In this document: one piece after another, positions 1-35,897 of the stretch
How the letters are laid out: each line of letters begins with the position of its first letter
Numbering within the stretch: the first letter of the stretch is position 1
From: Flavobacteriaceae bacterium
GTDB lineage: Bacteria > Bacteroidota > Bacteroidia > Flavobacteriales > Flavobacteriaceae
DNA length: 35,897 nucleotides
Assembly (NCBI GenBank): GCA_018699935.1
Contig: JABISF010000039.1
Location: 1-35,897, forward strand
Direction: 5' to 3'
Notes under the pieces: model-generated
Told to the model about the DNA's origin: nothing
What the model saw: the letters and a program-made list of their open reading frames with translations, nothing else
Databases searched by the model: none
Program-made: the position numbers and the translations under genes

Positions 1-52
1 CCAGGACCCTCTCCTTAAAAGGGAGATGCTCTACCAACTGAGCTACCAAGTC
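1..52 (-). tRNA. tRNA-Lys (TTT), partial, cut by the window edge
   Basis: The minus strand begins with acceptor half GACTTGG at position 52, then the D-arm, an anticodon stem with loop CTTTTAA (anticodon TTT) and the start of the T-arm. The 3' part lies beyond the left edge. The body is nearly identical to the tRNA at 63-135 but the acceptor stem differs (GACTTGG versus GATCTGG), so this is a second gene and not an assembly echo. It lies downstream of the other tRNA and is probably cotranscribed with it. Confidence 0.93.
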
Positions 53-62
53 GGTCAATAAG

Positions 63-135
63 TGATCTGGCTGGGGCTCGAACCCAGGACCCTCTCCTTA
101 AAAGGGAGATGCTCTACCAACTGAGCTACCAGATC
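63..135 (-). tRNA. tRNA-Lys (TTT)
   Basis: A complete 73-nt cloverleaf reads on the minus strand: acceptor GATCTGG pairs with CCAGATC, followed by discriminator A. There is a D-arm, an anticodon stem TCTCC/GGAGA around loop CTTTTAA (anticodon TTT, lysine), a five-base variable region and a T-arm with loop TTCGAGC. CCA is not encoded. It sits 10 nt upstream of a second lysine tRNA, and a -7-like box lies just upstream. Confidence 0.97.
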
Positions 136-148
136 GCTTTTAAGGGTG

Positions 149-156
149 CAAATATA
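149..156 (-). promoter_or_regulatory. -7 box for the tRNA-Lys pair
   Basis: The minus strand reads TATATTTG, a match to the Bacteroidota -7 consensus TAnnTTTG, 13 nt upstream of the mature tRNA 5' end. I see no clear -33 TTTG at the right distance. Confidence 0.5.
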
Positions 157-190
157 ATATCAAATATGTATTTATCCCCCCGATTTCCTA

Positions 191-198
191 TAAATTTG
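191..198 (+). promoter_or_regulatory. -7 box for aroK
   Basis: TAAATTTG matches TAnnTTTG and ends 15 nt before the aroK ATG, which predicts a very short leader. The -33 region is weak (TTTA near 171). Confidence 0.5.
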
Positions 199-213
199 TA
201 GGAATTTTCAACA

Positions 214-744
214 ATGGAGAAAAGCAAAATTGTACTGTTAGGGTATATGGGGTCGGGGAAGTCTGCGGTGGCAAAGCATATAGCTCGAGAAAGAAATCTT
301 ATCGCCATCGATTTGGACAGCTATATAGAGCAAAAAGAAGCACTTCCCATCCGTCAGGTTTTTGCAAAGCATGGAGAAATTTACTTTCGGAAAAAGGAAT
401 ATGAATATTTATTAGAGCTACTAGGCGAGGACACTTATGACATTATTAGCCTCGGAGGAGGAACGCCTTGTTATTATGATACCATGGAACAACTCAATCA
501 ACATAAAGGTGTTGTAGCGATTTATTTAAAAACAAGTATTGGTGAATTGACACGAAGACTTTTTGAAGAAAAATCGGAGCGTCCACTGATTGCTCATTTG
601 GAAACTAAAGCGCAACTCACGGAGTTTATTGGAAAACACCTTTTTGAACGCAATCCCTACTATCAACAAGCAACACTCACGGTTCTTACGGATGATAAGT
701 CCCCTCAGGAAGTAGCACAGGAATTGATCGCACGTTTAGCTTAA
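214..744 (+). CDS. aroK: shikimate kinase
   Basis: This enzyme phosphorylates shikimate with ATP to give shikimate 3-phosphate, the fifth step of the chorismate pathway, in the cytosol. The protein has 176 residues, normal for the family. Visible motifs are the P-loop GYMGSGKS at residues 10-17, the DLDSYIE segment that holds the shikimate-binding aspartate, a GE..FR segment, SLGGGTP in the middle and the lid-region RPL. The ATG at 214 puts the P-loop at the usual distance from the N-terminus and lies just after a -7 box. The gene stands alone, and its 3' end overlaps the convergent phosphoribosyltransferase gene by 9 bp. Confidence 0.95.
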   Translation: MEKSKIVLLGYMGSGKSAVAKHIARERNLIAIDLDSYIEQKEALPIRQVFAKHGEIYFRKKEYEYLLELLGEDTYDIISLGGGTPCYYDTMEQLNQHKGVVAIYLKTSIGELTRRLFEEKSERPLIAHLETKAQLTEFIGKHLFERNPYYQQATLTVLTDDKSPQEVAQELIARLA

Positions 745-1242
745 ATAAATTCCTCGGGCATCGCCTTCCAAAATCACATTTATGTGTTCGCGCAATGAAG
801 TGGATAGTGAAAGTCCTTTAAAATCGGCTTTAATAGGAAAATTTTTGTGATTGCGATTCACCATGACAGCCGTTTTAATTTGAATTACGGGCACTTGTAA
901 AAAATAATTTACAGCATAGATCAAGGTGCTTCCTGTGTTGAGTACATCATCCACTACGACAATGGATTTATTTTCATATGCACTAATCTCGAGCGAGGTG
1001 CTGACACCATTGCGAGGATTTTTTTTGTCGATAATAATGTCCACTAGTGTAATATCAAGATTGGAAATGCTTTTTAATTCTGCCGCAATTTCTTTTGCCA
1101 AATGGGCTCCGCTACCATTAATTCCTGCCAAAACAAGAGATTGTTGAGTCTCGTTATTTTCATAAATCTGGTAGGCAATGCGTTGGATTGTAGCATTGAT
1201 ATCGCGGGCATTTCGAATTTGATTTCCTTTGATGGTCGACAT
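736..1242 (-). CDS. phosphoribosyltransferase family protein
   Basis: This is a type I phosphoribosyltransferase of 168 residues, recognised by the PRPP-binding signature VVVDDVLNTGST at residues 95-106, with two acidic residues followed by the phosphate-binding loop. The substrate cannot be read from the sequence. The fold resembles the PyrR/hypoxanthine phosphoribosyltransferase group, but it is clearly distinct from the true pyrR at 26239. I chose the ATG at 1242 because the seven extra residues of the longer frame (MYFYKKN) come from an A/T-rich promoter-like stretch and the family normally starts near MSTIKG. It lies 29 nt downstream of the S4-protein gene on the same strand and may share its transcript. 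Confidence 0.8.
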   Translation of the reverse strand: MSTIKGNQIRNARDINATIQRIAYQIYENNETQQSLVLAGINGSGAHLAKEIAAELKSISNLDITLVDIIIDKKNPRNGVSTSLEISAYENKSIVVVDDVLNTGSTLIYAVNYFLQVPVIQIKTAVMVNRNHKNFPIKADFKGLSLSTSLREHINVILEGDARGIYLS

Positions 1243-1271
1243 GTTTTTTTTATAAAAGTACAAATTAGCAA

Positions 1272-1655
1272 TTATTCCTCAGCGTCTTCTTCAGGAGCGC
1301 TTAAATCCTCAATATCCCTTCGATCTTTTTTAGTGGGTCTTCCAGTCCCTCTGTCACGCAGTGCTGTGGCCGCAAGTTTTTGCATTTCGTTGACTTCATG
1401 TGCATTGGCAGGAGTGGTGTCCATACGATACAAACCAACCAATTTTGCACCCACTCTGCTTTTGGGAAGGTCTAAAACGGTTAAGGTCATCCAAATTTGC
1501 TCCTTTTTAACCGATACGGCATCGGTAGGAATCACTTCACGAGAGGATTTTACCACTTGATCATTGATCCTTACCCAGCCTTTTTTACAAGCTTTCGTCG
1601 CCAAACTTCTGGACTTATATACCCGAATACACCAAAGATATTGATCGATACGCAT
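1272..1655 (-). CDS. hslR: RNA-binding S4 domain protein, Hsp15 family
   Basis: The 127-residue protein begins with an S4 RNA-binding domain at about residues 1-60, with the typical start MRIDQYLWCIRVYKSRSLA and the VRINDQVVK loop. A basic segment (GRPTKKDRR) and an acidic tail follow. In E. coli, Hsp15 binds free 50S subunits carrying stalled nascent chains. The assignment to the Hsp15 family rests on length and N-terminal match. The acidic C-terminus is common in bacteroidotal homologues as I remember them. It is divergent from the FKBP gene, with overlapping promoter regions between them. Confidence 0.85.
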   Translation of the reverse strand: MRIDQYLWCIRVYKSRSLATKACKKGWVRINDQVVKSSREVIPTDAVSVKKEQIWMTLTVLDLPKSRVGAKLVGLYRMDTTPANAHEVNEMQKLAATALRDRGTGRPTKKDRRDIEDLSAPEEDAEE

Positions 1656-1677
1656 CTCTTAAAACTTCTTTAATAGC

Positions 1678-1709
1678 TTGTACAAAAATAAAGTAAAATT
1701 GTATCTTCG
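1678..1709 (+). promoter_or_regulatory. promoter for the FKBP lipoprotein gene
   Basis: TTG at 1678-1680 and TATCTTCG at 1702-1709 (one mismatch to TAnnTTTG) are 21 nt apart, close to the Bacteroidota -33/-7 spacing. The TTG start codon follows 20 nt later. Confidence 0.45.
1683..1690 (-). promoter_or_regulatory. -7 box for hslR
   Basis: The minus strand reads TATTTTTG, a match to TAnnTTTG, ending 27 nt before the hslR ATG. It lies between the candidate -33 and -7 boxes of the divergent FKBP gene, so the two promoters overlap. Confidence 0.5.
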
Positions 1710-1729
1710 CCCCATAAAATAAAGGAACC

Positions 1730-2503
1730 TTGAAATCATACATTAGCTTCATTTTACTTGTCGTTGTTAGTTTTTCATCTTGTAAAAAAGAGGAGGACAC
1801 CACCGAGCCCCTGCGCGATGTAGGAGAACAATACGTTGCCGATGATTTGGCCATCAATACGTATTTAAATTCGCACACCTATAATTATGCAGATTTTGAA
1901 TCGGATTCTACCCTCAGCTTAGAGGACATTAAGATTGACACCTTGGCGGGAGATAATGTTGGAATGAAGTCCCTGAAGGAACTTTCAACTTCTAAAACCA
2001 TTAAAGTCCCACTGAACGACGGTACCGTAGTGGATCACAAGCTCTATTATTTAGAGGTGAGAGAAGGACTGGGCGAGCAACCCTCCAAAGCCGATTCTAC
2101 TTATGTTACGTACAAAGGAGAGTTGTTGAACGGGAGAGTATTTGATCAGCGAATTGCTCCCATTTGGATGGATCTTACGGGTGTTATTCGTGGATTTAGA
2201 GAAGGGATGCCGTATTTTAAAACGGGAACTTATACCGTAAACGAAGACAATACCGTAGATTTTAGCGGATTTGGAATGGGAATTATTTTCTTACCCTCCG
2301 GGATTGGTTATTTTTCTCAAGCCAATGGTTCCATCCCTGCATATTCTCCTTTGATATTCAAAATCGGATTATACACCTATAAAATCACCGATCACGATGG
2401 GGATGGTATTCCCTCGTCTTTGGAATATGATCCGGATGAAGATGGTGTTTTAAACGATACCGATGGAGATGGAACGCCGGACTATGCGGACAAAGATTCT
2501 TAA
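1730..2503 (+). CDS. FKBP-type peptidyl-prolyl isomerase lipoprotein with a D-rich C-terminal repeat tail
   Basis: This 257-residue lipoprotein has a signal peptide ending in SFSSC, with the lipidated cysteine at residue 18, so it should be anchored in the envelope. Residues of about 105-215 resemble an FKBP domain (VTYKGELLNGRVFD, then a FREGMPYFKTG segment and IFLPSGIGY). The last 37 residues carry three DxDGDGxxD-type calcium-binding repeats like those of thrombospondin type 3 or OmpA linkers. The start is TTG with AAGGAACC just upstream, and no in-frame ATG fits the signal peptide. The 3' end overlaps the convergent barrel-protein gene by 4 bp. It is probably a periplasmic folding catalyst; catalytic activity is not certain. 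Confidence 0.83.
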   Translation: MKSYISFILLVVVSFSSCKKEEDTTEPLRDVGEQYVADDLAINTYLNSHTYNYADFESDSTLSLEDIKIDTLAGDNVGMKSLKELSTSKTIKVPLNDGTVVDHKLYYLEVREGLGEQPSKADSTYVTYKGELLNGRVFDQRIAPIWMDLTGVIRGFREGMPYFKTGTYTVNEDNTVDFSGFGMGIIFLPSGIGYFSQANGSIPAYSPLIFKIGLYTYKITDHDGDGIPSSLEYDPDEDGVLNDTDGDGTPDYADKDS

Positions 2504-3090
2504 AAAGCGTAAGAAAGTCCGAGACTCCATACATTTGGACGGATATCTACTTTTCCAAAATTTACATTTTGATTGTCCAACAATTGCACTTCGTTGGAGT
2601 TCAATCCTCTGTCATAACGCACATCCAAACCTAGTGGCCCTAAATGTCCACGAACGCCAAAGTGGATGCCCAAAGTAGTATCACTCTCAATCGTATCGAT
2701 GCTGTAATTCATTACTGTTGGACTAAAATTATAACGCAAGGTAGGACCCGCAAAAACACTCAAAACAGGAAGTATTTTAAAGCCTGCCGAAACGGGAAGT
2801 TCCAAACGGGACTGACCCACTTCAAGGTTGTCGAAGGTTGTTTCGTATTTGTTGAACTGCAATTCGGGTCGTAGATAAAAGAAAAGCAGTTCGATTTCTG
2901 TATAAAAACCCACAAAAAAGCCGGAAACATTTCCTTTTGCCGTTTCGACACTTGAAAAATCGGTCATGAGTTCTTTAATATTACCGGAGGCACTAAAATT
3001 CAATCCAGCCTTGGCACCATAAGAAAATTGCGCAAAAGAGGATTGGGTTAAAAAAACAAAAAAGGCTAGAACAAGAAGATTTTTTTTCAT
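2500..3090 (-). CDS. outer membrane beta-barrel protein, PorT family-like
   Basis: The 196-residue protein has a Sec signal peptide (MKKNLLVLAFFVFL, cleavage likely after SFA) and then alternating hydrophobic/polar strands typical of a small eight-stranded barrel. It opens with YGAKAGLNFS, a pattern seen at the first strand of PorT-like proteins, and ends in an aromatic residue (LSYAF), as outer membrane barrels usually do. It should sit in the outer membrane; the role is unknown. It starts 6 nt after the transketolase C-half and is likely the last gene of that operon. Confidence 0.8.
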   Translation of the reverse strand: MKKNLLVLAFFVFLTQSSFAQFSYGAKAGLNFSASGNIKELMTDFSSVETAKGNVSGFFVGFYTEIELLFFYLRPELQFNKYETTFDNLEVGQSRLELPVSAGFKILPVLSVFAGPTLRYNFSPTVMNYSIDTIESDTTLGIHFGVRGHLGPLGLDVRYDRGLNSNEVQLLDNQNVNFGKVDIRPNVWSLGLSYAF

Positions 3091-3096
3091 TGGGAA

Positions 3097-4053
3097 TTAT
3101 TTTTTTCGATGTATCACTTTTTTAGCTTTCGCTGCAATGGCTGCTGCATTCAAACCGTATTTCTCCATCAACTGTTCGGGGGTTCCGGACTCTCCAAAGG
3201 TATCCATAGTCGCCACAAATTCAATAGGTGTAGGCGAATGAACCGCCAAAAGACCAGCGATGCTTTCTCCCATGCCTCCCAAATAGTTGTGTTCCTCAGC
3301 AGTAACCACACAACCCGTTTTAGCGATCGACGTTAACAGCAAATCTTTATCCAAAGGTTTGATGGTGTGTATGTTGATGACTTCGGCACTGATGTTGTCT
3401 TTTTCAAGGGCTTCGGCGGCTAACAACGCTTCCCAAACCAAATGACCAGTGGCCACTATAGTGACATCGGTTCCCGGGTTTAAAAGAATCCCTTTTCCAA
3501 TTTCAAAGCCCATTTCGGGGGTGGTAAAATTGGCCACTTTCGGACGGCCAAAACGCAAATAAACAGGACCCTCATAATCCGCTATGGCGATGGTTGCCGC
3601 TTTGGTTTGATTGTAATCACAAGGATTGATCACAGTCATTCCGGGAAGCATTTTCATCAAACCGATATCTTCCAAAATTTGGTGGGTTGCGCCATCTTCT
3701 CCCAATGTAACTCCGGCATGCGAGGCACATATTTTTACATTTTTGCCAGAATAGGCAATCGATTGACGTATTTGATCGTATACACGTCCCGTAGAGAAAT
3801 TAGCAAAAGTTCCTGTAAATGGAATTTTCCCACCTATGGTTAACCCGGCGGCGATGCCCATCATATTGGCTTCTGCAATTCCGACTTGAAAAAAACGATC
3901 GGGATTTTCGTCAATAAAGGTTTGCATTTTTAAGGAACCGATCAAATCGGCGCAAAGGGCAACCACTTTGGGGTTGGTTCTTCCTAATTCCGTAAGCCCG
4001 TCTCCAAATCCTGATCGGGTATCATTACTTCCTTGGTTGGTATATTGTTTCAT
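3097..4053 (-). CDS. transketolase, C-terminal half (split enzyme)
   Basis: This is the pyrimidine-binding and C-terminal part of transketolase as a separate 318-residue chain. With the N-half encoded just upstream it moves two-carbon ketol units between sugar phosphates in the pentose phosphate pathway. The Pyr domain spans about residues 10-170 (GIAEANMMGIAAGL with the conserved glutamate that activates thiamine diphosphate, then GVTLGEDGATHQ). The C-terminal domain includes the VVTAEEHNYLGGMGE segment. Split transketolases are well known in Bacteroidota and Archaea. It starts 12 nt after the N-half gene, consistent with equal expression of the two subunits. Confidence 0.93.
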   Translation of the reverse strand: MKQYTNQGSNDTRSGFGDGLTELGRTNPKVVALCADLIGSLKMQTFIDENPDRFFQVGIAEANMMGIAAGLTIGGKIPFTGTFANFSTGRVYDQIRQSIAYSGKNVKICASHAGVTLGEDGATHQILEDIGLMKMLPGMTVINPCDYNQTKAATIAIADYEGPVYLRFGRPKVANFTTPEMGFEIGKGILLNPGTDVTIVATGHLVWEALLAAEALEKDNISAEVINIHTIKPLDKDLLLTSIAKTGCVVTAEEHNYLGGMGESIAGLLAVHSPTPIEFVATMDTFGESGTPEQLMEKYGLNAAAIAAKAKKVIHRKK

Positions 4054-4065
4054 AATTCTAAATTT

Positions 4066-4911
4066 TTAGTAGTCCCCAAGGGTTTCAGGATTTTGTGCTA
4101 ATGCAGTTGCTAATTGTTCGTCATTGGGTGCTTTTCCATGCCAAGCGTGGGTGTGCATCATAAAATCTACACCATGTCCCATGATGGTTTCCATCAAAAA
4201 CACTATAGGTTTTCCATTACCCAATAGTCCTTTGGCTTCTTGGAGCGTTTCTATGATTCGCCCCAAATCATTTCCTTCTTTCAATGAAAGGACTTGCCAG
4301 CCAAAAGCTTTAAATTTATCGGCAATACTTCCCATGTGCAAGACCGTATCGGTACTTCCATCAATTTGTTGCCCATTTAAATCCACGGTGGCAATGAGGT
4401 TGTCGACACCTTTTGCGGCAGCATACATAATGGCTTCCCAGTTTTGACCTTCTTGAAGTTCACCGTCTCCCATAAGGGTATATACGGTTTTGGAATCTTT
4501 GTTTAATTTTTTAGATAAAGCAGCTCCAATAGAAACGGACAATCCTTGACCCAAAGAGCCAGAAGCAATACGAATCCCTGGAAGCCCTTCATGGGTTGTG
4601 GGATGCCCCTGCAAGCGAGAATCAATCAGGCGGAAGGTGTTGAGCTCCTCCACGGGGAAGTAGCCTCTGCGTGCTAAAACACTATAGAATATTGGGGAAA
4701 TATGACCGTTAGAAAGGAAGAATAAATCTTCGTTGGTTCCATCCATTTGAAAGTCGGGATTGTTTTCCATTACCTCAAAATAGAGGGCAACAAAAAACTC
4801 GGTGCAACCCAAAGAACCCCCCGGATGACCGGAATTTACTTTGTGTACCATACGCAAAATATCTCTTCGCGCTTGAGTGGTAAGATTTTCTAATGCGTGT
4901 ATGTCTGGCAT
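4066..4911 (-). CDS. transketolase, N-terminal half (split enzyme)
   Basis: This 281-residue chain is the thiamine diphosphate (PP) domain of transketolase. Conserved landmarks are the HPGGSLG segment, the FLSNGH segment, GHPTTHE and SGSLGQGLS. The diphosphate/magnesium-binding motif runs from GDGELQEGQ to the VDLNG segment, around residues 147-176. I use the ATG at 4911, giving MPDIHALENL. A longer frame would start inside the promoter. A near-perfect Bacteroidota promoter lies just upstream, so this is the first gene of an operon with the C-half and a barrel protein. Confidence 0.93.
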   Translation of the reverse strand: MPDIHALENLTTQARRDILRMVHKVNSGHPGGSLGCTEFFVALYFEVMENNPDFQMDGTNEDLFFLSNGHISPIFYSVLARRGYFPVEELNTFRLIDSRLQGHPTTHEGLPGIRIASGSLGQGLSVSIGAALSKKLNKDSKTVYTLMGDGELQEGQNWEAIMYAAAKGVDNLIATVDLNGQQIDGSTDTVLHMGSIADKFKAFGWQVLSLKEGNDLGRIIETLQEAKGLLGNGKPIVFLMETIMGHGVDFMMHTHAWHGKAPNDEQLATALAQNPETLGDY

Positions 4912-4927
4912 CTGTGATAATTTTGCG

Positions 4928-4958
4928 CAAAAATACTCTTTCGAGGGGCACTAGCAAA
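4928..4958 (-). promoter_or_regulatory. promoter for the transketolase operon (-33 and -7 boxes)
   Basis: On the minus strand TTTG (4955-4958) is followed after exactly 19 nt by TATTTTTG (4928-4935). This fits the TTTG-N19-TAnnTTTG consensus. The ATG at 4911 is 16 nt past the -7 box, so the leader is very short. Confidence 0.75.
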
Positions 4959-5040
4959 GAGATTTTATAAGTAATTGACAGATTTTATAAAGGATTCATT
5001 AACAATTAAAATTCAAAAGTTTAAATCCTTGGAAGAGTAC

Positions 5041-5048
5041 TATCTTTG
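5041..5048 (+). promoter_or_regulatory. -7 box for tgt; decides the start codon
   Basis: TATCTTTG matches TAnnTTTG. Its final TTG is the only upstream alternative start in frame with tgt, so that start would lie inside the promoter. The ATG at 5055 is 6 nt downstream, which suggests a leaderless or nearly leaderless mRNA. The -33 region is weak. Confidence 0.6.
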
Positions 5049-5054
5049 CCTCCT

Positions 5055-6185
5055 ATGAAATTCGACCTTTTAGCCACCGATCCGAGTTCCAAAGCACGTG
5101 CCGGAACTTTGAGTACAGCTCATGGAAATTTGGAAACCCCCATTTTTATGCCTGTGGGTACGGCTGCTACTGTAAAAGGAGTGCACCAACGGGAATTGCG
5201 CAACGATATTAAGCCGGATATTATTTTGGCGAATACTTATCATTTATATCTTCGTCCAGGTACTTCTATTCTCGAAAAAGCCGGGGGTTTGCATCAATTT
5301 ATGCAATGGGAACAACCCATACTGACCGATTCCGGAGGCTATCAAGTGTATTCGCTTTCTGCAAATAGAAAAATTAAAGAAGAAGGCGTAAAATTCAAAT
5401 CCCATATCGACGGTTCCTATCATGTTTTTACCCCTGAAAGTGCCATCGCCATTCAGCGGTCTATTGGTGCTGATATCATTATGGCATTTGATGAATGTAC
5501 ACCTTTTCCCTGCGATTATCAGTACGCCAAAACATCTATGGAACGGACGCATCGCTGGTTACAACGGTGTATTTCGGCACACCAAGAAATGCCTTTTCAA
5601 TACGGATTTGAACAATATTTATTTCCGATTGTTCAAGGGAGTTCTTACACCGATTTGCGAAAAGCCTCGGCACATTTTGCTTCCGAGCAGGAAGCTCCCG
5701 GTATCGCCATTGGCGGTTTGTCTGTGGGTGAACCGGCGGATATTATGTACGCCATGACAGAAACCGTATGTGCTATTTTGCCCGAAAGCAAACCGCGCTA
5801 TCTGATGGGCGTAGGAACTCCTATCAATATTTTGGAAAATATCGCTTTGGGGGTGGATATGTTTGATTGTGTGATGCCCACGCGCAATGCCAGAAACGGC
5901 ATGCTGTTCACCGCTCACGGTACTTTAAATATTAAAAATAAAAAGTGGGAGGCCGACTTTTCCCCATTGGATCCAGAGGGCTATTGTTTTGCCGACTTGG
6001 AATATTCTAAGGCCTATGTGCGACACCTATTTACAGTTAACGAAATGCTGGGGAAACAAATCGCAACCTTACACAATTTGAGTTTTTATTTGTGGTTGGT
6101 TCGTGAAGCTAGAAAGCATATATTAGCAGGAACATTTGGTCCTTGGAAAGCTAAAATGGTGCACCAAATGCAAGTTCGATTGTAG
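5055..6185 (+). CDS. tgt: queuine/preQ1 tRNA-guanine transglycosylase
   Basis: The enzyme exchanges guanine 34 for the queuosine precursor preQ1 in tRNAs with GUN anticodons. It has 376 residues, the usual bacterial length. The general acid/base aspartate D92 lies in TDSGGYQVYS and the nucleophile D271 in MFDCVMPTRNARNG; the substrate loop GGLSVGE is also present. The family's zinc site, CxCxxC plus a distant histidine, is degenerate. The three cysteine positions read G309, C311 and D314, while H340 is kept. I recall similar substitutions in other Bacteroidota, so the enzyme may still be active. The stop codon directly abuts the ATG of the LptF/LptG gene, indicating one transcript. Confidence 0.95.
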   Translation: MKFDLLATDPSSKARAGTLSTAHGNLETPIFMPVGTAATVKGVHQRELRNDIKPDIILANTYHLYLRPGTSILEKAGGLHQFMQWEQPILTDSGGYQVYSLSANRKIKEEGVKFKSHIDGSYHVFTPESAIAIQRSIGADIIMAFDECTPFPCDYQYAKTSMERTHRWLQRCISAHQEMPFQYGFEQYLFPIVQGSSYTDLRKASAHFASEQEAPGIAIGGLSVGEPADIMYAMTETVCAILPESKPRYLMGVGTPINILENIALGVDMFDCVMPTRNARNGMLFTAHGTLNIKNKKWEADFSPLDPEGYCFADLEYSKAYVRHLFTVNEMLGKQIATLHNLSFYLWLVREARKHILAGTFGPWKAKMVHQMQVRL

Positions 6186-7259
6186 ATGAAGTTAATTGAT
6201 CGGTACATTTTAAAACGCTATTTGGGCACTTTCTTCGTAATGATTTTGCTGTTTATTCCCATTGGAATTATGGTGGACGTAGCGGAGAAGATTGATATTT
6301 TTAAGGAAAAAGAAGTCCCGGCAGGCGTTATTTTTTCCTACTATCTTGATTTTACTTGGTATTTTGGGAATCTATTGTTCCCCATATTTTTATTTCTTTC
6401 GGTAATTTGGTTTACCTCAAAATTGGCCAATAACACAGAGGTTATTGCCATTTTAAGCTCTGGAATTTCTTTTCAACGCTACCTTCGTCCTTTTCTCATT
6501 GGGGCTACTTTTATTGCGGTTTTTGCTTTTTTTGCGGGGATGTTTATCGTTCCTAAATCCAATTTGGGATTCAATGAATTCAGATTTGAATACATTACCA
6601 AAAAAGGAGAGCGCAACATTGATGAGGTTTTTCAACAAATCAATGACAATGAGTTTATTTATGTAAGTAAGTACGATCCTGTTCGAAAAAGAGCTACAAA
6701 TTTCAGTTTGGAACATTTTGAAGGCAATACATTAAAACACAAAATCGAATCGGATTGGATTCGCTGGATTGAACGGGATAGTAATTTTCGGATGACCAAT
6801 TATAGAATTCGATTTTTTAATGGGGATCAGGAACGTATTTATGCCAAATCGCGACAGGATACGATTTTGGATTTTGAAATTGAAGATTTGGCTCCTGTTT
6901 CCTATTTGGCAGAAACCCTAAATTTTGGGGAGTTAAATCAATTTATAGAAGAAGAACGACAACGCGGATCGGTGCTCATCAATAGCCATTTGTTGGTGCG
7001 TCACAAACGGTGGAGTATTCCTATTTCGGCTTTTATTCTGACCATTATCGCAGTTGCCGTAGCCTCATTCAAGCGCAGGGGTGGGATGGGTGTGAATTTG
7101 GCCTTTGGGATCACTTTGGGGTTCTTGTTTATTTTCTTCGATAAAATTTTTGGCGTTATGGTGAACAAATCCACTTTTCCGCCCTTTATTGCCGCTTGGA
7201 TTCCTTTAGTTGTTTTTGGAATATTGGCTTTTATATTGTTGCGATATGCGAAGCGATAG
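6186..7259 (+). CDS. LptF/LptG family permease (lipopolysaccharide export)
   Basis: This 357-residue inner membrane protein belongs to the YjgP/YjgQ family, the membrane part of the LptB2FG transporter that lifts lipopolysaccharide out of the inner membrane. Three hydrophobic segments lie in the first ~130 residues (IDRYILKRYLGTFFVMILL is the hallmark start). A soluble periplasmic jellyroll region follows at about 130-270, then three more membrane segments at the C-terminus. Whether it is the F or the G subunit cannot be decided here, so no symbol is given. There is no gap to tgt, and it overlaps the next gene by 14 bp. Confidence 0.9.
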   Translation: MKLIDRYILKRYLGTFFVMILLFIPIGIMVDVAEKIDIFKEKEVPAGVIFSYYLDFTWYFGNLLFPIFLFLSVIWFTSKLANNTEVIAILSSGISFQRYLRPFLIGATFIAVFAFFAGMFIVPKSNLGFNEFRFEYITKKGERNIDEVFQQINDNEFIYVSKYDPVRKRATNFSLEHFEGNTLKHKIESDWIRWIERDSNFRMTNYRIRFFNGDQERIYAKSRQDTILDFEIEDLAPVSYLAETLNFGELNQFIEEERQRGSVLINSHLLVRHKRWSIPISAFILTIIAVAVASFKRRGGMGVNLAFGITLGFLFIFFDKIFGVMVNKSTFPPFIAAWIPLVVFGILAFILLRYAKR

Positions 7260-8148
7260 ATCAAAAAACGTCATTCTCTTTCATTTTATCGTTTTTATTT
7301 TTGGCTTTTCCTCCATATTAGGCGCAGTGATTTCTTTGGATGCCCTCCCTTTGGTGATTTATCGAATGCTTTTGGCAACCCTAGGTTTGGGGGTGTATTT
7401 TTTAATTTTTAACCGAAAATTATTTCAACTGTCGCAAAAGCTGTGGGTGGGAGTTTTACTGGGAGGGGTGGTGATCAGTATCCATTGGATTACCTTTTTT
7501 CATGCCATCAAAATAGCTGGAGTTTCCCTCACCCTTTCCATGATGTCCACAGGAGCCCTCTTGGCGGCATTGCTAGAACCTTTGTTTTACAAACGCAAAA
7601 TCATGGCCTATGAATTGTTTTTTGGGCTGCTGGTCGTAGTGGGGGTAGGGGTTATTTTTAATGCAGAATTCAATCAGTGGGAGGGACTTTTAATCGCTCT
7701 GTTTTCCGCCTTTTTAAGTGCTCTTTTTACCATTATCAATGGAAAATTAGTTCAGCAAGCAAAAGCCATTACACTTTCCTTTTATCAACTGTTGATAGGA
7801 GGTCTGGTGGTTTTAGGCGTTGCTTTTATCAATCAAACCGTTATCGTTACACCCTTCCAACTTTCCCAATGGGATTTTTTGGCGCTGTTGGTTTTAGCCT
7901 GGTTTTGTACCTCCTATGCTTTCAATGCCTCCATTTCGGTCATGAAGCATTTGTCGCCCTACACAGTAATGATGATTATCAATATGGAACCCATTTATGG
8001 GATATTGATGGCCGTATTGTTTTTAAATGAGCAGAAGGAATTGAGTTTTCCTTTTTTTATTGGTTTTACCATCGTTTTTACGGCCATTGTTTTAAATGGA
8101 GTTTTTAAAATGAGGAAAGAAAAAGAAAAACCTTCCTCCTTGATATGA
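7246..8148 (+). CDS. EamA/DMT family transporter
   Basis: This 300-residue protein has about ten membrane helices arranged as two repeats, the pattern of the drug/metabolite transporter (EamA) superfamily. The repeats are visible around residues 10-140 and 150-285; the second ends with the typical MEPIYGILMAVLFLNE segment. The substrate is unknown. I use the ATG at 7246 (MRSDRSKNVILFHF), because the longer form adds residues that are an out-of-frame copy of the LptF/LptG C-terminus. The 14-bp overlap with that gene points to translational coupling. Confidence 0.87.
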   Translation: MRSDRSKNVILFHFIVFIFGFSSILGAVISLDALPLVIYRMLLATLGLGVYFLIFNRKLFQLSQKLWVGVLLGGVVISIHWITFFHAIKIAGVSLTLSMMSTGALLAALLEPLFYKRKIMAYELFFGLLVVVGVGVIFNAEFNQWEGLLIALFSAFLSALFTIINGKLVQQAKAITLSFYQLLIGGLVVLGVAFINQTVIVTPFQLSQWDFLALLVLAWFCTSYAFNASISVMKHLSPYTVMMIINMEPIYGILMAVLFLNEQKELSFPFFIGFTIVFTAIVLNGVFKMRKEKEKPSSLI

Positions 8149-8157
8149 AAGAATTTT

Positions 8158-8165
8158 TACATTTG
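8158..8165 (+). promoter_or_regulatory. -7 box for accA
   Basis: TACATTTG matches TAnnTTTG and ends 17 nt before the accA ATG. A TTG at 8140-8142 is 15 nt upstream, shorter than the usual spacing. Confidence 0.5.
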
Positions 8166-8182
8166 CCTAATACTTATAAATG

Positions 8183-9136
8183 ATGGAGTATTTAGATTTT
8201 GAACTTCCGATTAAAGAACTGCACGACCAATTGGACAAATGCAAGGTGATTGGTGATGAGAGTGATATTGATGTCACCGAAACCTGTGCGCAGATTAATA
8301 AAAAATTGGATAAAGCAAAAGCCGAGATTTATTCAAAATTGACCCCTTGGCAACGCGTACAACTGTCGCGCCATCCCTCACGTCCTTATACACTAGACTA
8401 TATTCGTGCCATTTGTGGAGACACTTTTTTGGAGCTTCACGGCGACCGAAACGTGCAAGACGACAAGGCAATGATTGGCGGTCTCGGAAAAATTGGCGAT
8501 CAGTCGTTTATGATTATTGGAACCCAAAAAGGCTATAACACCAAAACCCGCCAATATAGAAACTTTGGAATGGCCAATCCTGAAGGCTATCGAAAAGCTT
8601 TACGCTTGATGAAATCGGCTGAAAAATTCAATGTACCCATCATCACTTTGATCGATACTCCCGGTGCTTTTCCGGGTTTGGAAGCAGAGGAGCGTGGACA
8701 AGGAGAAGCCATTGCGCGAAACATATATGAAATGATGTCCATCAAAGTTCCCATCATCGTGGTTGTCATTGGTGAGGGTGCTTCTGGAGGAGCTTTGGGA
8801 ATCGGTGTTGGAGATAAAATCCTGATGCTTGAAAACACTTGGTATTCTGTGATTTCACCGGAATCTTGCTCTTCGATTTTATGGCGCAGTTGGGAACATA
8901 AAGAAGCTGCTGCAGAGGCTTTAAAATTAACGCCCAAAGACATGCTCAAAGCCAAATTGATTGATAAAATAGTGAAGGAACCCATTGGTGGAGCGCATTT
9001 TGACAGAGCCGCTACTTTTGAAACCCTCAAAAAAGAATTGATTGCAACGCACAAAAAACTTCAGAAAGCAAACCCTAAAACACGCATCATTGCGCGGCGG
9101 GAGAAGTTTATTGCGATGGGTAATTTTAGTGGCTGA
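8183..9136 (+). CDS. accA: acetyl-CoA carboxylase, carboxyltransferase subunit alpha
   Basis: AccA with AccD transfers the carboxyl group from biotin to acetyl-CoA, making malonyl-CoA for fatty acid synthesis. The protein is about 317 residues, full length. It shows the N-terminal coiled region, the [20 protein letters not shown] segment, IDTPGAFPG and the oxyanion-hole stretch [15 protein letters not shown], and ends with a typical basic tail. There are two adjacent ATGs at 8180 and 8183. I use the second because relatives as I recall them start MEYLDFELP. It has its own -7 box, so it is not obliged to share the transcript of the EamA gene. Confidence 0.95.
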
Positions 9137-9165
9137 TAATTCTACACTTATCAACATTTTTTTTT
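9134..9165 (+). terminator. weak candidate terminator after accA
   Basis: TGATAA (9134-9139) can pair with TTATCA (9148-9153), and a run of nine T follows from 9157. The stem is short and A/T-only in its core, so this is a weak call. Confidence 0.35.
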
Positions 9166-9255
9166 AGTTATAAACAGGCGTTTCTTTATAGATGGATGAA
9201 AATTCGCATCCTATTTATTGCTTCTAATATTTAAGAAAGCATTTATTTTAGACCC

Positions 9256-10791
9256 ATGAAAGAGAACAAGTCAATTGGGATTGCGGCATCCAAAATGCCA
9301 AGTGTAATTAATCTGCAACAAGGCAAATTGCCTCCTCAAGCACTGGATTTGGAAGAGGCTGTTTTGGGGGCTATGTTGATTGACAAAAAAGGAGTGGACG
9401 AAGTCATTGACATTCTCAATCCGGAAGCTTTCTACAAAACGGCGCACCAATATATTTTTGAAGCGATTTTCACCCTATTTCAAACTTCGGAGCCCATCGA
9501 TTTGTTGACGGTTTCTGCTGAATTGCGAAAAAAAGGACGACTGGAATCCATTGGCGGGGAATATTATTTGGTTCAATTGTCCCAACGGGTAGCCTCATCA
9601 GCGCATATCGAATTTCATGCAAGAATCATACTGCAAAAATTTATTCAAAGGAGTTTGATCAAAATTTCCAATGAAATTATAGAAAGTGCCTACAAAGAAT
9701 CTACGGATGTTTTTGATCTGTTGGATGAGGCGGAATCAAAACTCTATGACGTCACTCAAGGCAACATTCAAAAAACATCTGAATCGGCGCAAAATCTGGT
9801 CATTCAAGCCAAGAAGCGGATCGAAGAAATCTCCAAACGCGAAGGACTCAGTGGCGTCAGTACGGGTTTTGAGAAATTGGACAAACTCACCTCAGGATGG
9901 CAGCCCAGCGATTTGATTATTATTGCGGCACGGCCGGGGATGGGAAAAACGGCTTTGACGCTTTCGATGGCGCGTAATATTGCTGTGACCAAACAGATTC
10001 CTGTGGCTTTTTTCTCTTTGGAAATGTCATCAGTTCAATTGATTACTCGACTTATTTCTGCGGAAACCGGTCTTTCCTCCGAAAAATTGCGTACCGGAAA
10101 GTTGGCCGACCACGAATGGCAGCAACTGAATGTCAAAGTTACAGCCCTTGAAAAGGCCCCTTTATTTATAGACGATACTCCCTCGCTTTCTATTTTCGAT
10201 CTGCGGGCCAAAGCACGACGTTTATCGTCGCAACAAGGCATCAAACTCATTATTGTGGATTATCTGCAATTGATGACGGCCAGTAGTAATAATAAAAGCG
10301 GAAATCGAGAGCAGGAAATTTCAACAATCTCACGAAACCTAAAAGCCCTTGCCAAAGAGTTGAACATACCAGTGATTGCCCTTTCTCAGCTGTCGCGAGC
10401 GGTAGAAACAAGAGGAGGCACCAAACGCCCCATGTTGTCCGATCTTCGGGAATCGGGAGCCATTGAACAAGATGCGGATATTGTTTCTTTTATTTATCGA
10501 CCCGAATATTATAATATCGACGAGTGGGATGATGACGAGCGCTCTCCTTCCCAAGGACAGGCGGAATTTATTGTTGCCAAACACCGTAATGGAGGCTTGG
10601 ACAACATCCGGTTAAAGTTTATTGGACATCTTGGGAAATTTGAAGATTTGGACAACTTTGATGCGCCCTTCGAATTTCAATCCAAAATGAATCCCAACGA
10701 AAATACCATCGCTCCCAATAGTTTCCCCAGTCCGGAGGATGCGTTTGGTTCAGATAGGGATCTCGAAGACGACGATTTGACTCCTTTTTAG
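9256..10791 (+). CDS. dnaB: replicative DNA helicase DnaB
   Basis: This 511-residue hexameric 5'-3' helicase unwinds DNA at the replication fork. The N-terminal DnaB domain runs from about residue 20 to 125 (PPQALDLEEAVLGAML start). The RecA-like C-terminal domain has Walker A ARPGMGKT at 225-232, the FFSLEMSS segment, Walker B IIVDYLQLM and the SQLSRAVE and RPMLSDLRESGAIEQDAD segments. The tail is rich in D/E. There is no intein, although the P-loop of DnaB is a common insertion site. The gene stands alone, with about 120 nt upstream and a 437-nt gap downstream. Confidence 0.97.
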   Translation: MKENKSIGIAASKMPSVINLQQGKLPPQALDLEEAVLGAMLIDKKGVDEVIDILNPEAFYKTAHQYIFEAIFTLFQTSEPIDLLTVSAELRKKGRLESIGGEYYLVQLSQRVASSAHIEFHARIILQKFIQRSLIKISNEIIESAYKESTDVFDLLDEAESKLYDVTQGNIQKTSESAQNLVIQAKKRIEEISKREGLSGVSTGFEKLDKLTSGWQPSDLIIIAARPGMGKTALTLSMARNIAVTKQIPVAFFSLEMSSVQLITRLISAETGLSSEKLRTGKLADHEWQQLNVKVTALEKAPLFIDDTPSLSIFDLRAKARRLSSQQGIKLIIVDYLQLMTASSNNKSGNREQEISTISRNLKALAKELNIPVIALSQLSRAVETRGGTKRPMLSDLRESGAIEQDADIVSFIYRPEYYNIDEWDDDERSPSQGQAEFIVAKHRNGGLDNIRLKFIGHLGKFEDLDNFDAPFEFQSKMNPNENTIAPNSFPSPEDAFGSDRDLEDDDLTPF

Positions 10792-11098
10792 CGGTCAGCA
10801 CTTACTACTATTTGGGGTTTCTCTGTTTTTTTTCTGGAGATTAAGGTTATAAATTATTTTTTGGGTTTTATCTATATAAGTATCTTATCATCAGTATATT
10901 ATTATTCAATAAGTTGATCTAAATGTCTTTTGATATTTGCAAAATCTTTCTTGCTCGCATGTGCACAAAAGCCCCGATCAAAAGCAAAAGCTGCTTTGAC
11001 GATGGGTTGATGTATAGAGATGTATGGAATAAACCGCAGGTTTTTCATGAACAGGAACAGATTTGGGTATTGATATTTTCAAATATAGAAAAAAAAAG

Positions 11099-11121
11099 AA
11101 CCCCAACTCTGGGAAGGGGTT
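11099..11121 (-). terminator. intrinsic terminator for lpd, possibly bidirectional
   Basis: AACCCC (11099-11104) pairs with GGGGTT (11116-11121). On the minus strand the stem is followed within two bases by nine T residues, so it fits lpd, whose stop lies about 108 nt upstream. On the plus strand a shorter T run follows, so it may also stop dnaB transcripts. Confidence 0.65.
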
Positions 11122-11193
11122 AATTTTTAAATATTTAATAATGAGGGCAATATAACTGAAAATTCAAAAGCTAGAGAAACTAAATCAGTCCAG

Positions 11194-11220
11194 CACTTCG
11201 GCACTTCGGCAAGCTCAGTG
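11194..11220. repeat. REP-like short palindromic element
   Basis: CACTTCGG occurs twice in tandem, and the second copy begins the imperfect palindrome CACTTCGGCAAGCTCAGTG. Sequences of the form CACTGAGCTTGtCGAAGTG are widespread dispersed repeats in many bacterial genomes. No second full copy is visible in this window. Confidence 0.4.
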
Positions 11221-11228
11221 TCTTGTTT

Positions 11229-12617
11229 TTATAAATGGATCACCTCTCCATAGGCATCGGCTACAGCTTCCATCACAGCCTCACTCATGGTGGGGTGGGG
11301 GTGCACTGTTTTGAGTACCTCATGACCTGTAGTTTCCAGTTTTCTTCCCAAAACGGCTTCAGCAATCATATCGGTCACGCCTACACCAATCATGTGGCAG
11401 CCCAGCCATTCGCCGTATTTGGCATCAAAAATCACTTTGACAAAACCTTCGGAATTTCCTCCTGCTTGCGCTTTTCCGGATGCGGAAAAAGGAAATTTTC
11501 CCACTTTGATGTCGAAGCCTTTTTCTTTGGCTTGTGCTTCGGTCATTCCGACGGAAGCAATCTCGGGAAAGCAGTAGGTACATCCGGGAATATTTCCATA
11601 ATCCAAGGCTTCCACCTGCTGGCCTGCAATTTTTTCCACGCACAAAATTCCCTCTGCCGAAGCCACATGTGCCAGAGCCTGTCCGGAAGTAACATCGCCA
11701 ATGGCATAATATCCGGGGATATTAGTTTGGTAAAAATCATTGACGAGAATTTTATCGCGATCGACCGCAATTCCCACATCTTCTAGACCGAGATTTTCAA
11801 TATTGGTTTTAATTCCAACGGCAGAAAGTACCACATCTGCTTCCAGTTGTTGTTCTCCTTTGTTCGTTTTTATGGTGGCAGTAACGCCTTTTCCTTGGGT
11901 ATCCACAGCCGTTACTTCGGCACTGGTCAGGATGTTAATGCCGCTCTTTTTAAAGGAGCGTTCCAATTGTTTGGAAACGTCTTCATCTTCTACGGGCACT
12001 ATACGATCCAAATATTCAACAATGGTGACTTCAGTCCCCATGGCGTTGTAGAAATAGGCAAACTCAATACCAATGGCACCCGATCCCACTACGATGAGTT
12101 TTTTGGGTTGCTTAGGCAGGGTCATTGCTTCTCTATAGCCAATTACTTTTTTTCCGTCTTGAGGCAGCGCAGGGAGTTCTCTGGATCGTGCACCAGTGGC
12201 AAGTATAATATGCGAAGCACTGTATTCTTCGGTTTTACTATCTAAAGTTACACTGACTTTCTTTCCGGGAAGTACTTTTCCAAAACCGTTAAGGACATCA
12301 ATTTTATTCTTTTTCATCAAAAATTGTACACCTTTGCTCATCCCCGCAGCCACATTCCGGCTTCGGTTGACTACAGCGTCAAAATCTTTGTCGTATTCTT
12401 TTACACTCAAACCGTAATCACCAGCATGTTTTAAATAGTCGAAAACTTGTGCCGATTTTAAAAGGGCTTTGGTGGGAATACAGCCCCAATTCAAACACAC
12501 CCCTCCCAAACTTTCCTTTTCTACTATGGCGGTTTTAAGACCCAATTGTGATGCGCGAATGGCGGTTACGTAGCCTCCCGGGCCACTGCCTACTACAATA
12601 ATATCGTATGAACTCAT
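11229..12617 (-). CDS. lpdA: dihydrolipoyl dehydrogenase (E3)
   Basis: E3 reoxidises dihydrolipoyl groups of 2-oxoacid dehydrogenase complexes and the glycine cleavage system, using FAD and NAD+. The 462-residue protein is full length. The N-terminal FAD motif is VVGSGPGGY, the redox disulfide is C41/C46 in GGVCLNWGCIPTK, the NAD motif is VVGSGAIGIEF, and the second FAD motif is YYAIGD. The catalytic pair H441 and E446 lies in HPHPTMSE. It has its own -7 box. Neither E1 nor E2 genes lie in the window, so its partner complex cannot be named. Confidence 0.96.
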   Translation of the reverse strand: MSSYDIIVVGSGPGGYVTAIRASQLGLKTAIVEKESLGGVCLNWGCIPTKALLKSAQVFDYLKHAGDYGLSVKEYDKDFDAVVNRSRNVAAGMSKGVQFLMKKNKIDVLNGFGKVLPGKKVSVTLDSKTEEYSASHIILATGARSRELPALPQDGKKVIGYREAMTLPKQPKKLIVVGSGAIGIEFAYFYNAMGTEVTIVEYLDRIVPVEDEDVSKQLERSFKKSGINILTSAEVTAVDTQGKGVTATIKTNKGEQQLEADVVLSAVGIKTNIENLGLEDVGIAVDRDKILVNDFYQTNIPGYYAIGDVTSGQALAHVASAEGILCVEKIAGQQVEALDYGNIPGCTYCFPEIASVGMTEAQAKEKGFDIKVGKFPFSASGKAQAGGNSEGFVKVIFDAKYGEWLGCHMIGVGVTDMIAEAVLGRKLETTGHEVLKTVHPHPTMSEAVMEAVADAYGEVIHL

Positions 12618-12639
12618 GAAGTGTGTTTTAAATTCGCTG

Positions 12640-12647
12640 CAAATTTA
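12640..12647 (-). promoter_or_regulatory. -7 box for lpd
   Basis: The minus strand reads TAAATTTG, a match to TAnnTTTG, ending 22 nt before the lpd ATG. No clear -33 box is visible. Confidence 0.5.
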
Positions 12648-12671
12648 CAAAAGTGAGGGGAATATGGAAGC

Positions 12672-13079
12672 TTATTTTTCTTTGGGTAGAAAATCAATAC
12701 TTGCGGCATTCACACAATACCGTTCTCCGGTTTCGGTGGGACCGTCGTTAAACACATGCCCCTGATGCCCTCCACAACGCGCACAAACAATTTCGGTACG
12801 CCGCATCCCATGACTTTCATCATTTATAAATTCAAGGGCACCGGGAAGGGCAGCATCATAGGAAGGCCAACCACAGTGGCTGTCAAATTTATTGCTGGAA
12901 TCATAGAGTTCTTGTCCACATCCTTTGCAACAATAAACGCCTTTTTCAAAATGATCGTTATAAACTCCCGTAAAAGCATATTCGGTTCCCTTTTCTCTTA
13001 ATATTCGATATTCATCAGCACTCAATTGTGCCCGCCATTCGGCTTCTGTTTTTTGTACGGGATAATTATTTTTTTTCAT
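12672..13079 (-). CDS. msrB: peptide-methionine (R)-S-oxide reductase, cytosolic copy
   Basis: This enzyme reduces the R form of methionine sulfoxide in oxidised proteins. It has 135 residues and no signal peptide, so it should be cytosolic. Zinc ligands are C51, C54, C99 and C102, in two CxxC pairs. The catalytic cysteine is C122 in RYCVNAASIDF, and GHVFNDGP is the conserved substrate loop. It overlaps the 3' end of the second msrB by 14 bp, so the two are translated from one mRNA. The proteins are clearly homologous but not recent copies. Confidence 0.94.
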   Translation of the reverse strand: MKKNNYPVQKTEAEWRAQLSADEYRILREKGTEYAFTGVYNDHFEKGVYCCKGCGQELYDSSNKFDSHCGWPSYDAALPGALEFINDESHGMRRTEIVCARCGGHQGHVFNDGPTETGERYCVNAASIDFLPKEK

Positions 13080-13554
13080 CGGTAGGAATAAAAGCTAATG
13101 CAGCAGAGTTGATACAATGACGTTTTCCGGTCGTATTTCTGGGACCATCGTTAAAGACATGTCCCAAATGCCCACCACAGGTATTACATTTTAATTCCGA
13201 TCGCGGATAACCAATTTTATAATCAACATCGTACTCCAAATGTTCTTCTATTCCTCGGTCAAACGAAGGCCAGCCCGATCCAGAATCGTATTTGTATTGC
13301 GATTCATATAAGGGTGTTTGACAACCGGCACATACATAAACTCCGGTTTTCTTATTATAGGTCAAGGGTCCCGTAAAAGCACGTTCAGTGGCTGCATGCC
13401 GCAGGACGTCATAGGCCAAGGGGGAAAGGATTTCTTTCCATTCGGCATCCGTTTTACTGACGGGATAGGCTTTATTGGGTGTTTCTTTATTTTGAGAATT
13501 CCCTTTACAGGAAATTAAAAAAGTCAAGAGCAGTAGGGGAACAAATTTTTTCAT
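13066..13554 (-). CDS. msrB: peptide-methionine (R)-S-oxide reductase, lipoprotein form
   Basis: This is a second MsrB of 162 residues with a lipoprotein signal peptide (MKKFVPLLLLTFLISC; the lipidated residue is C16), so it works in the envelope. The zinc CxxC pairs (CAGC and CNTC), GSGWPSFD, GHVFNDGP and the catalytic cysteine C147 in RHCINSAALAF are all present. It is first in the pair and has a -7 box upstream. Electrons for a periplasmic MsrB need a membrane thiol donor, and none is encoded nearby. Confidence 0.93.
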   Translation of the reverse strand: MKKFVPLLLLTFLISCKGNSQNKETPNKAYPVSKTDAEWKEILSPLAYDVLRHAATERAFTGPLTYNKKTGVYVCAGCQTPLYESQYKYDSGSGWPSFDRGIEEHLEYDVDYKIGYPRSELKCNTCGGHLGHVFNDGPRNTTGKRHCINSAALAFIPTDEKK

Positions 13555-13568
13555 GATTCAATTTTTAC

Positions 13569-13576
13569 CAAAATTA
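13569..13576 (-). promoter_or_regulatory. -7 box for the msrB pair
   Basis: The minus strand reads TAATTTTG, a match to TAnnTTTG, ending 14 nt before the lipoprotein msrB ATG. Confidence 0.45.
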
Positions 13577-13678
13577 GAAAACTTTTTTCCATGCGATGAG
13601 GCTGGAGAATTTCTTTGTTAAAATTTAACATACACATAAAGTGGAGATTCATTATTTTTATCAAATAAAATTTAACCT

Positions 13679-14485
13679 ATGAGACCCCTGTCTTTTCTTT
13701 TAATGATACTTATGTTTTCGGCTTCTAAAGTCAACCACTTGACGGGTAAGAAAACCTTTAACGCCTTTTCTAACAAGCAACTGTTTCCCATGGCTTTGCA
13801 ACAATACAATTCGTTTTTGAGTGAAAACGAAGTCATCCGCGGAACCACTGAACAAGCAAAAATTGCGACCATCGGCAAGAAAATTGCAGCCGCGGCGCAA
13901 CGTTATTTTGCCTATAAAGGATATCCGGAATATCTGAAAGAATACGCTTGGGATTACAATTTGGTAAAAAACGACCAACGCAATGCTTGGTGTATGCCCG
14001 GTGGAAAGATCGTATTTTATACAGGCATTCTTCCAATTGCCAAAAACGATGCCGGAATTGCTGCCATCATGGGGCATGAGGTGGCGCACGCCCTTGCCGA
14101 TCATGGAGGACAGCGGATGTCTATTAGTTTGGCGCAAAAAAGCTTGAGTGCTGTTGCGATAAAAGCTACAGAAAAACAACCCGAAGAAAAACGAAAAGCC
14201 ATACTAACCGCCTATGGCATCGGATCGACCGTGGGAGCGGTACTTCCATTCAGTAGAAAACACGAATCCGAAGCGGATAAAATCGGCTTGGAATTAATGG
14301 CCATTGCCGGCTATGATGTGAATGAGGCACCCAAATTATGGGAACGCATGAAAGCTGCTTCGCAAGGCAAATCCCCACCCGAATTGTTAAGTACACATCC
14401 TTCCAATCAACGGCGCATTGACAATTTAAAAAAATGGGCAGCGGAAGCGAAAACACTTGCTCAAAAAATCAATTCCCAACCCTAA
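13679..14485 (+). CDS. M48 family metalloprotease
   Basis: This 268-residue zinc peptidase belongs to the M48 (HtpX/Oma1/BepA-like) family. The zinc site is H133-E-V-A-H137 with the third ligand at E196 in ESEAD. A conserved WCMPGGKI segment precedes the site. The C-terminal STHPSNQRRIDNL segment is typical of periplasmic members that trim or clear misassembled outer membrane proteins. The N-terminus is a short hydrophobic signal peptide. Many relatives are lipoproteins with a cysteine just before an LTGR-like motif, but here that position (KVNHLTGK) has no cysteine. It is therefore probably secreted and soluble. Confidence 0.9.
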   Translation: MRPLSFLLMILMFSASKVNHLTGKKTFNAFSNKQLFPMALQQYNSFLSENEVIRGTTEQAKIATIGKKIAAAAQRYFAYKGYPEYLKEYAWDYNLVKNDQRNAWCMPGGKIVFYTGILPIAKNDAGIAAIMGHEVAHALADHGGQRMSISLAQKSLSAVAIKATEKQPEEKRKAILTAYGIGSTVGAVLPFSRKHESEADKIGLELMAIAGYDVNEAPKLWERMKAASQGKSPPELLSTHPSNQRRIDNLKKWAAEAKTLAQKINSQP

Positions 14486-14533
14486 CTCATAAACGCATTG
14501 TTTTTTATTACTTTAGGGAACTAAATTTATTGG

Positions 14534-15862
14534 ATGCTATCGCTAAAAATTCCTTTAGAAAAAGGAAGTAAAAAATTAATCAATGCATGGGCTTTTTACG
14601 ATTGGGCGAATTCCGTCTATCCACTGGTCATATCATCAGCGATTTTCCCTATCTATTTTGGAGCATTATTTTCAGAAATCAATACCATTGCTGTTTTTGG
14701 TTATGATGTGAAAAACACAGCCATGATCAGTTTTGTTACTGCTGCTGCTTTTTTGGTGGTTGCTTTGATGTCTCCCATTTTATCCGGAATTGCCGATTAT
14801 ATAGGCAATAAGAAACGGTTTATGAAACTCTTTGTCTATCTGGGAGCAATCAGTTGCATGGGTTTATATCTATTTCAACTAGAAACCATTTATTTGGGAT
14901 TAATCATCTATTTTTTTGGGTTGATTGGGTACTGGTCGAGCTTGGTTTTCTACAACTCCTATTTACCCGACATCGCGCATCCAGAACAACAAGACCGGGT
15001 CAGTGCACGAGGGTTTTCCATGGGGTATGTAGGAAGTGTTATTTTACTACTTTCCAATTTGGCCATGGTCATGTATCCCGACTGGTTTGGTATTACCGGA
15101 ACAGCGGAAGAAGCGGCAATGAAAGCCATGCGCTATTCGTTTTTTTCGGTTGGGATCTGGTGGATTGTTTTTAGTCAATATTCATTTTATTATTTACCCA
15201 AGGGCAATCATGAAGTCAAAGTCACTAAAGATATTTTTTGGAACGGCTATCGTGAACTTCGATCGGTTTGGTTGCAATTGGAACAACACAAAGGATTAAA
15301 ACGCTTTTTACCCGCCTTTTACATGTATAGCATGGCGCTTCAAACGGTTTTATTGGTAGCCGCTTATTTTGGCGAAGAAGAAATTGCGTGGGGGAGTGCC
15401 GGAGAAAAAACCATGGGACTCATTATCAGCATTCTTTTAATCCAGATTGTTGGAATTTTAGGAGCTTTGTTGACTGCCCGTGCCTCCGAACGCTTTGGCA
15501 ACTTACGGGTATTGATTGTCATCAATTTTATTTGGGCGATGTTGTGTTTTTATGCCTATACTATTCATACGCCAGTAGATTTCTATACCGTGGCCGGGAT
15601 GGTGGGTATGGTCATGGGTGGATTGCAAGCCTTGTCACGCTCCACCTATTCCAAATTACTCCCCAAAACGCAAGACACGACCTCCTTTTTTAGTTTTTAT
15701 GATGTAACTGAAAAAATTGGAATCATCATCGGGATGTCCCTCTTTGGAGTTATTGATCAAATTACCGGAAGTATGCGGAATGCCATTTTGTTTTTTATGC
15801 TCTTTTTTATGTTCGGAGCGTTTATGCTTTTTCGTGTTCCTCGAAGCAAAACTTTATCCTAG
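14534..15862 (+). CDS. MFS transporter, UMF1 family
   Basis: This integral membrane protein of 442 residues has about twelve hydrophobic segments. The opening motif NAWAFYDWANSVYPLVI is the signature of the UMF1 family (Atg22-like) of the major facilitator superfamily, and the GIADYIGNKKRFM loop matches the MFS loop between helices 2 and 3. The substrate is unknown; eukaryotic Atg22 exports amino acids from vacuoles, but that cannot be carried over. The ATG at 14534 follows the M48 gene by 48 nt. Its 3' end overlaps the convergent GIN-domain gene by 4 bp. Confidence 0.9.
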   Translation: MLSLKIPLEKGSKKLINAWAFYDWANSVYPLVISSAIFPIYFGALFSEINTIAVFGYDVKNTAMISFVTAAAFLVVALMSPILSGIADYIGNKKRFMKLFVYLGAISCMGLYLFQLETIYLGLIIYFFGLIGYWSSLVFYNSYLPDIAHPEQQDRVSARGFSMGYVGSVILLLSNLAMVMYPDWFGITGTAEEAAMKAMRYSFFSVGIWWIVFSQYSFYYLPKGNHEVKVTKDIFWNGYRELRSVWLQLEQHKGLKRFLPAFYMYSMALQTVLLVAAYFGEEEIAWGSAGEKTMGLIISILLIQIVGILGALLTARASERFGNLRVLIVINFIWAMLCFYAYTIHTPVDFYTVAGMVGMVMGGLQALSRSTYSKLLPKTQDTTSFFSFYDVTEKIGIIIGMSLFGVIDQITGSMRNAILFFMLFFMFGAFMLFRVPRSKTLS

Positions 15863-16560
15863 TCGCGAATACGAATATCTCCTGATCCGGTGACTTTTGA
15901 TTTCTGTTGTTTTGGGTTGCCATAACACACCACATCGCCCGATCCAGTGACAGTAATATTCACTTTTGTTTTTGCATACATGCTTATATCTCCTGAACCA
16001 GTGATTTTAGCACTACCTATATCTGCTTTCAGTGCCTGCGCGTTGATATCCCCCGAACCTGTGAGCGTATAATCCACGTCCAACGCTGTTCCTTTCAACT
16101 GGATTTCACCGGAACCCGTAACAGTTGCCTCTAACGTTTGCACTGCTGTGCCCAGCACTATATCTCCGGATCCAGAAAGGATTACTTCAAATTTATCAGC
16201 TTCTATAGGGAAAGTTGCGGCGATGTCTCCTGAACCACTTAAATTGACATGATCAATTTGTTCCACTGGAACTGTGATATAAACCTTGCCAGAGTTCCAA
16301 CTTTTATACCAAGATTGCTTTTTTTGCTGGATGATTAAGGTGCCATTTTTTACTTTAGTTTCTATCATTTCAAGATCATCGGCATCGCCCTTGAGTTGGA
16401 GGATTCCTTCATTTCCTGCGATCAATTTTACATCATAGCTTCCCGCCACATGGATGCCCTCATAGGGGCCAACATTGCGCTGTTCAGATTGTTGGGCAAC
16501 AAGTTGTGCGATTGGGAATAACATGAGGCTTAGTGCAATAAGAATGAGTTTTGTTTTCAT
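15859..16560 (-). CDS. GIN/DUF2807 domain protein with GSGDI repeats
   Basis: This 233-residue secreted protein has a signal peptide (cleavage after LVA). The body fits the 'putative auto-transporter adhesin, head GIN domain' family. The motif GSG[DE][IV] appears seven times, spaced roughly 18-22 residues apart from about residue 110 to the C-terminus, each at a strand turn as in a right-handed beta-helix. The function is not known; the family name is historical and adhesion is unproven. It is the last of four genes led by an ECF sigma factor, 12 nt after the previous gene. Confidence 0.85.
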   Translation of the reverse strand: MKTKLILIALSLMLFPIAQLVAQQSEQRNVGPYEGIHVAGSYDVKLIAGNEGILQLKGDADDLEMIETKVKNGTLIIQQKKQSWYKSWNSGKVYITVPVEQIDHVNLSGSGDIAATFPIEADKFEVILSGSGDIVLGTAVQTLEATVTGSGEIQLKGTALDVDYTLTGSGDINAQALKADIGSAKITGSGDISMYAKTKVNITVTGSGDVVCYGNPKQQKSKVTGSGDIRIRD

Positions 16561-16572
16561 AAGATTAAATAA

Positions 16573-17649
16573 TTAGGGGTTAGTAGCGTTAAACTTAACA
16601 CTTCCATATTCGGAAGTGATGTTGAGGGTTGCATTATTGGGACGATCGAAAGATTTTCCACTAAAAAATTTTTCGGTGGATTTAATTCGTTCAACGGTGT
16701 GTTCTAATGGAACAGTAGATTTAAAACTGGCGTATTCCAAATCGACTGTGTAATCAAAAGCCCATTGGGTGTTGATGCCGAGTTGAATTCCGGTATAGGA
16801 AGCATCAATTTGTACTTCTTTCACCTCGGGGTAAATATGATTAACGCGGATTAAACCAAATTCATTTTGTAAGTCGAGTTGTTGATGTACGGAGCCACAG
16901 CTGACGGTCAAGTAATCTCCACTTCCCCGCAACACAGCTACCGCATCAATCTCAATTTTGCCGTAGTCATTTTTAAAATCTAATTGCCCAATTTTATGAA
17001 AATAGGCGTTGGTGTAATCTGCATTTAAGCGAATCTTTCCGGCTTCTTCCAAATCAAATCCGGAATAGTCGGCGTTTATACTTCCGCTTTCGATATAGTC
17101 AAAACTGGAATTGGAAGTATAATCAAAGGAAAGTTCGTTGTCCTCGGCCAAAAGCTCGCCAATAATCAGCTTTCCATAATCACAACGAATCTTGGCATGA
17201 CCTTTCAATCGGTTCAATCGAATGCTGCCGTAGTCATTTTTTAAATCTACAGAATTGCTGAGGGGGAGTTTTACGGTATAATCGATTTTGTAATTTATGG
17301 AATTGCTAGAAAACCATTTAAATCCCCAACCTTCTTCCACTCGAGTGACGGCTTCTACACGACTGGGTTCCAACGAAAATTCGACATCAATGGCATCGAG
17401 TTTTTCCTGTACGCTTTTTGAGCTTCGTCCATTCACCGTGATGACCACATCAATGACCACCTCATTTTGATCCCAACTGCTGATGTTCAAATCGCCAAAG
17501 GCATTTTCAATCCGAACCAAGGCATCTGCATTGACTTCCATGGTTCTGTGAAGGGTTTTACTGCGTTCTTGGAAAGTAGCGTAAAGACTATCTACGGTTC
17601 CCACGAGCAGGAGGAATGCAAGGCTGAGTTTAGAGTATTGCTTCTTCAT
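16573..17649 (-). CDS. secreted beta-strand repeat protein (DUF4097-like)
   Basis: This 358-residue protein has a signal peptide (MKKQYSKLSLAFLLL) and a body of repeated strands. The motif [DE][YF][GTSA]xxx recurs about ten times (for example NDYGSIRL, CDYGKLII, NDYGKIEI, NEFGLIRV, SEYGSVKF). This resembles the DUF4097-type beta-helix relatives of the GIN family. I use the ATG at 17649; the longer frame adds 25 residues that overlap the anti-sigma gene and would hide the signal peptide. It overlaps the upstream gene by 20 bp, so expression is coupled. The function is unknown. Confidence 0.82.
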   Translation of the reverse strand: MKKQYSKLSLAFLLLVGTVDSLYATFQERSKTLHRTMEVNADALVRIENAFGDLNISSWDQNEVVIDVVITVNGRSSKSVQEKLDAIDVEFSLEPSRVEAVTRVEEGWGFKWFSSNSINYKIDYTVKLPLSNSVDLKNDYGSIRLNRLKGHAKIRCDYGKLIIGELLAEDNELSFDYTSNSSFDYIESGSINADYSGFDLEEAGKIRLNADYTNAYFHKIGQLDFKNDYGKIEIDAVAVLRGSGDYLTVSCGSVHQQLDLQNEFGLIRVNHIYPEVKEVQIDASYTGIQLGINTQWAFDYTVDLEYASFKSTVPLEHTVERIKSTEKFFSGKSFDRPNNATLNITSEYGSVKFNATNP

Positions 17650-18151
17650 TTTTGTTATTTTTAAAATATATGATTTGTTCTTGTAATTCAGTGAGTAGCT
17701 CCAATTGGGTTTGTAAGTTGGCAATCAATGCTTGAATCAATTGAGGCTGCTGCGGTTGATTCTCCCATTGTTCATACAACTGTTGGTAGTCCCCCTGTAG
17801 GCGATGGATCTGTTTTTGGTAGCTTTCCATAAACTTTTTTCCTTCCGGAAGGGATTGCTTTTCAATAGTATCCAATTGATAATTTATAAGTTGGGTAAAA
17901 TAAGCTTCGGCTTGCTGAAAACTGGCAACTTCTTTACTAGGAGGGGGGAGAAGTGAATTCCAAACCCCGGCTCCCACACTCAAGCAGAGCAGTAACACAG
18001 CTGCCCACTGCCATGGATACGTTCTTTTACGCGAGGATTTTTGTGCATTAAGCTTTGCTAAAAAAACGTCTTCGTGATCTTCGGGAAGTTCTGGATAGTG
18101 TTGTTGGTGCTCCCAATTTTTAAAAGCCGCTTTAAGTTGATTTTCGTTCAT
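17630..18151 (-). CDS. membrane anti-sigma-like protein
   Basis: This 173-residue protein has a short cytosolic part (residues 1-45, with EDHEDVFLAKL), one membrane helix at about 46-66 and a Q/E-rich, coiled-coil-like periplasmic part. Its position after an ECF sigma gene with an ATGA overlap (18148-18151) and its topology suggest a regulator of that sigma factor. The sequence does not show a zinc-type anti-sigma motif (HxxxCxxC), so the role is inferred from context. The longer frame to 18217 is rejected because it would run into the sigma gene; MNENQLKAAF is a natural start. Confidence 0.75.
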   Translation of the reverse strand: MNENQLKAAFKNWEHQQHYPELPEDHEDVFLAKLNAQKSSRKRTYPWQWAAVLLLCLSVGAGVWNSLLPPPSKEVASFQQAEAYFTQLINYQLDTIEKQSLPEGKKFMESYQKQIHRLQGDYQQLYEQWENQPQQPQLIQALIANLQTQLELLTELQEQIIYFKNNKNEEAIL

Positions 18152-18690
18152 TTTAAATATTTTTTCAATTGTTCTCGTGCCCGAGACAGGGTGGTTCTGC
18201 AGTTGGCAGCACTCCATTGAGTGATTTCGCTGATTTCTTCATGATCAAAACCTTCCAAATAATACAATTTTAGGATCAGTTGGTAGCGTTCATTGAGTTG
18301 GCTGAGTGCATCATCCAATTGCCCTGCTTCCAAATTCCATCCCCGATCTTCCGTTTCTAAAGGAGATTCGCTCAGCTCCAATTGGTTTTCTAAAGCATCA
18401 TCGTGGGAATAGCGACTGTTTTTTTGGTAGTAATGGATGCTTTTTCGAACCACAATTTTGTGCAACCAACCTTCAAAACTTCCCGAGGCTTGATACTGTC
18501 CTAACTTTTGAAAAGCAGTAATAAAACCCTCTTGAACCGCATCCAGTGCATCCTCAGTGTTCTTTACAATTCGGTAGGCACTGTAAAAAAGTTTTTTGTT
18601 ATAACGTTGATAGAGTTCCATTTGAGCTTTTTGATCATTCCTTTGACAAGCTAGAATAAGCGTTTCTATATGTTGTTTTTTATAATTCAA
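18148..18690 (-). CDS. RNA polymerase sigma factor, sigma-70 family (ECF type)
   Basis: This 180-residue ECF sigma factor has region 2 at about residues 20-95 (NTEDALDAVQEGFITAFQKL, then FEGWLHKIVVRKSI) and region 4 at about 125-178 (LNERYQLILKLYYLEGFDHE and the helix-turn-helix ISEITQWSAANCRTTLSRAR). The start is TTG at 18688-18690; no in-frame ATG lies nearby, and the next methionine would cut region 2. It leads a four-gene set with a membrane anti-sigma-like protein and two secreted repeat proteins. ECF genes often activate their own operon, but I could not identify the target promoter. Confidence 0.9.
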   Translation of the reverse strand: MNYKKQHIETLILACQRNDQKAQMELYQRYNKKLFYSAYRIVKNTEDALDAVQEGFITAFQKLGQYQASGSFEGWLHKIVVRKSIHYYQKNSRYSHDDALENQLELSESPLETEDRGWNLEAGQLDDALSQLNERYQLILKLYYLEGFDHEEISEITQWSAANCRTTLSRAREQLKKYLK

Positions 18691-18867
18691 ATTACATCGT
18701 TCATAATCTAAGAGAAGATAAAATAAATATTGTTACACTTAAAATCATACAAATTTCATGGCACAACTATTGCCACTACTTAGTGTTGATTAATAATTGG
18801 ACAAGGGAATCGGGCAGACGTTCGTTTTTTATTCCGATTAATGACATTATGACCTAAACAAAAAGAA

Positions 18868-21324
18868 ATGGCGAGATCTATTTTTAATTCCATTGACAAC
18901 TTGTCATTGCAAGATTTAGAATCCGAAGCGGATTTAATTCCTTTGATGTCCACCGAGGACGAAGAAGCATTAGAAAACGAAGTCCTTCCCGATACTGTTC
19001 CTATCTTACCTTTACGAAATACGGTGCTTTTTCCGGGGGTAGTTATCCCCATTACAGCCGGGCGGGATAAGTCCATCCAACTTATAAAAGATGCCAACAA
19101 AGGAGATAAAATCATTGGTGTGGTTGCGCAACGCAATGAAAGCATCGAAAATCCGGGGCCTAATGACATCTATAATTTGGGAACGGTTGCACAAATTCTC
19201 AGGGTTTTAAAAATGCCCGACGGGAATACGACCATCATTATTCAAGGAAAAAAACGATTCACAATCAAAAGCATCGTCGAGGAAAAACCCTACCTAAAAG
19301 CACAAATTGAACCGGTGGATGAGGCATTGCCTAAAAAAAATGACAAAGAATTTCTTGCCACCATTGACTCCATCAAAGACTTGGCATTGCAGATCATACA
19401 AGAGAATCCCAACATCCCTTCGGAGGCCTCTTTTGCAATAAAAAATATACAGACCCCTTCTTTTCTAATCAATTTTGTGTCTTCCAACATGAATGTTTCC
19501 GTGAAGGAAAAACAGCAGATACTGTCGGAGGTTAGTTTGCACCAGCGTGCGTTGATGTGTCTTAAGCACATGAACGAAGAATACCAAAAATTGGCATTGA
19601 AAAATGATATTCAATCCCGTGTTCGTTCAGAGATGGATTCCCAACAACGGGAGTATTATTTGCACCAACAAATGAAAACCATACAAGAGGAATTGGGTGG
19701 GGTTTCCTATGAAGAAGAAATTGAAGAAATGAAAGCCCGTGCCAAAGAAAAGATTTGGAATGCGGAGGTGGGTACTCATTTTGACAAGGAATTGAACAAA
19801 CTGCAACGCATGAACCCACAAGTGGCTGAGTATTCCATCCAGCGGAATTATTTGGATCTTTTTCTTGAGCTCCCTTGGGATGAATTTTCGGAAGATAATT
19901 TTGATTTAAAACGCGCCCAAAAAATATTGGATCGTGATCATTTTGGTTTGGAAGAAGTCAAAAAACGAGTTATTGAATACCTTGCTGTTTTAAAACTTCG
20001 CAACGACATGAAATCGCCCATTCTATGTCTCTATGGTCCTCCGGGAGTAGGGAAGACCTCCTTGGGGAAATCCATAGCGGAGGCGTTGGGGCGGGAATAT
20101 GTTCGTATTTCTTTGGGAGGAATGCGCGATGAAGCAGAAATCAGAGGGCATCGAAAAACGTATATTGGTGCTTTGCCAGGAAGAATTATTCAAAGTTTGA
20201 AAAAAGCAGGGACTTCCAACCCGGTTTTTGTTTTGGATGAGATTGACAAGCTTTCCACGGGAGCGCAAGGTGATCCTGCATCAGCGCTGTTGGAAGTATT
20301 AGATCCCGAGCAAAATGAATCTTTCTATGATAACTTTTTGGAAATGGGCTACGATCTTTCCAAAGTTCTTTTTGTAGCGACTGCCAATAGCTTGAGCCCC
20401 ATCCATCCAGCCCTACGCGATCGTATGGAAATCATCAATGTGAGTGGTTATACGTTGGAAGAAAAAACTTCCATTGCACAAAAGTTTTTACTTCCCAAAC
20501 AGCTTAAAGAACACGGGATGAAAAAAAACCAACTCCGACTTAAAAAGGCGGTCTTGGACAAAATTGTAGAAAGCTATACCCGAGAGTCGGGGGTGCGGGG
20601 CTTGGAAAAACAAGTGGCTAAAACCGTCCGTTATGCTGCTAAATCGATTGCCATGGAGGAAGATTATAAAATCGATCCCGACTTGGAAGATTTGACTACT
20701 ATTTTAGGACCAGCCAAAGTGAACCGAGACCTTTATGAAAATAATCATGTGGCTGGGGTTGTTACTGGTTTGGCGTGGACTTCTGTCGGAGGGGATATTT
20801 TATTTATTGAATCCGCTATTTCTAAGGGAAAAGGCAATTTGAGTATTACGGGGAATTTGGGCAAAATCATGAAAGAATCTGCTACCATAGCCATGGAATA
20901 CATCAAAGCCAATGCGGACTTGATGGGCTTGTCTGATTTTAATTTTGATCAATACAATATACATATTCACGTTCCCGAGGGGGCAACGCCTAAAGATGGC
21001 CCTAGTGCTGGCATTACCATGTTGACCTCTTTGGTGTCTTTGTTTACTCAAAAACGTGTAAAGAAAAATCTGGCCATGACTGGAGAAATCACCTTGAGAG
21101 GCAAGGTGCTTCCCGTTGGTGGTATCAAAGAGAAAATACTCGCAGCAAAACGTTCTAATATTAAAGAAATTATCCTTTGTGAGGACAATAGAAAAGATAT
21201 TGAAGAAATTAAAGACTCCTATTTGAAAGGACTTAAATTTCATTATGTTAAAGAGATGCACGAAGTTTTGTCTCATGCCATTACTGCTCAAGATGTTGTA
21301 AATGCCAAAAACTTTTCTGCATAG
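18868..21324 (+). CDS. lon: ATP-dependent protease Lon
   Basis: Lon is the cytosolic AAA+ serine protease that degrades misfolded and regulatory proteins. The chain has 818 residues. The LON substrate-binding domain starts at about residue 46 ([19 protein letters not shown]). The AAA module follows, with Walker [10 protein letters not shown] near 390 and Walker [12 protein letters not shown] near 455. The C-terminal protease has the Ser-Lys dyad S713 (PKDGPSAG) and K756 ([10 protein letters not shown]), 43 residues apart as in E. coli. It is monocistronic as far as I can see; 177 nt separate it from the divergent sigma factor. I find no heat-shock operator. Confidence 0.97.
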
Positions 21325-21391
21325 TTTCATAACATCCTCCTTTTTTTCTAATCCAAAATAAGCATGTTAAAAATTCATGTATTTTTAACCT

Positions 21392-22075
21392 ATGAATAAA
21401 ATCAATATTGCTATTGATGGTGCTGCTGCTACAGGTAAAAGCACCTTAGCCAAACGCTTGGCCAAAGCTTTGGATTATATCTATATTGATACCGGGGCTA
21501 TGTTTAGAGCGATTACTTTTTTTGGTTTGGAACAACATCCCAAGGGGGAAATCAATGTGCCGCTTCTTGTTGCCTCACTATCGGAAATTTCAATTCATTT
21601 TGAGGAAACACCTTCGGGTCAGCGCACTTTTCTAAATGGAGTGGATGTTACCCAAGCCCTTCGAAACCCTGAAATCAATGCTAAGGTAAGTGCCGTTGCT
21701 GTACTCCCGGAAATTCGTTCCTTTTTGCTTGATATACAACAGCAACTGGGGGAGGACAAGGGTGTAGTGATGGATGGTCGAGACATTGGTACGGTTGTTT
21801 TTCCCAAAGCAGAATGTAAATTCTTTCTTACTGCCTCACCCGAAATTCGTGCCCGCCGAAGGTTTAATGAACAATTGGCGGATGGGATAGATGAATCTTA
21901 TGAAGCGGTACTTCAAAATGTAAAAGCAAGAGATCACCAAGATTCTACTCGAGCCATAGCTCCTTTGACCAAAGCCGTTGATGCCCTAGAAATTGATGTC
22001 AGTGATTTATCTATAGAAGCCGTATTTCAAGTGATGACGCATCATATTTCCGAAAAGGGTTGGACGAAACAGTAG
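21392..22075 (+). CDS. cmk: cytidylate kinase
   Basis: Cmk phosphorylates CMP and dCMP to the diphosphates in pyrimidine salvage. It has 227 residues, full length. The P-loop GAAATGKST is at about residues 9-17, and the CMP-binding part includes YIDTGAMFRA, VMDGRDIGTVVFP and the R-rich lid (ARRRFNEQ). In many bacteria cmk is followed directly by rpsA. Here the order is kept but about 2.1 kb, containing a frameshifted lipoprotein gene and a palindromic element, separates them. Confidence 0.96.
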   Translation: MNKINIAIDGAAATGKSTLAKRLAKALDYIYIDTGAMFRAITFFGLEQHPKGEINVPLLVASLSEISIHFEETPSGQRTFLNGVDVTQALRNPEINAKVSAVAVLPEIRSFLLDIQQQLGEDKGVVMDGRDIGTVVFPKAECKFFLTASPEIRARRRFNEQLADGIDESYEAVLQNVKARDHQDSTRAIAPLTKAVDALEIDVSDLSIEAVFQVMTHHISEKGWTKQ

Positions 22076-22331
22076 TATAACGTCCCTCAGCTGTGATCCT
22101 TTGAATCTTGAGCGGGAATCTAAATTAATCGACAGCACCTTTTTATTTTTCTAATAGTAGAGGATTTTTTTGTGGATACTAATATCGTTTTTGAATAAGT
22201 CCGTTAATTATGTTAATGCGGACTTAAAAGAATAATAATGTTTTCACAATTAGGAAAATGATATGACTTAGCCCAATATATTCCCACTAAAATTGCTCAA
22301 AATAAATCTCAAATCTTTAAAACTTAATCAA

Positions 22332-23758
22332 ATGAAAAATTTTTATTTAATCACATTATTTGCACTGTTTATATTTTCCTGTGCTAAAGACGAACCCGCA
22401 GAGGAGAAAAAAATGGAGCCTGAAACCACTACTCCGCCGGTAGTAGAAACCCCCGATGATACTACTGACAATAACAATGACCCCACGGTCGCAGGTTTTT
22501 TATATACCTCCACCAATGGTGAAGGGATAAATCAGATTCTCAAACTGGAACGTTTGAGTGATGGAAGCTTAGTCAATGAAGTGGCTTACGCTACAGAAAC
22601 GATTGGAGGGGCAAATACAGCCGCCGGAGGGGATGCCTTTGGTGATTTTGATTCTCAAGGGGCTATTCAAATTATTGGAGACTATTTACTGAATGTGAAT
22701 GCTGGAGGTAATTCTATTTCTGTGTTTTCTATTGATCGACCCACGGGAGATTTAACCCTAATAGGCAATACTGATTCCAATGGAGAACGTCCTGTAAGTA
22801 TTAGTTTTACCCTCAAAGCAGGAAGTACCGACCAATATTGGGTGGCCGTAGGAAACCAATGGAATAATCCGAATGTACAAAAAGATGGTGAGGCAATTGA
22901 ACGCTATCCTAATGACGAATTTCATGTCTTGGATTTAACGGCTCAAGATGCTAGTGATGAAAATAGAAATTTAGCACTATTTAGTTTCGATGCCACCAGC
23001 GGAGCCTTAAGCTTCGAGAAAAAATTAGCCACCTATGTTAGAGAAAACGGAGGACCAACCTGTGTGGTTTTTAGCGATGACGGTACTAAAATTTCAGTTT
23101 CTACATGGGGCATTGCTCACTTTGGAACACAAAATACTTCTCTTGAAGAACAACATTCGAGTCGAATTTATGTTTATGATTTTTCAAATGGTGAGGTGAG
23201 TGGAGAACGCTATTTTGAAGAAGAAGGGATTGCAGGAAGTATTGGACAAAATTGGGCTAAAGACAACAATTCGGTATTGCATGTATCAAATTTTAATTGA
23301 TTCCTACGAAAAGAGATAACAGTCTGACTGTTTTAATGGATAACGGTACAGAAGTCACTAAGGTGGCCAACTATAATACTGTTGAAGCAGACGACATTGA
23401 TGAAGCTTGTTGGACGATTTTGAATCCCGATGGTGATAAATTATATGTATCAAGTTTTGGTGCTAACGCAATATCAATTTTTGACATTGGAAGTGATGGT
23501 CTAGTGACTTCAACTTCGCCTGTAGTGCTTAAACGAAGTGATTTTGCACCCGCTGGAGATACAAAAGATATGTTTATCACAAGTGATAATTCCTTTATGT
23601 ACGTCATTGGGGCGTTCCAATCTTTTTCCATCAACCGATTTGACTTGTCCTCCTCTGGAGGTGAATATGTCTCGCAAACAACTTATGAAACAACTAAAGT
23701 CTCAGTAGGTACCCCTGGAGTATATAATTTCTTGGGACTTATTGGGTATGATTTATAA
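22332..23758 (+). pseudogene. beta-propeller lipoprotein (lactonase-like), broken by a frameshift
   Basis: Two frames together make one secreted beta-propeller. The first runs from ATG 22332 (lipobox FIFSC) to TGA at 23298-23300; the second continues to 23758 in a different frame. The join is natural: the first ends HVSNFN and the second begins with IPTKRDNSLTVL, and one extra base in the TT at 23297-23298 would give one chain of about 475 residues. Repeats such as ISVFSIDRPTGDL and ISIFDIGSDG fit the lactonase/seven-bladed propeller fold. The acidic spacer after the lipobox is low-complexity. The longer start at 22293 (TTG) is rejected, because MKNFYLITLF begins the signal peptide. It may be a recent pseudogene, a sequencing error or slippage. 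Confidence 0.72.
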
Positions 23759-23787
23759 TTAACTAAAGAGATTTATTGTTAAAGAAG

Positions 23788-23815
23788 CTGCCTCAATACT
23801 GAGGCAGTTTTTTTT
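23788..23815 (+). terminator. intrinsic terminator after the propeller lipoprotein
   Basis: CTGCCTC (23788-23794) pairs perfectly with GAGGCAG (23801-23807) across a six-base loop, followed by eight T. This is a strong rho-independent terminator. Confidence 0.85.
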
Positions 23816-23837
23816 ATTCATTCATCTTCAGGTTTTT

Positions 23838-23945
23838 ACACCCCCCAGCCACTAATGTTAGGGGGGGAGGGTTGTTTTTTTAGAGGAACCTCACCTCCCC
23901 CCTAAAAAGGGGGGAAGATTTTTCAAGGAAAAATCAGGGGGGTGT
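23838..23945. repeat. palindromic G/C-run element (MITE-like)
   Basis: The 108-bp element is bounded by ACACCCCCC (23838-23846) and its exact inverted copy GGGGGGTGT (23937-23945). Inside are C6/G6 arms around TAAAAA (23897-23914) and a perfect 8-bp hairpin GATTTTTC-AAG-GAAAAATC (23917-23935). A G7-A-G3 run lies at 23861-23871. It has no coding capacity. The structure suggests a small mobile or structural repeat inserted between a terminator and the rpsA promoter. No second copy is in the window. Confidence 0.6.
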
Positions 23946-24075
23946 CATCCTAGCTAACACGTTGTTTTTATTTGTCATTAACTTTTTAATGAACTCCATC
24001 AACAATGGTGAGTTCCTTGACCAAGGACTTTGGGAACTTAAAGTACAATAAAAGTCTTCTAAATCTTTTAAAAAA

Positions 24076-24106
24076 TTTGTCAATCAACGCATTAACACTA
24101 TATTTG
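24076..24106 (+). promoter_or_regulatory. promoter for rpsA (-33 and -7 boxes)
   Basis: TTTG at 24076-24079 and TATATTTG at 24099-24106 are exactly 19 nt apart, a full match to the Bacteroidota housekeeping consensus. Initiation is expected near 24112, about 105 nt before the ATG, unlike the very short leaders elsewhere in the window. Confidence 0.8.
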
Positions 24107-24160
24107 CAGGCTTTTAATTGGAAGGAAAAACCGAAAGCAAACAAGATTTTTAAGAATAGC

Positions 24161-24200
24161 TTCTGTATTCGCAATTAAGGTTTTCCCGATTACAGAATAC
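24161..24200 (+). promoter_or_regulatory. possible structured leader of rpsA
   Basis: TTCTGTA (24161-24167) can pair with TACAGAA (24191-24197), while GTATTC (24165-24170) can pair with GAATAC (24195-24200). The two helices share bases and exclude one another. The ATG is 16 nt past the last arm. S1 of E. coli represses its own translation through its leader, so such a role is possible but unproven here. Confidence 0.4.
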
Positions 24201-24216
24201 AAAACCCACCTCGGAA

Positions 24217-26145
24217 ATGGCTAAAAAACCAACCGAAAAGGCAGCAGCCGAAAGTGCTGAGCCTTCAAAAGCTGCGGCAGAAGACACCACAGCAAAAACC
24301 ACCAACGAAACCCTAGCTGTAGAAAATGAATCTTCAGAAGCAGCAGTCTCAGTAGATGTTGCCGTTGTTGAAGATACCAAAACTTCAGAAGCTGACACCC
24401 AAAATGCGCAAGCGGAATTTCTTGAAAATTTCAACTGGCACAACTATCAAGAAGGGATTGATGTGATTGAAGATACCCAATTGGTAGAATTTGAAAAACT
24501 TGTTAAAGAAAATTTTGTTGAAACTGCAGGAGCCGACGTGATTGAAGGTGTAGTAGTTTATATGACAGAACGCGAAGCGATTATCGACATCAATGCGAAA
24601 TCGGAAGGTGTAATTTCTTTAAATGAATTTCGTTATAACCCCGATCTTAAAGTAGGAGACAAGGTTGAAGTAATTGTGGATACCCGTGAAGACCGTACCG
24701 GTCAATTGGTTTTATCCCACCGAAAAGCTCGTGTAATCAAAGCTTGGGATCGTGTCAACAATGCGCACGACAATGCCGAGATCGTGAATGGATTCATCAA
24801 ATGTAGAACCAAAGGAGGAATGATAGTCGATGTATTTGGCATCGAAGCGTTCTTGCCAGGCTCGCAAATAGATGTTAAACCCATCCGCGACTACGATCAA
24901 TATGTCAATAAAACCATGGAATTCAAGGTCGTTAAGATCAATCACGAATTTAAAAACGTGGTGGTTTCTCACAAAGCACTTATTGAGGCTGACATTGAGG
25001 AACAGAAAAAAGAGATCATCGGTCAATTGGAAAAAGGACAAGTATTGGAAGGTATTGTCAAAAACATCACTTCTTACGGGGTATTTATCGACCTTGGAGG
25101 TGTAGATGGATTGATTCACATCACCGACCTTTCTTGGAGTCGTATCAACCACCCCAACGAGATTTTGGAATTAGACCAAAAACTCAATGTGGTAATTCTT
25201 GATTTTGACGATAATAAATCACGTATTCAATTAGGACTTAAGCAATTGAGCGACCACCCATGGGATCGCCTTCCAGACACTGTAAAAGAAGGTGAAAAAG
25301 TAAAAGGGAAAGTTGTTGTCATAGCGGATTACGGTGCTTTTGTAGAAGTAGAAGAAGGCGTAGAAGGATTGGTGCACGTTTCTGAAATGTCTTGGTCTAC
25401 GCATTTGCGTTCTGCACAAGACTTTGTCAACATTGGTGATGAAATCGAAGCCGTTGTTCTTTCTTTAGATCGCGAATCTCGTAAAATGTCTCTTGGAATT
25501 AAGCAAATGACCGCTGATCCATGGACCGATATTACTTCCAAATACCCCATTGGTTCCAAACATACCGGATTGGTGCGCAACTTCACCAACTTTGGTGTGT
25601 TCATCGAATTGGAAGAAGGAATTGACGGACTTGTTTATATCTCCGACTTGTCGTGGACTAAAAAAGTAAAACATCCTTCTGAAGTGCTAACCTTGGGAGA
25701 AACCATTGAAGTGGTTGTCCTTGAATTGGATGTAGAAGGAAGAAAATTGAGTTTAGGACACAAACAAACCAAAGACAATCCTTGGGATAAATACGAAAAA
25801 GAATTTGGATTAGATTCTATTCATACAACCAGTTTGACAGAAATTGTTGACAAAGGAGCGACCATCGTTTTTAATGATGACATCACTGCCTTTGTTCCTT
25901 CGCGTCATATGGAAAAAGAAGACGGATCCAAATTGGCAAAAGGAGAAGAAGCACAATTCAAAGTGATTGAATTCAACAAAGAATTCAAAAGAGTTGTGGC
26001 CTCACACACTGCCATTTTCAGAGAGCAAGAAGCCATGAATTTGAAACGCGCCAGCAAAAAAGTTTCTGCATCGAATGCAGAAAAAACTACGCTGGGTGAT
26101 TTGGATGCCTTGGCCAATCTTAAAGAGCAGATGGATAATGAATAA
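24217..26145 (+). CDS. rpsA: 30S ribosomal protein S1
   Basis: S1 binds mRNA and helps load it on the 30S subunit. The 642-residue protein has an Ala/Glu/Thr-rich N-terminal extension of about 70 residues, longer than in E. coli S1, then six S1 RNA-binding repeats at roughly 105-170, 185-255, 270-340, 355-425, 440-515 and 530-600. The repeats in the middle are clearest (EGIVKNITSYGVFIDLGGVDG, GKVVVIADYGAFVEV, GLVRNFTNFGVFIEL). It has a strong promoter, a long leader and a strong terminator, so it is monocistronic. In Bacteroidota, where Shine-Dalgarno sequences are rare, S1 may matter more for initiation; that is inference. Confidence 0.96.
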   Translation: MAKKPTEKAAAESAEPSKAAAEDTTAKTTNETLAVENESSEAAVSVDVAVVEDTKTSEADTQNAQAEFLENFNWHNYQEGIDVIEDTQLVEFEKLVKENFVETAGADVIEGVVVYMTEREAIIDINAKSEGVISLNEFRYNPDLKVGDKVEVIVDTREDRTGQLVLSHRKARVIKAWDRVNNAHDNAEIVNGFIKCRTKGGMIVDVFGIEAFLPGSQIDVKPIRDYDQYVNKTMEFKVVKINHEFKNVVVSHKALIEADIEEQKKEIIGQLEKGQVLEGIVKNITSYGVFIDLGGVDGLIHITDLSWSRINHPNEILELDQKLNVVILDFDDNKSRIQLGLKQLSDHPWDRLPDTVKEGEKVKGKVVVIADYGAFVEVEEGVEGLVHVSEMSWSTHLRSAQDFVNIGDEIEAVVLSLDRESRKMSLGIKQMTADPWTDITSKYPIGSKHTGLVRNFTNFGVFIELEEGIDGLVYISDLSWTKKVKHPSEVLTLGETIEVVVLELDVEGRKLSLGHKQTKDNPWDKYEKEFGLDSIHTTSLTEIVDKGATIVFNDDITAFVPSRHMEKEDGSKLAKGEEAQFKVIEFNKEFKRVVASHTAIFREQEAMNLKRASKKVSASNAEKTTLGDLDALANLKEQMDNE

Positions 26146-26167
26146 TCATTTCATCGGCTTGCCTATA

Positions 26168-26195
26168 AAAACCCTCCTTTCGGAGGGTTTTTTTT
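26168..26195 (+). terminator. intrinsic terminator of rpsA
   Basis: ACCCTCC (26171-26177) pairs with GGAGGGT (26182-26188) around a TTTC loop, extended by A/T pairs and followed by a T run to 26195. It is a textbook terminator 22 nt after the stop codon. The pyrR promoter starts right behind it. Confidence 0.9.
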
Positions 26196-26215
26196 ATTAT
26201 GTTGATTGAAAACAA

Positions 26216-26223
26216 TACTTTTG
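26216..26223 (+). promoter_or_regulatory. -7 box for pyrR
   Basis: TACTTTTG matches TAnnTTTG and ends 15 nt before the pyrR ATG at 26239. The alternative TTG start at 26206 lies upstream of this box and is rejected. The leader is too short for a PyrR-type attenuator. Confidence 0.6.
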
Positions 26224-26238
26224 TACAATATTCCAACG

Positions 26239-26796
26239 ATGAGCCAAAAAATATTGCTTAGCGAAAAAAAAGTCAGCATCATTTTACATCGTTTGTCTTG
26301 CCAACTCATCGAACGCCATCTCGATTTTACCAACACCGTTATGGTGGGGATTCAACCCCGCGGGATATACTTGTTGGAGCGTTTGGTAGCACTATTAAAA
26401 GAAAAAAAACCGAGCATTAGCCTGCAAACAGGAAAGCTTGACACCACCTTTTTTAGAGACGATTTTCGTCGCAGCGAAAAACCCTTAGCTGCCAATTCCA
26501 CAGAAATGCACCTATCCATTGAAGGAAAATCGGTGGTTTTGATCGATGATGTTTTATTTACCGGGCGCAGTATTCGGGCTGCACTCACAGCAATAGACTC
26601 CTATGGAAGACCCAAAGCCATCGAGCTTCTCGTTCTTGTAGATCGGCGATTCAGTCGGCATTTGCCCATACAACCGGATTATTTGGGGGCTCAAATCGAT
26701 GCTTTGCAAGGCGATCGTGTCAAAGTGGTTTGGTCGGATAAAGGAAAAGGCGATATTGTTTATTTAGAAGAAAAAGAAACGGAAAATGAGGTATAA
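26239..26796 (+). CDS. pyrR: PyrR bifunctional protein (pyr regulator / uracil phosphoribosyltransferase)
   Basis: The 185-residue protein belongs to the PyrR family: in Firmicutes it binds pyr mRNA leaders in response to UMP and also has uracil phosphoribosyltransferase activity. The PRPP-binding signature VVLIDDVLFTGRS lies at about 99-111, and the GIQPRGIYL and LVDRRFSRHLPIQPDYLG segments are typical. It is followed after 21 nt by pyrB. With no room for an attenuator in front of pyrR, its role here may be mainly salvage, or regulation elsewhere. That is inference. Confidence 0.92.
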   Translation: MSQKILLSEKKVSIILHRLSCQLIERHLDFTNTVMVGIQPRGIYLLERLVALLKEKKPSISLQTGKLDTTFFRDDFRRSEKPLAANSTEMHLSIEGKSVVLIDDVLFTGRSIRAALTAIDSYGRPKAIELLVLVDRRFSRHLPIQPDYLGAQIDALQGDRVKVVWSDKGKGDIVYLEEKETENEV

Positions 26797-26817
26797 ATCA
26801 GCCACCCCTAATAATTC

Positions 26818-27756
26818 ATGAAAACATTAAGTGTATCGCATTTACTGGGCATCAAATATCTTCAATTGGAAGATTTACATTTAATTTTTGAAACGGCAAC
26901 TCATTTTAAAGAAGTCATCAATCGTCCGATAAAAAAAGTCCCCAGTTTAAGAGACATCACCATTGCTAATTTATTCTTTGAAAACAGTACCCGCACCAAA
27001 CTCTCCTTTGAATTGGCGGAAAAGCGTCTGAGTGCCGATGTCATCAATTTTTCAGCAGCACAGTCTTCCGTAAAAAAGGGCGAAACCTTAATCGATACCG
27101 TCAATAATATTTTGGCGATGAAAGTGGATATGGTGGTCATTCGGCATCCCAATCCCGGAGCAGCACATTTTCTTTCGAAGCATGTCAAATCCTGTATTAT
27201 CAATGCGGGTGACGGCACCCACGAACACCCCACCCAAGCCCTGCTGGATGCCTATTCACTTTTGGAAAAATGGGGCGATTTAAAAGGCAAACGCATCGCT
27301 ATAGTTGGGGATATTTTGCATTCCAGAGTTGCCTTGTCCAATATTTATGCGCTCCAAATGTTGGGTGCCGAAGTACGTCTTTGTGCCCCAAAATCACTCT
27401 TGCCCAAACATATTAAGGAATTGGGTGTTAGCACATCTTACGATCTGGAGCAGACGCTGCGCTGGTGCGATGCCGCCAATATGCTTCGGGTACAAAACGA
27501 GCGGATGGATTTGGGTTATTTTCCCTCTACTCGAGAATACAGCCAGTCTTTTGGATTGAACGGAAATTTGCTAAAAAAATTGCGCAAAGAAATAGTCATT
27601 TTGCATCCAGGACCCATCAATCGCGGAGTTGAAATCACCAGCGAAGTGGCCGACTCTTCCCAAGCCATCATCTTGGATCAGGTGGAAAATGGGGTAGCCA
27701 TACGTATGGCAATTATTTACCTTTTGGCCGCTAAACTCAATATCCCCATTCAATGA
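26818..27756 (+). CDS. pyrB: aspartate carbamoyltransferase catalytic chain
   Basis: PyrB condenses aspartate with carbamoyl phosphate, the committed step of pyrimidine synthesis. It has 312 residues, complete. The carbamoyl-phosphate loop FFENSTRT is at residues 53-60, HPTQALLD in the middle, and HPGPINRGVE near the C-terminus holds the aspartate-binding residues. There is no regulatory chain gene (pyrI) nearby. It is followed by a small protein gene with an ATGA overlap and then rnz. The rest of the pyr pathway is not in the window. Confidence 0.96.
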   Translation: MKTLSVSHLLGIKYLQLEDLHLIFETATHFKEVINRPIKKVPSLRDITIANLFFENSTRTKLSFELAEKRLSADVINFSAAQSSVKKGETLIDTVNNILAMKVDMVVIRHPNPGAAHFLSKHVKSCIINAGDGTHEHPTQALLDAYSLLEKWGDLKGKRIAIVGDILHSRVALSNIYALQMLGAEVRLCAPKSLLPKHIKELGVSTSYDLEQTLRWCDAANMLRVQNERMDLGYFPSTREYSQSFGLNGNLLKKLRKEIVILHPGPINRGVEITSEVADSSQAIILDQVENGVAIRMAIIYLLAAKLNIPIQ

Positions 27757-28070
27757 TGGAAACGCTAGACAATGGAGCTGTTTATTATGAAATCACTTCA
27801 AATTTTGAGGGATTACCTCTTTTTTTCGAAGAATTTAAAACGCAAGCACCCACGGACTTAATTTTAGATTGTACTTCATCTGGACTTCCCACTTTAGCGA
27901 CTTTACAACCGTTGCTGAATCATCAACAACAGCAAGAACGCCAATTGGTTCTTGTAATTCCCGTAGAACAAGACCATTTCTCCGATCAGGACATCGTTAC
28001 CGTTCCCACCAAAACAGAGGCCTCCGATTTTATTGATTTTGAAATTATGCAACGCGATCTAGATTTTTGA
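27753..28070 (+). CDS. conserved small protein between pyrB and rnz
   Basis: The 105-residue acidic protein has no catalytic motif that I recognise. The pattern of a short strand (VYYEI), a helix, a hydrophobic strand (DLILDC), another helix and a strand (LVLVIP), ending in a VPTKTEASDFIDFEIMQRDL tail, suggests a small alpha/beta fold, perhaps STAS-like. I recall related proteins in the same place in other flavobacteria, sometimes mislabelled as ribonuclease Z. The ATG overlaps the pyrB stop (ATGA), and the stop is 1 nt before the rnz ATG pair. No function is assigned. Confidence 0.75.
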   Translation: MMETLDNGAVYYEITSNFEGLPLFFEEFKTQAPTDLILDCTSSGLPTLATLQPLLNHQQQQERQLVLVIPVEQDHFSDQDIVTVPTKTEASDFIDFEIMQRDLDF

Positions 28071-28074
28071 TATG

Positions 28075-28980
28075 ATGCAACTCACCATTTTGGGCTGTCA
28101 TTCGGCAACACCTAGAGAAAATAAACATACGACTTCACAGCTGCTCGAAATGAGCGGCCATCTTTTTTTGATTGATTGTGGAGAAGGAACACAAATTCAA
28201 TTGCGAAAAACTAAGGCGAAGTTTGCCCGCATTCAGCATATTTTTATTTCGCACTTGCACGGCGATCATTTCTATGGACTCATTGGATTGATCAGTAGTT
28301 TCCGCTTGTTGGGGAGAACCGCAGAGTTGCATGTTTATGGTCCCAAGGGCATAAAAGAAATTATTACGTTGCAGCTCAAATTAGCCAAATCTTGGACGGA
28401 CTATCCCTTACATTTTCATGAATTGACTTCGGACAGCAGCACGCTTGTCTTTGAAGACGATCGGCTGACGGTACACACCCTCCCCTTGCAACACCGCATT
28501 TATACCAACGGCTTTTTGTTTGCCGAAAAGGAAGGACTTCGAAAGATCAATACCGAGGTTTTGGCGGATGAGCCGCTGGAATCTTTTCACTATCACCAGT
28601 TGCAACAGGGAAAGGATATTGTTTTAGATTCTGGGAAAACACTAGCAAACGAAGCGGTTACCTTACCGCCCCTACCCCCAAAACGATATGCCTATTGTAG
28701 TGATACATCTTATTTAGAAACTTTGATTCCTTTGGTTCAGGGTGTTGATTTATTATATCACGAAGCCACCTTTTTGGAGCGTCATTCCGATTTGGCAGAA
28801 GCCACCCAACACAGCACTGTACGACAAGCCGCACAAATCGCAAAAGCCGCTGGGGTCAAAACATTAATGGTGGGCCACTATTCGAATCGCTACAAGGATA
28901 AAATGGAATTTATAAAGGAGGGAGAAAGCGTTTTTCCAAATATAATTTTGGCAGAAGATTTAAAAACCGTTTCCATTTGA
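28075..28980 (+). CDS. rnz: ribonuclease Z
   Basis: This metallo-beta-lactamase-fold endonuclease trims the 3' ends of tRNA precursors that lack an encoded CCA; the tRNA-Lys gene in this window lacks one. It has 301 residues, the short form. The zinc motif is H60-L-H62-G-D64-H65, followed by YCSDTSY with the aspartate and a late conserved histidine in VGHYSNRY. There are two adjacent ATGs (28072 and 28075). I use the second (MQLTILGC), which fits the family's usual N-terminus. Confidence 0.94.
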   Translation: MQLTILGCHSATPRENKHTTSQLLEMSGHLFLIDCGEGTQIQLRKTKAKFARIQHIFISHLHGDHFYGLIGLISSFRLLGRTAELHVYGPKGIKEIITLQLKLAKSWTDYPLHFHELTSDSSTLVFEDDRLTVHTLPLQHRIYTNGFLFAEKEGLRKINTEVLADEPLESFHYHQLQQGKDIVLDSGKTLANEAVTLPPLPPKRYAYCSDTSYLETLIPLVQGVDLLYHEATFLERHSDLAEATQHSTVRQAAQIAKAAGVKTLMVGHYSNRYKDKMEFIKEGESVFPNIILAEDLKTVSI

Positions 28981-29010
28981 ACCCAAGAGGTTGTAAATTG
29001 CAATTTGATT

Positions 29011-29655
29011 ATGAAGGAAAATTTAGGACATCTACGTAAATCCTATCAAAAGAGTAGCTTAGAGCTTTCGGATGTGGGAACATCCCCTTTGGAATTATTT
29101 CAAAAATGGTTTGAAATGGCCAAGATGGATCCTGCCGTAGAAGAAGTCAATGCAATGTCCTTGGCGACCTTGGGAACAGACGGTTTTCCAAAATCTCGAA
29201 TTGTATTGCTCAAGTCTTTTAGTGCGGAAGGATTTGTCTTTTTCACCAATTACGACAGTGAAAAAGGACTTGCCATAGCTCAACATCCACAGGTGGGTTT
29301 GACCTTTTTTTGGCCTTCGTTGGAACGTCAAGTCATCATCAAAGGCCGGGCATCAAAAATCGCTACTGAGGAGTCGGACACCTATTTTCAAAGCCGTCCC
29401 AAAGGAAGCCAGTTGGGAGCTCTAGTCTCCAAACAAAGTCAAGAAATTCCGAACCGAGCGGTGTTGGACGAAGCATTAAAACGTTTGGAAAAACAATATG
29501 AAGCGCTTCCTATTAGCCGACCTCAAAATTGGGGAGGATACATGATAGCCCCACGAAGCATTGAGTTTTGGCAGGGAAGACCCAACCGATTGCACGATCG
29601 AATACTTGCGCGTTGGGATGGAGAACAATGGAATTCCGTGCGATTATCACCATAG
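29011..29655 (+). CDS. pdxH: pyridoxamine 5'-phosphate oxidase
   Basis: PdxH oxidises pyridoxine or pyridoxamine 5'-phosphate to pyridoxal 5'-phosphate with FMN and oxygen. It has 214 residues, full length. Recognised segments are the FMN-binding SRIVLLK and FFTNYDSEKG, WPSLERQV, SQLGA with its QS..I follow-up, and the C-terminal dimerisation motif RPNRLHDR. I use the ATG at 29011, since the upstream TTG adds only two residues. It is 30 nt after rnz and 9 nt before sixA, so it may be cotranscribed with either. Confidence 0.95.
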   Translation: MKENLGHLRKSYQKSSLELSDVGTSPLELFQKWFEMAKMDPAVEEVNAMSLATLGTDGFPKSRIVLLKSFSAEGFVFFTNYDSEKGLAIAQHPQVGLTFFWPSLERQVIIKGRASKIATEESDTYFQSRPKGSQLGALVSKQSQEIPNRAVLDEALKRLEKQYEALPISRPQNWGGYMIAPRSIEFWQGRPNRLHDRILARWDGEQWNSVRLSP

Positions 29656-29664
29656 AGAACAAGG

Positions 29665-30150
29665 ATGAAAGAACTTATTTTACTCCGGCACGCCAAATCT
29701 TCTTGGGACTATGCAGTGGCTGATCGGGATCGGGTGTTGCAAGAAAAGGGGATTCAACGGATCATCAACGTTGCCACCCAAAGTGCCCATATCTTTGAGG
29801 GGGTAGAGGTGGTTATTTCGAGTCCTGCCATCCGGGCTTTACACACGGCCACTTTATTAATTAAAACACTACAGCTTCCCTTTTCGCTGCTAAAAGTCAA
29901 CGAGACCCTTTATACCTTTGACGCTGCTCAATTGATTGATTTTATTCATCAATTGGATGACAGCCACAACAAAGTTGTTCTAGTGGGACATAATCCTGCT
30001 TTTACGGATGTCGCTGCACACTTTGGGGATCAACCCGAAAAACATCTATCAACGGCAGCTTGGGCAAGAATACGTTTTGAAAACGCAGATTGGAAAACAC
30101 TTCTAAAAGGACAGATACAATACGGAATTCCTAATGAATTATTGAGCTAA
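29665..30150 (+). CDS. sixA: SixA-family phosphohistidine phosphatase
   Basis: This 161-residue protein of the histidine phosphatase superfamily has the catalytic LLRHAKSSW (R8-H9) and a second histidine in VGHNPAF near 109. E. coli SixA removes phosphate from histidine in phosphotransfer domains. Its stop codon and the ppk start share one base (TAATG), so translation is likely coupled. PPK1 itself passes through a phosphohistidine, so a functional link is possible but not shown. General SixA-like phosphatases can also act on small molecules. Confidence 0.87.
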   Translation: MKELILLRHAKSSWDYAVADRDRVLQEKGIQRIINVATQSAHIFEGVEVVISSPAIRALHTATLLIKTLQLPFSLLKVNETLYTFDAAQLIDFIHQLDDSHNKVVLVGHNPAFTDVAAHFGDQPEKHLSTAAWARIRFENADWKTLLKGQIQYGIPNELLS

Positions 30151-32210
30151 TGAAGGTAAATGAACGCTATATAAACCGAGAATTGAGTTGGTTGGATTTT
30201 AATGCCCGTGTTCTGCAAGAAGCCGCTGACGAAACCGTTCCTTTACTAGAACGCCTCCGTTTTATTGGGATTTTTTCTAATAACTTGGATGAGTTTTTTC
30301 AAGTTCGTTATGCCGCTGTGCAACGGATAGCACAATCGGAGATGAGTGGGAAAAAGGTTTTGGGTGGAACAGAAGCTTCCGGCCTCTTAAAAAAAATTAC
30401 CAAAAAAGTCATTGCACAGCAAAAAAGGAGCAATGAGATTTTAGAACAAATCGAATACAAGCTCACCCAAGAGCACATCTACTTCATCAACGAAAAGGAA
30501 GTACTGCCAGAACACGAAATTTTTCTAAAAGAATACTTTATTCAAAAAGTGAGTCCCGCCCTGATGACCATCATTATTTCAGATGAATTTGAACAGGATT
30601 TTTCGGCCAATTTGGCTTTTTTGGCGGTGAAATTGACATTAAAAGATTCGGAGATCAACAAAAAAACTCCTTTTGCGCTCATTGAAATTCCAAAAGAATT
30701 GGATCGTTTTATACGTTTGCCCAAAATAGGTGACAAGCAGTACATCATGATTTTAGATGATTTGATCCGCTATCACTTTCATCTGATCTTTAATTTTTTC
30801 GATTATGAGCAAATTGAAGCCCACATGATCAAAGTGACGCGCGATGCAGAGCTGGACATGGAAGGGGATGTGTCGAAGAGTTATATCAACAAAATTATCG
30901 AAAGTGTGCGCGATCGTCTTTTAGCGGAACCGGTGCGCTTGGTTTACGATAAGGAAATTGCGAAGGATACCCTTAGTGTATTCAAGAAAAAAATTGGTAT
31001 GGACAGTTCCGACAGTCTTATTCCCGGGGGACGTTACCACCACCGTAGAGATTTTATGAAATTTCCTAGACTGGATCGGAAAGATTTGCAGTACGAACCC
31101 ATTCAATCCCTTCCTATTCCGGGCTTGTCTTTGGAGGCGAGTATTGTTAAAGCCATTGAAAAAAAGGATTACTTACTTTACACCCCCTATCATAGCTTCT
31201 CTTATGTTGTTAAATTCTTGCGTGAAGCCGCTTTAGATCCTGATGTAAAAACCATTAAAATCACGATTTATCGTTTGGCGGAGATTTCTAATGTGGCTAG
31301 TTCCTTGATTAATGCTGCCAAAAATGGAAAAAAGGTTTTGGTGCAAATCGAGTTACAAGCGCGCTTTGATGAGGCGAACAACATTACTTATGCAGCACAA
31401 TTGGAAGCTGCAGGCGTGGAACTGATCTTTGGAATCCACGGATTAAAAGTACATTCCAAAATTTGTGTGATTGAAAAGATGGTCGACGGAAAACGCCGTA
31501 AGTACGGTTTTATAAGTACCGGAAACTTCAACGAAGTCACTTCTGAAATTTATACGGATTACACCCTCTTTACGGCCAATCAAAAAATATTGAAAGAAGT
31601 CAACAAAGTGTTTAACTTCCTTCAGGTGCACTATAAATTAAAAAAGTACAAGCATTTAATTGTTTCTCCGCATTACACCCGCTCCAATTTGATTCGGATG
31701 ATAGAGCAAGAAATCATTAATATAAAAGCAGGGAAAAAGGCTGCAATTCATTTAAAGTTGAATGCCATTACAAATTTTAACATCATCGAAAAACTGTATG
31801 AAGCCAGTAATGCGGGTGTTCCTATTCGTATGATCGTTCGGGGGATTTGTTCCTTAATCCCTGGCGTGGAGGGTATGAGTAAAAATATTGAAGTCATCAG
31901 TGTGGTCGATAAATTTTTGGAACACTCCAGAGTTTATTGGTTTGAGAATGCCGGAGAAAACAAGGTGTATATTTCTTCTGCGGATTTTATGACACGAAAT
32001 ATTGAAAACCGGGTTGAAGTGGCCGTACCCATTTACGATCAAGAGCTTCAAAAGCAGATAAAAGATGTTTTTGAAATCTGTTGGAATGATGGTGTCAAAG
32101 CCCGTCATATCAATGGCGCGATGCAAAATGTGTTGCCAAAATTCAAGAAAAACGCCAAGCGTTCCCAGTGGGAAATCTACGATTATTACAAAAACGGTTT
32201 AGAATCATGA
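30150..32210 (+). CDS. ppk1: polyphosphate kinase 1
   Basis: PPK1 makes inorganic polyphosphate from the gamma phosphate of ATP, reversibly. The 686-residue chain has the N domain (NRELSWLDFNARVLQEA), the head domain, and two phospholipase-D-like C-terminal domains. H435 (LKVHSK) and H592 (LEHSR) correspond to the autophosphorylated histidine and the second catalytic histidine of the E. coli enzyme, even in numbering. It shares one base with sixA and overlaps ppx by ATGA, forming a compact operon for synthesis and breakdown of polyphosphate. Confidence 0.97.
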   Translation: MKVNERYINRELSWLDFNARVLQEAADETVPLLERLRFIGIFSNNLDEFFQVRYAAVQRIAQSEMSGKKVLGGTEASGLLKKITKKVIAQQKRSNEILEQIEYKLTQEHIYFINEKEVLPEHEIFLKEYFIQKVSPALMTIIISDEFEQDFSANLAFLAVKLTLKDSEINKKTPFALIEIPKELDRFIRLPKIGDKQYIMILDDLIRYHFHLIFNFFDYEQIEAHMIKVTRDAELDMEGDVSKSYINKIIESVRDRLLAEPVRLVYDKEIAKDTLSVFKKKIGMDSSDSLIPGGRYHHRRDFMKFPRLDRKDLQYEPIQSLPIPGLSLEASIVKAIEKKDYLLYTPYHSFSYVVKFLREAALDPDVKTIKITIYRLAEISNVASSLINAAKNGKKVLVQIELQARFDEANNITYAAQLEAAGVELIFGIHGLKVHSKICVIEKMVDGKRRKYGFISTGNFNEVTSEIYTDYTLFTANQKILKEVNKVFNFLQVHYKLKKYKHLIVSPHYTRSNLIRMIEQEIINIKAGKKAAIHLKLNAITNFNIIEKLYEASNAGVPIRMIVRGICSLIPGVEGMSKNIEVISVVDKFLEHSRVYWFENAGENKVYISSADFMTRNIENRVEVAVPIYDQELQKQIKDVFEICWNDGVKARHINGAMQNVLPKFKKNAKRSQWEIYDYYKNGLES

Positions 32211-33103
32211 AAATCAATAAATATGCTGCCATAGATATTGGATCCAATGCCGTTCGGATGTTGATTGCAAACGTGATTGATCGGGATGGGAAAAGATATT
32301 TTCAGAAAAATGCATTGGTACGCTTACCAATTCGTTTGGGCGAAGATTCTTTCACCTCGGGCGAAATCTCTTCCAAAAAGATCAATCGTATGGTGAAAAG
32401 TATGAAAGCCTTTAAGCACCTTATGAAAGTTCATGGTGTAAAAGACTACCGTGCCTATGCGACCTCCGCACTAAGAGAAGCCAACAACGGGCAGGTGGTG
32501 ATTGAAAATGTGTACAGAAAATCGGGGATTAAGATTGAAATTATAGACGGTAGAAAAGAAGCGAAAATCATTTCCAATGCCAAAGCCTTCAATACGCTCA
32601 ATATGGACAAAACCTATTTGTATGTCGATGTAGGTGGGGGGAGTACGGAATTCAGCATTCTTGAAAATGGGGAACGAATCGTTTCCAAATCCTTTAAAAT
32701 TGGTACGGTACGACTGTTAAACAATCTCGTTAGTGATAAGGTTTGGCAGGAAGTCAAAGCCTGGATTGAAAAACATACCGAACACTTTTCAAAAATTTAT
32801 ATTTTGGGCACCGGGGGAAACATCAATAAACTTTACAAAATGGCAGGCATCAAAGAAGGAAAACCCATTTCATTTCTCACCTTAAACGCGATTTACGAAA
32901 AGCTTTCCAAGATGAGCTATGAAGAGCGTATTGTAAATTTGGAACTCAATCCCGACCGCTCTGACGTTATCCTTCCTGCAACGCAAATCTATTTGAAAGC
33001 CTTGCGATGGAGTGGTGCTAAAGTAATATATGTACCGCAAATGGGGCTGTCCGACGGGATGATCCGCGCGATGGTAAAGAAGCATCCGATTAGCCGTGAA
33101 TAG
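32207..33103 (+). CDS. ppx: exopolyphosphatase, Ppx/GppA family
   Basis: The 298-residue protein has the ASKHA fold of Ppx/GppA phosphatases. Conserved parts are AAIDIGSNAVRM near the start, YATSALREA and the glycine-rich VDVGGGSTEFS at about 140-150. It is the short two-domain form without the C-terminal HD-like extension of E. coli Ppx. It either degrades polyphosphate or hydrolyses pppGpp; the operon with ppk favours the former. I use the ATG at 32207, in the ATGA overlap with ppk, rather than the longer frame inside ppk. The 3' end overlaps the convergent miaE by 14 bp. Confidence 0.92.
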   Translation: MKINKYAAIDIGSNAVRMLIANVIDRDGKRYFQKNALVRLPIRLGEDSFTSGEISSKKINRMVKSMKAFKHLMKVHGVKDYRAYATSALREANNGQVVIENVYRKSGIKIEIIDGRKEAKIISNAKAFNTLNMDKTYLYVDVGGGSTEFSILENGERIVSKSFKIGTVRLLNNLVSDKVWQEVKAWIEKHTEHFSKIYILGTGGNINKLYKMAGIKEGKPISFLTLNAIYEKLSKMSYEERIVNLELNPDRSDVILPATQIYLKALRWSGAKVIYVPQMGLSDGMIRAMVKKHPISRE

Positions 33104-33673
33104 TTTTTTTTTACCCAAATTTTTCATGATGCTTGCTTCAAATTTCAATAAGGCCTTCCATTTTTCATCAACTATTTTCGGATCATCGGCATAGGTTTTT
33201 GCCAATTTTGTAAAGAGGGTATAGTGATGCGCCTCACTGATCATCAGCTTTTTGTAAAACTTGCGCAACTGGGGGTCTTCTATGGCTTCAGAAAGCAATC
33301 GAAAGCGTTCGCAACTTCGGGCTTCAATTAGGGCTGCATAGAGCAATTTATGAATCAGATGTACGGTTTTGGAACCCCCTTTGGGGAAAAAGGTCAGCAA
33401 TTCCAAAACGTATTCGTCTTTGCGCTCTCTTCCTAGGGTATATCCTCGTTCCAAAAGGAGTTCATGCACCATTTTAAAATGACTCATTTCTTCTTGTGCC
33501 AAATCGGTCATGGCACTTACTAATTCGGTTCTTTCGGGAAAACCGATAATCAATGAAATGGCAGTGCTGGCGGCTTTCTGTTCACAATAGGCGTGATCTG
33601 TTAAAATTTCCGCTATGTTTTTTTCGACAATATTCACCCAACGGGGGTCGGTAGGGAGTTGAAGTCCAAGCAT
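33090..33673 (-). CDS. miaE: tRNA-(ms2io6A37) hydroxylase, with a frame change near the C-terminus
   Basis: MiaE is a non-haem di-iron enzyme that hydroxylates the isopentenyl group of ms2i6A37 in tRNA. Iron-binding residues are E31, E62 with H65 (EEMSHF), E117 and E147 with H150 (EAHH). The uninterrupted frame runs on to 32882 for 263 residues, with the last ~70 an antisense shadow of ppx. At the A9 tract (33104-33112), one more A would give LGKKKTIHG and a stop at 33090-33092, for 194 residues. That is the family length and, as I recall, the usual ending. The gene therefore looks one base short, or is read by slippage. It follows dnaX by 6 nt. Confidence 0.87.
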
Positions 33674-33679
33674 GGTAAT

Positions 33680-35538
33680 TTATATTTCTAGGTCAAATTT
33701 ATCTTTTAATACAGCTAAATTAGGATTAATTTTAAGTAGGTAGGCAAACTTCTCATGGGTAGATACAGCCACTTCTTCGTGTACCTTTTTATTGGCAACA
33801 AACTTTATTTTAAGATCGTAATGGTTTAATTTTTCCTTTAAAATGGGAAGAAAATGTTCCATTTCCCGCACCAATTCGTTTTGATTCATGTCGTTGGCAA
33901 CACTGCACGTCAACACATAGTTTTCATCCACAGTAGGTTTTGCCATCCGCAAGAGTGAAACCATATTTTGCGATCCCCGTTCATTTAGTGTTGCAATATA
34001 GGATTCCCAAACCTGATCCAATTGTTCTTGGGTATAGGGTTCAGATGGAAGTGCTTCACTTGGGATGGATTGCTTTTCTTTTTGGCGTAAATTTTTCTTT
34101 AGCGCAATACTGGATAATGAAAAACTCGAAACGGCTGCTTTTGGGGGGATTTCAGCGGTAACCGGTGGGTTTGCTATTTCTTTTGTTTCGGTGACTTCAA
34201 CAGGCGTTGTTTCAGCGGCTTCAACAGTTGCTGTTTCAATAGCCTCATCGACCTTTGTTTCCTCTCTTTTTTGAGCATCGACTTCTGTTGTTTGCACCGC
34301 TACCTTTTCATAGAAAACTTCTTTATCTTCGGGCTTTGATCGCATTTCATCCGAAGGAGTTGGTTCAGGAGTGTCTGGTATTGGTGTCGTTTGCGCTGAT
34401 GAAGAAGTGGGGACAGGAGGTAGGGTAGATGTTCTGGTTTGATCGGCCTCAGGCTGAATTATATAGCCTTTTTTTTTTCTCCATCAAGATGGAGCGAAGC
34501 CAATTGCATTAAGCAAAGTTCTGTATGAACTCGTTTATTTCTACTATTCTTATAATTAAGTGCTGCCGTATTCGTAATCTCTAAGGCGTCGAGTAGGAGT
34601 GAAGGTGCCAATGTTGCTGATTGGGTGCTGTATTGTTGCTGTATGTGTTTCCCCACCTCCATGATGGTTGCCGTATTGGAGTCTTTTGCGAGCATCAAAT
34701 TCCTGAAATGAGTTCCTAGTCCCGTTAAAAATTGAAGTCCGTCAATGCCTCTTTGTTCCAAGCCATCGTAATCCAAGAGCAATCCACTCAATTCGTGTGC
34801 AAAAATCTTTCGCGCCAATTCAAAATAAGTATCGTAATCTAATACATTGAGGTTTTCAGCCACCGAAGCAACACTCAGATTTCCATTGGTAAAACTCACC
34901 ATTCGATCAAAAATAGACAAGGCGTCTCGCATGGCGCCCTCTGCTTTTTGGGCAATTAGAAAAAGTGCGTCTTCTTCGAAGCTTAGTGCTTTGAGGGTGG
35001 CAATTTTGACCAAATACGCTTGAATGGCTTCTATTGGAATTCTTTTAAAATCATAGACCTGACAACGCGACAAAACCGTGGGGATGATTTTATTTTTTTC
35101 GGTGGTAGCCAAAATAAAAATCACATGTTTGGGAGGTTCCTCCAAAGTTTTTAAAAACGCATTAAATGCGGAGGAAGAGAGCATATGCGCCTCGTCTATA
35201 ATATAAATTTTATGTGTTCCCACCTGTGGGGGAATACGCACTTGCTCATTGATTTTCCGAATGTCTTCCACCGAGTTGTTGGAAGCAGCGTCCAATTCAA
35301 AAATATTGAAGGCATAGTCGGAATCTGCCGTTTCTTCAGTTGTACTGTTGATTTGTTTGGCTAAAATTCGAGCACAGGAGGTTTTTCCCACTCCTCTGGG
35401 ACCACAAAACAACAAGGCCTGCGCGAGTTGATTGCTTTCCAAGGCATTTTTCAGCGTTTGAGTAATGCTTTCTTGCCCCACCACCTCCTCAAAGGTTTGC
35501 GGTCGATATTTTAAAGCAGAAACTATAAATGATTCCAT
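33680..35538 (-). CDS. dnaX: DNA polymerase III subunit gamma/tau, in two frames joined at an A10 tract
   Basis: DnaX is the ATPase of the clamp loader. Frame 0 encodes domains I-III: Walker A GPRGVGKT (residues 46-53), IYIIDEAHMLS and the sensor LATTEKNKIIP. It stops at 34459-34461, just past an A10-G tract, giving a gamma-like product of 359 residues. The -1 frame is open from that tract to 33680, giving a proline/threonine-rich linker and a tau-like C-terminal domain, for 619 residues in all. The usual CxxC zinc finger after Walker A is missing (KQINSTTEETADSDYAFNIF), which I recall is common in Flavobacteriia. The start is ATG 35538, since the frame's earlier ATG lies upstream of the -7 box. 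Confidence 0.9.
34451..34478 (-). other. slippery A10-G tract and small hairpin in dnaX
   Basis: The minus strand has ten A (34469-34478) followed by GG, so the frame-0 codons include the heptamer A-AAA-AAG, the same slippery heptamer used in E. coli dnaX. GGAG lies directly upstream. A 5-bp hairpin AGGCT/AGCCT (34465-34469 with 34451-34455) starts at the last A. The frame-0 stop TAA follows two codons after AAG. Confidence 0.65.
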
Positions 35539-35545
35539 GTTGTCA

Positions 35546-35553
35546 CAAATATA
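35546..35553 (-). promoter_or_regulatory. -7 box for dnaX; decides the start codon
   Basis: The minus strand reads TATATTTG, a match to TAnnTTTG, ending 7 nt before the ATG at 35538. The upstream ATG at 35565 lies before this box and cannot be in an mRNA from it. The message would be leaderless or nearly so. Confidence 0.55.
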
Positions 35554-35617
35554 AGCATCCCCCATTTTGGATGCGAATCCCTTTGGAATAATTCTGTGTT
35601 AATTATCAACAATAGAC

Positions 35618-35625
35618 TAAATTTG
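35618..35625 (+). promoter_or_regulatory. -7 box for rnpB
   Basis: TAAATTTG matches TAnnTTTG and ends about 6 nt before the expected 5' end of the RNase P RNA. No canonical -33 box is evident. Confidence 0.55.
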
Positions 35626-35631
35626 CAGCGC

Positions 35632-35897
35632 AGGCCATCTTATCGCTCCGTTTTTTTGACGGAGAGGAAAGTCCGGACACCACAGAGCAGCATAGCGGGT
35701 AACACCCGTCCTTCGGCAACGAAGCGGACCAGTGCAACAGAAAGCAAGTACAGTTCGGCTGTAGTGAAACCAGGTAAACTCTATGCGGTGCAACGCCAAG
35801 TATATCTACAATTAAGAGCGGCTCGTTCGATGTAGAAGGGTGGGCGGCTAGAATGTCTTAGTAATAAGCCATCCAGATAAATGATAAGACTCGACAG
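35632..35897 (+). ncRNA. rnpB: RNase P RNA (bacterial class A), 3' end outside the window
   Basis: The catalytic RNA of RNase P, which cuts the 5' leader from tRNA precursors. Universally conserved parts are visible: GAGGAAAGTCCGGAC at about 35664, the ACAGAAA segment at 35737 and GTGAAACCAGGTAAACTC at about 35764. The 3' half of P4 and the closing arm of P1 are not yet reached at 35897, so the gene is truncated by the window edge. The 5' end is estimated from the -7 box and conserved P1 start. A 79-codon open frame across this RNA is spurious. Confidence 0.95.

Follow-up and report, generated by a model that had tools for sequence, protein, structure and literature searches.

A conserved hairpin and A10 tract at the frame switch of Bacteroidia dnaX point to RNA-polymerase slippage as the probable main route to tau

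The dnaX gene studied here changes reading frame at a run of ten adenines that is immediately preceded by a hairpin, and the part of the gene beyond the run is under selection as protein in the −1 frame. Slippage of RNA polymerase on this run, mainly with addition of one A, is probably the main route to tau, and the cell would make and need both DnaX proteins, gamma and tau. The stretch of DNA that was analysed (the window) is one contig of 35,897 bases from a draft genome that totals 2.17 Mb over 85 contigs and is 88% complete; going by the project names of similar assemblies, the bacterium is probably marine.

Frame 0 of dnaX (34459–35538, minus strand) encodes a gamma-like product of 359 residues with domains I–III, and an alternative start, an ATG at 35565, would add nine residues relative to the ATG at 35538. 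This N-terminal half is recognized as a clamp-loader ATPase by TIGR02397 (369.4 bits, cut-off 250), and the Pfam model of domain III scores 23.7 bits, slightly below its cut-off of 24.4. On the minus strand, CTCCATCTTGATGGAG (34494–34479) is followed by the A10 tract (34478–34469) and then by GGCTATATAATT; the junction reads GGAG-A10-GG, and the tract forms the heptamer A_AAA_AAG together with the next G. Frame 0 continues as D-G-E-K-K-K-A-I-stop, and its TAA (34459–34461, minus strand), which ends gamma, overlaps the tau-frame codons ATA-ATT (34457–34462). The −1 frame reads K-K-K-G-Y-I-I-Q-P... (GEKKKGYIIQPE) and contains no stop before 33680. The tail that it encodes (33680–34468, minus strand) comprises 262 codons and a stop, with a P/T-rich linker and a conserved C-terminal domain ending in FDLEI, and brings the shifted product to 619 residues in total. 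The frame switch at A10-G reported in an earlier, sequence-only reading of this DNA is confirmed, and the features which that reading placed at the site, a zero-frame A_AAA_AAG, a GGAG adjoining the tract and a hairpin, are all present.

The two halves of the gene match consecutive stretches of NF011531, the NCBIfam gamma/tau model, at positions 1–370 and 406–613 (of 614), the latter with an E-value of 3.1e-18, and we regard the tail as genuine tau because both halves match successive parts of one model; neither half alone reaches the cut-off of 685 bits (543.4 and 65.9). This supports the polarity proposed in the sequence-only reading, with gamma (359 residues) as the unshifted and tau (619 residues) as the shifted product, the reverse of E. 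coli. The tau tail had no match in Pfam, and a profile of 39 tau tails gave weak matches only when compared with the PDB, the best being DnaA domain I with an E-value of 0.13. DnaA accounts for two of the five very weak PDB matches (E-values of 0.13 and 0.23), tau domain V reportedly resembles domain I of DnaA, and a distant relation of the tail to DnaA is possible. A strict C-terminal motif, present in only 68 of 133 tails, was left out of further analysis. The position of the run in an open frame is more than chance: of the 22 distinct runs of at least ten A's in the 2.17-Mb draft genome, just two follow an open stretch of over 110 codons on their own strand, namely the run in dnaX (373 open codons) and one in what we take to be a PspC-like membrane protein gene (213 open codons), which stays in frame across its A10 run at positions 1346–1355 of its contig.

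Searches of 38 genomes of the window's genus gave a dnaX match in 33, of which one (G047) covers only residues 1–225 and 32 are full length. Twenty-three of these 32, the window's included, are out of frame, and all 23 carry A10-G; the nine in-frame genes retain the tract, as A10 followed by C or T or, in one, as A11-G. When L026 is omitted as more distant, the out-of-frame genes form a set of 22 congeners in which the tract is invariant. On their tree the dodecamer GAAAAAAAAAAG shows no change at its 12 sites, compared with 147 changes at 57 upstream sites and 104 at 24 downstream sites. The upstream changes follow frame 0 (102.6 synonymous to 44.4 other), and of the 104 changes after the tract 40.4 are synonymous in the −1 frame, 20.0 in the +1 frame and 12.2 in frame 0. 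At the tract, constraint passes from frame 0 to −1, a frame in which selection acts at the protein level.

These data bear directly on two readings in which no tau would be made by recoding. The sequence-only reading had warned that a homopolymer under-call could mimic the frame switch, in which case the true genome would have A11 and a single frame. Homopolymers are error-prone, some single-genome A9 or A11 cases in relatives may be errors, and a neighbouring gene overruns its usual end at an A run: 3' of dnaX, a presumably miaE-like gene (32882–33673, minus strand) reads on at an A8 run (approximately 33101–33108) and overlaps a ppx-like gene on the opposite strand, each relative whose compared stretch reaches the gene end stops in ..HG-stop, and the overrun is either a one-base error in the assembly or a real recent change. 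For dnaX itself the under-call is excluded by the identical A10-G and frame change in 23 of 32 congeners; A9–A12 accompanies a frame change in 38 of the 150 genes listed from the class draw described below, and frame classes differ at constant A10 through the flanking bases. Sequencing error is already refuted for the clade, and for the window's own gene we consider it next to impossible. Nor do the data lend support for a true frameshift mutation after which gamma alone is made and the tail decays. Some bacteria make a single DnaX form, and production of tau is deduced here from the sequence; however, the differences between the tail and those of seven congeners fall mainly at third codon positions (for example 52/42/71), all 39 aligned genes have a tail that matches the gamma/tau model (E-values up to 0.1), and the tract is invariant among congeners, all of which makes decay extremely improbable.

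The hairpin (34479–34494, minus strand; CTCCAT-CTTG-ATGGAG) has a stem of 6 bp, a loop of four nucleotides and a folding energy of −5.8 kcal/mol; it lies upstream of A10 and ends directly at the tract, and the GGAG next to the tract is its 3' arm. The 6-bp stem is intact in 21 of the 22 out-of-frame congeners, in L024 by a compensating change (CTTCAT/ATGAAG), and is broken in L017. Elsewhere in the family the same 3' arm is combined with another 5' arm four bases further out (CTCTATCA....TGATGGAG). Pairing amounts to 0.875 in 47 unique family sequences with Gly before GAA, compared with 0.35–0.60 in slid registers, and is reached in none of 500 shuffles, which ignore relatedness; in the same fixed register, the value falls to 0.645 for the full set of 99 unique phase-1 sequences from beyond the genus, which takes in distant ones (slid registers, 0.33–0.49). 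In distant genera the sequences diverge and the stem is mostly still present. A fold of −3 kcal/mol or better that ends 0–4 nt before the tract is found in 0.95 of 22 sequences of the window's genus (control positions, 0.22), in 0.84 of 105 from the rest of the family and order (0.26) and in 0.85 of 62 from the class sample (0.35), and 24-nt windows have mean energies of −5.8 to −6.1 at the tract, compared with −0.2 to −2.7 far from it. Counted over 189 tract-bearing junctions, 162 have such a fold with its 3' end 0–4 nt from the tract, 15 have weak folds only and 12 have a stem more than 4 nt off; the gap between stem and tract is 0 nt in 108. A stem-loop directly 5' of the slippage motif is kept by compensating changes.

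The hairpin also absorbs two other signals. GGA precedes the tract at 85 of 94 glycines and a CTC codon is present in 21 of 22 congeners; their conservation, first taken as two separate signals, is a single one because both belong to the hairpin. The GGAG was a candidate Shine-Dalgarno-type stimulator in the sequence-only reading, a role that is rejected here, since GGAG ends at the tract start, only 4 nt before the heptamer, and pairs as the 3' arm of the conserved hairpin. In E. coli dnaX the Shine-Dalgarno-like stimulator lies about 10 nt upstream. A search for the 16S rRNA gene in the draft genome gave no match. On the downstream side, folding is unremarkable both in the 22 congeners (mean z-score −0.24; other positions −0.44 to 0.52) and in the 189 junctions (−3.9; elsewhere in the tail −3.4 to −3.9), and a search of the site with Rfam gave no match above the gathering score, with one far below it (PK-BYV, E-value of 4.2). 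A downstream stimulatory stem-loop of the E. coli type was not found at the site. The placement of the hairpin fits RNA polymerase, whose RNA–DNA hybrid spans 9–10 bp, as given in a figure legend of a review (PMC5009743).

The tract and the frame change extend far beyond the genus. A draw of 158 Bacteroidia genomes gave 155 with a match, and counts refer to the 150 listed. A short frame is seen in 40 of these 150, two of them cut by contig ends; the remaining 38 are out of frame, all with A9–A12 at the junction, and 35 need −1 and three +1. Among the in-frame class-sample genes inspected, 27 of 29 keep A9–A11 (L241 and L243 do not). In the family draw, 27 of 150 genes listed among 384 matches have the short frame, one of them (G067) at a contig end. 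A larger set of 198 unique junctions is enriched for out-of-frame genes, which were fetched deliberately, and the class draw is less biased; before the counts, L037, L240, L277 and L290 (contig ends), L170 (no clear frame), L226 (a duplicate) and duplicate junctions were dropped. In this enriched set, 189 of 198 junctions have a tract of at least nine A's, mostly exactly A10, and the tail lies in frame 0 in 96, in −1 in 92 and in +1 in 10. The tract starts at the first codon position in 15, the second in 55 and the third in 16 of the 86 tract-bearing −1 genes, and a zero-frame A_AAA_AAG is present in 48 of them and absent in 38. Nine or more A's are conserved independently of codon phase, in phases 0, 1 and 2, and of the direction of the shift. 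By its own statement the sequence-only reading would be refuted by relatives with one uninterrupted frame and no long A tract; uninterrupted relatives do exist, which counts on that side, yet 93 of the 96 in-frame genes examined keep A9 or more, which counts on the other.

The frame label has to change at least 21 times on a tree of 134 dnaX proteins, compared with 49 times when the labels are shuffled; with only the well-supported branches considered, no fewer than 11 changes are required for 'in frame'. Sequencing error could account for some single flips at A9 or A11, and could not account for the large clades. Four dnaX genes of Lacinutrix (L080, L082, L085 and L099) have A9, A11, A10 and A10, respectively, and between them place the tail in all three frames, a variation due either to natural drift or to homopolymer errors.

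We propose that a hairpin in the nascent RNA forms directly behind A10, a tract about as long as the RNA–DNA hybrid, and that the polymerase would slip at the tract to give mRNAs with altered numbers of A's. Ordinary translation of the unslipped mRNA would yield gamma (359 residues), with its stop three codons past the tract, and an mRNA with one extra A, which has the net effect of a −1 shift, would yield tau (619 residues); from A10, one A has to be added or two lost to reach the tau frame. Slippage of this kind would fill several frames, so that the frame encoding the tail would be free to drift as long as hairpin and tract are retained, which would explain the alternation of in-frame and out-of-frame genes on the tree. 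The use of both directions and all codon phases, the length of about A10, the hairpin and the absence of downstream structure favour transcriptional slippage, and two shift directions serving one function are taken as a mark of transcriptional slippage in the relevant section of Antonov et al. (PMC3711429). The 15 weak folds and 12 distant stems among 189 junctions, the lower pairing (0.645) of one fixed register outside the genus, the broken stem in L017, the removal rather than addition of a base in the hairpin-stimulated slippage of Roseiflexus, and a gamma stop that is not unusually close in −1 genes count against slippage by the polymerase, and the excess of −1 over +1 genes (92 versus 10) could be obtained from either mechanism. 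Of the two mechanisms named in the sequence-only reading, the Thermus-like one fits better. The E. coli heptamer is not what the class conserves (48 of 86).

E. coli-type −1 frameshifting by the ribosome at A_AAA_AAG, here with tau as the shifted product, draws on the zero-frame heptamer, which the window shares with every one of the 23 out-of-frame congeners, and on tRNA-Lys(UUU) (62–135, minus strand) as the sole lysine tRNA among the tRNA genes identified, a count in which 31 of 32 matches were assigned a gene and the genome is incomplete. Among the A/U heptamers compared for E. coli in a section of the same review (PMC5009743), this one shifts by far the most readily, and a sister genus (g36) is out of frame without any poly-A tract. 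However, 38 of the 86 tract-bearing −1 genes lack the heptamer in the zero frame, and 10 genes need +1, which −1 slipping of ribosomes cannot yield. Moreover, the heptamer has no need of A10, downstream structure is absent, the GGAG, as an arm of the hairpin, lies 4 nt from the heptamer where the E. coli spacing is longer, and a hairpin directly 5' of the site would sit inside the ribosome; hairpins in this position are reported to reduce −1 shifting in one system (PMC6321510). Taken as the explanation of the site, ribosomal frameshifting is unlikely, and it may contribute alongside the polymerase. Phase variation at the DNA level, by which cells would differ in tract length and each make one form, could draw on sister genomes that lie one A apart (L016 with A10 and L146 with A11; Lacinutrix with A9, A10 and A11). 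It is very improbable given that A10 is fixed in 23 of 23 out-of-frame congeners, that dnaX is an essential gene, and that the hairpin and the nearby stops in the two remaining frames suggest that a single cell has both forms.

The end of gamma carries a signature of its own. An I-I (or I-L, I-V) pair follows the tract in the tau frame of 103 of 134 genes, and its first codon is ATA in 87 of the 103 (background 25%), compared with 301 of 1,350 at the remaining I-[ILV] pairs in these genes; at 21 further conserved Ile columns, ATT is without exception the most frequent codon. ATA-ATN yields TAA one frame over, and it is this TAA that ends gamma in the window. The codon usage argues that the gamma stop in ATA-ATN is under selection. 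Of 93 in-frame genes, 82 have a stop in the −1 frame within two codons (control positions, 0.25), and in −1 genes the gamma stop lies within two codons in 22 of 86 (control, 0.17; median 3), near and not tightly placed. These stop and ATA counts are inflated by shared descent, an inflation that the control columns, taken from the same genes, share.

In the sister genus g36, dnaX was matched in 18 of the 22 genomes searched (L153, L154 and L294–L309), and every one of the 18 genes is out of frame, none having an A tract. Frame 0 terminates in ...ASL[HL]...K-stop (SSL in one), with TAA in 17 and TAG in one, and the tau tail lies in the −1 frame in 17; in L303 the tail is masked and the junction identical, and L309 contains numerous ambiguous bases. 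As far as GCC-TCT-CTC the changes follow frame 0 (56 synonymous to 15 other), at the next 11 sites they follow −1 (11.5 to 0.5), and in the subsequent A-AAG-TAA they return to frame 0 (6 to 0); after the stop −1 leads, with 18.5 to 16.5 compared with 3 to 32 in frame 0. Constraint switches at TCT_CTC_CAT, and the frame-0 stop is fixed five codons further on. All 18 genes have the CTC, where the best among 38 other Leu columns reaches 0.94, and 17 of the 18 have the TCT, where other TCN columns reach no more than 0.61 and two AGT columns reach 0.88 and 1.0; the GCC, in 15 of 18, is not unusual. L304 has TCA for TCT, which does not fit a TCTCTC site. A hairpin in varying registers is retained in g36 and may account for some of the conservation pattern. 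A_AAG_TAA was rejected as a shifty stop, as three genomes have GAG_AAA_TAA and the −1-like constraint is already seen at CCA-TTT-CGN-GGN.

We tentatively suggest, as a single proposal, that an autonomous cassette of hairpin and A10 spread across Bacteroidia might free the tau tail from a fixed frame, all three frames being used with the cassette kept, and that in g36 a different, poly-A-free recoding site might have replaced the tract. That site could be TCT_CTC_CAT, either with tRNA-Ser moving +2 from one UCU to the UCU that overlaps it or with RNA polymerase skipping 2 nt, or else a short A run behind the retained hairpin.

The arrangement as such was known before. Antonov et al. 2013 (PMC3711429) described the reversed two-ORF dnaX, with gamma in frame 0, tau via −1 and mostly A10, and proposed transcriptional slippage; their set comprises 17 genes from 12 genera, all −1, and its dnaX section describes neither a hairpin nor flipping of the frame. 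In Thermus thermophilus, transcriptional slippage on A9 likewise gives gamma and tau from one gene with an A run ending the shared part and, as in the cassette described here, stops near in both other frames; by contrast, tau is in frame, and the relevant sections of PMC1088944 and PMC5009743 mention no hairpin at the tract. The E. coli gene shares A_AAA_AAG and the gamma/tau outcome with the window, but the polarity here is reversed, there is no downstream stem-loop, and the GGAG is too close and part of a hairpin (compared with the dnaX accounts in PMC5009743 and PMC3711429). The nearest counterpart of a nascent-RNA stem-loop 5' adjacent to the slippage motif is IS630 of Roseiflexus (Penno 2015, as summarized in PMC5009743), where the motif is the heteropolymeric T5C5 and one base is lost, whereas a net gain of one A is expected for A10. 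Long-kept poly(A) frameshifts in insect endosymbionts (Tamas 2008; Wernegreen 2010) are likewise made tolerable by slippage, but they represent rescue of accidental mutations in contrast to one gene with a conserved cassette and two products. In the titles and abstract openings searched, subscription papers and supplements aside, we found no A10 hairpin in dnaX, no repeated flips, no ATA stop and no g36 site. What was known as an arrangement looks, from the present comparison, ancient, conserved and repeatedly flipped.

For annotation, about one quarter of Bacteroidia dnaX genes (38 of the 150 listed) may appear truncated or frameshifted. Gamma and tau determine how the replicase is composed, and there is still debate over how bacteria come to make both and why. 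The genes described here form a natural series in which one cassette has tau in frame, one base out or two bases out, with about 20 switches on one tree, and g36 adds a genus that lost the tract but kept the frame change. The series makes testable the idea that at approximately 50% slippage the encoded frame hardly matters. If the polymerase does slip as proposed, hairpin-stimulated transcriptional slippage would extend from an insertion sequence to an essential cellular gene.
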